A program made the position numbers and the translations under genes. Below, piece after piece: positions 1 through 54,718 of a DNA stretch of 54,718 nt. The notes under the pieces are model-generated. The model saw nothing but the letters and a program-made list of their open reading frames with translations. It did no database searches and was not told the DNA's origin. Each line of letters opens with the position of its first letter. Within the stretch, counting starts at the first letter, position 1. Source of the stretch: an uncultured Porphyromonadaceae bacterium (GTDB taxonomy: Bacteria > Bacteroidota > Bacteroidia > Bacteroidales > Muribaculaceae); the NCBI GenBank assembly GCA_947175495.1, contig CAMWNB010000011.1, positions 1-54,718 of the forward strand, written 5' to 3'.

Positions 1-986
1 GGCATGCGGGACGCGTCGCGGCGGGGACGCGCGGCAGCGGCACGGCGAGCCTCGAGGATGTCGAGAATGTCGTCCGACGGCGAAGCTGCGCGCGAGCTGA
101 TGTCGACCACCACTACCGACGGGCACACCCTGCGCAGCTGCACGGCCGCCGCGCGCCACTTGGCCGTGGCGTCGGCATCGGGGATGAGCACCAGCGGCCG
201 CCCCGCCAGGTCGCGCCAGCGGTAGTCGGGGTCGGCCATGCGGTCGAGGCTGAAGCATATGCCGCTGCTGCCTCCCGTGGCCACAGGCAGCACCCGCGCC
301 GGAAAGAGCCCGCGCCGCTGCAGGTGCAGCGCCAGGTAGAGCGCCGTCTTTTCGCTCTCCACCACGACTATGCGCGTGGCCTCGGGCGGCAGCGCCGCCG
401 TCAAGTGGGCGCCGAAGAAGCAGCCCGCGTAGCGGTAGCCGCGGCGCACGGCTCCCGGAAGCGTGTGCACATAGCGCGTGGCCGGAGGCTCGCCGTCGGC
501 AGGGCGCACGCGGCGGCCGTCGGCGTCGAAAGCCATGATTTTGCCCGAGCGCACGCGCATGTGGGAATCTATCTGCCAGAACACCATGCTGCCCTCCATC
601 ACACGGCTGCCGCCCGTGGCGTAGCACAGCAGCACACGGTCCACGGTGTCGGGGTCGAAGCGCGTGCGCAGCCACGAGCGCAGGCGGTTGCCCCCGCGGC
701 AGTAGGCATAGGAGCGGTCCACCCATGCCATCGGCATCGTGTCGCACGGCGTCGGCGGCAGCGTCGGCGGCAGGGGCGAGGCGTCGCCGCATTCGGGGTG
801 GGAGGCAAGGAATTGGCGCGGCGTCAGGTGGTAGCCGCAGTTGTTCTCGCGGTTGCAGCGCCCGCAGCTGCTGTGCAGCGGCCGGTCGGCGGCGTCCATG
901 TAGAGTTTGAAGCGGCGTCGGCCGCAGGCGGGGCACACGCTCTCGCGGCGTGCCAGGTGGTAGCGGAAATCGGTCATGTCGGTCAT
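1..986 (-). CDS. Toprim/DUF6371-type primase-like protein (3' end off window)
   Basis: Reading starts at ATG 986 (MTDMTDFRYHL) and stays open to the window edge, so the C-terminus is missing. The N-terminus has a zinc-ribbon-like pattern C18-x2-C21 and C41-x2-C44, as in DnaG/CHC2-like primases. A toprim-like fold follows: a glutamate motif in VVVVESEKTALY (E210) and a DxD motif in VLIPDADA (D270, D272). The family is common in Bacteroidales mobile or integrated elements, next to a RepA-like ATPase, as here (the ATPase lies 157 nt upstream on the same strand). A role in primer synthesis or another nucleic-acid transaction is inferred. The gap to the ATPase gene is filled by a decamer repeat array. 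Start certainty is moderate because a second ATG lies three codons downstream. Confidence 0.75.
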   Translation of the reverse strand, partial: MTDMTDFRYHLARRESVCPACGRRRFKLYMDAADRPLHSSCGRCNRENNCGYHLTPRQFLASHPECGDASPLPPTLPPTPCDTMPMAWVDRSYAYCRGGNRLRSWLRTRFDPDTVDRVLLCYATGGSRVMEGSMVFWQIDSHMRVRSGKIMAFDADGRRVRPADGEPPATRYVHTLPGAVRRGYRYAGCFFGAHLTAALPPEATRIVVVESEKTALYLALHLQRRGLFPARVLPVATGGSSGICFSLDRMADPDYRWRDLAGRPLVLIPDADATAKWRAAAVQLRRVCPSVVVVDISSRAASPSDDILDILEARRAAAARPRRDASRM

Positions 987-1010
987 GTCTTTGTTTTGTC
1001 TGTCGTGTCC

Positions 1011-1132
1011 GCGGCTGTCCGCGACTGTCCGCGGGTGTCTGCGGGTGTCTGCGGGTGTCTGCGGGTGTCCGCGGGTGTCCGCGGGAGGGCCTTGCGCAGA
1101 CAAGACGGACACGGACGGACAAGACGGACACG
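1011..1132. repeat. Decamer direct-repeat array 1 plus 27-nt shared tail
   Basis: Eight consecutive 10-bp units of the form GCGGGTGTCY occupy 1011-1090 with few mismatches. A GACGGACA-rich tail follows (1091-1132). The tail segment 1095-1121 is identical, in inverted orientation, to 2279-2305. The array lies between the RepA-like and toprim genes and would be transcribed with them. It is not coding: the frames across it are low-complexity repeats. It could be a set of iterons or protein-binding sites; the function is unknown. Confidence 0.85.
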
Positions 1133-1143
1133 CTCGGCGGCGC

Positions 1144-2121
1144 TCAGTCGTCGTCGCTGTTTCTGATTATTTTGTGCACATAGTCCTTGGAGCGCTCCAC
1201 GGCTGCTGCGATGGCCCGGATGGAGGCACCCTCGCGGCGCATCTTTTGTATGCGCTCCACAGCGTCGGCGTCGGACGCCTGCGTCTCGGCCGGAGCGTCG
1301 GCCAGCGCCTCCGCCTCGGTGCAGTAGCCCAGGGGAGCGAGCCCCAGCATGCCGTCGTCGCGGCGTATCTCGTAGCGTATCACATGGCCTGCGCCGTACT
1401 CTATCTCCGTGAGCCTCGCCTTCAGCTGCTTCACATAGCGGCCTCCTTCGCCTTCCTGCGAGAAATCCTTGCCGAGGGCGAACACCGAGTCCATGAAGTT
1501 CGACAGATGGCGGCTGCCGCCGAGCGAGTTGATGGTGAGCGGCGCTCCGGCAGGGCGCTTCGGCGTGTGGGCAAGCACGAGAATCGATATGCCCGTGCGC
1601 TTCTTCATGCCGCACAGCAGCTGCATCAGCGCAATGGCCGACTTGCCTTCCTCGAGGTTGCGGCACAGCCATGTGATATTATCTATTATTATATGACTGG
1701 CTCCGGCCGTCATCGCCAGGCGCTCAATGTCGGCCACGATGTCGTCGAGGCTGTCGGTGGCCTCCTCCTGCGAGAACTCCACGCGCTTGAAGTTGAACGG
1801 CATCGCACACGGACGGCCGCTGTCGGGGTCGGAGTAGCGCTTCTGATACTGCTTCATCGACATCTCGAAGTCGAAGTAGAGCACATTGCAGCGGTGCTTC
1901 TGCGCTATATCCATGCCTATCTGCACCGCCAGCAGCGACTTGCCCATGTTGGTGTCGGCAAAGAGGCATGCCACCTCGCCGCTGTGCCACAGCGAGCCGC
2001 ACAGCGGCACAGGGTCGGGCATGACGGCTGCTTCCGCCAGCCATTCGCCGCCGCTCTTGCACACGAAGCGCCGCACGCCATAGTCGGGAGTCGTGTCTCC
2101 CGTCTGCATAATGTCTTCCAT
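1144..2121 (-). CDS. RepA-like AAA ATPase (hexameric-helicase family)
   Basis: 325 aa. A RecA-fold core has Walker A at about residues 55-62 (ADTNMGKS), Walker B at about 144-148 (IIIDN) and a sensor-like AHTPKR at about 185. This fits the AAA_25/RepA group related to plasmid RSF1010 RepA helicase. The C-terminal 40 residues (about 287-320, IQKMRREGASIRAIAAAV) look like a helix-turn-helix. The gene is upstream of the toprim primase-like gene on the same strand, giving a helicase-primase pair typical of integrated or conjugative elements in Bacteroidales. Inverted copies of a decamer array flank it on both sides. A -7-like TAACTTTG lies 53 nt upstream of the start. Whether the pair still drives replication of anything cannot be told from this window. 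Confidence 0.8.
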   Translation of the reverse strand: MEDIMQTGDTTPDYGVRRFVCKSGGEWLAEAAVMPDPVPLCGSLWHSGEVACLFADTNMGKSLLAVQIGMDIAQKHRCNVLYFDFEMSMKQYQKRYSDPDSGRPCAMPFNFKRVEFSQEEATDSLDDIVADIERLAMTAGASHIIIDNITWLCRNLEEGKSAIALMQLLCGMKKRTGISILVLAHTPKRPAGAPLTINSLGGSRHLSNFMDSVFALGKDFSQEGEGGRYVKQLKARLTEIEYGAGHVIRYEIRRDDGMLGLAPLGYCTEAEALADAPAETQASDADAVERIQKMRREGASIRAIAAAVERSKDYVHKIIRNSDDD

Positions 2122-2173
2122 AATAATTAATAATAATAATGATTAGATGAATATTGAAGTTGTAGACACGCCG

Positions 2174-2181
2174 CAAAGTTA
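2174..2181 (-). promoter_or_regulatory. Putative -7 element of the RepA-like gene
   Basis: Read on the minus strand, the box is TAACTTTG, matching TAnnTTTG. No clear TTTG -33 element is seen at the usual distance, so support is partial. Confidence 0.45.
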
Positions 2182-2265
2182 GCGAGCATCGCCCCGACGC
2201 CATACCATTTTTGCGTCTCTCCGTCGCGAACCACGGCCTCCACCCGCACATGCACCGAGCCGCAG

Positions 2266-2400
2266 CCGTGTCCGTCCGTGTCCGTCCGTGTCCGTCTTGT
2301 CTGCGAAGAGCCCTCCCGCGGACACGACAGACACTCGCGGACACTCGCAGACAGCTGCGGACACCCACGGACACCCGCGGACACCCTCAGACACCCTCAG
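2266..2400. repeat. Decamer array 2, inverted copy of array 1
   Basis: A TCCGTCCGTG-rich tail (2266-2310) is followed by about eight 10-bp units of the form ACACYCGCGG (2321-2400). These are the reverse complement of the array 1 unit. Units here are more diverged. The order tail-array is mirrored relative to array 1, so the two copies form a long imperfect inverted repeat enclosing the RepA-like gene. The array ends about 14 nt before the GH97 promoter. The 343-nt gap 2122-2464 holds this array, the two promoters and nothing else I can recognise. Confidence 0.85.
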
Positions 2401-2413
2401 ACACCCGATTGCA

Positions 2414-2445
2414 TTTGGCAGCGAGGATTATTTTCATTAAATTTG
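2414..2445 (+). promoter_or_regulatory. Bacteroidetes promoter of the GH97 operon
   Basis: TTTG at 2414-2417, 20-nt spacer, TAAATTTG at 2438-2445. This matches the Bacteroidetes consensus closely. The predicted transcription start is about 12-15 nt before the ATG at 2465. Confidence 0.8.
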
Positions 2446-2464
2446 CAGAAAATACCCCGCATCC

Positions 2465-4441
2465 ATGAGAAAGACACTCATCGCACTCTCTGTGGCGCTT
2501 GCCGCCGCCCATGGCGTCGCTGCGCAGAGCTATACCCTCGTCAGCCCCGACGGCTCCACCTCCGCCACCATAGCCGTCACGGCCGACGGCGGCCTTGCCT
2601 ACAGCGTGCACCGCGACGGCCGCACGATGCTCGCCCCCTCGCCTCTGGGCCTGCGCACGAGCATCGGCGATTTCGGCCCGGGCCTGCGCATCGTGGCCGC
2701 CGACACGGCCACAATCCGACGCAGCTACGACCAGACGCGCATCAAGCGCTCGCACGTCGACTACGCTGCCCGCTCGCTGCGCCTGACGGCTGTCAACGCC
2801 GCTGCCGACACCCTCGGCGTGGAGTTCCGCGTGGCCGACGGCGGCGACGTGGCCTTCCGCTATCTTATGCCCCGCCAGCGTGGCGGCGAGCTCGGAGCCG
2901 TCACCGTGCTCGGCGAGCACAGCGGCTTCGCCCTGCCCGAAGGCTCCACGGCCTTTGCGACGCCGCAGAGCCCTCCCATGGAGGGCTGGAAGCGCACCAA
3001 GCCGTCGTACGAGGAAGTCTACGCCGTCGACGTGCCCGTGGGCACGCCCTCGCAGTACGGCCTGGGCTTCACCTTCCCCGCTCTGTTCCGCACGGCCTCG
3101 GGCGGCTGGGTGCTGCTGGGCGAGACCGGCGTCGACAGCCGCTATGTGGGGTCGCGCCTCGCGGACGCCGACTCCGCCGGCGTCTACCGCATAGCCTTCC
3201 CCATGGACGGCGAGAACAACGGCAACGGCGACACCACCGCCGCCATGGGCTTGCCCGCAGCGACGCCCTGGCGCACCATCACCACCGGCTCCACGCTCGC
3301 CCCCATCGTGGAGACCACCGTCGCCTGGGACCTCGTGGAGCCCCTCTATGAAGCCACGGAAGCGCCGCGCGCCGCCAAGGGCACCTGGAGCTGGATCCTA
3401 TGGCAGGACGAGAGTATCAACCTCGCCGACCAGAAGGCCTACGTCGACCTGGCCGCCGCCATGGGCTACGACCATGTGCTCGTCGACAACTGGTGGGACA
3501 CCCGCATTGGCCGCGAAGGCATCGAGGAGCTCGTGGGCTACGCCCGCGACAAGGGCGTAGGCGTCATGCTGTGGTACTCGTCGAGCGGCTGGTGGAACGA
3601 CATCGTGCAGGGACCCACGGGAGTGATGTGCAGCTCCATCGAGCGCAAGAAAGCCATGCGCTGGATGCAGGGCATAGGCGTGCGCGGCATCAAGGTCGAC
3701 TTCTTCGGGGGCGACAAGCAGGAGACCATGCGCCTGTACGAGGACATCCTCGCCGACGCCAACGAGTACGGCATAGCCGTGATTTTCCACGGATGCACCA
3801 TGCCGCGGGGGTGGGAGCGCATGTATCCCAACTATGTAGGCAGCGAGGCCGTGCTGGCTTCGGAGAACATGGTGTTCTCGCAGTGGTTCGCCGACACGGT
3901 GGAGGCCCCCGCAGCCACGCTCCATCCCTTCATCCGCAACTCGCTCGGCTCCATGGAATACGGCGGCACCATCCTCAACCGCCACCTCAGCCGCGACAAC
4001 CGCAGCGGCGTGCGGCGCCGCACCTCCGACGCCTTCCAGCTGGCCACGGCCGTGCTCTATCAGAACCCCGTGCAGAACTTCGCCCTGGCGCCCAACAACC
4101 TCACCGACGCTCCGGCCGAGGCTATCGGCTTCATGCGCCGCGTGCCCACCGAGTGGGACGAGACCCTCTACATCGACGGCTACCCCGGCCGCTACGCCGT
4201 CATCGCCCGCCGCAGCGGCCCGGACTGGTACATTGCCGGCGCAAGCGCCCTCGCGGAGCCTATTGAACTGCGGCTGCGCCTTCCGATGCTTGCCAAGGGC
4301 GACAGCGTGCGGGTGCTCGCCGACGCCGACGCCGACGGCACCCTCGTGCAGCGCACGGAGCGGGTGGGCAGCCCCGACGCCTTCGAAATCACCCTCCGGC
4401 CCGGCGGAGGTTTTGTAATAGAGAAAAATGAGAAATTATAA
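2465..4441 (+). CDS. Glycoside hydrolase family 97, retaining (alpha-galactosidase-like)
   Basis: 658 aa with an N-terminal signal peptide (about residues 1-21, cleaved after AAHGVAAQ), so periplasmic or surface located. The order is the usual GH97 one: N-terminal beta-sandwich (about 22-290), TIM barrel (about 300-550), C-terminal beta domain. The barrel holds IKVDFFGGD with D412. SusB-type inverting enzymes lack an Asp at this site, whereas retaining members such as B. thetaiotaomicron BtGal97b use it as nucleophile (D415, from memory). E467 lies 55 residues later, the same spacing as D415/E470 in BtGal97b, and would be the acid/base. The length is also close to BtGal97b rather than SusB. 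First gene of an operon; its 3' end overlaps the next gene by 14 nt. Confidence 0.88.
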   Translation: MRKTLIALSVALAAAHGVAAQSYTLVSPDGSTSATIAVTADGGLAYSVHRDGRTMLAPSPLGLRTSIGDFGPGLRIVAADTATIRRSYDQTRIKRSHVDYAARSLRLTAVNAAADTLGVEFRVADGGDVAFRYLMPRQRGGELGAVTVLGEHSGFALPEGSTAFATPQSPPMEGWKRTKPSYEEVYAVDVPVGTPSQYGLGFTFPALFRTASGGWVLLGETGVDSRYVGSRLADADSAGVYRIAFPMDGENNGNGDTTAAMGLPAATPWRTITTGSTLAPIVETTVAWDLVEPLYEATEAPRAAKGTWSWILWQDESINLADQKAYVDLAAAMGYDHVLVDNWWDTRIGREGIEELVGYARDKGVGVMLWYSSSGWWNDIVQGPTGVMCSSIERKKAMRWMQGIGVRGIKVDFFGGDKQETMRLYEDILADANEYGIAVIFHGCTMPRGWERMYPNYVGSEAVLASENMVFSQWFADTVEAPAATLHPFIRNSLGSMEYGGTILNRHLSRDNRSGVRRRTSDAFQLATAVLYQNPVQNFALAPNNLTDAPAEAIGFMRRVPTEWDETLYIDGYPGRYAVIARRSGPDWYIAGASALAEPIELRLRLPMLAKGDSVRVLADADADGTLVQRTERVGSPDAFEITLRPGGGFVIEKNEKL

Positions 4442-5873
4442 AGCATATATCGCGGCAGCGGCGCTGCTGCTCATGTGCGCGGCGGCCTCCGCACGGGCGC
4501 CGAAGCGCGAGATGCGCGGAGCCTGGCTGCACACCGTCTATCAGGAACAGTACCTGCGCAGCACCACCGCCGACAACCAGGCGCGCCTGCGCCGCCAGCT
4601 CGACAGCCTGCAGGCCATGGGCGTCAACGCCGTCATCTTCCAGGTGCGCCCCCAGGCCGACGCCTTCTACGACAGCCCCCTCGAGCCCTGGAGCTGCTAT
4701 CTGACCCGCGACGGACGCGCTCCGAGACCCGCGTGGGACCCTCTCGCCTTCATGGTCGGCGAGTGCCACGCCCGCGGCATGGAGCTGCACGCGTGGCTCA
4801 ACCCCTACCGCGTCACCGCCGGGGCCCGACAGACGCCCGCCGCAGGCCACCTCTACCACCGCCACCCCGAGCGCTTCGTGCGCTACGCCGGCAAGATCTA
4901 CTTCGACCCCGGCCTGCCTGCCAACCGCGAGCACATCTGCCGCGTCGTGGCCGACATCGTCGACCGCTACGACGTGGACGGCATACATTTCGACGACTAT
5001 TTCTATCCCTATCCCGTCAAGGGCAAGGACTTCCCCGACGGCAGCAGCTACGCCCGCCACGGCCGCGGAATGAAGCGCGACGACTGGCGCCGCGCCAACG
5101 TCGACTCGCTCATAGCCGGCGTGCACCGCACCATCCGCGCGAGCCGGCGCCCGTGGGTGCGCTTCGGCGTCAGCCCATTCGGCATATGGCGCAACGCATC
5201 CTCCGACCCCCGCGGCAGCGCCACCTCCGGCCTTGAGAACTACGACGGCCTCTACGCCGACGTGCTGCTGTGGGCCCGCCGCGGATGGGTGGACTATCTG
5301 ATGCCACAGCTCTACTGGGAGCTCGACCACAAGGCCGCATCCTACCGCGTGCTCGTGGACTGGTGGGCCGACAACGCCTGCGGACGCCACATCTACGTGG
5401 GGCAGGACGTGGAGCGCACCATGCGCGCCGGCGAGCTCTCGCCCAAGATGGACCTGCAGCGCCGCCGTCCCGAAATCGGAGGACACTGCTGGTGGCCCGG
5501 CTACGCTCTGTGCCGGGGCGAGGGAGGCGTGGCCGACTCGCTGGCCTCCACCCATCAGAGCGCCCGCGCGCTCGTGCCTTCCTATCCGTGGATAGCCTCC
5601 GAAGGCCCGTGGCCCGTGGCCGGCGTCAGCGCCTCCGGCCGCCGCATCGTCTGGAGCGCCGCCGAGCCGGCAGGAGCCGTCGAGGACGCCGTGCGCTTCG
5701 TGGTCTACCGCTTCGACAGCCCCGATGCCGTCGACCTCAACGACGCCTCGGCCATCGTGGCCGTCACGCCCCGCCGCGAGTATGAGGCCGTCGCCCCGGG
5801 ATGGTATGTGGTCACCGCCCTCGACCGTGCCAACAACGAATCCGCCCCCTCCGACCCCGTGCGCTGCCGATGA
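4428..5873 (+). CDS. GHL10-type family 10-like glycosyl hydrolase (YngK-like)
   Basis: 481 aa, secreted: signal peptide about residues 1-22 ending ASARA. The family core (GHL10, formerly DUF187) starts at KREMRGAWLHTVY. It includes NAVIFQVRPQADAFY, HAWLNPYRV, DVDGIHFDDYFYPYP and WVDYLMPQLYWELD, all family hallmarks with acidic residues at strand ends of a TIM barrel. The C-terminal region (about 395-480) resembles a fibronectin-type domain. Homologues act on cell-wall or complex glycans, but substrates are mostly unknown. The start overlaps the GH97 gene, so the two are translationally coupled; the stop overlaps the ATG of the GT2 gene. Confidence 0.85.
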   Translation: MRNYKAYIAAAALLLMCAAASARAPKREMRGAWLHTVYQEQYLRSTTADNQARLRRQLDSLQAMGVNAVIFQVRPQADAFYDSPLEPWSCYLTRDGRAPRPAWDPLAFMVGECHARGMELHAWLNPYRVTAGARQTPAAGHLYHRHPERFVRYAGKIYFDPGLPANREHICRVVADIVDRYDVDGIHFDDYFYPYPVKGKDFPDGSSYARHGRGMKRDDWRRANVDSLIAGVHRTIRASRRPWVRFGVSPFGIWRNASSDPRGSATSGLENYDGLYADVLLWARRGWVDYLMPQLYWELDHKAASYRVLVDWWADNACGRHIYVGQDVERTMRAGELSPKMDLQRRRPEIGGHCWWPGYALCRGEGGVADSLASTHQSARALVPSYPWIASEGPWPVAGVSASGRRIVWSAAEPAGAVEDAVRFVVYRFDSPDAVDLNDASAIVAVTPRREYEAVAPGWYVVTALDRANNESAPSDPVRCR

Positions 5874-6796
5874 AGAAAATCTCGGTCATAGTCCCCGTCT
5901 ACAACTGCGAGCGCTACCTCCGCGAGTGTCTCGACAGCGTGCTTGCGCAGACCCACACGGCCCTGGAGCTCATCGTCGCGGACGACGGCAGCACCGACGG
6001 CTCGGCGGCCATCGCCGACGCCGCGGCCGCCGCGGACCCCCGCGTGCGCGTGGTACACGGGCCCAACGGCGGCCTCTCCGTGGCCCGCAACCGCGGCATA
6101 GACATCGCCACGGGCGACTACATCAGCTTCGTCGACGCCGACGACACCATCCACCCGCGCATGCTCGCCATGCTCCTGGAGGCAGCGGAGGCCGAACGCG
6201 CCGAGGTGGCCGTGTGCCGCTTCTCCCACAGGCCGCTGCCCCGCGAGCCGCGCCCCGGCCGCAAGGTCCTCTCCGGCGCCGCCGCCACGGAGGCGTTTCT
6301 GTATCAGCACATCGCCGCGGGAGCATGCGTCCATCTCTTTGCCGGCGGCATCTTCGGCTCGGGCCTGCGTTTCCGCCCCGGCATTCTCTACGAGGACCTT
6401 GAGTTTCTGCCCCGCGCCTATGCCTGCGCCGCGCGCGTGGCCGTGTGCCGTGCGGCGCTCTACTACTACCGCCCCAACCCCGCGAGCATCATCAACACCT
6501 GGAGCCCGCGCCGCCTCGACGTGCTGCGCGTCACCGACGGCATAGAACGGGCCTGCGCCGGCGAGCCGCGCCTGCTGGCCGCCGCCCGCGACCGCCGCCT
6601 CAGCGCCGCCTTCAACATCCTCATGCTCAACGCGCGCAACGGCCGCGACGCCGACGTGCGGCGCGCCTGCTACGACATCATCCGCGAGCGCCGCCGCGCC
6701 TCGCTGTTCAACCCCCGCGTGCGCCTCAAGAACAAGCTCGGCATCGCTGCCTCGCTCCTGGGCCCCCGCTTTCTCGCCATGCTCTCGCGCCTATGA
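5870..6796 (+). CDS. Family 2 glycosyltransferase
   Basis: 308 aa starting MKKISVIVPVYN. The ATG at 5870 overlaps the preceding stop as ATGA, which fixes this start rather than the longer frame from 5801. The GT-A core shows VADDGSTDGS, LSVARNRGID and FVDADDTIHP (the DxD metal site), then a typical C-terminal region with LYYYRPNPASI. It probably transfers a sugar to a cell-surface glycan. It sits between secreted glycoside hydrolases and a phosphoribosyltransferase/HAD pair, an unusual setting. The acceptor and donor are unknown. Confidence 0.85.
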   Translation: MKKISVIVPVYNCERYLRECLDSVLAQTHTALELIVADDGSTDGSAAIADAAAAADPRVRVVHGPNGGLSVARNRGIDIATGDYISFVDADDTIHPRMLAMLLEAAEAERAEVAVCRFSHRPLPREPRPGRKVLSGAAATEAFLYQHIAAGACVHLFAGGIFGSGLRFRPGILYEDLEFLPRAYACAARVAVCRAALYYYRPNPASIINTWSPRRLDVLRVTDGIERACAGEPRLLAAARDRRLSAAFNILMLNARNGRDADVRRACYDIIRERRRASLFNPRVRLKNKLGIAASLLGPRFLAMLSRL

Positions 6797-7326
6797 AAAA
6801 GGTAGTCACACTCTCGCCCGAAGCCTTTGCCGGGGCCTGCGGCCGCCTTGAGGCCGCGACCTCGCGCCCCGACGTGGTGCTGGGCATCGAGACCGGCGGC
6901 CGCTTCGTGGCCGAGGCCATGCACGCCTCCGTGCCCCACTGCTATGTGCGCCTGCAGCGTGCGGCCACCCCCCGCAAGAGCCGCATGCGCGGACTGCTGG
7001 CACGCCTGCCCCGCCCCGTGGCCGATGCGCTGCGCCTTGTCGAGTCGTGGCTGCGCAGCCTGCGCCGGCCCGTTCCCGTCGAGTTCCGCGGCGAGCTGCC
7101 CGCCGCCCTGCGGGGCAAGCGCCGGGTGCTCATCGTCGACGACGCCGTGGACAGCGGCGCCACCATGCTCGCCGTGCGCGAGGCCGTGGGCCGCGCCCTG
7201 CCCGGGGCCGCCGTGGAGTGTGCCGCCATTGTGGTCACCACGCGCCGTCCGCTCGTCGTGCCCGACAAATATCTGTACGATAACGTCTTAATCCGTTTCC
7301 CATGGTCGATGGACGCGCGCAGGTAG
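6793..7326 (+). CDS. Phosphoribosyltransferase-domain protein
   Basis: 177 aa from ATG 6793, overlapping the GT2 stop as ATGA. It has the type I PRTase PRPP-binding motif, here RVLIVDDAVDSGATM (about residues 113-127), and an N-terminal VVLGIETGGRFVAEAM segment corresponding to the beta-strand and loop that contact pyrophosphate. The segment between them is Arg-rich and not recognisable as a hood of a known purine or pyrimidine enzyme. The substrate is unknown. Its 3' end overlaps the HAD gene by 25 nt. The coupling to a GT2 and a HAD phosphatase suggests a sugar-phosphate role, but that is inference. Confidence 0.75.
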   Translation: MKKVVTLSPEAFAGACGRLEAATSRPDVVLGIETGGRFVAEAMHASVPHCYVRLQRAATPRKSRMRGLLARLPRPVADALRLVESWLRSLRRPVPVEFRGELPAALRGKRRVLIVDDAVDSGATMLAVREAVGRALPGAAVECAAIVVTTRRPLVVPDKYLYDNVLIRFPWSMDARR

Positions 7327-7937
7327 CTCCCGTGGCGGTGGTCGACTTCGACGGCACCCTCATCCGCGGCAATTCCTTCCGCCTCTATGTGCGGCTGGGC
7401 ATGCGCCGTGCGTCGGTGTGGGGCAAGGTGCGCCTGGCATGGTGGTGGGCCCTGCGCAGATGCGGCCTCATCGGCCACGCCGCCTTCCGGCGGCGCTGCG
7501 CGGCGGTGATAGGTTTTCCCGATGCCTTGCTGGCCGAGATGCGTGCGGCCTGCGACGCCATGCGCTCGCCCGCCGTGGCGCGCTTTCTGGCCGAGCGCGA
7601 GGCCGAGGGCTGCACCGTGCTGCTGGCCACGGCCGCCATGGAAGAATACATCCGCGGCGTGTATGCCGACGGGCCCTATGTGGCTTCCACTCCCGCCTGC
7701 GACTGCCGCGGCGAGCGCAAGCTGCAGGCGGTGCTCGGGCAGCTTGGGGGCCGCACGCCCGCATGGGTGCTCAGCGACCACGAGGCCGACCTGCCCCTGC
7801 TGCGCCATGCGGCCACGCACGGCGGCCGCGCCGTGCTCGTCAACCCCTCCGCGGCCACATTACGCTTTTTCCGACAGCTCGAGCCAGCGCAGCTCTTTGA
7901 TGTCGAGCTCCTCCTGGACGGCGGCGAAGCGCGCTGA
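7302..7937 (+). CDS. HAD-superfamily phosphatase (SerB/HAD-IB-like)
   Basis: 211 aa. Motif I is VVDFDGTLI (nucleophile and acid/base Asp), motif II is TVLLATAA, a Lys lies in CDCRGERKLQAV, and motif III is VLSDHEADLPLL. A helical cap between motifs I and II fits the HAD-IB/phosphoserine-phosphatase-like group. Start ATG 7302 lies inside the PRTase gene; an alternative GTG-type start nearer VAPVAVVDFDG is possible. The C-terminal 78 nt overlap the convergent ABC-F gene, and no terminator separates them. Last gene of the GH97 operon. The substrate is unknown. Confidence 0.8.
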   Translation: MVDGRAQVAPVAVVDFDGTLIRGNSFRLYVRLGMRRASVWGKVRLAWWWALRRCGLIGHAAFRRRCAAVIGFPDALLAEMRAACDAMRSPAVARFLAEREAEGCTVLLATAAMEEYIRGVYADGPYVASTPACDCRGERKLQAVLGQLGGRTPAWVLSDHEADLPLLRHAATHGGRAVLVNPSAATLRFFRQLEPAQLFDVELLLDGGEAR

Positions 7938-9617
7938 GCGCCCGGCGATGTCGTCGAGCGGCTCGCCCGAGGCGAACAGCGCAGCCAGGGCCTCCTTCTC
8001 GGCCGTCAGCGCCTCTATTTCGCCCTCCAGGGCCTCGAATTCCTTGCGCTCCCTGAACGTCAGTTTCTCCTTGCGCTCGGTGCGCTGCTTCTCGCCTCGC
8101 GGGCGGCTCTCGGCGGCGGGCGCCGCCTTCTGCTGCGCGCGCGCCCATGCGCGGTAGTCGCTGTAGTTGCCCGGGAAGTCCTTCACGGCGCCGTCGCCCT
8201 GCATCACGAAGATATGGTCCACGATGTTGTCGAGGAAGAAGCGGTCGTGGCTGATCACCATCACGCAGCCCTCGAAGTCGGCCAGATACTGCTCCAGGAT
8301 GCCGAGTGTCATGATGTCGAGGTCGTTGGTGGGCTCGTCGAGGATGAGGAAGTTGGGGCGGCGCATCAGCACGGTGGCCAGGTGCAGGCGGCAGCGCTCG
8401 CCGCCGCTGAGCGTGGCGATGTACTTCTGCTGGTCGGCGGGGCTGAACAGGAAGCGCTGCAGCCACTGCATGGGCGCGTAGGTGGCGCGGCCGTTGTCTA
8501 TCTCCTCGGCTATCTCCGTGACGGCGTCGATCACCTTTTTGCTGCTGTCGAAGGCTATGCCGTCCTGGCTGTAGTAGCCGAAACGCACGGTCTCGCCGAC
8601 GTTCCACGCGCCGCTGTCGGCTTCGACCAGTCCCTGCAGCATCTTTATGAACGTGCTCTTGCCCACGCCGTTGGGCCCCACGAGGCCCACTTTCTCGCCG
8701 CGGGCGAAGGTGTAGGAGAAGTCGCGCAGTATCACCTTGTCGCCGAAGGCCTTGCTGATGTGCTCGGCCTCGAATATCTTCGAGCCTATGCGGCTGGAGC
8801 GCGTGTCGAGAGCCACGTCGCGCTCGGCGGCTCGTCCGCGCGCCCGCTCCTTGAGGCCGTAGTACTGCTCGATGCGGTAGCGCGCCTTGCCGGCCCGCGC
8901 CTGCGGCTGGCGGTTCATCCAGTCCTGTTCCTTGCGCAGGAGGTTGCGGGCGCGCGCGGCCTCGGCGGCCTGTGCCTCGATGCGCTCCTCGCGGCGGCGC
9001 AGGAAGTAGTCGTAGTTGCCGTCGTAGAGATAGGCCGTGCGATCGTCGAGCTCGAGGATGCGCGAGCACACGCGGTCGAGGAAATAGCGGTCGTGGGTCA
9101 CCATCAGCAGCGTCACCCGAGCCCGCCGCAGCCATTCCTCGAGCCATTCTATCACCTCGATGTCGAGATGGTTGGTGGGCTCGTCGAGCACAATCATGTC
9201 GGGATGGCTCAGCAGCGTGCGCGCCAGGGCCACGCGCTTGCGCTGTCCGCCGCTGAGGGGGGCAAGGGGCGCCGCGGGGTCAGGCATCCCGAGCTGCGAC
9301 AGCATGCGCTCGCACTCGAGCTCGCTCTCGGCCGAGCGGGCCGTGTGCTGCATGGCGGCCTCCATGACGGTGGCGGCGTCGCCGAAGTCGGGCGTCTGCT
9401 CGAGGAATCCCACGCGGGTGTCGAGGCGCCAGGTGACGTTGCCGCTGTCGGGGCTCTCTTGTCCGCAGACGATGCGCAGCAGCGTCGACTTGCCCGTGCC
9501 GTTGCGCGCCACCACGCCTATCTTGTCGCCCTCCTCCATGCCGAAGGTGACGTCGGCGAACAGCAGTCGGTCGCCGTAGCTCTTTGTGAGGTTCTCTATT
9601 TGCAGTATGCTGGCCAT
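7860..9617 (-). CDS. uup: ABC-F ATPase, Uup-like
   Basis: 585 aa with two ABC domains and no membrane segments. Walker A motifs are VARNGTGKSTLL and VGPNGVGKSTFI; signatures are LSGGQRKRVALA and LSGGERCRLHLA; the Walker B regions read MIVLDEPTNHLD and FLILDEPTNDLD. The inter-domain linker (about 225-290) and a C-terminal helical coiled-coil (about 500-585, FEALEGEIEALTAEKEALA) place it near Uup. ABC-F proteins act on the ribosome; Uup is linked to ribosome and DNA-related phenotypes. The gene diverges from ftsE. Its last 78 nt lie antisense to the HAD gene. Confidence 0.88.
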   Translation of the reverse strand: MASILQIENLTKSYGDRLLFADVTFGMEEGDKIGVVARNGTGKSTLLRIVCGQESPDSGNVTWRLDTRVGFLEQTPDFGDAATVMEAAMQHTARSAESELECERMLSQLGMPDPAAPLAPLSGGQRKRVALARTLLSHPDMIVLDEPTNHLDIEVIEWLEEWLRRARVTLLMVTHDRYFLDRVCSRILELDDRTAYLYDGNYDYFLRRREERIEAQAAEAARARNLLRKEQDWMNRQPQARAGKARYRIEQYYGLKERARGRAAERDVALDTRSSRIGSKIFEAEHISKAFGDKVILRDFSYTFARGEKVGLVGPNGVGKSTFIKMLQGLVEADSGAWNVGETVRFGYYSQDGIAFDSSKKVIDAVTEIAEEIDNGRATYAPMQWLQRFLFSPADQQKYIATLSGGERCRLHLATVLMRRPNFLILDEPTNDLDIMTLGILEQYLADFEGCVMVISHDRFFLDNIVDHIFVMQGDGAVKDFPGNYSDYRAWARAQQKAAPAAESRPRGEKQRTERKEKLTFRERKEFEALEGEIEALTAEKEALAALFASGEPLDDIAGRSARFAAVQEELDIKELRWLELSEKA

Positions 9618-9757
9618 AAAAATGCTTGATTGTCAGAGTGATGTGCGGGCCGGAGGCGGAAGCGCGGGAGAGCGGGGCAGGGCCGGGGGCGTTTGGGCCG
9701 GCTCTCTCTTTTGCCGTTGTGCGCCGCCGCTGCAGGGCGGTTTGCGAATATTTTTCG

Positions 9758-9786
9758 CAAAATTACTAAAAAAATTAGTAGATTTG
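9758..9786. promoter_or_regulatory. Back-to-back promoters between ABC-F and ftsE
   Basis: On the + strand TAGATTTG (9779-9786) is the -7 box for ftsE. On the minus strand TAATTTTG (9765-9758) is the -7 box for the ABC-F gene. The boxes are only 13 nt apart, so the two promoters overlap. An inverted repeat TACTAA-5 nt-TTAGTA (9764-9780) lies across both boxes, and GCGAA/TTCGC (9744-9758) next to it. Confidence 0.6.
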
Positions 9787-9806
9787 CAGATTGAAACACT
9801 ATTAAT

Positions 9807-10472
9807 ATGTCTTCTATAATTGAATACAACGACGTCGAGCTGCTGCGCAAGGAACATGTGGTGCTCAAGCATGTCTCCTTCGACGTGCAGCCCGGCGAGA
9901 TGGTCTACCTCATAGGCTCGGTGGGGTCGGGCAAGTCGACGCTGCTGAAATCGCTCTACGCCGAGGTGCCCGTGACGGCCGGCGCGGCCCGTGTCTTCGA
10001 CTACGACCTCACGGCCATCCGCCGCAAGGACATCCCCATGCTGCGCCGCCGCATCGGCATCGTGTTCCAGGACTTTCAGCTGCTCATGGACCGCAACGTC
10101 TTCGCCAACCTCGACTTCGTGCTGCGGGCCACCGGATGGCGCGACGCCGGCGAGCGCGAGCAGCGCATCGACGCCGTGCTGGCCGAGGTGGGCATGGCCA
10201 ACAAAAGCTACAAGATGCCCCACGAGCTCAGCGGCGGCGAGCAGCAGCGCATCGTCATAGCCCGCGCCCTGCTCAACGGCCCCGACCTCATCCTGGCCGA
10301 CGAGCCCACGGGCAACCTCGACCCCGCCACGGGCGAGCAGATAATCCGCCGTCTCTACGAGATAGCGCAGGGCGGCACGGCCGTGGTCGTGGCCACCCAC
10401 AACCTCAGCCTCCTCGAGCAGTTCCCCGGCAGGGTGCTGCGCTGCGGCGGCAAGAAACTTGAAGTGCAATAA
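9807..10472 (+). CDS. ftsE: Cell-division ATP-binding protein FtsE
   Basis: 221 aa single ABC domain: Walker [12 protein letters not shown] (about residues 38-48), Q-loop VFQDFQLL, signature LSGGEQQR, Walker [14 protein letters not shown]-loop ATHNLSLL. The size and the [10 protein letters not shown] motif are those of FtsE/LolD-like ATPases. In Bacteroidetes FtsE is usually apart from its permease FtsX, as here (no FtsX in the window). With FtsX it controls peptidoglycan hydrolysis at the division site on the inner face of the membrane. A LolD-type role cannot be fully excluded. Confidence 0.82.
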
Positions 10473-10483
10473 AAAAAACATTA

Positions 10484-11116
10484 ATGCAAACCGATATGAT
10501 TCTCAAGAAATTATACGCAATCGCAATCCTTGCCGCAGCATGCCTCGCGGCAGCTCCCGCGGCCAGCGCCGCAAGTCCTCTCGACGCGCTCAAAGGCGCC
10601 ATCGGCGCCATCGTGGGCGGCAGCGGCACATCGTCGGTCATCGCCGAAGGCACATGGACCTACTCCGGCCCCGCCGTCAGCTTCAAGAGCGACAACGCCC
10701 TGCAGAACCTCGGCGGAGCAGCCGCAGGCACGGCCCTTGAGGCGAAAATCAAGCCCTACTACGACAAGGCCGGCCTGCAGGGCATGACCTTCACCGTAGG
10801 CGCCGACTCCACGTTTGTCATGAAAGTGAAGAAACTCTCGTTCAAGGGCACCATCGTCTACGGCGCTCCCGGCGAGTGCACCCTGCAGATGTCGGGCCTC
10901 GGCAAGATAGCCGGCGGCAACTTCAAGGCACAGTGGCAGGTGGTGGGCAACTCGCTGTCGCTCACCTTCGACGTGTCCAGGCTCGTCGACCTCGTGAGCA
11001 AGATTGCCGCCGTGTCGGGCCAGAGCACTCTCTCCACCCTGGCCACGCTGCTTGAAAGCTACGACGGCGTTTACGCCGGATTCCGCTTCAGCAAGAGCTC
11101 AGGCTCCGCCCTCTGA
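10484..11116 (+). CDS. DUF4923-like exported protein
   Basis: 210 aa. A signal peptide (ILKKLYAIAILAAACLAAAPAASA) precedes SPLDALKGAIGAIVGG and EGTWTYSGPAVSFKSDNALQNLGG. That pattern is the one I associate with the Bacteroidales DUF4923 family. The rest is predicted beta-rich with a lipid-binding-like layout. The function is unknown. It follows ftsE by 11 nt and its stop overlaps the ATG of trkH, so all may be cotranscribed. An internal ATG at 10496 gives a more standard signal peptide and may be the true start. Confidence 0.7.
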   Translation: MQTDMILKKLYAIAILAAACLAAAPAASAASPLDALKGAIGAIVGGSGTSSVIAEGTWTYSGPAVSFKSDNALQNLGGAAAGTALEAKIKPYYDKAGLQGMTFTVGADSTFVMKVKKLSFKGTIVYGAPGECTLQMSGLGKIAGGNFKAQWQVVGNSLSLTFDVSRLVDLVSKIAAVSGQSTLSTLATLLESYDGVYAGFRFSKSSGSAL

Positions 11117-12993
11117 TGCCGCACAAGCGCAGCAACATCCTTGCCTCGGCCGCAGCGCGGGCGCGCTACCGCCTGCGCCTGTGGCGCTACCGCGCCGGCC
11201 GCTTCCGCATCCACTTCGGGGCGGCCCTGCGCGCAGGGTCGGCAGTGCTGGGCGTGGCAGCCGCCGTGGCGTCGCTGCTGTGCATCGTCGACCTGCTGCT
11301 CTATTTCGGCTTCGACCACAACCCCTCCGACCGCGGACTGCTGCGCGGAGGCCTGCGCGCCGTGCAGGCCGTGTTTGCCGCCAACGTGCTCTACGGCCTC
11401 GTGCTGCGCGGCCGCGACACGCTGCGCGACACACGCCTGCTCAAGTGGATAGTCGACGCCGGCGTGCTGCTGTCGCTGCTGCCGTGGCTGTATCCGCGGC
11501 CCGTGCATCCCTGGATTCCGTGGCTCGACAGCGTGCTCTACAGCCACGCCTTCCTCTTCGGAGTGACGGCCGCCTATTCGCTCGTCAACATCTGCTACAC
11601 GGCCATACGCCTGCTCGCCTTCCGCACCAACCCCTCGCTGCTGCTCTCGGCCAGCTTCCTGTTCTTCATCCTCGCAGGCTCGCTCGTGCTCATGCTGCCG
11701 CGCTGCACCGTCGTGCCCATCAGCTACGTCGACTCGCTCTTCATCAGCACCTCGGCCGTGTGCATCACCGGGCTGACGCCCGTCGACGTGTCGGCCACGT
11801 TCACGCCCCTGGGCCTGCTCGTGCTGTCGATACTCATCCAGATAGGCGGCCTCGGAGTGCTCACGTTCACGAGTTTCTTCGCCCTCTTCTTCAGCGGAGC
11901 GCCGAGCATCTACAGCCAGCTGATGCTGCGCGACATGGTCTACAGCCGCAGCCTCAACGCCCTGCTGCCCACGCTGCTCTATGTGCTGGGCTTCACCGTG
12001 GCCGTCGAGGCCATAGGCGCCGCAGCAATCTACTTCACCGTGCCGCCCGAGCTCGGGCTCGACACCCACGGGAGAGCGGTGTTCGCAGCCTTTCTGAGCC
12101 TCTCGGCCTTCTGCAACGCCGGCTTCACCAACATCCCCGACGGCATGGGCAACGCCGCCCTCATGGCCGGCAACCAGTGGATCTACGTCGCCACCTCCGT
12201 CATCGTGCTCGCCGGAGCCATCGGCTTCCCCATCCTCGTCAACTTCAAGGACGCGCTCGCGCTGAGGGCGCGCCGCCTGTGGGCACGCCTGCACGGGCGC
12301 CGCTTCGTGTGTCCCGTCCATGTCTACGACCTCAACACCAAGCTCGTGCTGACGGTGTCGCTCACCATCCTCGCCGTCGGCACCGCCGCATTCTTCCTGC
12401 TCGAGTACGACAACACGCTCGCCGGCATGCCATGGTGGAAAAAACTGGCGCAGAGCCTGTTCAACGCCACAGCGCCGCGCAGCTCGGGTTTCTCGTCGGT
12501 GAGCCCCGCCGCCTTCCTGCCCGCCACGCTGCTCGTCGTGGTCGTGCAGATGTGGATAGGCGGCGCCTCGCAGTCGATGGCCGGCGGCATCAAGGTGAAC
12601 ACGCTGGCCGTGGTGCTGCTCAACCTGCGCAGCATCGTCTACGGCCATGCCGGCGTGGCGGCCTTCCGCCGCGGCATCGCCATCCCCAGCGTGCGCCGCG
12701 CCAACGCCGTGGTGTCGCTCAGCATCATAGCCTTCGTGGCCTACGCCCTCGCGCTGCTGCTGCTCGAGCCGGAGCTCGGAGCGCGCGAGCTGCTGTTCGA
12801 GACCGTCAGCGCCCTGTTCACGGTGGGTTCGTCGCTCGGCGTCACCGACAGCCTCGGCGATGCCGCCAAGGTGGTGCTCAGCACGGCCATGTTCGTCGGC
12901 CGCGTAGGCATCCTGTCGCTGCTCATGGGCGTAGTGCGCTCGCGCCGTGACGCGTCGCCCCATTTCCCCAAAGAATCAGTAATCATAAATTAG
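11116..12993 (+). CDS. trkH: TrkH/KtrB-family potassium transporter
   Basis: 625 aa membrane protein with about 11-12 transmembrane segments. The four selectivity-filter loops are visible: AVCITGLTPV, FCNAGFTNIP, ATAPRSSGFSSV and GSSLGVTDSL, each carrying the conserved Gly. An N-terminal extension of about 150 residues with extra membrane segments makes it longer than E. coli TrkH, as is usual in Bacteroidetes. It imports K+ together with the RCK protein encoded 7 nt downstream. Confidence 0.9.
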   Translation: MPHKRSNILASAAARARYRLRLWRYRAGRFRIHFGAALRAGSAVLGVAAAVASLLCIVDLLLYFGFDHNPSDRGLLRGGLRAVQAVFAANVLYGLVLRGRDTLRDTRLLKWIVDAGVLLSLLPWLYPRPVHPWIPWLDSVLYSHAFLFGVTAAYSLVNICYTAIRLLAFRTNPSLLLSASFLFFILAGSLVLMLPRCTVVPISYVDSLFISTSAVCITGLTPVDVSATFTPLGLLVLSILIQIGGLGVLTFTSFFALFFSGAPSIYSQLMLRDMVYSRSLNALLPTLLYVLGFTVAVEAIGAAAIYFTVPPELGLDTHGRAVFAAFLSLSAFCNAGFTNIPDGMGNAALMAGNQWIYVATSVIVLAGAIGFPILVNFKDALALRARRLWARLHGRRFVCPVHVYDLNTKLVLTVSLTILAVGTAAFFLLEYDNTLAGMPWWKKLAQSLFNATAPRSSGFSSVSPAAFLPATLLVVVVQMWIGGASQSMAGGIKVNTLAVVLLNLRSIVYGHAGVAAFRRGIAIPSVRRANAVVSLSIIAFVAYALALLLLEPELGARELLFETVSALFTVGSSLGVTDSLGDAAKVVLSTAMFVGRVGILSLLMGVVRSRRDASPHFPKESVIIN

Positions 12994-13000
12994 CCAGCAT

Positions 13001-13696
13001 ATGAGATACCTCGTCATCGGCCTCGGCATCTATGGCAGCAACCTCGCCCGCGACCTCACGGAGATGGGCCACGAAGTCATAGGCGTGGACGTCAACCAGA
13101 CCAACATCGACGAAATCAAGGACTACATCTCCACCGTCTACCTCGTCGACACCACCGAGGAAAGCGCCCTGGCCGTGCTGCCCCTGCGCAATGTCGACGT
13201 AGTGATAGTGGCCATCGGCGAGAACTTCGGCGCCAGCGTGCGCACCGTGGCCCTGCTCAAGAAGATGGGCGTCAGATGCCTCTACGCACGCGCCATCGAC
13301 AAGCTGCACGAGACCATCCTCGAGGGCTTCGGCATACAGCGCATCATCACCCCCGAGCAGCGCGCCGCCCTCGACTTCGCCCACGAGATAGAGCTGGGCG
13401 CACGCGTGCAGTCGCTCGAGATAGACAAGGACAACTATGTCATGAAATTCGCCGCTCCGGCCTATTTCGAAGGCATAGACGTGGCCGACCTGCGTCTCGA
13501 CGAGGACTTCGGGCTCCGCCTCGTGGCCGTCAGCCGCGAATCGGCCAAACCCAACATCTTCGGCGTCGCAGGCACCGTGCAGCAGCTGCTGTGGCCCGCA
13601 CCCGACGCGCCCGACACGAAAGTGCGCCGGGGCGACATGCTCACCGTGTTCGGCTCGCTGCGCGCCTTCCGCGCCATGTGCCGCCACATCTCCTGA
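13001..13696 (+). CDS. trkA: TrkA/KtrA RCK regulatory subunit
   Basis: 231 aa, soluble. An N-terminal Rossmann fold (GLGIYGSNLARDLTEMGHEVIGVD, with GxGxxG and an acidic end of strand 2) binds nucleotide. The C-terminal RCK_C domain starts at about residue 145. One RCK unit, as in KtrA rather than double-unit TrkA. It gates the TrkH channel at the membrane. The stop lies 4 nt from the stop of the convergent lipoprotein gene. Confidence 0.9.
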   Translation: MRYLVIGLGIYGSNLARDLTEMGHEVIGVDVNQTNIDEIKDYISTVYLVDTTEESALAVLPLRNVDVVIVAIGENFGASVRTVALLKKMGVRCLYARAIDKLHETILEGFGIQRIITPEQRAALDFAHEIELGARVQSLEIDKDNYVMKFAAPAYFEGIDVADLRLDEDFGLRLVAVSRESAKPNIFGVAGTVQQLLWPAPDAPDTKVRRGDMLTVFGSLRAFRAMCRHIS

Positions 13697-13700
13697 CCCG

Positions 13701-14552
13701 CTACTCCCCGGCCGACGGAGAGGGCAGGGGAGCGTTGGCGCGATGGTCGCGTGCGGTCTGCAGCGTGCGCTCCAGGCGTTCGCGCTCGATGCTCGCGCTG
13801 CGCAGCCGCTGAAGCGCCTGCGCGTACTGCCACGAACGCACCAGCGCCGCACGCATCGCCGGCGTAATCTTCACTTCCACGCTGCCGCGGCTGCCGTCGA
13901 GATGCACTTTCACAGGCCCGTCGCCCGCCGCCGCTATGGCTTCCATGGCCTCGGCCACCTCTTCCTGGCGCAGCGATGTCAGCTCTGAGCCCTCGCTCGC
14001 GATGCTGCGCCCTTCGCCCACGGGGGGTGTCTGCACGGTGCCTGCGGCGGTGGTGACACTCAGCGAGTTGAGACCTATGCGCTTGCCCTTGACCACGGCG
14101 GCGATGCTCAGGTAGCCGTCGCCGTCGATGCGCGGCTCGATGCCCGTGGAAGCCGTCACGTCGTTCTTTGCCAGCTCTCTGGCCACGCGGTGGCCTTCCA
14201 GGCCACGCGGCCCGTCGACATGCACGAACAGCGCCTGCAGGCTGTCGGCAGTGAGCTGAGCGCGCACCAGGGCCTCCTGCGCCGGGCCTATGCGCTGCAT
14301 GGTGGCCGCCTCGATGGCCGCCGCGCGTGTGGCGAGGGCCGTGCGGCGCACGGCCGTCTGTTCGCCGTAGGCGCTGTCGATGCTGTCGAGCAGGGCGAGA
14401 GCCTGCTCGCTCTGTCCCGAGGCCACAAGCGTCTCGGCCTGCACGCGCAGCTGCTCGGCGGCTGCGGCGCGGCGCTCCTTCTCGGAGGTGCATGCGGTGG
14501 CGGCTGCGGCGAGAGCCGCGGCTATGATTAGTTTACTTGCTGCGTTGCACAT
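13701..14552 (-). CDS. Putative lipoprotein of unknown function
   Basis: 283 aa. The signal peptide ends in a lipobox, LAAAATAC (Cys21), so it is probably an inner- or outer-membrane lipoprotein. An Ala/Arg/Glu-rich helical region follows (about 25-95, AAEQLRVQAETLVASGQSEQALALLDSI, resembling a TPR-like helix pair). A middle beta region (about 130-200) and a helical end (about 235-275) complete it. I do not recognise the family. Its start lies inside the last 20 nt of the upstream rel gene, indicating coupled translation. Confidence 0.6.
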   Translation of the reverse strand: MCNAASKLIIAAALAAAATACTSEKERRAAAAEQLRVQAETLVASGQSEQALALLDSIDSAYGEQTAVRRTALATRAAAIEAATMQRIGPAQEALVRAQLTADSLQALFVHVDGPRGLEGHRVARELAKNDVTASTGIEPRIDGDGYLSIAAVVKGKRIGLNSLSVTTAAGTVQTPPVGEGRSIASEGSELTSLRQEEVAEAMEAIAAAGDGPVKVHLDGSRGSVEVKITPAMRAALVRSWQYAQALQRLRSASIERERLERTLQTARDHRANAPLPSPSAGE

Positions 14553-16740
14553 CTTTTACTCCTTTCACTGTCTTTAGTTTCTTGATAAGTTGGTTCAGCA
14601 CGGCTGTGTCGCTGACGCCCACCACCACGAAGCCCTGGAAGAGGCCGTCGTTGCTGTCGATGGAGATGCTGCGCAGCGACGTGTCCTTCTCCTTGTTGAT
14701 GATGGAAGTGAGGTTGGTGACTATGCCGAGGTCGTCCTGGCCCACCACGCGCAGCGTGGCCGCGAACTGGGTGCCCGTCTTGCCGCTCCAGCGCGTGCGG
14801 ATGAGGCGGTAAGGGTAGTTGAGGCGTATGTTGCGGGCGTTGGGGCAGTCGCTGCGGTGGATTTTGATGACGCCTTCCGACGACACGAAGCCGAACACGT
14901 CGTCGCCGAAGATGGGGTTGCAGCAGCGTGCCATGCGGTAGTTGATGCCCTTGATGTTGTCGCCGATCACGAGGATGTCGTTGTCCTGCGACGTCGTGTG
15001 CTCGCCGTCGCCCAGCGGATCGCGCATCACATATTCGCTGGCCGACACGCGGGTGGTCTCGTCGGCAGGCCGCACGGCCTCCGTGTAGCTGTCGATCACG
15101 CTGTTGGCGTCGAGCTTCTCGTCGGCCACGGCGGTGTAGAAATCGGTGATGTTCTTGTAGCCCGACTTGGCGATGACGCGGGACAGCAGCGCCTCGTCGA
15201 CATCGATTTTGCGGTTTTTGAAGCGTCTCTGCAGCAGCTCCTTGCCCAGCTCGGCGCGCTTGCCCGCCATCTCCTTGAGGGCCACGCGTATCTTGTTGCG
15301 CGCCTTCGACGTCACGGCTATGCCGAGCCAGTCGGGCTTGGGTGTCTGGCCGGGCGAGGTGAATATCTCCACGGTGTCGCCGCTGCGCAGGCGGTAGGTC
15401 ATGCGCTGGTTCTTGCCGTTGACGCGCCCTCCCGTGCAGTGCGACCCCACGCCGGAGTGGATGCTGAAGGCGAAGTCGAGCAGCGTGGCTCCCATAGGCA
15501 GCTTGTAGAGGTCGCCCTTGGGAGTGAACACGAACACCTCCTTGTCGTACACGTCCATGCGCATGTTCTTCATCAGCTCCAGCGGGCCGTCGGCTCCGGC
15601 CTCGAGAATGTCGCGCACATTGTTCATCCACGCGTCCAGTCCGCCCTCGGCCTTTATGCCCTTGTAGCGCCAGTGGGCCGCCAGGCCCTTCTCGGCCACG
15701 AGATCCATGCGGCGCGAGCGTATCTGCACCTCCACCCAGCGCTCTTCCGGGCCGTAGACCGTTATGTGCAGCGACTCGTAGCCGTTGCTCTTGGGGATGC
15801 TTATCCAGTCCTTCATGCGCGCCGGGTTGGGGCGGTACATGTCGGTGACGATGGAGTAGACGAGCCAGCACTGGTTCTTCTCCAGCTCGGGCGGCACGTC
15901 GAGGATGATGCGTATGGCGAAAAGGTCGTAGATATCCTCGATGTCGTTCTTCTGCTTCTTCATCTTGTTCCATATCGACGATATGGACTTCGTGCGTCCC
16001 TTGATGTCGAAGCGCAGTCCCTCCGCCTCGAGACGCCGCCGCACAGGGTCGATGAAGTCGGCGATGTACTTCTCGCGGTGGGCCTTCGTCTGGTTCAGCT
16101 TGCGGGCGATGCGGGTGAACATCTCGCGGTTGCTGTACTTGAATGCCAGGTCCTCGAGCTCGCCCTTGATGGAGTAGAGGCCCAGGCGGTGGGCCAGCGG
16201 AGCGTAAAGATAGCTCGCCTCGGCAGCCACGTTGCGCACTGCTTCCTCGTCGGGGTGGTGGTTGATGGCCTGCATGAGCGCAAGGCGGTCCACAATCATG
16301 ATGATGATGACACGGATATCGTCGGCGAAGGTGAGCAGCAGCTTGCGGAAATTGTCGGTCTCCACGGCAGCGCGGCGGCTGTAGAGCGACGCCACATGCA
16401 GCAGGCCGTCGATCATGCGGGCCGCATCTTCGCCCCATCGCGCGGCTATCTCGTCGCGGCCGATGGCTCCGGCGCGCACATACTCGTAGAGCATCAGAGC
16501 CACAGCCATGTTGCGGTCGGGGCTCAGGCGCTCGGCCAGCATGACAGCCGTGTGCATGTGGCGCAGCACAGGGTGCAGCCCGAAGCGGTCGCGGCGCAAG
16601 GCTCCGGCGCTGGCCTGCAGCGCGCACCGCAGCGCCGTGATGTCGCCGGCAGAGGCCACAGGCCGCATCAGGCGCATCAGCCGGCGGCACAGCGCGAGCA
16701 CTTCGGTGCGCTCCTCGGAGGTGAATTCTATAGAGTCCAT
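14533..16740 (-). CDS. relA: RelA/SpoT-family (p)ppGpp synthetase with degenerate hydrolase domain
   Basis: 735 aa. The full long-RSH layout is present: HD region (about 20-180), synthetase (about 215-350), TGS (about 385-450, VFVFTPKGDLYKLPMGATLLDFAF), helical region and C-terminal ACT (about 660-735). Synthetase motifs GRTKSISSIWNKM, DLFAIRII and NGYESLHITVYG look intact. The HD hydrolase motif normally LLHDxxED reads LMLYEYVRAG, and the usual ADRLHNMRT reads VDRLALMQA, so hydrolysis is probably lost. This fits the RelA-like member of the two RSH enzymes seen in Bacteroides. It makes the alarmone under starvation; another enzyme must degrade it. Confidence 0.88.
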   Translation of the reverse strand: MDSIEFTSEERTEVLALCRRLMRLMRPVASAGDITALRCALQASAGALRRDRFGLHPVLRHMHTAVMLAERLSPDRNMAVALMLYEYVRAGAIGRDEIAARWGEDAARMIDGLLHVASLYSRRAAVETDNFRKLLLTFADDIRVIIIMIVDRLALMQAINHHPDEEAVRNVAAEASYLYAPLAHRLGLYSIKGELEDLAFKYSNREMFTRIARKLNQTKAHREKYIADFIDPVRRRLEAEGLRFDIKGRTKSISSIWNKMKKQKNDIEDIYDLFAIRIILDVPPELEKNQCWLVYSIVTDMYRPNPARMKDWISIPKSNGYESLHITVYGPEERWVEVQIRSRRMDLVAEKGLAAHWRYKGIKAEGGLDAWMNNVRDILEAGADGPLELMKNMRMDVYDKEVFVFTPKGDLYKLPMGATLLDFAFSIHSGVGSHCTGGRVNGKNQRMTYRLRSGDTVEIFTSPGQTPKPDWLGIAVTSKARNKIRVALKEMAGKRAELGKELLQRRFKNRKIDVDEALLSRVIAKSGYKNITDFYTAVADEKLDANSVIDSYTEAVRPADETTRVSASEYVMRDPLGDGEHTTSQDNDILVIGDNIKGINYRMARCCNPIFGDDVFGFVSSEGVIKIHRSDCPNARNIRLNYPYRLIRTRWSGKTGTQFAATLRVVGQDDLGIVTNLTSIINKEKDTSLRSISIDSNDGLFQGFVVVGVSDTAVLNQLIKKLKTVKGVKDVQRSK

Positions 16741-16813
16741 AGCACAGTAATGGGGGTTTGCGACGTCAAAGTTAGCAAATAGCTCTTAATAAAACAATGT
16801 GCGGCACGAAAAA

Positions 16814-16845
16814 TTTGCACGAGCCAAAAAAGTATTGTAAATTTG
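16814..16845 (+). promoter_or_regulatory. Promoter of mutA-mutB
   Basis: TTTG at 16814-16817, 20-nt spacer and TAAATTTG at 16838-16845: a near-perfect Bacteroidetes promoter. The expected leader is about 53 nt with no obvious riboswitch fold. Confidence 0.8.
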
Positions 16846-16905
16846 TGCCACTGATCTATACCGGACAACACCAATCAACTACATATATATAACTTAACAA
16901 AAGTT

Positions 16906-18747
16906 ATGGCAGAAAAGAATGAAAAATTGTTTGACCAGTTCCCTCCGGTGAGCTACGACGAGTGGCGCGCCAAGGTGGAAGCCGACCTCAAAGGAGCCGA
17001 CTTCAACAAGAAACTGGTCTGGCGCACCAACGAAGGCTTCAACGTGCAGCCCATCTACCGCGCCGAGGACATCGCCGACTTCAAGACCACAGGTTCCCTG
17101 CCCGGCGAATATCCCTATGTGCGCGGCACACGCGACAACAACGACTGGCTCACCCGCCAGGACATCGAGGCTGAGACACCCGAGCAGGCCAACGCCATCG
17201 CTCTCGACGTGCTCGGCAAAGGCGTCACCTCGCTCGGATTCCGCGTGGCGTCGGCCGACGAAGTGGCCCTCGTGCTCAAAGGCATCGACCTCGCCAAGGT
17301 GGAAATCAACATAAGCTGCTGCGTATGCAAGAGCCACGACGTGGCACGCGCTCTCGTGGCATGCATCAAGGAGCAGGGCGCCGAGGCCGCATTCCGCGGA
17401 GCCGTCGACTACAACCCCCTGCGCCGTCAGCTCGTCAAAGGCAAGGAAGGCATCGACACAGCCGCACTCGTGGCCGACGCCAAAGCCATGCTCGACATCG
17501 TGGCCCCCGTGCCCGCCCTACGCTGCATCAACGTGGAAAGCCTCCTGCTCGGCAACGGCGGCGCCTACATCTACCAGGAACTCGGCTACGCCCTCGCATG
17601 GGGCGCGGCATGGATGACCGCCCTCACCGACGCCGGCATCGACGCCGACACCGCCGCATCGCGCATCAAGTTCAACATGTGCGTGTCAAGCAACTTCTTC
17701 ATGGAACTCGCCAAGTTCCGCGCCGCCCGCATGCTCTGGGCGCAGATCGTCGAGCAGTACAAGCCCGCAGGCAGCGACGCCGCCAAGATGATGGTGTGCG
17801 CCAAGACCTCGCGCTTCAACCAGACCATCTACGACGCCCACGTCAACCTGCTGCGCTCCCAGACGGAGACCATGTCGGCAGCCCTCGCAGGCGTCGACTC
17901 CATCGTCACCACACCCTTCGACGAGCCCTACAAGACCCCCGACGCATTCTCCGAGCGCATCGCCCGCAACCAGCAGTTCCTGCTCAAGGAAGAAAGCCAC
18001 CTCGACAAGGTGGTCGACCCCGCCGGCGGCAGCTACTACGTCGAGACCCTCACCGTCAACATCGCCAAGGAAGCGTGGAAGCTCTTCCTGGCCGTCGAGG
18101 AAGAAGGCGGATTCTTCGCCCTCGCAGGCGAAGGCAAGGTGCAGGCAGCCGTCAACGAATCCTGCGCCAAACGCCACACCGACGTCGCCCGCCGCAAGGA
18201 AATCCTGCTCGGCACCAACCAGTACCCCAACATCAACGAGCTCGCCGCATCCAAGATAGAGAAAAAAGAAGGATGCTGCTGCTCCGGCGACAGCCGAGGC
18301 GCCAACGCCCTGGCCATGAAACGCGCCGCCACCGACTTCGAGACCCTGCGCCTCGCCACCGAGGCCGCGGCCAACCGTCCCAAAGTGTTCATGCTCACCA
18401 TCGGCAACCTGGCCATGCGCCTCGCCCGAGCACAGTTCTCCACCAACTTCTTCGGCTGCGCAGGCTATGAAATCATCGACAACCTCGGCTTCGACACCGT
18501 GCAGGCCGGCATAGACGAAGCTCTCGCAAAGGGCGCCGACGTCGTGGTGCTCTGCTCCAGCGACGACGAATACGCCACCCTCGCCCCCGAAGCATACAAG
18601 TATCTCGACGGCCGCGCCGAGTTCGTAGTGGCAGGCGCCCCCGCATGCATGGAAGAACTCCAGGCAGCAGGCATACAGCACTTCGTGCACGTTCGCTGCA
18701 ACGTGCTCGACACACTCCAGCAGTTCAACGCCAAACTCCTCAAATAA
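16906..18747 (+). CDS. mutA: Methylmalonyl-CoA mutase small (beta) subunit
   Basis: 613 aa. The N-terminal barrel domain is homologous to the large subunit (LFDQFPPVSYDEWRAKVEADLKGADF is the standard opening). The C-terminal B12-binding-like domain lacks the DxHxxG cobalamin ligand motif, as expected of the non-catalytic subunit. With MutB it isomerises succinyl-CoA and methylmalonyl-CoA in the succinate-to-propionate pathway in the cytoplasm. The mutB gene follows by 9 nt. Confidence 0.95.
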   Translation: MAEKNEKLFDQFPPVSYDEWRAKVEADLKGADFNKKLVWRTNEGFNVQPIYRAEDIADFKTTGSLPGEYPYVRGTRDNNDWLTRQDIEAETPEQANAIALDVLGKGVTSLGFRVASADEVALVLKGIDLAKVEINISCCVCKSHDVARALVACIKEQGAEAAFRGAVDYNPLRRQLVKGKEGIDTAALVADAKAMLDIVAPVPALRCINVESLLLGNGGAYIYQELGYALAWGAAWMTALTDAGIDADTAASRIKFNMCVSSNFFMELAKFRAARMLWAQIVEQYKPAGSDAAKMMVCAKTSRFNQTIYDAHVNLLRSQTETMSAALAGVDSIVTTPFDEPYKTPDAFSERIARNQQFLLKEESHLDKVVDPAGGSYYVETLTVNIAKEAWKLFLAVEEEGGFFALAGEGKVQAAVNESCAKRHTDVARRKEILLGTNQYPNINELAASKIEKKEGCCCSGDSRGANALAMKRAATDFETLRLATEAAANRPKVFMLTIGNLAMRLARAQFSTNFFGCAGYEIIDNLGFDTVQAGIDEALAKGADVVVLCSSDDEYATLAPEAYKYLDGRAEFVVAGAPACMEELQAAGIQHFVHVRCNVLDTLQQFNAKLLK

Positions 18748-18756
18748 GCACCGGCT

Positions 18757-20895
18757 ATGAAACCCGATTTTAAGACTATCGACATAAGCGCCGACGCTTT
18801 TGGCGCCGAGCACAAGGCTGCACCCGCAGCCGAAGAGTGGCTGACACCGGAGCTCATCCCCGTCAAGCCCGTTTACACCAAAGAAGACCTCGAAGGCCTC
18901 GAGCACCTCAGCTACGTCAGCGGCCTTCCCCCCTTCCTGCGTGGCCCCTACAGCGCCATGTATCCCCTGCGCCCCTGGACCATCCGCCAGTACGCAGGCT
19001 TCTCCACCGCTGCCGAGTCCAACGCATTCTACCGCCGCAACCTCGCATCCGGCCAGAAAGGCCTCTCCGTGGCCTTCGACCTCGCCACCCACCGCGGCTA
19101 CGACGCCGACCACGCACGCGTAGTAGGCGACGTCGGCAAGGCAGGCGTCAGCATCTGCACCCTCGACGACATGAAGGTGCTCTTCGACGGCATCCCCCTC
19201 AACAAGATGTCCGTGTCCATGACCATGAACGGAGCCGTGCTCCCCGTCCTCGCCTTCTACATCAACGCAGGCCTCGAGCAAGGCGCCCGCCTCGACGAGA
19301 TGGCAGGCACCATCCAGAACGACATCCTCAAGGAATTCATGGTGCGCAACACCTACATCTACCCCCCGGAGTTCTCCATGCGCATCATCGCCGACATCTT
19401 CGAGTACACCTCGCAGAACATGCCCAAGTTCAACTCCATCTCCATCTCCGGCTACCACATGCAGGAAGCAGGCGCCACATGCGACATCGAGCTGGCCTAC
19501 ACCCTCGCCGACGGTCTTGAGTACCTCCGCGCAGGCGTCAACGCAGGCATGGACATCGACGCATTCGCACCCCGCCTGTCGTTCTTCTGGGCCATCGGCA
19601 TGAACTACTTCATGGAAGTGGCAAAGATGCGCGCCGCACGCATGCTCTGGGCAAAGATCGTCAAGCAGTTCAACCCCAAGAACCCCAAGTCGCTCGCGCT
19701 CCGCACCCACTCGCAGACGTCCGGCTGGAGCCTCACCGAGCAGGACCCCTTCAACAACGTAGGCCGCACCTGCATCGAAGCCATGGGCGCAGCCCTCGGC
19801 CACACGCAGAGCCTCCACACCAACGCCCTCGACGAAGCCATCGCCCTGCCCACCGACTTCTCCGCGCGCATCGCCCGCAACACGCAGATCTACATCCAGG
19901 AAGAAACCCTCGTCACCAAGCAGATCGACCCCTGGGGCGGCAGCTACTACGTCGAGGCACTCACCAATGAGATCGCCCACCGCGCATGGGCCCACATCCA
20001 GGAAATCGAAGCGCTCGGCGGCATGGCAAAAGCCATCGAGACCGGACTGCCCAAGCTCCGCATCGAAGAAGCAGCCGCACGCGCGCAGGCACGCATCGAC
20101 AGCGGACGCCAGACCATCGTCGGCATCAACAAGTACCGCCTCGACCACGAGGACCCCATCGACATCCTCGAAATCGACAACACCGAAGTGCGCCGCGAGC
20201 AGATCGAACGCCTCAACGACGTCAAGGCCCACCGCGACGAAGCCAAAGTGAAAGAAGCCCTCGCAGCCATCACCGAATGCGTCCGCACCAAGCAGGGCAA
20301 CCTCCTCGACCTCGCCGTCAAGGCAGCAGGCCTCCGCGCCACCCTCGGCGAAATCTCCGACGCCTGCGAAGAAGTCGTAGGCCGCTACAAAGCAGTAATC
20401 CGAACAATCTCCGGCGTGTACTCCAACGAAACCAAGCAAGACCCCGACTTCGTGCGCGCACAGCAGATGTGCGCCGAATTCGCCAAGCGTGAGGGCCGCC
20501 AGCCCCGCATCATGATAGCCAAGATGGGCCAGGACGGCCACGACCGCGGCGCCAAAGTCGTAGCCACCGGCTACGCCGACTGCGGCTTCGACGTCGACAT
20601 GGGACCCCTGTTCCAGACACCCGCCGAGGCAGCCCGCCAGGCCGTCGAAAACGACGTCCACATCCTCGGCGTCTCCTCCCTCGCCGCAGGCCACAAGACC
20701 CTCATCCCCCAGGTGATCGAGGAACTCAAGAAGCTCGGCCGCGACGACATCATGGTCACCGCCGGCGGCGTAATCCCCGCCCAGGACTACGACTTCCTCT
20801 ACAAGGCGGGCGTAGCAGCCATCTTCGGCCCCGGCACACGCATCCCCGACTCCGCCATCAAGATGCTCGAAATCCTCAACGAAAGCGCCGAATAA
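18757..20895 (+). CDS. mutB: Methylmalonyl-CoA mutase large (alpha) subunit
   Basis: 712 aa, full length. The catalytic barrel shows [23 protein letters not shown] and the conserved [18 protein letters not shown]. The C-terminal cobalamin-binding domain carries GQDGHDRG with the axial ligand H595. It is the adenosylcobalamin-dependent catalytic subunit working with MutA. No meaB chaperone or epimerase gene is next to the pair. A strong intrinsic terminator follows. Confidence 0.97.
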
Positions 20896-20926
20896 AGCGC
20901 CCCTTCGCTGACCGCACATACACACG

Positions 20927-20959
20927 ACCGGCAGGACCCCCAGGGCCCTGCCGGTTTTT
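20927..20959 (+). terminator. Intrinsic terminator after mutB
   Basis: A 9-bp stem ACCGGCAGG/CCTGCCGGT (20927-20935 with 20947-20955), 11-nt loop, then a T run. Confidence 0.85.
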
Positions 20960-21033
20960 CAGATAGCGGAGCGAACAAAACAGCCACCCCCGCCGTTATA
21001 CCAACAGTTATAACATAACCGGAATTCTCTCAA

Positions 21034-21474
21034 ATGAAAAAAATCATCTATCTGACCCTCGTGAGCCTCCTGACCATCTCCGTGTGCGCGTGCTCCGACG
21101 ACGACGAGCCCATCAGCCCCCTCCAGCTGCCACAGGCCGCCCGCACCTTCCTCGCCCAGTTCTTCCCCACCTACGACGTCCGCAGCGTAGAAAAAGACGG
21201 CCACCACGACGACACCGAGTACACCGTCACCTTCACCAACGGCTACGAAGTCGAGTTCGACGCCTCCGGCGAATGGACCGACGTCGACGCCCCCGACGGC
21301 CTTGCCATCCCCGACGGCATAGCCCCCGCCACCATCGCCGAATACGTCGTCACCTACTATCCCGGCGACGGCATCAACGAAATCTCACGCGACCGCCGCG
21401 GCTACGACGTCGACCTCATCTCCGGCACCGACCTCGTATTCACCCTCACCGGCGACCTCGTCTCCATCAACTGA
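21034..21474 (+). CDS. PepSY-like lipoprotein
   Basis: 146 aa. The lipobox ISVCAC gives Cys20, followed by SDDDEP, a typical Bacteroidetes lipoprotein export signal for surface display. Two PepSY-like repeats (LPQAARTFLAQFFPTYDVRSVEKD...YTVTF and IAPATIAEYVVTYYPGDGINEISRD) mark the PF11396 beta-lactamase-inhibitor-like family. The role is unknown; such proteins are often periplasmic or surface binding modules. It is monocistronic, lying between two terminators. Confidence 0.78.
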   Translation: MKKIIYLTLVSLLTISVCACSDDDEPISPLQLPQAARTFLAQFFPTYDVRSVEKDGHHDDTEYTVTFTNGYEVEFDASGEWTDVDAPDGLAIPDGIAPATIAEYVVTYYPGDGINEISRDRRGYDVDLISGTDLVFTLTGDLVSIN

Positions 21475-21512
21475 TCCCCCTCTCCTCTCTCCTCGATATC
21501 CCGCAAAAAAGA

Positions 21513-21545
21513 AGCGGCGCGCCCCCGGCCGCCGCTCTTTTTATG
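21513..21545. terminator. Bidirectional intrinsic terminator
   Basis: Stem AGCGGCG/CGCCGCT (21513-21519 with 21530-21536). CTTTTT follows and AAAAAAG precedes, so it can stop both the PepSY-like gene and the leftward polysaccharide operon. Confidence 0.8.
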
Positions 21546-21589
21546 TAAATATGCCAACGCTCCCGTTATTCAGGCAGCAGCCGGTAGAA

Positions 21590-22093
21590 TCAATTTACCC
21601 CCCCCCTATTTGCTTTGTTTAATTCATTGATAGGCTGCCTTTTACGGATGAACTTCGCAGGGTTGCCGCCCCATATTTCCCACGCGGGAATATCTTTGGT
21701 GACCACGCTTCCGGCAGCCACCACAGCCCCTTCCCCTATCTCTACAGAATTGACAATCAAAGAGTTCATCCCGATGAAAGCATCGTTGCCGATGGTCACT
21801 TTGCCGAGGTACATTCCGCAATTGTCCGGGTTGTAGAAATGTGTGAGAATCTGTACGCCGGTAGTTATGCCTACATGTTCACCTATTTCCACGAGGTCAG
21901 GCCGGATGCCGTCGAACCCCACATGGGCTCCTATGAAAGAACGTGGGCCGATGCTTATGCCAGCCATGCGAAGCAGCCTTACGCGCAATTTAGTGTATAG
22001 CCATGGCGATTCGCTGAGTGTCACCAGAAGTTTTCGCCAAATACGCTTGAGCGGATATGAAGTCTGGCCGAGTCGGTCTATTTTAGGGTTCAT
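21590..22093 (-). CDS. Hexapeptide-repeat acyltransferase (WcaF/LacA-like)
   Basis: 167 aa. Left-handed beta-helix repeats are visible (ISIGPRSFIGAHVGFD, VEIGEHVGITTGVQI, VTIGNDAFIGMNSLIV, VEIGEGAVVAAGSVV), with the family's ILTHFYNPDN loop holding the catalytic His and a GGNPAKFI end. It probably O-acetylates a sugar of the polysaccharide. Last gene of the operon, overlapping the GT4 gene by 4 nt. A run of nine G (coding strand) lies four codons before the stop, so a slip would only alter the last residues. Confidence 0.82.
   Translation of the reverse strand: MNPKIDRLGQTSYPLKRIWRKLLVTLSESPWLYTKLRVRLLRMAGISIGPRSFIGAHVGFDGIRPDLVEIGEHVGITTGVQILTHFYNPDNCGMYLGKVTIGNDAFIGMNSLIVNSVEIGEGAVVAAGSVVTKDIPAWEIWGGNPAKFIRKRQPINELNKANRGGVN
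21598..21606. repeat. Mononucleotide tract (C9; G9 on coding strand)
   Basis: Nine C on the + strand at the 3' end of the hexapeptide acyltransferase gene. Loss of one G gives TAA directly after the tract; gain of one adds about eight residues. Confidence 0.9.
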
Positions 22094-23202
22094 TGTTTTG
22101 TTATAGTTTTAATGTGTTCTACATACTTTTTTGCAACCGACGGCCATGTGTATTCGTTTGCAATGCGTTGATAGTTATTCTCGACAGGTCCGTATAATGT
22201 CTCCGGACTGTCAACTGCCAGCTCTATGGCTTTGACGAGATCGGCTTCCGATTCCGGCATCACCCATAAGGCATTCGCCTTCTCGAGGAGTTCTCTATTG
22301 GCCGGTATGTCCGATGCTATTACCGGCACTTTTCGGCTCATTGCCTCCATAAGAGTTATCGCAAGACCCTCAGAGGTAGAAGGGATGCAGAACGCAAAGG
22401 CATTACGCAGTAGAACTTCCTTGTCAGCACCGAATACAGCGCCTGTGAACACTATGTCGTCACGTCCGGCCGCCAGTTGATGCAGTGAGTTTACGAAATC
22501 CGGCTGAGCGTTGTTGTCACCGGCTATCACGAGACTATAGCCAGCGTGGCTTGCCTTTTTGAATGCTGATATGAGATAGTGTGGGTTCTTCACTTCCGTA
22601 AGTCTCGCCAGCAGCAGGAAATAGCGCTTGCTCTGAAGGCCGAAACGCTCAAGCACATTGCTTTTCGGCTGCTCATCGTCGGGGAGGATGACAGCACCGG
22701 GAATGGTCACGGCATCATAGCCATAACGCTTTTTAAAGTATTGAGTCTGATAATCGCTGCACATTATCAAGTTTGGCGTAGCCCACGCCGTGTAGTGCTC
22801 AAGTATCTGTAAAATCTTTTTCTGGCCGGGTGAATACTTGCTCTGACACCATTCCAGGCCATGGCCCTGCAGCAGGCACGCGCGTCCGAACAGGCGTCCC
22901 AGAGGGCTCCAAAGGGCGGGTGGCCACGCATTGAGATGAATAATGTCCACATTCTTGATGTGGCGTATCGTGTGCCACATAGCTTTGAGACTTAGCAAAG
23001 GCTTGCATAGGAAACGGCTCTTGGGACTTTTTTGGTGAATGACACGGAAACCGCAATACATTTCCTCGCCGTTTCGCTGGCTCTCGCAGAACACGATGGG
23101 TTCATGTCCCAGCCGCACGAGCTCAGATGCAAGATTGCGCACATAATTCTCTATGCCGCCGGTTGTGTGTATGTCTCGTCCTCCGATGAATACTATCTTC
23201 AT
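22090..23202 (-). CDS. Family 4 glycosyltransferase
   Basis: 370 aa, GT-B fold. The N-terminus KIVFIGGRDIHTTGGIENYVRNLASEL is the acceptor-side opening typical of GT4. The C-terminal donor domain shows LLLARLTEVKNP, VIAGDNN and the E-x7-E-type motif in CIPSTSEGLAITLMEAMSRKVPVIASD. It acts at the cytoplasmic face of the membrane, adding one sugar of the repeat unit. It overlaps the following acyltransferase gene as ATGA. Low GC like its operon neighbours. Confidence 0.88.
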   Translation of the reverse strand: MKIVFIGGRDIHTTGGIENYVRNLASELVRLGHEPIVFCESQRNGEEMYCGFRVIHQKSPKSRFLCKPLLSLKAMWHTIRHIKNVDIIHLNAWPPALWSPLGRLFGRACLLQGHGLEWCQSKYSPGQKKILQILEHYTAWATPNLIMCSDYQTQYFKKRYGYDAVTIPGAVILPDDEQPKSNVLERFGLQSKRYFLLLARLTEVKNPHYLISAFKKASHAGYSLVIAGDNNAQPDFVNSLHQLAAGRDDIVFTGAVFGADKEVLLRNAFAFCIPSTSEGLAITLMEAMSRKVPVIASDIPANRELLEKANALWVMPESEADLVKAIELAVDSPETLYGPVENNYQRIANEYTWPSVAKKYVEHIKTITKQ

Positions 23203-23264
23203 ATTAGATTGTCATAAAGATTCTTTTTACCGCCTTTTGTCATTGCTTCTCCAGATAATTCATG

Positions 23265-24311
23265 TCACGATAGCAATTTTAGGTAGTTTTGCCGGAATGC
23301 CTGCATGCTGTATTCCCTGTGCAGGATGCAGTTTCCTTCACGTCCCATGCGCACGCGCAGGTCGTGAGATTCGGCCAAGCGCACTATAGCAGAAGAAATG
23401 GCGTCCACGTCTTTGGCCGGAACGACGAACCCGCTCTTTCCATTGTCTACGAGCCTTGCATTGTCGCCCACATCAGTGGCCACTACGGGCAGCGAGGCGT
23501 CCATGGCCTCCATGATAGAGTTGCTGGTTCCCTCAAACAAAGATGTCGACAGATATATGTCGCTGTCGGCCAGGAACGACGGGATGTTTTTGGGATTGAT
23601 AATCATCTCCACGCAGTCTTCCACGCCATAGGCCTTTATCCATTCGCGTATCTGCTGCTCAAGTTCGCCGTGGCCTATAATAAGATAGCGCAGCGACGGA
23701 ACTGCGGCATTTGCCCGGGCAAATGCCGCAATGGCCGTTTCATAGTCTTTTTGCGCCACGAAGCGCGCCACCGACACCACCCGCACAGTCTCGCGCATAG
23801 GGCGTTCGACGGCAGCCTTGGGGTTGAGATAGCAGTTCGGGATAACAGTCATTCTGCGGATGCCCTTGCGCCCGAACACATCCATGCCTGCGTAGTTGTT
23901 GACCACAGCGCCTGTCGCAAGCACGTTGCCGATCTTCTCAAGCATGAGTTTGGCCGTGGGCAGGCTCGCATTTCTAAGGCCCTGGTAGATGTGTTTCACT
24001 CCGGCCATGCGTCCGACTATCGGCCCCCAGAAATCGGGGTAGGTGAGGTAGCAGAACATCGTGTCGGCCTTGATTGCACGCAGCCTGCGGTAAAGCTCGC
24101 GTAGCCTCGACATGCTGCTCCCTGAGAACATGGTGATGTTTTCAGGGCCGGGCGCATACAGATCCATCAGCTCTTTTTCCAGTCCGGCTTCCGGAAACAG
24201 TACGAAAAGATGCACCTTGTGTGTGTCTGCCAGCGCATTGCCAAGAAGCACAGCCTGTTTCTCGGCACCGCCCTTCTTAAGCGTAGGGATAAGTATTGCT
24301 ATTGTGCTCAT
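23265..24311 (-). CDS. Family 4 glycosyltransferase
   Basis: 348 aa. It opens IAILIPTLKKGGAEKQAVLLGNAL. The donor domain has VVSVARFVAQKDYETAI, YLIIGHGELE and the nucleotide-sugar motif STSLFEGTSNSIMEAMDASLPVVATDVGDN. Second GT4 of the operon. The 62-nt gap to the next gene holds nothing recognisable. The sugar specificity is not readable from sequence. Confidence 0.88.
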   Translation of the reverse strand: MSTIAILIPTLKKGGAEKQAVLLGNALADTHKVHLFVLFPEAGLEKELMDLYAPGPENITMFSGSSMSRLRELYRRLRAIKADTMFCYLTYPDFWGPIVGRMAGVKHIYQGLRNASLPTAKLMLEKIGNVLATGAVVNNYAGMDVFGRKGIRRMTVIPNCYLNPKAAVERPMRETVRVVSVARFVAQKDYETAIAAFARANAAVPSLRYLIIGHGELEQQIREWIKAYGVEDCVEMIINPKNIPSFLADSDIYLSTSLFEGTSNSIMEAMDASLPVVATDVGDNARLVDNGKSGFVVPAKDVDAISSAIVRLAESHDLRVRMGREGNCILHREYSMQAFRQNYLKLLS

Positions 24312-24327
24312 AGAAATCGTCGTTAAT

Positions 24328-25482
24328 CTACATCTTTCCGAATTGCATGGTGATTATTTTGCCTAACATAAATATTTCTCCGTAAAGGAAAGGCAACAGC
24401 AGCAACCTGTTCATCACTTTGTAGCTGCAAAATTTGTTCTGGTACATATAAGTGATGATAAGGCATAGTGGAATACCGGCCATATACAGATATCTATAAC
24501 CTATAACCCACAAACCAATTATTTGATTGCCTGCAATTCCGAGTATCGTGATTGCTATGAGCACGATGAATAAGGTGAGCGTCAGATAACGGCTTATAGC
24601 TTCGGAACAAACTTTGTTGTTCTTTCTGAAATAAAATTTCCATATTGCGTAGCCCAGGGCTATATAAAAACTATAATATCTGAGAGTGGTGATGAGTTCC
24701 CATTTCCAGTTGAACGCAATCTGTATCTTGGATGATGCGTATCCCTGTGCGCTTTTGGCAAATTCACTGCTGTTATCAGCTAAAAGTGCGCCGGAGATGA
24801 TTCCGCCTAACACATATTTCACACCCATAATCACAAATGGCGTAGTCAGTAAAATCAAAAGTACTCTTTTTTTCGTAAGTTTGAAGAATACTAAAGGACT
24901 AAGTGCTATTAGCACCAAAACACTTCTATGGGAAATATATGCTAATGCAAACATGCCAGCAGCAATACACAGTCGTCGCAATATGTTCCCTTTGTTGACG
25001 ACAAGGAAACTGGCTCCATAGAAATATAGTGCCATAGCAAGTGAGACACGGGCATACGAAAACGTCAGCATAAAGAATATTGTGAATACATAAATGAATA
25101 AATTCTCATTTAGTTTCAGTCTCTTAGCTGTTAAGTACACAAATATTAATGCCGCGCCCCATACAAACAACCTGAATATAATATATGAGCCGCAAGACAA
25201 CAATGATATGTAATAGTATATAGGGTCTCTGAAGTCCTTTAGTCCATGATAAAAATTTCTTGCAAAGCTAAAATAGTCAGTATCCCAGAATGCGTACAGG
25301 CAGAAAAGCAAAACGGAACACCAGGAGAGTTGGCGGGTGGTTTTGCTATCCTTAAGTAAATATACTATAAGGAATACAAAATTCATAAGAACAAAGCAAA
25401 ACCAGAACTCCGACAAAGAAGTGCCGGTGGGGCGTGGTATATGCAGGTCGAAATTCCAGTTAAAGGCAGATGGCAAATCCAT
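24328..25482 (-). CDS. EpsG/Wzy-type polysaccharide polymerase
   Basis: 384 aa from ATG 25482 (MDLPSAFNWNFDL); the frame extends to a TTG at 25518 that overlaps wzx. About 10-11 hydrophobic segments. The region after the first membrane helices has DTDYFSFARNFYHGLKDFRDPIYYYISLL, which resembles the EpsG family D-x-D-Y pattern. It probably polymerises undecaprenyl-linked repeat units in the periplasm. Strongly AT-rich with ATA and TTA codons, unlike the flanking genes. Confidence 0.75.
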   Translation of the reverse strand: MDLPSAFNWNFDLHIPRPTGTSLSEFWFCFVLMNFVFLIVYLLKDSKTTRQLSWCSVLLFCLYAFWDTDYFSFARNFYHGLKDFRDPIYYYISLLSCGSYIIFRLFVWGAALIFVYLTAKRLKLNENLFIYVFTIFFMLTFSYARVSLAMALYFYGASFLVVNKGNILRRLCIAAGMFALAYISHRSVLVLIALSPLVFFKLTKKRVLLILLTTPFVIMGVKYVLGGIISGALLADNSSEFAKSAQGYASSKIQIAFNWKWELITTLRYYSFYIALGYAIWKFYFRKNNKVCSEAISRYLTLTLFIVLIAITILGIAGNQIIGLWVIGYRYLYMAGIPLCLIITYMYQNKFCSYKVMNRLLLLPFLYGEIFMLGKIITMQFGKM

Positions 25483-25492
25483 ACTCAGTGAT

Positions 25493-26752
25493 TTAAATGG
25501 TACATTGTTTTTTTGCAAAAAAATACACTAATGTTCCTATTATGACGCGGGACAATGCTATGGCGCATGCCGCTCCGGTGTAGCTGAAGAAATAAATGAG
25601 AGGTATGGCAGATATAGCTCCTGCTAAAGAAGCATATAACGTTATTTTCCGCAGCAGCCTCTCTTTGCCGGTGATTAATAGATAATTTGTTCCGTATATA
25701 TTGGTAATAGAATGGAAAATCAGAGAAGCTCCCAATATCCGCAGTGGCATGATTGAAGGCTTGAACGAATCACCTAAGACTACGTCTACAAGTATAGGCG
25801 CGCCAAATACCAATACTAAAGAAAAAAGTATCGTGATGGCGAGTTTTATCTTTGCATATACGATATGTTTTTCTATGTGTCTTGAGAGATAGGGAAAAAA
25901 GGCACGGCTCAAAATCGTGAGAAATTGGCTTCCAATGCTATAAAACTTATTTGCTCCTTCAAGAAAACCATTAGCTACGCTTCCTCCCCAAAAACCGAGC
26001 AAGAGCACGGAGAAGTTTGTATAGAGGTTGGGTATAATAGTGTTTAAGAATACGTCAAAGCCGCTTTTAACGCTATCGCACACATCGCTGACATGTGCAA
26101 AATGAAATTTGATATGGAAAGAATATCTTATGTATAGCATGCTGATTATTCCCGCCATAATATATCCGAGGCCGGCAAATACAGGCTGTAGCACATAGTC
26201 CTTGGATTCATCGATGAATACGAATATCAGCACTGTAAAAAGGGCCTTAGACAGCAAATTTAGTATTGTAATCATCTTCATTCTCTCCATTCCTTGAAAC
26301 AACCATTCGGGAAAAATGGTTTGTCCGATAACAATGGAAAAAGATAAAGCGATTACCAAGTAGTTCTCTTTAAAATATGGTACTGTAATGAGAAGCACAG
26401 CAAGACAAATGCCGGAGACAAGCATTAGAGCCAGCTTGCTTGTCGTCACAATTGAATATATCCTTTCAACCGCCGCTTTGTCTCCCCGGCATTTTGCTAT
26501 ATCTCTCGTGGCAGTGAAATTATAGCCCCAGTCGGTAATTGTCATAAAGTACACGATTACAGACATGGCAAATGCTATTTTACCAAATCCCTCTACTCCG
26601 ATTACACGTGCGAGGTATGGATATGTTAAAATCGGCAGGACATAGCTGCCGATTTGAAGCAGCGAGAGATAAGAGAAATTTGTAATTACGCGTTTAGCAT
26701 CTTTTGACGCCTGCACGCGTTTCAAAATATTCGTAGGTTTAGTCACGCTCAC
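25493..26752 (-). CDS. Wzx-type oligosaccharide flippase
   Basis: 419 aa, about 12 membrane helices. The opening NFSYLSLLQIGSYVLPILTYPYLARVIGVEGFGKIAFAMS, with its PxLxxPYLARxxG and GFG pattern, is characteristic of MATE/PST-family polysaccharide flippases. The start is GTG at 26752; an in-frame stop lies nine codons upstream and no ATG is suitable. It moves lipid-linked repeat units across the inner membrane for the polymerase encoded next. Confidence 0.88.
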   Translation of the reverse strand: MSVTKPTNILKRVQASKDAKRVITNFSYLSLLQIGSYVLPILTYPYLARVIGVEGFGKIAFAMSVIVYFMTITDWGYNFTATRDIAKCRGDKAAVERIYSIVTTSKLALMLVSGICLAVLLITVPYFKENYLVIALSFSIVIGQTIFPEWLFQGMERMKMITILNLLSKALFTVLIFVFIDESKDYVLQPVFAGLGYIMAGIISMLYIRYSFHIKFHFAHVSDVCDSVKSGFDVFLNTIIPNLYTNFSVLLLGFWGGSVANGFLEGANKFYSIGSQFLTILSRAFFPYLSRHIEKHIVYAKIKLAITILFSLVLVFGAPILVDVVLGDSFKPSIMPLRILGASLIFHSITNIYGTNYLLITGKERLLRKITLYASLAGAISAIPLIYFFSYTGAACAIALSRVIIGTLVYFFAKKQCTI

Positions 26753-26773
26753 AATTGATAGATTACGAGGTTT

Positions 26774-27712
26774 CTATACTTTTTTATTGAACCATATGGC
26801 GGCTTTCATGAATGGCCGCGCTATTGCCACTAAAATCTGTTCCCGCAGACGCAGTTTTGGCCTGTCTTCCGGATGTTCCAATGACAATAGCAGTGCGTAA
26901 CCAGCTATATTTTTGAGATATGCTTTCTTGTCGTATCGAAGTAACAAATCGGAACGCTCCAATAATGTGAAATAGAATTCTACAAGTTTGTTGTAGATCA
27001 TTCGCTTATCGCCGGCCATGCATCTGGATAATGCTCCATCGCAGAGTCCGCCTGTCGATTCAATATATATACGTGTGATTTCAGGTACAAAACGAGTTTT
27101 GTATTTTCGTGCGGCGCGGCTCCATCTGATACCTTCAGCAAAGTTGGACGCATGCTCCATATATGGAAATACTTCCGGCACAGCGGCAATGCTATTGACA
27201 ATTTCGTTCTTCCTGCAGCCCACCATTTCGCATGAGGCTTTTTGTTTGAAACAGATGTCGTTGTAATTGGAATCATACCATGGAGAGGGCAGTTCCTTTC
27301 CTACCAGAGTCCCGTCCGGACGTTTGCATCGGGTTCTTATCTCCCAAAAATCATCGTAATCCGGCTGGTTCTCAAGTATGGACCAATGTCGGTCGAACAC
27401 TTCAAGCATGTCTGGTGTCACCGGGTCATCGTCATCGGCGGTGAGTACATATCTACCGGAAAAATACGGCATAGCTGCGCGCCATGCCGTGTGCTTTCCA
27501 CCATTCGATTTGGCTATATATTTTATGCTTATTACATCTTCCTGAATAAAAGAGTTTACTACCTCGTCGGTGTTATCGCTTGACCCGTCATTAACAATTA
27601 TCCATTCAAAATCTTTGAATGTCTGAGACTTCAGTTCTTCATAAAGCCGTGGTAGGACGCTGGCTCTATTATAAGTAGCAGTAAAAACGGAAAAGCGTTT
27701 AGGATGGCTCAT
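26774..27712 (-). CDS. Family 2 glycosyltransferase
   Basis: 312 aa from ATG 27712 (MSHPKRFSVFTATYNRASVLPRLYEEL), chosen because it overlaps the acyltransferase stop as ATGA; the frame is open to 27781 but that lies deep inside the neighbour. GT-A motifs are IIVNDGSSDNTDEV, GGKHTAWRAA and YVLTADDDDPV. The C-terminal part with GLCDGALSRCMAGDKRMIYNKLVEFY resembles enzymes adding hexoses in O-antigen loci. It would add one sugar of the repeat unit in the cytoplasm. Confidence 0.85.
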   Translation of the reverse strand: MSHPKRFSVFTATYNRASVLPRLYEELKSQTFKDFEWIIVNDGSSDNTDEVVNSFIQEDVISIKYIAKSNGGKHTAWRAAMPYFSGRYVLTADDDDPVTPDMLEVFDRHWSILENQPDYDDFWEIRTRCKRPDGTLVGKELPSPWYDSNYNDICFKQKASCEMVGCRKNEIVNSIAAVPEVFPYMEHASNFAEGIRWSRAARKYKTRFVPEITRIYIESTGGLCDGALSRCMAGDKRMIYNKLVEFYFTLLERSDLLLRYDKKAYLKNIAGYALLLSLEHPEDRPKLRLREQILVAIARPFMKAAIWFNKKV

Positions 27713-28653
27713 TTTATAAATGGAGTTAAACGGTAGGCAAAATATTTTAGAATGATGGCTGTTAATATAGAGATGGCACATACAATAACTGTAGATAGAT
27801 AAGCGCCGGTATTCTCAATAATATTGCCGCGGGCACATAAAGCTATTACAGCGCCTTGTACGAGATATATTTCATACGAATACTTTCCGAGAAATGATAA
27901 AGTTTTTGAATTAAATCCCGGCATAGTGGCAAGTATAAACCATAATAAAATACATATTGTAAGATTATAAATCGGCGTAAGCCGGACAAACATAGCTCCT
28001 AAACTTACAAGTGTGACAGATAACATAAATAAAGTAAGTCTTCCACGTTTTTTTTGAAGCATATTTAAGATCTGTCGTTCGTAGGATGCTATGAACACGC
28101 CAAGATTGAACGCAGGTACGGCATTTACCCACCAACCGCCCCAATGAAATATCTTTAATACGAGAATACAATATACTGCAGTGAATATAAGCATAGTAAT
28201 ATTCATTGCTCTTAATGACTTTGTGCTCTTACATGAAACGTAAAATGAGAGATATAAAAATATGATGGCAAATATAAACCAAGACGTGGGCAGTGGTGGA
28301 AAGCCATCGGCAAAACGATGTGCGAACCATTGCATGCTCTTATCGCCAAGTAACTCTATTGTTACAAATATAGTAGTGGCCAATAAAAATGGCGGTAAAA
28401 GCTTCGTAAATCTTTTGCTTATAAAATGGTTTATGTAATCGTCTCCATTGTTAATTCTGGATTTTATAAGCCCATATCCGGATAAAAAGAAAAAGATTGA
28501 CACCACAATAGTACCCCATGGCCCGAATTGTCCGGGGAATATCATATCTTTGAAATGAAAAGACATGTGGTGTGCAATGATTAAAAATGCCAATATCCCT
28601 TTAACTTGCGTTGAAACGGAAACACTTACCCCCCCCACTCGGGTGTAATGCAC
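27709..28653 (-). CDS. Acyltransferase 3 family membrane protein, possible phase-variable start
   Basis: 314 aa, about 10 membrane helices. The family signature lies at the N-terminus, STQVKGILAFLIIAHHMSFHF with its HH pair, then FFLSGYGLIKSR, the F-S/SGYG motif. It probably O-acetylates the polysaccharide. The only start in this frame is GTG 28653, with an in-frame TAA three codons upstream. Codons 6-9 run through a G8 tract. One G fewer gives GGG GGG TAA, an immediate stop. One G more would join the frame that begins at ATG 28718. The gene may therefore switch by slippage. Confidence 0.82.
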   Translation of the reverse strand: MHYTRVGGVSVSVSTQVKGILAFLIIAHHMSFHFKDMIFPGQFGPWGTIVVSIFFFLSGYGLIKSRINNGDDYINHFISKRFTKLLPPFLLATTIFVTIELLGDKSMQWFAHRFADGFPPLPTSWFIFAIIFLYLSFYVSCKSTKSLRAMNITMLIFTAVYCILVLKIFHWGGWWVNAVPAFNLGVFIASYERQILNMLQKKRGRLTLFMLSVTLVSLGAMFVRLTPIYNLTICILLWFILATMPGFNSKTLSFLGKYSYEIYLVQGAVIALCARGNIIENTGAYLSTVIVCAISILTAIILKYFAYRLTPFIK

Positions 28654-28718
28654 TGAGTGTTAATGGTGTATGTGCGCAATAGCAAGACTGCTATGATTGT
28701 AAGTGCTAATAGATACAT
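28626..28718 (-). CDS. Possible 30-aa hydrophobic leader ORF
   Basis: ATG 28718 begins one nt after the stop of the QueC-like gene and encodes MYLLALTIIAVLLLRTYTI and about 11 more residues, ending at TAA directly behind the G8 tract. With nine G the frame would continue into the acyltransferase. It may be the true N-terminus in an alternate phase, a separate small membrane peptide, or chance. Confidence 0.35.
   Translation of the reverse strand: MYLLALTIIAVLLLRTYTINTQCITPEWGG
28629..28636. repeat. Mononucleotide tract (C8; G8 on coding strand)
   Basis: Eight C on the + strand, codons 6-9 of the acyltransferase 3 gene; the placement allows on/off switching by a one-base slip. Confidence 0.9.
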
Positions 28719-28719
28719 C

Positions 28720-29472
28720 CTAATTTTTCTTTATTCGGCAAGCTATCATTTGCCATGGCTTATGTATGTAGTATAGCAGCCTGCCGGACAGCGGCACACG
28801 GAATGCAAGCCCTTCGTTGATGCTGTCGCGACATGGGTTGCAATGGCCGCAGGGACGGCCGAACGCTGGTGAGTGACAGAACCAAGTATGTTTGACAGTG
28901 TCGCCATGACCTATGGCGCGTAACTTTTCTACCTCTTCCAGTTTTGTCATTCCCCACAGCGAGGTGGGTAAGTCTATGTGCGAATATATAAGATTGCCGT
29001 CATGGCTGCTTCCACTTGCCTCTGCACGGAGAACGCTATAGGCTCCGTCTTTGAATGGCACCAGTTTTAATTCTGTTTGGACGCATGCATAGGCTTTTGA
29101 GCGGTCGCTTTTTTCAAGACTCATTTCGAACCTGATGTTGTGCTGAGTTGCATACCGTGCGATAAGATCATACTGATGTCCTATTACGTGTTTGTCGTGC
29201 AATCGGTTGAACGCAGCAGTAATTTCTTCATCCGGAAGTATTTCGTTGAGCTGTATCGTTTTCAGATCAAGAAGCTGAGATTTTGTAAGTGGATGTTTGC
29301 GTATGATGTCAGTAATGGTTTTTATCGCGCGTAATTCATTTTTCAATGAATTGCGTACAAGGTCAACAATATACCAAGGTTGTATCGTTAGGCCTTTCAT
29401 CTGCGAAAGCTCAATCACTCGAAAACTTGAATCAAGTCCTCCGGTCCAAAGGATATTAACTGTTCTGCTCAC
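28720..29472 (-). CDS. QueC-like PP-loop ATP-dependent enzyme
   Basis: 250 aa. The N-terminal PP-loop is ILWTGGLDSSFR (SGGxDS-like, residues 10-16), which binds ATP for adenylation. The C-terminus has four cysteines, C199-x8-C208-x2-C211-x2-C214 (WFCHSPAFGRPCGHCNPC), matching the zinc site of 7-cyano-7-deazaguanine synthase QueC. The middle does not look like housekeeping QueC, and the setting is a polysaccharide operon, so a modified substrate such as a sugar carboxylate or amide is possible. The start is GTG 29472, 12 nt after the ATP-grasp stop. Confidence 0.7.
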   Translation of the reverse strand: MSRTVNILWTGGLDSSFRVIELSQMKGLTIQPWYIVDLVRNSLKNELRAIKTITDIIRKHPLTKSQLLDLKTIQLNEILPDEEITAAFNRLHDKHVIGHQYDLIARYATQHNIRFEMSLEKSDRSKAYACVQTELKLVPFKDGAYSVLRAEASGSSHDGNLIYSHIDLPTSLWGMTKLEEVEKLRAIGHGDTVKHTWFCHSPAFGRPCGHCNPCRDSINEGLAFRVPLSGRLLYYIHKPWQMIACRIKKN

Positions 29473-29484
29473 TTGTATATTATT

Positions 29485-30381
29485 CTATTTGGTTAATTCA
29501 ATCAGTTGCCCGAGGGTCGTGTCCCATTCGGAGGGGGCAAAGCGGCCCATGCCGCTGCCGGGGTAAAAGGTAAGCTCCCCAAAGAGTATTCGCCCGTTTA
29601 TGTTGTACAGATCAACGCGCACAAAGGGAATGCCTGCCGACAGCGTCGTTGCTATCTCAAGCATCTTGTCGAGGCCCTCGGGGCGCGGAGCGGGTTGGGC
29701 AGCATGCCGGGCTGCAGGGTTCAGCCCGATGAATGGCTGCAGTTGCCATTCGGTGTCGTAGAAGTCTATGGTCTCGCCGCTGTGACGGTCCTGGATGAGC
29801 TGGATGTAGACCGGACGTCCGTTGAAACAAAATATCTTATAGTCGCTCAAGTCTTCTTTGCCGGGCATTTCTATGAATTCCTCGGCAAGAATGCGTCTGG
29901 GCACATCGCGGTAGGGCCGCTCGCGGTAGGCCTTGTAAATGTCAGTCGACAACGATTTGTTCAGCATTTTTCGAGCCTTGGCTCTGTCGAATGTTTTTTT
30001 GTCGGCACACACACACACACCCATGCTGCCGCCGCCATGGGTGGTCTTGAGCACGAAGCGCTCCGGCAGCGAGTCGATGTCAATATCGTCAAAGCTGTCC
30101 CATATCCCGATTGTGGGGATAATGTATTCCGCGCCTATACGCTCGGCCACAAAATCCTTTACGGCGGCTTTGTCGACCATGGTGGTGTATTGGTCTTGAT
30201 TTCCGTAAAGTTTCAGCCACTGGATTTTTTCGCAGAATGTGACGGGATTTTCCGTGCGCAGCTTGTTGCCGGTCTGCAGCCTATAGAGCATCTGCAGGTA
30301 AATTTTGTCGGGAATCGCGCTCGCTCCGGGTGTGTGTCGGAGAATGTAGGAGAGCGCTTTCCTGAGCGAAAAATGTGGCAT
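29485..30381 (-). CDS. TupA-like ATP-grasp protein
   Basis: 298 aa from ATG 30381 (MPHFSLRKALSYILRH), 14 nt after the regulator stop. Family features are IPDKIYLQMLYRLQTGNKLRTENPVTFCEKIQWLKLY, FVLKTTHGGGSMGV (nucleotide-binding loop), RRILAEEFI and FVRVDLYNINGRILFGELTFYPGSG (metal-binding acidic residues). TupA-like enzymes attach amino acids to surface polysaccharides such as teichuronopeptide. It presumably decorates the polymer made by this operon. A 13-nt CA/GT tract lies within the glycine-loop region. Confidence 0.85.
   Translation of the reverse strand: MPHFSLRKALSYILRHTPGASAIPDKIYLQMLYRLQTGNKLRTENPVTFCEKIQWLKLYGNQDQYTTMVDKAAVKDFVAERIGAEYIIPTIGIWDSFDDIDIDSLPERFVLKTTHGGGSMGVCVCADKKTFDRAKARKMLNKSLSTDIYKAYRERPYRDVPRRILAEEFIEMPGKEDLSDYKIFCFNGRPVYIQLIQDRHSGETIDFYDTEWQLQPFIGLNPAARHAAQPAPRPEGLDKMLEIATTLSAGIPFVRVDLYNINGRILFGELTFYPGSGMGRFAPSEWDTTLGQLIELTK
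30006..30018. repeat. Dinucleotide (CA)6C tract inside the TupA-like gene
   Basis: Six and a half CA units, encoding V-C-V-C on the minus strand just after GGGSMG. A slip would frameshift the gene. Confidence 0.9.
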
Positions 30382-30395
30382 ATTATGGATTGAGT

Positions 30396-31835
30396 TTATA
30401 AATCTGTGATTTGGTAGTCGGGGATGGAGGCGAGCCAGGAGAGGCCGTAGCCGGAAAGCAGGCGTACGCTGAACATGCGGCGGGAGTTGGACGAGCCGTC
30501 GCACACGTCGAATATTTCGCCTTCGTAGCCGGCCATGAGGCCGCCGGTGACGCGCACTTTGCGGCCGGGGCCGAGTGTCGGGATGTCGGAAGCCAGCAGT
30601 TTTATATCTGGAGTGAAACAGCCGACAACGCGCTGAAATGCGGCCATCTGCGTGTCGCTTATCGTGGCATAGGCGGAGTCGGCAGCGGCCGTCTCGCGGT
30701 AGCACCAGGCGAGATCTCCGATTGTCCGGAACATTGACGCAATATCTCGCTCGGATGCTTTGAAGAACAGCACGTCGGGAAGATAGGCTAAAGTCTCTTT
30801 CTTCAGCGAGCTGCCTACGCGGCGCACTATTTCATCGGTAGGGTAGTATGTGATTTCCGGCATAAGGTCGCACGCATTAAGCCGTTCCAGCACCTGCGCG
30901 GGAGAGGTGCGTCGCCGCAGGTGCATCGCGTGCCAGCATTTGCGGCCGCCATTAATGAAAAGTGCCACCCTGTCGAGCACCTGCCGACGCTTTTCCTCGC
31001 TAAGTGTGGCCGGACGCACGAGTTGCATCGCAGTTGCCGAGGGCGGTACGCATGGGGTGCACGCTTTGGCGACGGAGGGACGTTCGCCGGCCTGCAGAGC
31101 GGCATCAAGCCACAGCGCTGCGGCATAATTGTCGCTGTAATCGGTCACGCGGGCGTCGTTGCGCGACAACAATGCTCCGATACGCCGCCCCGTTTCGATC
31201 CGGAGCGCTTTTGCTCCTCGACGTGTCTGCGACAAAGGGAAGACGTGAAGACGTCGCGGGGAAGTGTACTGCAAGGCAATGGCCTTCGCTCTGTCCGGCA
31301 ATGGTTCCGACCGGTCGTCTCGCAGCCCGATGATGTCGTCAAGGCCCATGCCTCCGCAAGCCTGCGAGAATTCAAGGATGTCCAGCATGAGCTGGTATTC
31401 AGTGTTTCCCGTGCGCCGGTTTCGGAGCAGTTGTAAAAGCGGGGTGCAGTCGGCTGTGATATCTTCTTTTATTCCGGCATCGCCATACCCGTGGAACATG
31501 CACTTTGCCGGAACCCCGCTCATGGCTGTCGCCTTTCCGTATAGGGCGCCCATGCAGTCGAGGTAATATTTTGCAGTTGTAGCGAGCAGTCCGTCGATTG
31601 CCATCTGCTCGACCCATGCGTCCACTGCATCCTGCGATAAATCTTCAAGCGAGATGGTGGAGACTCCTTTCACGCGCTTGAACGAGTCGAATGCTTTGCG
31701 ATAGGATGCCGCCGTAGTCGGGTGCATCTCTTTAATCGCAACTTCAAGGAGCGTTGCAGCCGTGGGTGAGCTATTGTTTTGGGCCTCAGTGATATCTGAC
31801 CGTATGGGACTACTTAACCAATCCAATTTATGCAA
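30396..31835 (-). CDS. Fusion: inactive tyrosine-recombinase-like region + UpxY/NusG antiterminator
   Basis: 479 aa in one ORF. Residues about 25-105 (TLLEVAIKEMHPTTAASYRKAFDSFKRVKG) look like the SAM-like core-binding domain of tyrosine recombinases. Residues about 130-265 resemble the catalytic domain, but the usual RGM arginine site reads CGGMGLDDI, the HxxR region reads ALWLDAALQAG, and no catalytic Tyr follows. Residues about 298-405 (CWHAMHLRR...YLPDVLFFKA) are an UpxY-type NGN domain and about 418-475 (GRKVRVTGGLMAGYEGEIFDV) a KOW domain. UpxY proteins are antiterminators of the capsule operon they head, as here. The start is TTG 31835; the first ATG, 31727, would cut into the SAM-like domain. 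Confidence 0.75.
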   Translation of the reverse strand: MHKLDWLSSPIRSDITEAQNNSSPTAATLLEVAIKEMHPTTAASYRKAFDSFKRVKGVSTISLEDLSQDAVDAWVEQMAIDGLLATTAKYYLDCMGALYGKATAMSGVPAKCMFHGYGDAGIKEDITADCTPLLQLLRNRRTGNTEYQLMLDILEFSQACGGMGLDDIIGLRDDRSEPLPDRAKAIALQYTSPRRLHVFPLSQTRRGAKALRIETGRRIGALLSRNDARVTDYSDNYAAALWLDAALQAGERPSVAKACTPCVPPSATAMQLVRPATLSEEKRRQVLDRVALFINGGRKCWHAMHLRRRTSPAQVLERLNACDLMPEITYYPTDEIVRRVGSSLKKETLAYLPDVLFFKASERDIASMFRTIGDLAWCYRETAAADSAYATISDTQMAAFQRVVGCFTPDIKLLASDIPTLGPGRKVRVTGGLMAGYEGEIFDVCDGSSNSRRMFSVRLLSGYGLSWLASIPDYQITDL

Positions 31836-31907
31836 GTGCTCTTTTATTCCCCGACGACATGCTTTTGCTGTGTGTCTCCGGAGTAAAAATAGTGTTATCG
31901 AAACAAA

Positions 31908-31972
31908 AGCGTGTCAAACGCTCCTAAGGATTGAGTGGCCGGTGCTTTTCCGGCATGGCTCGTTGCCGAGCC
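31908..31972 (-). promoter_or_regulatory. Structured 5' leader of the polysaccharide operon
   Basis: Three short hairpins, in transcription order: GGCTCG-4-CGAGCC (31972-31957), GCCGG-7-CCGGC (31954-31938), AGCGT-5-ACGCT (31922-31908). The last is followed by TTTGTTT on the minus strand and resembles a weak intrinsic terminator. UpxY proteins act on such leaders, so this is a candidate antitermination target. Confidence 0.5.
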
Positions 31973-31993
31973 GGATAGTTTAATAAAGTTATG

Positions 31994-32025
31994 CAAAATT
32001 ACGCCAATTTGGCGAGAAAAGCAAG
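31994..32025 (-). promoter_or_regulatory. Promoter of the polysaccharide operon with an internal palindrome
   Basis: Minus-strand TTG (32024-32022), 20-nt spacer, TAATTTTG (32001-31994). The palindrome CGCCAA-T-TTGGCG (32002-32014) fills the spacer next to the -7 box and could be an operator. The leader to the TTG start is about 150 nt. The gap 31836-32090 holds this promoter and the hairpins only. Confidence 0.65.
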
Positions 32026-32090
32026 TGTAGGGGCGAAAAAACGTCAAGGGCGTGGGTCGCCTTTGAGGAAAGGAGTTTATGGTGTGTTCT

Positions 32091-32525
32091 TTATTGGATA
32101 TCTTTGATGGTGTGGGTGACGACGCCCCAGATTTCGAAGCGATTGTCGGGGGTGACGAGGATGGGGTCGAACTGCTCGTTGGCGGGAATGAGCCACACGG
32201 CGCCGGGGCGGATCTTGATGCGCTTGAGCGTGAACTCGCCGTCGAGGCAGCACACTGCCAGGGAGCCGTCGCGGGGTTCGAGCGAGCGGTCCACCACGAT
32301 GAGGTCGCCGTCGCAGATGCCTTCGCCGCACATTGAGTCGCCGTGCACGCGGGCATAGAAGGTGGACGCCGGGTGGCGCACAATCTCGCGGTTGAGGTCG
32401 AAACTCTCGTAGATGTAGTCCTGCGCGGGCGAGGGGAAGCCTGCCTGCACGCCGCTTTCGGCATAGGGCAGGGGAATGGCCGAGGACAGGTCGGGGGTGA
32501 GCATGTCGAGCGAGACGTCCTTCAT
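32091..32525 (-). CDS. umuD: UmuD-like S24 peptidase / translesion polymerase subunit
   Basis: 144 aa from ATG 32525, which overlaps the GT2 stop as ATGA; longer versions of the frame are antisense to proS. AGFPSPAQDYIYESFDLN is the UmuD self-cleavage region (A28-G29). The catalytic Ser is S64 in HGDSM and the Lys K101 in EFTLKRIKI, same spacing as E. coli S60/K97. In the SOS response the cleaved form joins UmuC as a lesion-bypass polymerase. No umuC is adjacent, which is unusual. Confidence 0.87.
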   Translation of the reverse strand: MKDVSLDMLTPDLSSAIPLPYAESGVQAGFPSPAQDYIYESFDLNREIVRHPASTFYARVHGDSMCGEGICDGDLIVVDRSLEPRDGSLAVCCLDGEFTLKRIKIRPGAVWLIPANEQFDPILVTPDNRFEIWGVVTHTIKDIQ

Positions 32526-33472
32526 CAGAACACCTCCTCTTCTATGTTGTAGCGCGGGCGTGCCTTCACCTCGACGAATATCTTGCCGATGTACTCGCCC
32601 ACGATGCCGATGGCCATGAGGATGAGGCTGCCGAGAAACCACACCGAGAGCATCAGCGACGACCAGCCCGTGACGGTGTGGTGGGCCATGTGCACATAAA
32701 GCACCCACAGCGCCACCACGATGTCGACCAGCATGAGGCCGAGGCCGGTGAGGAAGATGATGCGCATGGGCTTGGCCGTGAACGATGTGATGCCGTCGAT
32801 GCTGAGTGCCAGCATCTTGCTCAGCGGGTATTTGCTCTCGCCGGCGGTGCGCTCCGTGCGGGCGTACTCGACCACGGCCGTCTGCAGGCCTATGTCGGGC
32901 ATGATGCCGCGCAGGTAGAGGTTGCTTTCGCCGTATTGGCTCAGGATGTCGAGGGCGCGGCGGCTCATCAGGCGGTAGTCGGCATGGTTGTACACCGTCT
33001 GCAGCCCCATGGCGCTCTGGAATTTGTAGAAACTCTGCGCTGACACGCGCTTGAACCATGAGTCGCTGTCGCGCGACGAGCGCACGCCGTACACGATGTC
33101 CTTGCCCTCGCGGAACAGGCGCACCATGTCGGCCATCATCTCGGGATTGTCCTGCAGGTCGGCGTCGATGGTGATGGCGGCGTCGCAGCGCTCGCGCACG
33201 GTCATGAGGCCTGCCAGCAGCGCGGCCTGCTGCCCTCGGTTGTGGGCCAGGGTGATGCCTTTCACGCGCGGGTCGGCGGCGTGCAGTTCGGCTATGATGC
33301 GGCGGGTGGCGTCGCGGCTGCCGTCGTTGCTGCACATGATGTAGCTGTCGGCCGCCACGAGCCCCTCGGCCGCAAAGCGGTCGAGCAGGCTCAGCAGCGT
33401 GCGGGCGGTGGATGGCAGCACCTCCTGCTCGTTGTAGCAGGGCAGCACTATGGCTATGCGCGGGGCGTCCAT
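32525..33472 (-). CDS. DPM1/GtrB-like family 2 glycosyltransferase
   Basis: 315 aa. GT-A domain with IVLPCYNEQEVLP, SNDGSRDATR, HNRGQQAALLAG, ITIDADLQDNPEMM (DxD) and the FKRVSAQSFYKF segment. Two C-terminal membrane helices (about 233-255 and 265-290). This layout is that of polyprenyl-phosphate hexose synthases (GtrB, ArnC, DPM1). It would load a sugar onto undecaprenyl phosphate for later transfer outside the membrane. It lies 9 nt after proS and is coupled to umuD. Confidence 0.87.
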   Translation of the reverse strand: MDAPRIAIVLPCYNEQEVLPSTARTLLSLLDRFAAEGLVAADSYIMCSNDGSRDATRRIIAELHAADPRVKGITLAHNRGQQAALLAGLMTVRERCDAAITIDADLQDNPEMMADMVRLFREGKDIVYGVRSSRDSDSWFKRVSAQSFYKFQSAMGLQTVYNHADYRLMSRRALDILSQYGESNLYLRGIMPDIGLQTAVVEYARTERTAGESKYPLSKMLALSIDGITSFTAKPMRIIFLTGLGLMLVDIVVALWVLYVHMAHHTVTGWSSLMLSVWFLGSLILMAIGIVGEYIGKIFVEVKARPRYNIEEEVF

Positions 33473-33481
33473 GGCGGCCGC

Positions 33482-34963
33482 TTAGTAGTTGCGGGCTATG
33501 ATGACGCGGCGGGCGCTGGGCTTGCCCGTCACCATGCACACACCGGGCTCGTCGGGCTGGTCCAGAGGGATGCAGCGTATGGTGGCCTTGGTCTCTTCCT
33601 TGATGCGTTCCTCGGTCTCGGTGGTGCCGTCCCAGTGGCAGAGGAAGAAGCCGCCGCCGTCGATGCGGGCCTTGAAATCGTCGTAGCTGTCGCACACATA
33701 AGTACGGTCCTGGCGCATCTTCAGAGCCTTGGCGTAGATGTTGTTCTGAATGTCCTCGAGCAGGCCGGCCACATGCTCGGCGATGCCTGCCAGGGGCAGC
33801 GACTCTTTTTCGAGTGTGTCGCGGCGCATCAGCTCCACGGTGCCGTTCTCAAGGTCGCGGGCGCCGATGGCCAGGCGCACGGGCACGCCCTTAAGCTCGT
33901 AGTCGGCAAACTTGAATCCGGGACGCTTGTTGTCGGCGTCGTCGTACTTCACGCTCACGCCCAGCTCCTGCAGACGCTCCACGATGGGCTTGACGGCCTC
34001 CGAGATGGCGGCCAGCTGCTCGGCGTTCTTGAAGATGGGCACGATCACCACCTGGATGGGAGCCAGGTGCGGGGGCAGCACGAGGCCGTTGTCGTCGCTG
34101 TGCGTCATGATGAGCGCGCCCATCAGGCGTGTCGACACGCCCCACGAGTTGGCCCACACGAGTTCGGGCTTGTTCTCCTTGTTCACGAATGTCACGTCGA
34201 AAGCCTTGGCGAAGTTTTGGCCGAGGTTGTGCGACGTGCCGCTCTGCAGGGCCTTGCCGTCCTGCATCATGGCCTCGATGGTGTAGGTGTTGAGCGCGCC
34301 GGCGAAGCGCTCGTTGGCGCTCTTGACGCCGCGCACCACGGGCATCGCCATATACTTCTCTGCGAAGTCGGCGTAGAGGTTGATCATCTGCACCGTGCGC
34401 GCCTCGTTCTCCTCGGCGGTGGCATGGGCGCAGTGGCCTTCCTGCCAGAGGAATTCGGCCGTGCGAAGGAACATGCGCGTGCGCATCTCCCAGCGCATCA
34501 CGTTGGCCCACTGGTTGCACAGGATGGGCAGGTCGCGGTAGCTGTGGATCCAGTTCTTGTATGTGCCCCAGATTATGGTCTCGGAAGTCGGGCGCACAAT
34601 AAGTTCCTCCTCCAGGCGCGCGTCGGGGTCAACGACCACGCCGTTGCCGTTCGGGTCGTTCTTCAGGCGATAGTGCGTCACCACGGCGCATTCCTTGGCG
34701 AAGCCCTCCACGTGCTCGGCCTCGCGGCAGAGAAACGATTTCGGGATGAGCAGGGGGAAGTAGGCGTTCTGCACGCCGGTTGCCTTAAACATCTTGTCGA
34801 GTGTCTGCTGCATCTTCTCCCATATAGCGTAGCCGTAGGGTTTGATGACCATGCAGCCGCGCACGGCCGACTGCTCGGCCAGGTCGGCTTTAACTACCAG
34901 TTCGTTGTACCACTGCGAGTAGTTCTCGCTGCGTTTGGTGAGGCCTTTGAGTTCTATTGCCAT
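33482..34963 (-). CDS. proS: Prolyl-tRNA synthetase (archaeal/eukaryotic-like short type)
   Basis: 493 aa. Class II motifs: [18 protein letters not shown] (motif 1), [55 protein letters not shown] (motif 2) and [17 protein letters not shown] (motif 3). The anticodon-binding domain follows, then the C-terminal domain ending in the Tyr carboxylate (NY). No editing insertion, as in the short ProS type found in Bacteroidetes. It charges tRNA-Pro in the cytoplasm. Confidence 0.96.
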
Positions 34964-34995
34964 AATATATGATAGGTTTATTATATTCTAAGATG

Positions 34996-35003
34996 CAAAA
35001 TTA
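34996..35003 (-). promoter_or_regulatory. Putative -7 element of proS
   Basis: TAATTTTG on the minus strand, 33 nt before the start codon. The -33 element is not clear. Confidence 0.5.
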
Positions 35004-35037
35004 CAAAAAACACCCGACATAACCTTCATGCCGGGCG
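35003..35037 (-). terminator. Leftward intrinsic terminator with no clear gene upstream
   Basis: Minus-strand stem CCCGGCAT/ATGTCGGG (one G-U pair, loop 7 nt; 35035-35028 with 35020-35013), then TGTTTTTT. It would end a leftward transcript from 35040-35440, where I see no convincing leftward gene. Confidence 0.7.
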
Positions 35038-35151
35038 CGTTATTTTACTTGATGCAGTTTTGTTACTACCGAAGAGAGTGCCGTCGGCGGTGGAGAAAGA
35101 TTTATGTCGCATTTATTGAGTGCCGGAAAGAAAAATGCGTACAGAGTGTTT

Positions 35152-35185
35152 TTTGCGCATTGGTAACATTTTATTACTAACTTTG
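35152..35185 (+). promoter_or_regulatory. Promoter upstream of the nitroreductase gene
   Basis: TTTG at 35152-35155, 22-nt spacer, TAACTTTG at 35178-35185. The leader to the nitroreductase start would be about 250 nt and contains a short ORF. Confidence 0.55.
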
Positions 35186-35226
35186 CGGATGATATTGCGG
35201 AGAGAAACTCGCTCCGGCAGAATCGC

Positions 35227-35418
35227 ATGGGTGCGTCTCTGTATTTTGACTCAGCACAATTACAACGAATTATGTCGAAGAAAGAAGAATTTGGGTCTAC
35301 TGTTGAGATGTGCCCGGTGTGCAATGTCATGGCGCGAAAACCTCCGGCTCCCCGGCTGGACCCTCGCTCGCCCATCGCCGAACCTACGAATCGCAGACAA
35401 ACTCACAATAATCTATAA
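35227..35418 (+). CDS. Doubtful small ORF in the nitroreductase leader
   Basis: 63 codons, or 48 from an internal ATG at 35272 (MSKKEEFGSTVEMCPVCNVM). It holds one CxxC pair and a proline-rich basic tail. It lies behind a plausible promoter and ends 24 nt before the nitroreductase start. No family is recognised; it could be a small protein, a leader peptide or chance. The 479-nt stretch 34964-35442 otherwise holds only the promoters and the terminator listed. Confidence 0.25.
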   Translation: MGASLYFDSAQLQRIMSKKEEFGSTVEMCPVCNVMARKPPAPRLDPRSPIAEPTNRRQTHNNL

Positions 35419-35442
35419 ACCTAACGGAAAGCAAATTGTTGT

Positions 35443-36081
35443 ATGAAGAAATTATTAACCCTAATTGTGTTGGCTTTTATGGCAAACTCTATAACGGCCG
35501 AGGTGCTCCCTCAGCCCCGACATTCCGACAGCGGCATGAGCCTTGACGAGGCTCTGCGCCTGCGCCGCAGCGACCGCGAATTTGATTCCGCACGCGATCT
35601 CGGCTCGCAACAGCTTTCCGACCTGCTGTGGGCGGCCGTCGGCATCAACCGCCCCGACGAAGACAAGCTCACGAGCCCCACGGCTCTGAACAAGCAGGAG
35701 ATAAGCGTGTACGTGTTCTCTAAATCCGACGTAAGCCTCTACGATGCACGCAAGAACAGCCTTACTAAAGTGGCCGACGGCGACCACCGCCGTCTCACGG
35801 CTCGCCGTGCCGGCTTTGAGCAGGATTTCGTCATGGACGCGCCGGTCGTGCTGGTGATTGTGGCCGATGTGGCCAAGTTTGAGGCTCCTGCCGATATGGC
35901 GACCCTTATGGGCGCCGTCGATGCCGGCATCGTAAGCCAGAACATCAATCTGTTCTGCGCGGCCGAAGGACTTGCCACTGTCACCCGGGCCACGATGGAC
36001 ACGCAGGCAATATCCTCACTGCTGGGCCTCGCTCCCGGACAGATGCCCGTCCTCAACAATCCTGTGGGTTATCGGCGATAG
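35443..36081 (+). CDS. Exported nitroreductase-family protein
   Basis: 212 aa with a clear signal peptide (MKKLLTLIVLAFMANSITAE). The fold is nitroreductase/SagB-like: MSLDEALRLRRSDREFDS (FMN-binding RxS-type opening), LGSQQLSDLLWAAVGINRP and INLFCAAEGLATVTRATMD. FMN enzymes of this family reduce nitro groups, quinones or other substrates. An exported form is known in Bacteroidales, but its substrate is unclear. It ends 15 nt from the convergent yjbQ gene. Confidence 0.82.
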   Translation: MKKLLTLIVLAFMANSITAEVLPQPRHSDSGMSLDEALRLRRSDREFDSARDLGSQQLSDLLWAAVGINRPDEDKLTSPTALNKQEISVYVFSKSDVSLYDARKNSLTKVADGDHRRLTARRAGFEQDFVMDAPVVLVIVADVAKFEAPADMATLMGAVDAGIVSQNINLFCAAEGLATVTRATMDTQAISSLLGLAPGQMPVLNNPVGYRR

Positions 36082-36096
36082 AAACGGGATTGACAT

Positions 36097-36510
36097 TCAT
36101 GAATAGACGGTAAGCACAAGGGTGCGGGGGCCGCCGTAGTCGCGGAACTCGCACAGGTATATGCCCTGCCATGTGCCCAGGGCAAGACGTCCGTCGGCTA
36201 TGGGAATGGTCAGCGACACTCCCGTGAGCGACGACTTGGCGTGTGCCGGCATGTCGTCGGCTCCTTCCATTGTGTGGTCGTAGTACGGTTGATTCTCCGG
36301 CACGAGCCGGTTGAGAATCTTGTTCATATCGGAGCGCACGTCGGGGTCGGCATTTTCGTTGATTGTGAGGCCGCACGACGTGTGTTTCACGAACACGTTG
36401 AGCAGGCCGGCGGCCGGCAGCGGCGATGGCAGATGGCGCATGATGTCGCCGGTGATGAGGTGGCAGCCCCGCCGCATGGGCGGCAGGCGCAGTTCGGTCT
36501 GTGTGATCAT
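36097..36510 (-). CDS. yjbQ: YjbQ/UPF0047 family protein
   Basis: 137 aa from ATG 36510, which overlaps the OmpA-like stop as ATGA. Conserved blocks are NVFVKHTSCGLTINENADPDVRSDM, EGADDMPAHAKSSLTG and LALGTWQGIYLCEFRDYGGPRTLVL, covering the whole short family. E. coli YjbQ has weak thiamine-phosphate synthase activity; the true role is unsettled. Last gene of the eight-gene minus-strand operon. Confidence 0.9.
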   Translation of the reverse strand: MITQTELRLPPMRRGCHLITGDIMRHLPSPLPAAGLLNVFVKHTSCGLTINENADPDVRSDMNKILNRLVPENQPYYDHTMEGADDMPAHAKSSLTGVSLTIPIADGRLALGTWQGIYLCEFRDYGGPRTLVLTVYS

Positions 36511-37076
36511 CGCAGCGGCACTATGTAGAATTCCACGCGTCGGTTGGCGCGCCGGTGGTCGCGTGTGTCGTTGGCGTTGATGGGCTCGTCCTTGCCGATG
36601 CCGTAGATTACCACGTTTGTGTCCTTGCGGTCGGCGAGTTGCCACAGCAGGTCGTCCACGGCGTTGGCGCGTGCTTCGGTCAGTGCGTCGCTGTAGGCGT
36701 CGTCGCCGGTGTCGTCGCTGTGCACGGCCACAAGCACCTTGTACTCTTCGGGCAGTCCTGCCACTTCGGCAAGGGCACGCAGCCGCGAGAGTGCTTCGTA
36801 TTTGGGCTCGGTGGCGTTGGCTGCGAACAGAGCGTCGCAGGGGAGCGTGGCGAGTACCACCTCGTCGTTGCGCAGCGTGTTGGTGCGCAGACCCTTGCTG
36901 CGCAGCGATGCCGAGAGCTTTTGCGCTTTTTCGGCCACGGCTGCGTGGCGCTTACGCTCGATGACGGGAGTGTTTATGTGCTCCTCCAGGCTCAGGTCGG
37001 CACTGTCGGCAGTCTGGGCAGAAGCTGCCGCAGCCATTGCCGCCATGACGCACAGGATCATGTGTCGAAGCTTCAT
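36507..37076 (-). CDS. OmpA-C-like exported protein
   Basis: 189 aa. Signal peptide ends AAAASAQ. The C-terminal half (about 95-189) is an OmpA-like peptidoglycan-binding domain: LPEEYKVLVAVHSDDTGDDAYSDALTEARANAVDDLL...GKDEPINANDTRDHRRANRRVEFYI, with the conserved Asn-x-x-Arg-RRVE end. The N-terminal half is not recognised. It probably tethers to peptidoglycan in the periplasm. Overlaps both neighbours by ATGA. Confidence 0.82.
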   Translation of the reverse strand: MKLRHMILCVMAAMAAAASAQTADSADLSLEEHINTPVIERKRHAAVAEKAQKLSASLRSKGLRTNTLRNDEVVLATLPCDALFAANATEPKYEALSRLRALAEVAGLPEEYKVLVAVHSDDTGDDAYSDALTEARANAVDDLLWQLADRKDTNVVIYGIGKDEPINANDTRDHRRANRRVEFYIVPLR

Positions 37077-37360
37077 ATCAGGCTCAGTTCGTATTCTATT
37101 TCTGCGGCCACAAGCGGCTCGATGTGTTCGGGGCGGATCTCGTTGCCGGGGTCTTTCGCCAGCAGTTTGGCTGCGTGAGCGGCAATGGCGGCCGCGTCGT
37201 CGGCATCTTCGTCGTCGCAGTCGATTTCCAGATCGCCGTTCTCGTCGTAGTAGTCGAAGATTATGTCTATCAGGTTGAGAATCTGGTCGTCGTCGTAGCC
37301 TTCGGCTCCTTTCACATTGTCACGCATGTAGCGGATGGCGTCGTCTTCGTTGTATTCCAT
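37073..37360 (-). CDS. Small acidic protein of unknown function
   Basis: 95 aa from ATG 37360 (MEYNEDDAIRYMRDNV); the frame upstream overlaps rimM and is a shadow. Very acidic centre (IIFDYYDENGDLEIDCDDEDADDAAAI) and a helical end ending EIEYELSLI. Cytoplasmic by lack of signal. It sits 4 nt after rimM and overlaps the OmpA-like gene as ATGA. I recognise similar small acidic proteins in Bacteroidales but know no function. Confidence 0.7.
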   Translation of the reverse strand: MEYNEDDAIRYMRDNVKGAEGYDDDQILNLIDIIFDYYDENGDLEIDCDDEDADDAAAIAAHAAKLLAKDPGNEIRPEHIEPLVAAEIEYELSLI

Positions 37361-37364
37361 ATTG

Positions 37365-37898
37365 TCAGAGTTTTGAGAGTAATTGCGGTGGGATGTCCAT
37401 GCCGATCTGCCGTGCGGCGGCATCGATAGAGCATATCCAGTCGTCGGCGAGCGGCACAAGGACGTCGCCGCCTTCTGCCAGGTCGACGTGCAGCAGCGTG
37501 TTTATGGTGGTGGTGTCCACGTGTGTTATCGTGCCGAGTGTCCGACCCTCGGGGTCGGTGAGAGTAAAGCCCTCCAGATCCTCGGCATATAGGCCTTCCT
37601 CGTTGTCGCCTTCTTCGGGCTCGGGCAGCTCGCGGCGCAGGGCGTAGAGCTCGTGGCCGGCGTATTCGGCGGCAGCGTCGGCGTCGTCCACCCCGTCAAA
37701 AGTCAGCAGGACACCGCGGCTGCCGCGCGGCCGTTGTGCCGCGATGCGGAACGGCACGAAAATGCCGTCGATGCGCAGCACGGCGTGTCCGAGGCTTTCG
37801 GTGTCATAGTCGCCGTCGAGCTCCACCGACATTTCGCCGCGCAGGCCGTGGGGCTTGAGGATGCTGCCGATGGGAATGAGTTCGGTTGCGGTTATCAT
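37365..37898 (-). CDS. rimM: 16S rRNA processing protein RimM
   Basis: 177 aa. The N-terminal beta-barrel begins IPIGSILKPHGLRGEMSVEL, the family signature. The C-terminal PRC-barrel domain has LEGFTLTDPEGRTLGTITHVDTTTINTLLHVDL and VLVPLADDWI. It helps mature the 30S head with ribosomal protein S19. It overlaps the DUF4290 gene as ATGA. In many Bacteroidetes murA lies between those two genes; it is missing here. Confidence 0.93.
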   Translation of the reverse strand: MITATELIPIGSILKPHGLRGEMSVELDGDYDTESLGHAVLRIDGIFVPFRIAAQRPRGSRGVLLTFDGVDDADAAAEYAGHELYALRRELPEPEEGDNEEGLYAEDLEGFTLTDPEGRTLGTITHVDTTTINTLLHVDLAEGGDVLVPLADDWICSIDAAARQIGMDIPPQLLSKL

Positions 37899-38485
37899 TT
37901 GCGCTTTCTTTTTTTCTTGGTCGTGGGCGGAGCCACGATGTTGAACTCGTGCAGCGGCAGCGAGGCGGCGTCCACGCGTATGCGGCCGTCGCTCATTTCA
38001 TACAGGTCGCGGTACACGCGTTCGTTTTCCACACCCTCGGGGTTGATGGAGAGCAGCAGTTTTTTCATCTGGTTGCCGACCAGCGACAGCAGTTCGTCGC
38101 GTTCCTCGCCGGGAGGCATGTCGGCGGCAGCGGCCACCGTCAGCTCCACAAGGCGTCCGTAGTGGCGGCGGCGTGCGGGGTCGGTGTTGTAGTATAGTGC
38201 GTCGGGGCGCTCGTCATCGCCGGGTTTCTGCGGCATGTCGTAGGGTGTGTCCACGTCCAGACGGTAGTCACTCATTATTATAATGTGATCCCACAGTTTG
38301 CGGCGATACTCTTCCGCGGGTCCGGTGGGCGGGAAGATGCGCATCATGGCTGCGACGGTGGTGGCAGCAGCAGCGGTGCGCTGCTCGCGGTCTTCAATTT
38401 CGAGGCAGCGGTCCACCATGTTCTGAATGTTGCGGCCGTACTCCGGCAGCACGAGTTTCTTGAGATGGTTATTGTATGTGAGCAT
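37895..38485 (-). CDS. DUF4290 family protein
   Basis: 196 aa, cytoplasmic. The opening MLTYNNHLKKLVLPEYGRNIQNMVDRCLEIEDREQRTAAA is the recognisable family start, followed by LWDHIIIMSDYRLDVDTPYD. The C-terminus is basic (TKKKRKRK). The function is unknown; the family is widespread in Bacteroidetes next to murA and rimM. It lies 15 nt after uvrA. Confidence 0.88.
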   Translation of the reverse strand: MLTYNNHLKKLVLPEYGRNIQNMVDRCLEIEDREQRTAAAATTVAAMMRIFPPTGPAEEYRRKLWDHIIIMSDYRLDVDTPYDMPQKPGDDERPDALYYNTDPARRRHYGRLVELTVAAAADMPPGEERDELLSLVGNQMKKLLLSINPEGVENERVYRDLYEMSDGRIRVDAASLPLHEFNIVAPPTTKKKRKRK

Positions 38486-38500
38486 ATGCTGTTGTGATGA

Positions 38501-41343
<2,843 letters not shown>

Positions 41344-41347
<4 letters not shown>

Positions 41348-42288
41348 TCGCGCACCCAGTTGGTGTTGAACACAGGCTTATTCTGCTTGGCGCGGCTGCG
41401 CGAGGCAGGTGTGGCCACCTTCACGGTATATGTCTTGCCGGCCTTGTTGGTGAGCTTGCGGGCGCGTATCCACGGATTGTCCTCGCGCAGCTGCTGATAG
41501 CTGATGCCCTGCTGTTTGGCCCATGCAGCCCAGTCGTCCACGGGACCGCTCACTTTCACCTCCTTGTACTCCAGAGGGTAATAAAGCTGGTCCCGGCGCA
41601 GGTTGAAGCCGTAAGCGGCCGGATTCTCCATTATCATCTTCATGGCAAGCACTCGGAACATGTAGCGCGAAGTCTCGTCGGTCAGATACAGGTCGAACGC
41701 TTCCTTGGCCTGCTGCTTCTCAAGCTCACTGCTGATGCGGGCCATGCCGCCGTTGTACGATGCCATCACCGCCGACCAGTCGCCGCCGTATTTCGCCAGT
41801 GCGTTCTTCAGATAGCGGCAGGCGGCAGCCGTGGCTTTCTCCACGTTGTAGCGTTCGTCCACCTCGTCGCTCACCTCCAGGCCGTACTGCTTGGCTGTGG
41901 CGGGCATGAACTGCCATATGCCTCCGGCCTTGGCTGCGGACAGCGCGCGCGTATTCAGCGAGCTCTCCACGCAAGCCAGGTAGAGCATGTCCTGCGGCAC
42001 GCCGTTTTTCTTCAGTATGGGTGCCATCACCGGAAACAACTTGTTGGCGCGCTTGATTGTCAGCAGTGTTGTGCCGTGGGTGTAGGCCATTGAGGTGAGC
42101 TCACGGTCGAAACGCTCGTACATGTCGGTCCGGTCCAGGTCCACTTTCTTGCCGCACAGCGTGGCCGATGCGGGGATGTCCGGGCTCACCACCTTGGAGA
42201 ACAGACGGCTCTGCGTCTGCTGCGCCCATATCGGCGTGGCAGCGGCCGCAGCTCCGAAAAGTATGATAGATACGATATATTTCTTCAT
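41344..42288 (-). CDS. MltD-like lytic transglycosylase
   Basis: 314 aa with signal peptide (ends TPIWAQ). The SLT domain (about 95-215) has [36 protein letters not shown], with E108 or so as the catalytic Glu of family 23, and [10 protein letters not shown]. The C-terminus [18 protein letters not shown]...GKTYTVKV resembles a degenerate LysM-type region. It cleaves peptidoglycan glycan strands in the periplasm. It lies 23 nt after the T9SS-type gene in the same operon. Confidence 0.9.
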
Positions 42289-42311
42289 GATTGTCTTGGG
42301 AAAGTCGTAGA

Positions 42312-43634
42312 TTATTCGTTTGTCACAGTGCCCGACCTTTCGCGCGAGCCTATGATGTTGATGTCGCCGCTCAGTTTGTAATCACGGCCGTCGGCGCCTT
42401 TTGCACGGATTACATAATAATAAACGCCCGGCGCCACTTTTTTCCCTCCGTGGGTGCCGTCCCATCCCTGCGAGGGGTCGGTGAGCGTTATCATTTTAGT
42501 GCCCCAGCGGTTGAAAATGTCGCACTTGAACTCCACTATCGACTGATAGCTCACCCGCCATTCATCGTTCACTCCGGGACTTGTGTGCGGGGTGAATGCG
42601 TTGGGACACAATAGCTTCGATTCGCCGACGCTCACCTCGTAGGTCTCGCCGGTGTAGGTGCACGTTCCGTCGGCGTTGGCGGCAGTGAAGCGCACATACA
42701 TGGTGCCGTTCTCTGTGAACGTGTAGCTGAACTCGTTGTCGCTGAACGTGTTCTCGTTGATGTCGAAGTCGGCCGTGCGCGATATCTGCCACTCGCGGAA
42801 CGCCACCGCGTCCGTTGTCTCCGCGCTGAATGTTATCTCGCAGGGAGCGGAACCACCCAGTCCGCTTATACCGGTGTCCTGCTCGTTGTCGGCGTCGCGT
42901 TCGGTCTGTGTAGCCTGCGTGCGGGCATCCACGGCTACAGCCCTGTAGGTCGGGCTCTGGGCGCTCTGTTCCGCCTCCCACGCCCGCAGAAAGCGGTCGC
43001 CGCTCACGGTGAACTGCGTGTCGCACAAAGGAGCGGGCACATGGCTCGCGGCGTTCATCTGTGCCATGCTGCTCTGATGCTCTGCCTGCACGAATTGTTC
43101 CGCCTCCTCGTCATATACGAGGGTGGGGTAGCTGACCGTTATCTCGCGGTCAAGAATGAGTTCGCGCCCGTTTATGCTGTAGTAACGTATGGCATCTGCT
43201 TCGCCGCGGAAGCCGAGCACGGCGTAGTCGCAGGCATAGTCGCCGTCGGTAGGGTTAAGCCCGTCTATATGGAACTCATGGCCGGCATAGTCGGTGATCC
43301 AGTAGCAATGCTGTCGTCCGCCGTCGTCCACGATGATTCCGCAATCGCCGGCGCCGAGGACGATGCTCGATTCTCCCGCACCGGCTGTGGCCTGCATGGA
43401 TTCGGCATACGCCCCGCCTGCCGCGCCGAATTTGCTCCACCGCGCCGTGGCCGAGGGATACGACACACGCACGCCTGCTGCGCTGCGCACCACGTACAGC
43501 CGCTCCAGCCCCGTAGAGGCCTCGGGCGTCACCTCCACCGGAGCGTCGCTTGTGTTTTGGAAATCAAGCGCATGCGCGCCGGCAGCGAATATGGAAAGCA
43601 CGGCACACAAGGCCATGCGGCGTGTTTTGTTCAT
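42312..43634 (-). CDS. T9SS type B cargo protein with gliding-motility C-terminal domain
   Basis: 440 aa, signal peptide ends AGAHA. The middle has PKD-like beta domains (about 270-335, CEITFSAETTDAVAFREWQISRT). The C-terminal about 90 residues (LCPNAFTPHTSPGVNDEWRVSYQSIVEFKCDIFNRWGTKM...GTHGGKKVAPGVYYYVIRAKGADG) are the CHU_C/type B sorting domain. Such proteins pass the outer membrane by the type IX system and are surface-held. No enzyme domain is seen, so a structural or adhesive role is likely. Confidence 0.85.
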   Translation of the reverse strand: MNKTRRMALCAVLSIFAAGAHALDFQNTSDAPVEVTPEASTGLERLYVVRSAAGVRVSYPSATARWSKFGAAGGAYAESMQATAGAGESSIVLGAGDCGIIVDDGGRQHCYWITDYAGHEFHIDGLNPTDGDYACDYAVLGFRGEADAIRYYSINGRELILDREITVSYPTLVYDEEAEQFVQAEHQSSMAQMNAASHVPAPLCDTQFTVSGDRFLRAWEAEQSAQSPTYRAVAVDARTQATQTERDADNEQDTGISGLGGSAPCEITFSAETTDAVAFREWQISRTADFDINENTFSDNEFSYTFTENGTMYVRFTAANADGTCTYTGETYEVSVGESKLLCPNAFTPHTSPGVNDEWRVSYQSIVEFKCDIFNRWGTKMITLTDPSQGWDGTHGGKKVAPGVYYYVIRAKGADGRDYKLSGDINIIGSRERSGTVTNE

Positions 43635-43652
43635 TGTAATCCGTTTAGCCTA

Positions 43653-43684
43653 CAAAATTACAAAAAATCCTCCACACCCGCAAG
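43653..43684 (-). promoter_or_regulatory. Promoter of the T9SS protein-uvrA-rimM operon
   Basis: Minus-strand CTTG (43684-43681), 20-nt spacer, TAATTTTG (43660-43653), ending 19 nt before the ATG at 43634. Confidence 0.65.
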
Positions 43685-43715
43685 CACCCTGCAGGTGCAT
43701 GCTTGTTTGTCTTTC

Positions 43716-44537
43716 TCACGGGTTGCGTCCTTTGCGGTATTCGCCGGGCGTCAGCCCTGTGTTCTGGCGGAAATAGCGACCGAAGAACGACTGGTTCGGG
43801 AAATTAAGCATGTTCGACACTTCTTTTACACTCACATCGGGATTCAGCAATAAAGTCTTGGCTTCGGCTATAACGAAACGGGCGATCCACCCGCCGGGCG
43901 ACAATCCCGACTTTTCGCGTATGATAGTGGCGAAATATCGCGGTGTCAGACTTAGCTCGCCGGCATAGAAACTCACTTCGCGTTCCTTGCGGAAGTGTTG
44001 CGACAGCAGCGCAAGAAAGCGCATGAAAACTGTATCCGAACGGCTTGCGCTCACATTGCCGGCCGGCACGTTGGTCATGTAAGCGTCCATAATCTCGTAA
44101 AGTAGCACCTGCGTCATGGCCATTACTATATGACTTGCGAACAGCGACGGCTCGCTGCGGCGCGTGCGCACCAGTCCCACGATGCGGTTGATGCGTTCGA
44201 ATTGTTCCGCTCTCAGCGAAATGTGTGGCTGCATGCGTATCTGGATTATATGCTGGGAATCGCTGAACGCTTCAAGAGCCTTCAGCACCACCTCGAAATC
44301 GGCCGCGCCGTACACTGCCTGCACGTTCGGCGTGTAATCCACTACCGTCGTCTGTGCGAACGCCGAATACAGGTAGATGTCGCCCGGGTGCAGGGTGTAG
44401 CAGCGGCTGTCCATGTCAAGGGTCACGCTGCCTGCCGTACACAGCATAAAGGCGTTGCGGTCCATCTGTACGCGTCGTCCGCTGTCTGCAATGTTTGTTG
44501 CGTCAATGTCAAAAAGGTCTATTTCTGCAGTGTTCAT
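43716..44537 (-). CDS. AraC-family transcriptional regulator
   Basis: 273 aa from ATG 44537 (MNTAEIDLFDID); an upstream TTG at 44561 is less likely. The N-terminal cupin-like sensor (about 20-100, MLCTAGSVTLDMDSRCYTLHPGDIYLYS) is followed by a C-terminal double HTH (about 170-270): VSFYAGELSLTPRYFATIIREKSGLSPGGWI and VKEVSNMLNFPNQSFFGRYFRQNTGLTPGEYRK. The ligand is unknown. It diverges from trpB2 across a 247-nt gap, but no link is proven. Confidence 0.9.
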   Translation of the reverse strand: MNTAEIDLFDIDATNIADSGRRVQMDRNAFMLCTAGSVTLDMDSRCYTLHPGDIYLYSAFAQTTVVDYTPNVQAVYGAADFEVVLKALEAFSDSQHIIQIRMQPHISLRAEQFERINRIVGLVRTRRSEPSLFASHIVMAMTQVLLYEIMDAYMTNVPAGNVSASRSDTVFMRFLALLSQHFRKEREVSFYAGELSLTPRYFATIIREKSGLSPGGWIARFVIAEAKTLLLNPDVSVKEVSNMLNFPNQSFFGRYFRQNTGLTPGEYRKGRNP

Positions 44538-44712
44538 GTGGGCAAAAAAATGATTGCACAAAAATAATAAAAAATTACAAATCGGACTTAATTATAATGC
44601 TATTTTTATGCTTGCGGCTTGTTTTGCGAACATATTGCACATTTGGGCAGGCCTGTGGTGCGAATCTATGATTTCATGAATCTCGGCTGATGTTGCGAAA
44701 TGGCTGAAATTT

Positions 44713-44743
44713 TTTGCATTATATTTATTTTATGCTACCTTTG
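44713..44743 (+). promoter_or_regulatory. Promoter of trpB2
   Basis: TTTG 44713-44716, 19-nt spacer, TACCTTTG 44736-44743. The rest of the gap between the AraC gene and trpB2 is AT-rich with no structure I recognise. Confidence 0.8.
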
Positions 44744-44784
44744 CGATTGTTAACTCAACTTTTTTCTGTAAAAACACAGCAATT

Positions 44785-46143
44785 ATGAGCGAAAAGAAAA
44801 AACGTTATTTTTTGCCTGAAGAAGAAATACCACGTCAATGGTACAACATACAGGCCGACATGCCCAATAAGCCACTGCCTCCCTTGAACCCCGCCACCCG
44901 CGAGCCTCTGAAGGCCGAGGATCTGTACCCCATCTTCGCTGAGGAGCTTTGCCGCCAGGAACTCAACCAGACCGACCGTTGGATCGACATTCCCGAGGAA
45001 GTGCGCGAGATGTACAAGTACTATCGTTCGACACCGCTGGTGCGTGCCTACGGACTTGAAAAGGCACTCGGCACGCCTGCTCATATATACTTTAAGAACG
45101 AGAGTGTCAGTCCGATGGGCTCCCATAAACTTAACTCCGCTCTCGCACAGGCCTACTATTGCCGCAAAGAAGGAGTCACCAACGTCACCACTGAGACCGG
45201 AGCGGGCCAGTGGGGCGCATCGCTGGCCTACGCCGCCAAGCTCTTTGGCCTTGAGGCTGCGGTCTATCAAGTCAAGCTCAGCTACGAGCAGAAACCCTAT
45301 CGCCGCAGCATGATGCAGACATTCGGTGCGCAGGTCACGCCATCTCCCTCCATGTCGACACGCGCAGGCAAGGATATTCTCACGGCCAACCCCAATCACC
45401 AGGGCTCTCTCGGCACGGCCATCTCCGAGGCTATCGAACTTGCACGCACCACCCCCGGCTGCAAGTACACGCTCGGATCGGTTCTCAGCCATGTCACCCT
45501 CCATCAGACGGTCATCGGTCTCGAGGCCGAAAAGCAGATGGCCATGGCCGGCGAGTATCCCGATGTGGTCGTCGCCTGCTTCGGTGGCGGCTCCAATTTC
45601 GGCGGCATAGCCTTCCCTTTCCTCCGTCACAACATCCTCGACGGCAAAACCACCCGATTCGTGGCTGCCGAGCCGGCGTCCTGCCCCAAGCTTACCCGCG
45701 GAAAGTTCTGCTACGATTTCGGCGATGAAGCCGGCTACACACCCCTGCTGCCTATGTTCTCGCTCGGCCACAATTTCATGCCGCCGAACGTCCACGCCGG
45801 CGGTCTGCGCTACCATGGCGCCGGTGTCATAGTTTCGCAGCTTCTTAAAGACGGTCTGATGGAAGCCGTCGACATCAAGCAGATTGAGTCGTTCGACGCA
45901 GGAGTGCTTTTCGCGCGTGCCGAGGGAATCATTCCCGCTCCCGAATCGTGCCACGCCATCGCCGCCACCATCCGTGAAGCCGAAAAGTGCAAGGCCACCG
46001 GCGAGGAGAAAGTCATTCTTTTCAACCTCTCCGGCCATGGTCTCATCGATATGGCGTCCTACGACAAATATCTGTCGGGCGACCTTGTCAACTATTCCAT
46101 CAGCGACGAACAGATCGACAAGAACCTTTCCGCGCTGAAATAA
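44785..46143 (+). CDS. trpB: Tryptophan synthase beta-like protein, TrpB2 type
   Basis: 452 aa, longer than TrpB1. The PLP lysine is in VSPMGSHKLNSALAQAYY; other sites are TETGAGQWGASLAYA and the phosphate loop CFGGGSNFGGIAFPFL. The N-terminal YNIQADMP opening is typical of TrpB2, which works without tight TrpA binding. It converts indole (or phosphoserine, in some members) and serine to tryptophan. It stands alone here, with its own promoter and a perfect terminator. Codon use is slightly less GC-rich than the mut genes. Confidence 0.92.
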   Translation: MSEKKKRYFLPEEEIPRQWYNIQADMPNKPLPPLNPATREPLKAEDLYPIFAEELCRQELNQTDRWIDIPEEVREMYKYYRSTPLVRAYGLEKALGTPAHIYFKNESVSPMGSHKLNSALAQAYYCRKEGVTNVTTETGAGQWGASLAYAAKLFGLEAAVYQVKLSYEQKPYRRSMMQTFGAQVTPSPSMSTRAGKDILTANPNHQGSLGTAISEAIELARTTPGCKYTLGSVLSHVTLHQTVIGLEAEKQMAMAGEYPDVVVACFGGGSNFGGIAFPFLRHNILDGKTTRFVAAEPASCPKLTRGKFCYDFGDEAGYTPLLPMFSLGHNFMPPNVHAGGLRYHGAGVIVSQLLKDGLMEAVDIKQIESFDAGVLFARAEGIIPAPESCHAIAATIREAEKCKATGEEKVILFNLSGHGLIDMASYDKYLSGDLVNYSISDEQIDKNLSALK

Positions 46144-46156
46144 CAGTGCCATATAG

Positions 46157-46209
46157 AAAAACGGCATAATAATCCTGGCGGCAGCAGGACTATTATGCCG
46201 TTTTCTTTT
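46157..46209. terminator. Strong bidirectional intrinsic terminator
   Basis: A long stem AAAACGGCATAATA/TATTATGCCGTTTT (about 46157-46170 with 46191-46204) with inner TCCTG/CAGGA pairing, a T run to the right and an A run to the left. It serves trpB2 and the convergent HD gene. Confidence 0.92.
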
Positions 46210-46232
46210 TTTTTGCCCTTGTATATAGTCGT

Positions 46233-46859
46233 TTACATGTCGTCAAGTTCCTCGGATGTGCGTTCGAGCAGACTGGCGGCCAGCGTGTCGGCGCTGTGCA
46301 CTATGCTCACCAGTGGATACAGTTTGCGCGCCGTGTCGTAGCTGCGGGTCTCCTCAAGGCTGTTCATGTTTATGCCCCAGGCGCCCATGTGCCAGCGTAT
46401 GGCCAACATCTCGTCGTCGTTCAGCGCCAGGCCTGCACACAGCAGCCATATCACACTTTTCTCTCCGTGCCCCATCGGGAAATTGCGGTAACTCACCTTA
46501 TAGCCTTCGCTGTCCACCCAGTTGCCCAGCTGGTCTCGGCGTTTCTTCACGGTGCGTTTGTATATGTCGGCCTTGCACACGTCGTGCAGCAGCGTGGCTA
46601 TGGCAATGCTTTCGGGCTTCACCTCGTTCTCAAGCGAGGGCTCCAGCGCCTTCATGCCCTCGTACACGGCCATAGCCGCGTGGTATGTGTTGAGCGAGTG
46701 GCGCACGAGGCCGCCGGCTGTGTTCAGATGATGGCCTGCCGAGGCCGGAGCGTCGAAGAATCCGAGTTCTTCAAGGTCGCTCAGCACATAGTCCATGCCT
46801 TCTCGGCCCGTGGCCTTGAGCAGGCTGATGAATTCCTCTTTGTCGGCTTTTGTATCCAT
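46233..46859 (-). CDS. HD-domain phosphohydrolase
   Basis: 208 aa, cytoplasmic. HD-family metal residues are visible: LVRHSLNTYH, ATLLHDVCKAD (the HD pair), MGHGEKSVIW and IRWHMGAWGI. The layout suits nucleotide or nucleic-acid phosphohydrolases of the HDIG group; the substrate is unknown. It diverges from the GH51 gene and converges on trpB2. Confidence 0.82.
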   Translation of the reverse strand: MDTKADKEEFISLLKATGREGMDYVLSDLEELGFFDAPASAGHHLNTAGGLVRHSLNTYHAAMAVYEGMKALEPSLENEVKPESIAIATLLHDVCKADIYKRTVKKRRDQLGNWVDSEGYKVSYRNFPMGHGEKSVIWLLCAGLALNDDEMLAIRWHMGAWGINMNSLEETRSYDTARKLYPLVSIVHSADTLAASLLERTSEELDDM

Positions 46860-46885
46860 AAAAATCCTGTATTTGGTTTATGATG

Positions 46886-46916
46886 CAAAATTAGCGAAAA
46901 AAAAATCGTAAATTTG
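46886..46916. promoter_or_regulatory. Divergent promoters between HD gene and GH51
   Basis: Minus-strand TAATTTTG (46893-46886) for the HD gene and + strand TAAATTTG (46909-46916) for the arabinofuranosidase. -33 elements are weak on both sides. Confidence 0.6.
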
Positions 46917-46953
46917 CAAAAAATCCAAAGACATAATCTATTCAACCTATCAA

Positions 46954-48495
46954 ATGAACCTTAAGTCACTTGCTATCGCGGCCGTCGCATGTCTTTCATC
47001 GGCCGCCTCAGCTGCTCCCGCAGCCACCTCGAAGGTCGAGCTTAAGCCCGCGGCCGACGCTCCGATCATCAAGAAAGAAATCTACGGACAATTTGCCGAA
47101 CACCTCGGACGTTGCATCTACGGTGGCCTCTGGGTGGGGCCCGAGTCCGGCATCCCCAACACTCAGGGCTATCGCACCGATGTGCTCAACGCTCTGCGCG
47201 AGCTTCATGTGCCTGTGCTCCGCTGGCCCGGAGGATGCTTCGCCGACGAGTATCACTGGATGGACGGCATCGGTCCGCGTGAAAAACGCCCCCTCATGGT
47301 CAACAGCAACTGGGGTGGCACGGTGGAGGACAATTCCTTTGGCACCAACGAGTTTTTTAACTTCTGCGAGCTGCTCGGTTGTGAGCCCTATCTCAGCGGC
47401 AACGTAGGCAGCGGCACCGTCGAGGAACTTGCCAAATGGGTGGAGTACATCACAGCCGAAAATGGCCCTATGGCCGAGCTGCGCAAAAGCAACGGCCGCG
47501 AGAAGCCATGGAAACTCAAATATCTCGGTGTGGGCAACGAGAGCTGGGGTTGCGGCGGCAACTTCACAGCCGACTTCTATGCCAACGTCTACCGCCGTTA
47601 TCAGACCTACTGCCGTGATTTCGACGGCAACAAACTCTACAAGATTGCCTCAGGCGCCAACGCCGGCGACTACAACTGGACCGAAGTGCTCATGCGCGAC
47701 GCCATGCACCACTTCAATGCTGTGTCGCTCCACTACTATAGCGTGGGCGATTGGAGCAGCAAAGGATCCGCAACAAAGTTCGACGCCTCCGACTATTACA
47801 CCACGCTCGCCCTCTGCCTTGAAATGGAGACCCTCGTCAAGCGCCACAGCGAGATTATGGATCGCTTCGACCCGAGCATCACCAAGGGCCTTATGGTCGA
47901 CGAATGGGGCACTTGGTGGGAGGTTGAACCCGGCACCAATCCGGGCCATCTCTTCCAGCAGAACACCATGCGCGATGCCATCGTGGCTGCGCTCACCCTC
48001 AATATCTTCCACGAGAATGCCGCTCGCGTCCACATGGCCAACATCGCACAGATAGCCAACGTGCTGCAGGCGATGGTGCTCACCAAGGATGCAGAAATGG
48101 TGCTCACTCCCACCTACTATCTGTTCAAGATGTATGTCCCCCACATGGACGCCCGCCTCGTGCCTCTCTCCGTTGCCACCGCTTCCCGAGCCGTCGAGGG
48201 CCGCAAGGACGTTCCTGCCATAAGCGCCACATGCTCCGAAAAAGATGGTGTCTACACAGTGTCACTGACCAACACCTCGCTCGACAATTCCGAAAAAGTG
48301 ACTGTCGACCTTGCAGGTCTCGGTCTCGGGCTTGCCGGCGGAGAAGTGCTCACAGCCGCCTCCGTCAACGACTACAACGACTTTGGACAGCCCGAAAAAG
48401 TGACGCTGAAACCTTTCTCCGGCGCACGCATCGCCAAAGGCACACTTTCCGTAGACATGCCTGCCATGTCTGTAGTCACCCTTACGCTTAAGTAA
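46954..48495 (+). CDS. Alpha-L-arabinofuranosidase, GH51
   Basis: 513 aa with a signal peptide (ends ASAAPA), so exported. Family features are [54 protein letters not shown] (acid/base Glu) and [18 protein letters not shown] (nucleophile Glu). A C-terminal beta-sandwich follows (about 400-513). It removes arabinose side chains from arabinan or arabinoxylan. No SusC/D pair is near, so it is not within a classic utilisation locus. Confidence 0.94.
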
Positions 48496-48518
48496 TTCTC
48501 TGGTACACACTGCATTTT

Positions 48519-48553
48519 GCCGCCACGCAGCCTGCCGCCGCGTGGCGGCTTTG
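48519..48553 (+). terminator. Terminator of GH51
   Basis: Perfect 10-bp stem GCCGCCACGC/GCGTGGCGGC (48519-48528 with 48540-48549) followed by TTTGTTT. The TTTG right after the stem is also the -33 element of the next promoter. Confidence 0.85.
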
Positions 48554-48581
48554 TTTATCTCGGAAAAAATGGCTACTTTTG
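48550..48581 (+). promoter_or_regulatory. Promoter of the HAD-recR-PAP2 operon
   Basis: TTTG 48550-48553, 20-nt spacer, TACTTTTG 48574-48581. It rules out translation starts before about 48588. Confidence 0.8.
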
Positions 48582-48603
48582 CATGTTATATATGAAAATG
48601 TAT

Positions 48604-49245
48604 ATGGACAAAAAGATAGCCGCACTCTTCGATCTCGACGGTGTGCTCATCGACAGCGAGAGCATCTACACGCAGTTCTGGGACCGCATGGACGCTCTGT
48701 ACCCCACCGGCGTAGACAATTTCTCCTACGCTATCAAAGGAACGACACTCCCGCGCATCCTCGACACCTACTTCCCCGACCCCGAGGTGCAGGCGCAGCT
48801 GCGCGTTCATCTGCGTGAGCAGGAAGACAACATGGTGTACCGCATATTCCCGGGTGTGGTCGACTTTTTGAATGCTCTGCGCTCCGACGGTATTCCCACT
48901 GCGATAGTCACCAGCAGCAACAACGACAAGATGCACGCCCTCTTCGCGCAGCTTCCGGGGTTCCGCGACCTTTTCGATGCAGTTATCACCGATTCCGATG
49001 TGCGGCGCTCAAAACCCGATCCCGAAGGCTACCGGTTGGCGGCGCGCGTGCTCGGTGTGCCGTCAGAGCGGTGTGCGGTGTTTGAGGATAGCCGCGCGGG
49101 CCTTGAGGCCGGCCGTCGTGCCGGCGGCAAGGTTGTGGCCGTGGCCTCCACGCTTTCCCGCGAGGACATTGACGGACGCGGCGACATCATCATCGATTCT
49201 TTCAAGGACTTTACGCCCGCGCAGCTGCGCGCACTCTTCGCATGA
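48604..49245 (+). CDS. HAD hydrolase, beta-phosphoglucomutase-like
   Basis: 213 aa from ATG 48604 ([17 protein letters not shown]); in-frame ATGs at 48592 and 48598 are possible. The promoter position excludes the longer frame. Motif I is [10 protein letters not shown], motif II IVTSSNN, the Lys is in [10 protein letters not shown], motif [16 protein letters not shown]. The helical cap after motif I is that of the PGM-like group, acting on sugar phosphates. Its stop overlaps recR as ATGA. The substrate is unknown. Confidence 0.88.
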
Positions 49246-49874
49246 CCGCCGACCAGAAATTCTCATCCCTGCTTCTCGAAAACGCCGTCACGGAGCTTTC
49301 GCGTCTGCCGGGCATTGGCCGCAAGACGGCTCTGCGCCTGGCTCTGCACCTGCTGCGCCGCGAGCCCCGCGAGGCATCGGCTCTTGGCCACGCCATCATC
49401 GACATGCGCGAGGGCATCCGCTACTGCCGCGTGTGCCACAACATCAGCCAGGACGACGTATGCCCCATCTGCGCCTCCGCCGTCCGCGACACGCACACCG
49501 TGTGTGTCGTCGAAAACGTCAAGGACGTCATGAGCATAGAGAACACCGGCGAGTACCGCGGCCTCTACCATGTGCTTGGCGGTCTCATCTCGCCCATCGA
49601 CGGCGTAGGCCCGGATGTGCTTGAAATCGCATCACTTGTGGAGCGCATAGCCGCCGGTGGCATCAATGAAGTGATTCTCGCTCTCAGTGCCACAATGGAG
49701 GGCGACACCACCAATTTCTACATTTACCGCCGCCTCGGGCAGTTCCCCTCCCTGCGCGTGACGCAGCTTGCCCGTGGTGTCAGTGTTGGCAACGAGATTG
49801 AGTACACCGACGAGATCACTCTCGGACGTTCGCTGCTCAACCGCACTCCTTTCTCCGACTCATTTGCAGGATGA
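49242..49874 (+). CDS. recR: Recombination mediator RecR
   Basis: 210 aa. Helix-hairpin-helix [18 protein letters not shown], zinc finger [16 protein letters not shown], toprim domain ([28 protein letters not shown]) and the C-terminal Walker-like [23 protein letters not shown]: the complete RecR order. It works with RecO (and RecF) to load RecA at gaps. Overlaps its neighbours by ATGA on both sides. Confidence 0.97.
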
Positions 49875-50395
49875 CCATGACACTCTCCGACGACCTCATA
49901 CGCCTATCCGCTCCCGAACCGGCCGACCTTGATTGTCTCTATCTGTGGGAAAACGACCCTGAGTTGTGGCCATGCGGCGACAATTCTGCGCCTCTCAGCC
50001 GCCATCAGCTTGCGGAGTACATAGCCTCCTACGATGCCGACATCTTCTCGGCACGCCAGTTGCGCCTTGTCATCCGCATTGCTGCCACCGGCGAGGCTGT
50101 CGGCACGCTCGACCTCACCGACTTCAATCCCCGCGATCGCCATGCGCGTGTCGGCATTTTCGTGGCGCCGGATTTCCGCCGCCGTGGCATTGCCTTGAGG
50201 GCGCTCTCCCTTCTGCGTCCTTATGCAGCCGACACCCTCGGCATCCACACGCTTATCGCCATGACGGCCACCGACAACGAGCCTTCCCGTGCCCTGTTCT
50301 CGGCGGCGGGCTATGTCACCTGCGGCCGCATCCGCTCCTATCTTCGCCGCGGCCGTTCATATTGCGACATTATTGTATATCAAACGTTATTATAA
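49871..50395 (+). CDS. GNAT-family N-acetyltransferase
   Basis: 174 aa. The RimJ/SpeG-like opening [23 protein letters not shown] is followed by a GNAT core with [38 protein letters not shown], the acetyl-CoA pyrophosphate loop being FRRRGIA. It transfers an acetyl group to an amine; the substrate could be a spermidine-like polyamine or a protein N-terminus. Coupled to recR. Confidence 0.87.
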
Positions 50396-50400
50396 CTATT

Positions 50401-50775
50401 ATGAAGACTGTAATATCCACCAACGCGGCTCCGGGCGCCATCGGCCCCTACAGCCAGGCCATCGACACCGGTTCTATGCTTTTTGCCAGCGGCCAGATAC
50501 CCATCAATCCCGCCACCGGAGAAATACCCGAAGGCATCAAGGCGCAGGCCGCCCAGTCGCTTGCCAATGTAAAGGCCATCCTTGCCGCCGCCGGCCTCAC
50601 CACCGCCAACGTCGTAAAGACCACCGTGTTCCTTGCCGACATGAACGATTTTGCCGCCATGAATGAGGTCTATGCCGAGGCTTTCGAAGCGCCTTATCCC
50701 GCGCGTAGCGCCGTGGCCGTGCGCACTCTTCCCAAGGGTGTGCTTGTGGAAATCGAGGTAATCGCAGTCCGCTGA
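50401..50775 (+). CDS. ridA: RidA/YjgF enamine-imine deaminase
   Basis: 124 aa, full length from ATG 50401. Family motifs [40 protein letters not shown] and [24 protein letters not shown] (the Arg in PARS and the Glu in VEIE are the active-site residues). It hydrolyses reactive 2-aminoacrylate and related imines produced by PLP enzymes. It lies 5 nt after the GNAT gene. Confidence 0.95.
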
Positions 50776-50819
50776 ACCGCGCAAATTTTCGTTCTCCTCT
50801 CTCCATTAAACTCAAAGCC

Positions 50820-51401
50820 ATGCTCATAGCTTCAGCCAAACGTAAAGAAAACATCGCCGAATATCTGCTCTACATGTGGCAGATAGAGGATATCATCCGC
50901 GCCTTCGGCCTCGACATCGAACGCATTCAGCACAATATCATCGACCGGGTGCCCGACATCAACGACGACACTCGCCGTGCCATGCGCGAGTGGTACGAGT
51001 CGCTCATTGATATGATGCGCCGCGAGGAGGTAGTCGGCGGAGGACATCTGCAGATCAACCGCAACACTATCGGCGACCTTGCCGACCTGCACCGACGCCT
51101 GCTGGCCGACGGCCGCTATCAGGACTATACCAAGGCTTTCTACGATGCGTTGCCGGTCATAGTCGACCTTCGTTCGCGTTCGGGAGAGAATCCCCCCGGC
51201 GAGGTAGAGACATGCTTCAACGCCCTTTACGCCACACTGCTCATGCGCATGAAAAAACAGGAAATAAGTCCCGCCACGACCGACGCTCTCGCCAAAATCA
51301 CCCGAATGACGGCTCTGCTTGCCGCCTACTACGCCAAGGACGAGCGCGGCGAGCTCTTCGGCAAAGATGAAGACGACACCGATGAAACGCATTCTTGTTA
51401 A
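50820..51401 (+). CDS. DUF4924 family protein
   Basis: 193 aa, cytoplasmic, helical. The opening MLIASAKRKENIAEYLLYMWQIEDIIRAF is the family hallmark in Bacteroidales. Ends in an acidic tail (DEDDTDETHSC). The function is unknown. Its last 20 nt overlap the start of the LTA-synthase-like gene, and this pairing plus a PAP2 gene is a common arrangement in the order. Confidence 0.88.
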   Translation: MLIASAKRKENIAEYLLYMWQIEDIIRAFGLDIERIQHNIIDRVPDINDDTRRAMREWYESLIDMMRREEVVGGGHLQINRNTIGDLADLHRRLLADGRYQDYTKAFYDALPVIVDLRSRSGENPPGEVETCFNALYATLLMRMKKQEISPATTDALAKITRMTALLAAYYAKDERGELFGKDEDDTDETHSC

Positions 51402-53217
51402 ATTCTTCGCCTCATATCTGGCCCTTGTGCTGGCCTTTGTTGTGCTGAAGCCGGCTTTCATGCTGGCCCATCACAGCCTTTACGCATCTGCTCCGGCTCG
51501 TTCGCTTGTGGCTGCCATGTGGCATGGGCTGAGTATGGATCTCAGCATGGCCGCTTATTTTATGGTGGTGCCGGCATTGATCATCCTTGTGTCGTGTTTT
51601 GTTGGCGGGGGCCGGGTGATGCGCCGGATCGAGTGCGGCTATTATATATTCTCCGCCCTCGTCATCTCGCTCATCGCTATCCTCGACACCGCGCTCTATA
51701 GCTACTGGGAGTTCCGCCTCGACACCACGCCGTTCTACTATTTCTTCTCCGCTCCTGCCATGGCCATGGCTTCTGTCACCACGCTGCAGGCCATAAGAGG
51801 GCTCGTGGGATGGCTCGTCGTGGCCGCGCTGTTCTATGCGCTGTTCTATTATGTGGCTGTGCGCAAGCCCATGCCTTCATCGGCACATACAGGCCGCTAT
51901 GGCCGTGCCGCTCTTTCGGCATTCCTCATGGTTGCCTTGTTCGTGCCCATGCGCGGTAGCGTCACGGTATCTACCATGAACCTCAGCCGGGCCTATTTCA
52001 GCTCCGACATGCGCCTGAACCATGCCGCCATCAATCCGGCGTTCAGTCTCATGTACTCGCTCACCCATAGCGATGATTTCGCGTCCAAGTTCCGTTTCTT
52101 CTCCGAGGACGAAGCTCGCGGGCTCGCCGCTCCCATGACAGGGCCTTTTGAGCCGTCCGACTCTACAGCGCATCTGTTGTCAGTCGAGCGCCCCGACATA
52201 TATGTGATAGTGCTTGAGAGTTTCTCGTCCCACCTGTTGCCATGCATGGGTGGCGAACCTATCGCCATGCGTCTCGATTCCATCGCCCGCAGCGGCCTGC
52301 TGTTCGACAACATATATGCTTCCAGTTTCCGCACCGATCGCGCTCTCGTGGCTGTGCTCAGCGGACTGCCCGGACAGCCTGACGAAAGCCTGTCGAAGCA
52401 TACTGCCAAGATTGAGCATCTGCCCTCTATTGCCTCGGCTCTCGCGGCCGAGGACTATGATTGCTCCTACTACTATGGCGGCGATCCCAACTTTGCCAAT
52501 AAGCTTGCTTTTCTGCGAGCAAGTGGTTTCGACAAAGTGATTTACGACAAGGATTTTCCCGTCGCCGACCGTATTTCCAAGTGGGGCGCGCCCGACCATG
52601 CCGTGTTCAATCGCGCATTCTCCGATGCCCGGCGCAGCGGCAACGGCCCCCACTATCGCGTGGTGCAGACGGCGAGCAGCCACGAGCCTTTCGATGTGCC
52701 CTACGATAACCCCCGTTTTCCGGAAGGACCTAAGCGGGCCTTCGCTTATGCCGACAGCTGTCTCGGCGCCTTTGTCGACAGCCTCCGAATGCTTCCTTCG
52801 TGGAATCGCTCGCTTGTGGTCATCGTGCCCGACCATTACGGAGCATATCCTCCTCGTCCCCTCGAACCCATGACAGCGCGCCATCATGTGCCTCTCGTGC
52901 TCACCGGCGGTGCCCTTGCCCGCACCGGCGAGCGCATATCGCGTCTTGGCTCACAGACCGACATAGCCGCCACGCTGCTCACACAGCTCGGTATTCCCTC
53001 GCAGCAGTTCCGTTTCAGCCGCGACCTTCTTGCTCCCGTCGACAGTCTGCGTCCTCCCTTCGCTTTCTTCAGCGAGCCGGAGCAAGTGATGCTCATCGAC
53101 GCCGACGGCGAGGCCATCGTTCGCCTTGCCGACTCCGAGGTGCAGGGCAGCGATCCCACCGGACGCCGTGCCAAGGCCTACCTGCAACAGTTGTACAACT
53201 ATATTGACAGCCTGTAA
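51382..53217 (+). CDS. LTA-synthase-like sulfatase-family membrane enzyme
   Basis: 611 aa from ATG 51382 (MKRILVKFFASYLAL); an ATG at 51367 is also possible. Five N-terminal membrane helices (to about residue 190) precede a periplasmic alkaline-phosphatase-fold domain. Metal and nucleophile sites are IVLESFSS, SFRTDRALVAVLSG (candidate Thr nucleophile), SSHEPFDVPY and VVIVPDHYGAYPP. In Gram-negatives this family transfers phosphoglycerol or phosphoethanolamine to lipids or glycans, or acts as a sulfatase. Stop and next start overlap as TAATG. Confidence 0.85.
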   Translation: MKRILVKFFASYLALVLAFVVLKPAFMLAHHSLYASAPARSLVAAMWHGLSMDLSMAAYFMVVPALIILVSCFVGGGRVMRRIECGYYIFSALVISLIAILDTALYSYWEFRLDTTPFYYFFSAPAMAMASVTTLQAIRGLVGWLVVAALFYALFYYVAVRKPMPSSAHTGRYGRAALSAFLMVALFVPMRGSVTVSTMNLSRAYFSSDMRLNHAAINPAFSLMYSLTHSDDFASKFRFFSEDEARGLAAPMTGPFEPSDSTAHLLSVERPDIYVIVLESFSSHLLPCMGGEPIAMRLDSIARSGLLFDNIYASSFRTDRALVAVLSGLPGQPDESLSKHTAKIEHLPSIASALAAEDYDCSYYYGGDPNFANKLAFLRASGFDKVIYDKDFPVADRISKWGAPDHAVFNRAFSDARRSGNGPHYRVVQTASSHEPFDVPYDNPRFPEGPKRAFAYADSCLGAFVDSLRMLPSWNRSLVVIVPDHYGAYPPRPLEPMTARHHVPLVLTGGALARTGERISRLGSQTDIAATLLTQLGIPSQQFRFSRDLLAPVDSLRPPFAFFSEPEQVMLIDADGEAIVRLADSEVQGSDPTGRRAKAYLQQLYNYIDSL

Positions 53218-53885
53218 TGATTGAGTTTCTGAGCAACGCCGACACAGAGGTATTCCTCTTCTTTAACAGCATGCACACGGACTATCTTGACCGCTTCATG
53301 ATGATGTTCACCGGGCGGTTCGTGTGGGCGCCGATGTATGCGGCATTGCTCTATACCATTCTGCGCAATTGTCCGCCGCGTCGGGCGCTTGTCACATCTT
53401 TGTGCGTTATCCTTGCCATAGTCTTTGCCGATCAGTTCTGCGGCCATCTGTTGCGCCCGGCGGTTGCGCGCTTGCGCCCGGCCAATCTTGAAAACCCTCT
53501 TTCGGCTCTTGCTGTCATAGTCAACGACTATCGCGGAGGTGCCTACGGCTTCCCATCCTGCCACGCGGCCAACTCTTTTGCTCTCGCCACATTCTGCTCG
53601 CTTTTCCTGCGCACGCGCCGTGCCACGCTCTTTATTCTTGCTTGGGCTGCTCTCAACAGCTATTCGCGTCTATATCTTGGCGTGCACTATCCGGGCGACC
53701 TTCTGGTAGGAGCCGTGTTCGGTGCCATATTCGGAGCGTTGTGCTACGCTCTTTCACGCATCATCCCGCCAGCGACGGCCTATGTCGATGTGCCGCTCGC
53801 CGGCTCATTCCGCACCTCCGACCTCATGATGCTGGTGGGTGCATCCACAGCCGTTTTCATCGGCATATACGCCCTCTTTCCGTAG
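53217..53885 (+). CDS. PAP2-family membrane phosphatase
   Basis: 222 aa with about six membrane helices. Acid-phosphatase motifs are RPAVARLRPAN (first motif), YGFPSCHAANSFALA (PSGH-like, here PSCH) and SRLYLGVHYPGDLLVG (third motif with catalytic His and Asp). It probably dephosphorylates undecaprenyl pyrophosphate or a phospholipid in the periplasm. Coupled to the LTA-synthase-like gene, which would release or consume lipid intermediates. Confidence 0.9.
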   Translation: MIEFLSNADTEVFLFFNSMHTDYLDRFMMMFTGRFVWAPMYAALLYTILRNCPPRRALVTSLCVILAIVFADQFCGHLLRPAVARLRPANLENPLSALAVIVNDYRGGAYGFPSCHAANSFALATFCSLFLRTRRATLFILAWAALNSYSRLYLGVHYPGDLLVGAVFGAIFGALCYALSRIIPPATAYVDVPLAGSFRTSDLMMLVGASTAVFIGIYALFP

Positions 53886-53890
53886 TTTGG

Positions 53891-53906
53891 CATTGTTATA
53901 ACAATG
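53891..53906. promoter_or_regulatory. Perfect 16-bp palindrome upstream of the ThiF-family gene
   Basis: CATTGTTATAACAATG reads the same on both strands, 16 nt before the ATG at 53923 and 2 nt after a TTTG. It is a candidate operator; it is too AT-rich for a good terminator. Confidence 0.5.
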
Positions 53907-53922
53907 ATTAAAAGCCACATAT

Positions 53923-54627
53923 ATGACAGAAGATAATCGCATTAGATACTCGCGTCTCATCGCCATTGACGAAATCGGCAAGGAAGGGGTGGAGCGATTG
54001 AACGAATCAAGAGTGCTTGTTGTCGGCTGCGGAGCATTAGGCTCCATGGTGGCAATTCAGCTCGCGGCCTCCGGTGTCGGGCATCTGAGGATTGTAGACT
54101 TCGACACCATTGATATTTCCAATCTACAGCGTCAATTCTTTTTTAATACAAGTGAGGCAGGGATGTCCAAAGCGGCTGTTCTTGCAAAAAGAATCAAAGA
54201 ACTCAATCCTGCTGTGGAGGTGGAGGTGTTTGAGGAGATGCTGGGCAAAAGCAATGGCCGCAGACTTGTTGAAGGATGCGATTTTGTTGTTGAGGCTACG
54301 GACAATCACTCGTCGATGATGCTTATAGACGGAGTCTGCAATGAGGCGGGTGTCAATTGTGTTCTGGCCGGAGTCAAAGGCTTTTCCGGGCAGGTAATGA
54401 CCTGTCTGCCAGGCGGTCGAAGATACGCTGATATCTTTCCGGAGGTGGGAGATCAAGGCATGCTTCCATGTGCGATAACGGGTGTTGCAGGCCCGGCTGC
54501 CGCTGTGGCGGCGAGTGTGGAAGTGGCGGAAGCCGTTAAGTCTCTGGTGGGGGTGGAAATGTTGCTGTCGGACAAGCTTCTTGTTTTTGATCTGCTCAAC
54601 ATCCGATTCGAGGTCCTGGACACTTAG
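53923..54627 (+). CDS. ThiF/MoeB/TcdA-family E1-like adenylating enzyme
   Basis: 234 aa. The N-terminal Rossmann ATP-binding site is VLVVGCGALGSMVAIQLAASGVGHLRIVDFDTIDISNLQRQFFF, with the conserved R-Q and Asn-Leu-Gln-Arg block; VVEATDNHSS is the substrate-facing segment. It adenylates the C-terminus of a ubiquitin-like protein (ThiS/MoaD) or a tRNA base (TcdA). The zinc CxxC pairs usual in MoeB/ThiF are not seen. No thiS or moaD is adjacent, so the partner is unknown. Less GC-rich than its neighbours. Confidence 0.85.
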   Translation: MTEDNRIRYSRLIAIDEIGKEGVERLNESRVLVVGCGALGSMVAIQLAASGVGHLRIVDFDTIDISNLQRQFFFNTSEAGMSKAAVLAKRIKELNPAVEVEVFEEMLGKSNGRRLVEGCDFVVEATDNHSSMMLIDGVCNEAGVNCVLAGVKGFSGQVMTCLPGGRRYADIFPEVGDQGMLPCAITGVAGPAAAVAASVEVAEAVKSLVGVEMLLSDKLLVFDLLNIRFEVLDT

Positions 54628-54718
54628 ACCCCGTTCCCCAATATTTGTTAACGCCGGGGTCGTATATCTCTGAGTGATTTTTGTCTTGTGACGAAGGAGC
54701 GTAGCCTTTGCTACGTGA
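54627..54718 (+). other. Tail with two hairpins
   Basis: GACCCCG/CGGGGTC (54627-54633 with 54655-54661) lacks a T run, so it is a weak terminator candidate. CGTAGC-CTTT-GCTACG sits at the very end of the window. No gene is seen. Confidence 0.35.

What the first reader, a model, noticed from the sequence alone, without database searches (positions are those of the whole stretch)
30396..31835. Capsule-operon regulator fusing a catalytically dead tyrosine recombinase to an UpxY/NusG antiterminator
One uninterrupted 479-codon ORF joins an integrase SAM-like domain and a recombinase-like catalytic region, without recognisable catalytic Arg, His-x-x-Arg or Tyr residues, to an UpxY NGN-KOW domain. 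In Bacteroides, separate recombinase and upxY genes can stand at capsule loci; I know of no described single-protein version. The recombinase part may have become a sequence-specific DNA tether that recruits the antiterminator to its own promoter or leader.
Basis: partly seen in the sequence, partly recalled or inferred. Interest (0 to 1): 0.8.

Follow-up and report, generated by a model that had tools for sequence, protein, structure and literature searches.

The report
Capsule antiterminator fused to dead recombinase
Gut bacteria of one group carry many single proteins that join an inactivated DNA-recombining enzyme to a factor that keeps RNA polymerase running, usually as the first gene of polysaccharide operons, so an old DNA-flipping module seems to have been given a new regulatory job.

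Summary
The 479-aa ORF is one protein: residues ~24-267 have a tyrosine-recombinase fold without its catalytic residues, residues ~297-479 are an UpxY-type NGN-KOW antiterminator. It is not alone: I collected 79 full-length genes of this architecture, three in the window's own genome; none was found outside one bacterial family. Trees do not reject a single fusion, and both halves are under purifying selection. Most head co-directional polysaccharide operons. In 30 of 79 loci the promoter lies in an invertible segment, and a covarying leader RNA hairpin precedes 46 of 79 (E up to 0.12), with no hit that good away from fusion genes in 1.0 Mb. The window gene has neither at significance, only a structured leader and a fixed promoter box. 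The DNA-tether idea is weakened: most basic residues conserved in active recombinases are gone and net charge falls from about +15 to +2. Best reading: a locus-dedicated antiterminator acting at its own leader, the dead recombinase half being a recruitment or docking module whose partner is unknown. I found no such protein in the papers I could search.

The parts
30396..31835 (-). fusion gene: dead tyrosine recombinase + UpxY-type antiterminator, 479 aa, TTG start
31476..31766 (-). residues 24-120: integrase SAM-like / core-binding domain
   Evidence: structure match to 2oxo and 3nrw; weak Pfam PF13102; profile alignment
31020..31466 (-). residues 124-272: recombinase catalytic-domain fold without catalytic residues
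   Evidence: structure match to 3nkh, residues 124-272; columns
30399..30947 (-). residues 297-479: NGN (about 298-405) and KOW (about 413-479) domains of UpxY/NusG type
31849..31883 (-). candidate leader hairpin, 13 nt before the annotated start; near the place of the conserved hairpin of relatives but not a significant model hit
   Evidence: z -3.37 for 31836-31900, 1 of 200 shuffles as stable; 3.4 bits, E 1.9
31994..32001 (-). TAATTTTG, matches the Bacteroidota -7 promoter box (box recalled); no inverted-repeat pair around it
21590..30390 (-). downstream co-directional polysaccharide genes: TupA ATP-grasp, QueC-like, acyltransferase, GT2, flippase (Polysacc_synt), EpsG, two GT1, hexapeptide transferase

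Best explanation
The gene encodes an operon-dedicated processive antiterminator. Its C-terminal half binds elongating RNA polymerase as NusG, RfaH and UpxY do and lets it read through the long polysaccharide operon of which it is the first gene. It is loaded in the leader (about 150 nt here) before its own start codon, where more than half of its relatives carry a covarying RNA hairpin followed by a purine tract. The N-terminal half is a tyrosine DNA invertase domesticated after fusion: it should cut no DNA and has lost most of the basic residues its active cousins share, but it is kept by selection and most likely serves as the recognition or docking module that brings the factor to its own leader complex (RNA hairpin, upstream DNA or a protein partner). 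Shown by sequence: architecture, lost catalytic residues, selection, operon position, invertible promoters in part and hairpins in more than half of the relatives. Inferred: antitermination, loading at the hairpin, the module's role.
For: Both halves by profile and structure. 79 uninterrupted genes. Of 79, none has both catalytic Arg equivalents: Arg I kept in 3, second Arg in 15, the His next to it in 0. dN/dS of the N-part 0.07-0.14 in the 7 of 12 pairs with a finite value; identities of N- and C-parts correlate at r 0.85. Downstream genes co-directional in 51 of 63 loci, with polysaccharide families leading the tally of 106 proteins. Leader hairpin: 92.4% of cells paired, 25 double-change cells against 7.3 in shuffles, 0 of 500; the model built from 23 finds 23 of the 56 other fusion genes at E up to 0.12, while the best hit away from fusion genes in 1.0 Mb is E 0.26. 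Single origin not rejected.
Against: No function was measured. The window gene is a divergent member: hairpin model only 3.4 bits, no repeat pair. 33 of 79 fusions have no hairpin hit at E up to 0.12 (29 none at E up to 10), and one sub-lineage (L118, L119, L121, L122, L123) has no co-directional downstream genes, so operon-head antitermination does not fit every member. Nothing shows that the N-part touches the leader; it evolves faster than the C-part. The training hairpins were picked by stem score, so pair counts on A2 lean towards pairing, and one measure there is weak (pairs with a change on both sides 6 against 3.7, reached by 22 of 500 shuffles).
Confidence: 0.55

Rival explanations
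1. DNA tether: the dead recombinase half binds a specific DNA site near the promoter and hands the antiterminator to RNA polymerase there.
For: Recombinase fold kept; 30 of 79 loci have paired inverted repeats of invertase type right upstream; new conserved basic positions in the loop around residues 194-206.
Against: Lost basic residues and charge; no repeat pair found at 49 of 79 loci, the window included, though at least 8 of these hold one copy and some are cut by contig ends; the same sites stand before stand-alone upxY genes and other operons.
Confidence: 0.18
2. Governor of inversion: the dead half pairs with, or competes with, the active invertase and biases or locks the promoter, coupling antitermination to phase state.
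For: Active homologues of the N-part sit next to such promoters (L064, L066, L082, L172); the fusion lies directly behind invertible promoters in 30 loci, facing the gene in 12 and away in 13.
Against: Fusions are kept in many loci without the element; of the 80 fetched loci only 3 showed a recombinase gene directly upstream by the profile used, plus one on the other strand in L094, though upstream sequence was often short.
Confidence: 0.14
3. Scaffold or autoinhibitory domain: the N-part only folds against NGN-KOW or oligomerises, and needs no nucleic acid.
For: Near-neutral charge; several of the most conserved N-part positions are large hydrophobic or small core-like residues (W74, F199, W242, A246).
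Against: Conserved polar columns as well (T87, Q203, and the columns of residues 207 and 210) that core packing alone does not explain.
Confidence: 0.1
4. Artefact or decayed gene: a chance joining of two genes or an assembly error.
For: Pieces exist: split gene in L078, N-part alone in L139, C-part alone in L140.
Against: 79 uninterrupted genes in many genomes, three in the own genome; purifying selection.
Confidence: 0.01

Closest known systems
UpxY family of NusG paralogs (Bacteroides capsule loci)
   Same: NGN-KOW; first gene of polysaccharide operons; invertible promoter upstream in part of the loci (known system from passages of PMC12118408 and PMC12632263)
   Different: The NCBIfam model has 164 positions and the stand-alone genes seen here are 161-227 aa; here a ~290-aa dead recombinase is fused in front; 54.3 bits, below the 100-bit cut-off
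Tyrosine DNA invertases of Bacteroidales (e.g. the neighbours of upxY genes in L141, L149, L150, L153, L172)
   Same: Core-binding and catalytic-domain fold, profile E 1.7e-29
   Different: Catalytic Arg and His columns lost, Lys strand pair in a gap, no Tyr in the window stretch, no arm-DNA-binding hit in the fusions scanned, charge lost
LoaP and its dfn leader hairpin (Bacillus)
   Same: NusG paralog with an RNA hairpin in the target leader (PMC12691694, passages read)
   Different: Different hairpin; LoaP as described there has no recombinase domain; binding untested here
RfaH with ops element
   Different: ops is read in non-template DNA and RfaH is monocistronic (passages of PMC12691694 and PMC7593976); no extra domain

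Membership tests
UpxY family transcription antiterminator (NF033644) | score over the curated cut-off of 100 bits | tested here: not met
   54.3 bits; five other fusions 32.7-61.8; stand-alone L171 119.9 and L172 110.4 do pass
UpxY family transcription antiterminator (NF033644) | NGN and KOW domains | tested here: met
UpxY family transcription antiterminator (NF033644) | first gene of a capsule/polysaccharide operon | tested here: met
   window operon; co-directional followers in 51 of 63 loci; not so in one sub-lineage
UpxY family transcription antiterminator (NF033644) | relieves early termination in the 5' leader | not testable with these tools
   needs a reporter assay
UpxY system | accompanied by upxZ | tested here: inconclusive
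   PF06603 found in 0 of 10 genomes, but no control genome rang either
Tyrosine recombinase | core-binding plus catalytic-domain fold | tested here: met
Tyrosine recombinase | catalytic Arg, Lys, second Arg with its neighbours, His/Trp, Tyr | tested here: not met
   Gly161, Lys strand pair in a gap, Ala239, Cys262, no Tyr in 238-329
LoaP-like RNA-guided NusG paralog | conserved RNA hairpin in the target leader | tested here: inconclusive
   46 of 79 fusions at E up to 0.12; window leader 3.4 bits only
LoaP-like RNA-guided NusG paralog | protein binds that hairpin | not testable with these tools
   needs a binding assay

The most novel reading that the evidence does not exclude
A DNA-invertase fold has been turned from DNA to RNA: the dead recombinase half reads the leader hairpin that emerges from the operon whose promoter its active cousins flip, so one protein lineage supplies both the switch and the read-through of the same capsule operon.
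Probability: 0.2. Interest if true: 0.92.

Novelty: new variant of a known kind. Interest (0 to 1): 0.72.

Why it matters
How UpxY-type factors find their own operon among many similar ones is, to my knowledge, open. This family offers two handles at once: a built-in extra domain that can be cut off, and a conserved leader hairpin that can be deleted. The hairpin model is specific enough to point at target leaders in raw genomes. The family also gives a case of a mobile-element enzyme domesticated into a transcription elongation factor, apparently once, present in several copies in some genomes and behind phase-variable promoters in part of the loci.

Tried and rejected
Looked for the inverted-repeat promoter in the window: none. 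The hairpin model on the window leader is not significant, and in the own genome there is no hit at E up to 1, so none at its three fusions; I therefore do not claim the element for the window gene. Rfam: nothing in four relatives' loci at gathering score and nothing in the window leader at E up to 1. PDB by sequence: nothing. Phages: no match in 50,697 records. Fusions outside the family: only the own genome matched at E 1e-30 in 344 order-level and 345 phylum-level genomes; at most four candidates per genome were scored, so some may be missed. A pause-site reading of the hairpin tail (G-10 Y-1 G+1, recalled consensus) fits 22 of 47 tails but was chosen after seeing the consensus, so it is no test. 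The idea that the inverted repeats belong to fusions only was dropped: in 14 fetched loci with such a pair and no fusion, 5 have a stand-alone UpxY-type gene and 9 have none. The eight next-best hairpin hits in whole genomes (E 0.004 to 0.2) were fetched and none lies before a fusion or upxY gene. Stand-alone upxY leaders give weak hits only (L014 0.006, L015 0.016, L017 0.04); the L153 hit (0.002) does not lie before its upxY gene. UpxZ: not found, but the search had no positive control.

Full report
What is there. The minus-strand ORF 30396-31835 is open from a TTG start to its stop, 479 codons. NCBIfam's UpxY model matches residues 301-446 (E 1.5e-14); Pfam alone gives only a sub-threshold integrase SAM hit. 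A search of 99 relatives found the same architecture in one reading frame in several genomes and three times in the window's own genome (G000 contigs C11, C12, C9). I aligned 15 (A1), searched 397 genomes of the same family, fetched 80 of the listed places and kept every ORF that matched the profile from before position 60 to past 430 of 474: 79 genes, from 77 of the 80 loci (two in L079) plus the window. The three dropped loci hold pieces: a split gene (L078), an N-part alone (L139), a C-part alone (L140). Counted by eye, 85 of the 397 genomes have a best match at E 1e-30 or lower, some of them partial. At that threshold only the own genome matched in an order-level draw of 344 genomes (which included some of the same family) and in a phylum-level draw of 345. 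The family is not named by the tool; the one named contig, from a genome of the same genus by its length and place, is a Bacteroidales MAG.

Is that half a DNA tether? I tested this. Of 20 recombinase columns with at least 70% Lys/Arg, 4 fall in gaps of the fusion, and of the 16 aligned only 3 keep Lys/Arg in 45% or more of fusions. Net charge of the aligned region is +9 to +24 (median +15) in recombinases, against medians of +3 in fusions with an invertible promoter and +2 in the others; single fusions reach +10 or +11, so the ranges touch. New conserved positions appear in a loop around residues 194-210. So binding as in an active recombinase is unlikely; contact of another kind is open. The half is not decaying: dN/dS is 0.07-0.14 in the 7 of 12 close pairs with a finite value, several with saturated dS. 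In quick trees of 37 of the 79 fusions with 25 recombinases, or with 25 stand-alone or C-only UpxY proteins, the fusions fall on one side of a branch in the N-part tree (support 92), and in the C-part tree only the two pieces L078 and L140 lie among them: one origin is not rejected.

Surroundings. In the window the followers are a TupA-type ATP-grasp, a weak QueC-like match, an acyltransferase, glycosyltransferases, a flippase, an EpsG-type protein and a hexapeptide transferase. Genes in relatives were called by my own greedy ORF picker. Of 63 loci with two or more downstream genes, 51 have the first three (or the two seen) co-directional. In 106 downstream proteins the 25 commonest families shown are led by flippases, aminotransferases, nucleotidyl transferases and polysaccharide export proteins.

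Invertible promoters. Upstream of 30 of 79 fusions lies a pair of inverted ATCTCTT-NNN-AAGAGAT-like sites with 160-256 bp between them; all 30 pairs have reverse-complementary NNN cores, and 7 of 1580 base-shuffled upstream regions give any repeat pair of that strength. At least 8 more loci hold a single site, some beside a contig end. A TAnnTTTG box stands mostly 22-27 nt from one repeat: facing the gene in 12, away in 13, both in 1, neither in 4 (no chance control was run for the box). L076 and L092 carry the same segment in opposite orientations. Invertible capsule promoters with adjacent tyrosine invertases and UpxY genes are known (PMC12118408 and PMC12632263, passages read), so this is a known kind of switch. 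Here the sites also stand before stand-alone upxY genes and other operons, and among 20 recombinases fetched as closest to the fusion's N-part four have a upxY-type gene directly behind them (L141, L149, L150, L153). That neighbourhood is a plausible source of the fusion (inference). In the window's own genome the looser site pattern occurs at three places, all before the other two fusions (the reversed control pattern occurs at two). The window gene has a fixed TAATTTTG box at 31994-32001 instead.

Leader hairpin. Just before many fusion genes lies an 8-bp stem, consensus CCUCUGUY with RACAGRGG, followed by GAAGAGAAGAAUUGU. On 23 sequences 92.4% of cells pair, with 25 double-change cells against 7.3 in shuffles, and a covariation score of 0.551 against at most 0.208 when slid; the number of pairs with a double change (6 against 3.7) was reached by 22 of 500 shuffles. 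These 23 were picked by stem score, which favours pairing. The fairer test is the covariance model on the rest: in 1,009,148 bases there are 60 matches at E up to 10, of which 50 lie at a fusion start, one at the split gene L078, and 9 elsewhere with E 0.26 or worse (one of them the opposite strand of a leader hairpin). At E up to 0.12 it finds 46 of 79 fusion genes, 23 of the 56 not used for training, and otherwise only L078. In 11 whole genomes the nine best hits all lie directly before known fusion genes, one of them the split gene; six of the nine are training sequences, and in most genomes only 150 first-look candidates were scored. I fetched the next eight and none stands before a fusion or upxY gene. 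A few stand-alone upxY leaders hold a related hairpin with a different stem and the same tail, weakly (L014, L015). Rfam has no match. In the window the model scores only 3.4 bits at about the expected place, though the leader folds better than shuffles (z -3.37 for 65 nt, -3.46 for 145 nt).

Literature. Searches listed no paper on a recombinase-UpxY fusion; the passages that I read in PMC7819879, PMC7593976, PMC12691694, PMC12118408, PMC9409006 and PMC12632263 mention none. [quoted passage not shown] Other papers were seen as listings only. Many subscription papers and bioRxiv lie outside the library.

Mechanism and verdict. Most likely: a locus-dedicated antiterminator, loaded in its own leader, with the dead recombinase half as recruitment or docking module. 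The C-half's role rests on family and operon position; the N-half's partner is the open question. Rivals: DNA tether, inversion governor, scaffold.

Noticed in passing
L118, L119, L121, L122, L123 (fusion sub-lineage; L124 is a close relative): These fusions have no co-directional downstream genes, no repeat pair and no hairpin hit, with a conserved divergent neighbour in several; they look single-gene and could act in trans as RfaH does.
   Followed up: partly
L185:5183-6250 (G000:C4): A 355-aa UpxY-like protein in the window's own genome matches the UpxY model at residues 55-197 and carries about 160 further residues at the C-terminus; no Pfam match.
   Followed up: no
L170, L173, L174, L176, L177, L179, L180, L181, L183: The same paired sites stand in loci without a UpxY-type gene; in L173, L174 and L179 the neighbours have the sizes of RND efflux genes (by size only).
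   Followed up: no
L078:6084-7783, L139:8302-9369, L140:3412-3966: Pieces of the fusion: a split gene, an N-part alone and a C-part alone; described only.
   Followed up: partly
L079:54-1463 and 1967-3442: Two divergent fusion genes share one repeat-flanked segment, so one inversion could switch between two genes.
   Followed up: no
L192:3173-3220: A hairpin-like element (E 0.004) lies inside an ORF of the other strand and not before a fusion or upxY gene, in G142, about 18 kb from its fusion gene.
   Followed up: partly
L141, L149, L150, L153: Tyrosine recombinase, inverted repeats of several different motifs, then a stand-alone upxY-type gene: the two-gene form closest to the fusion.
   Followed up: partly
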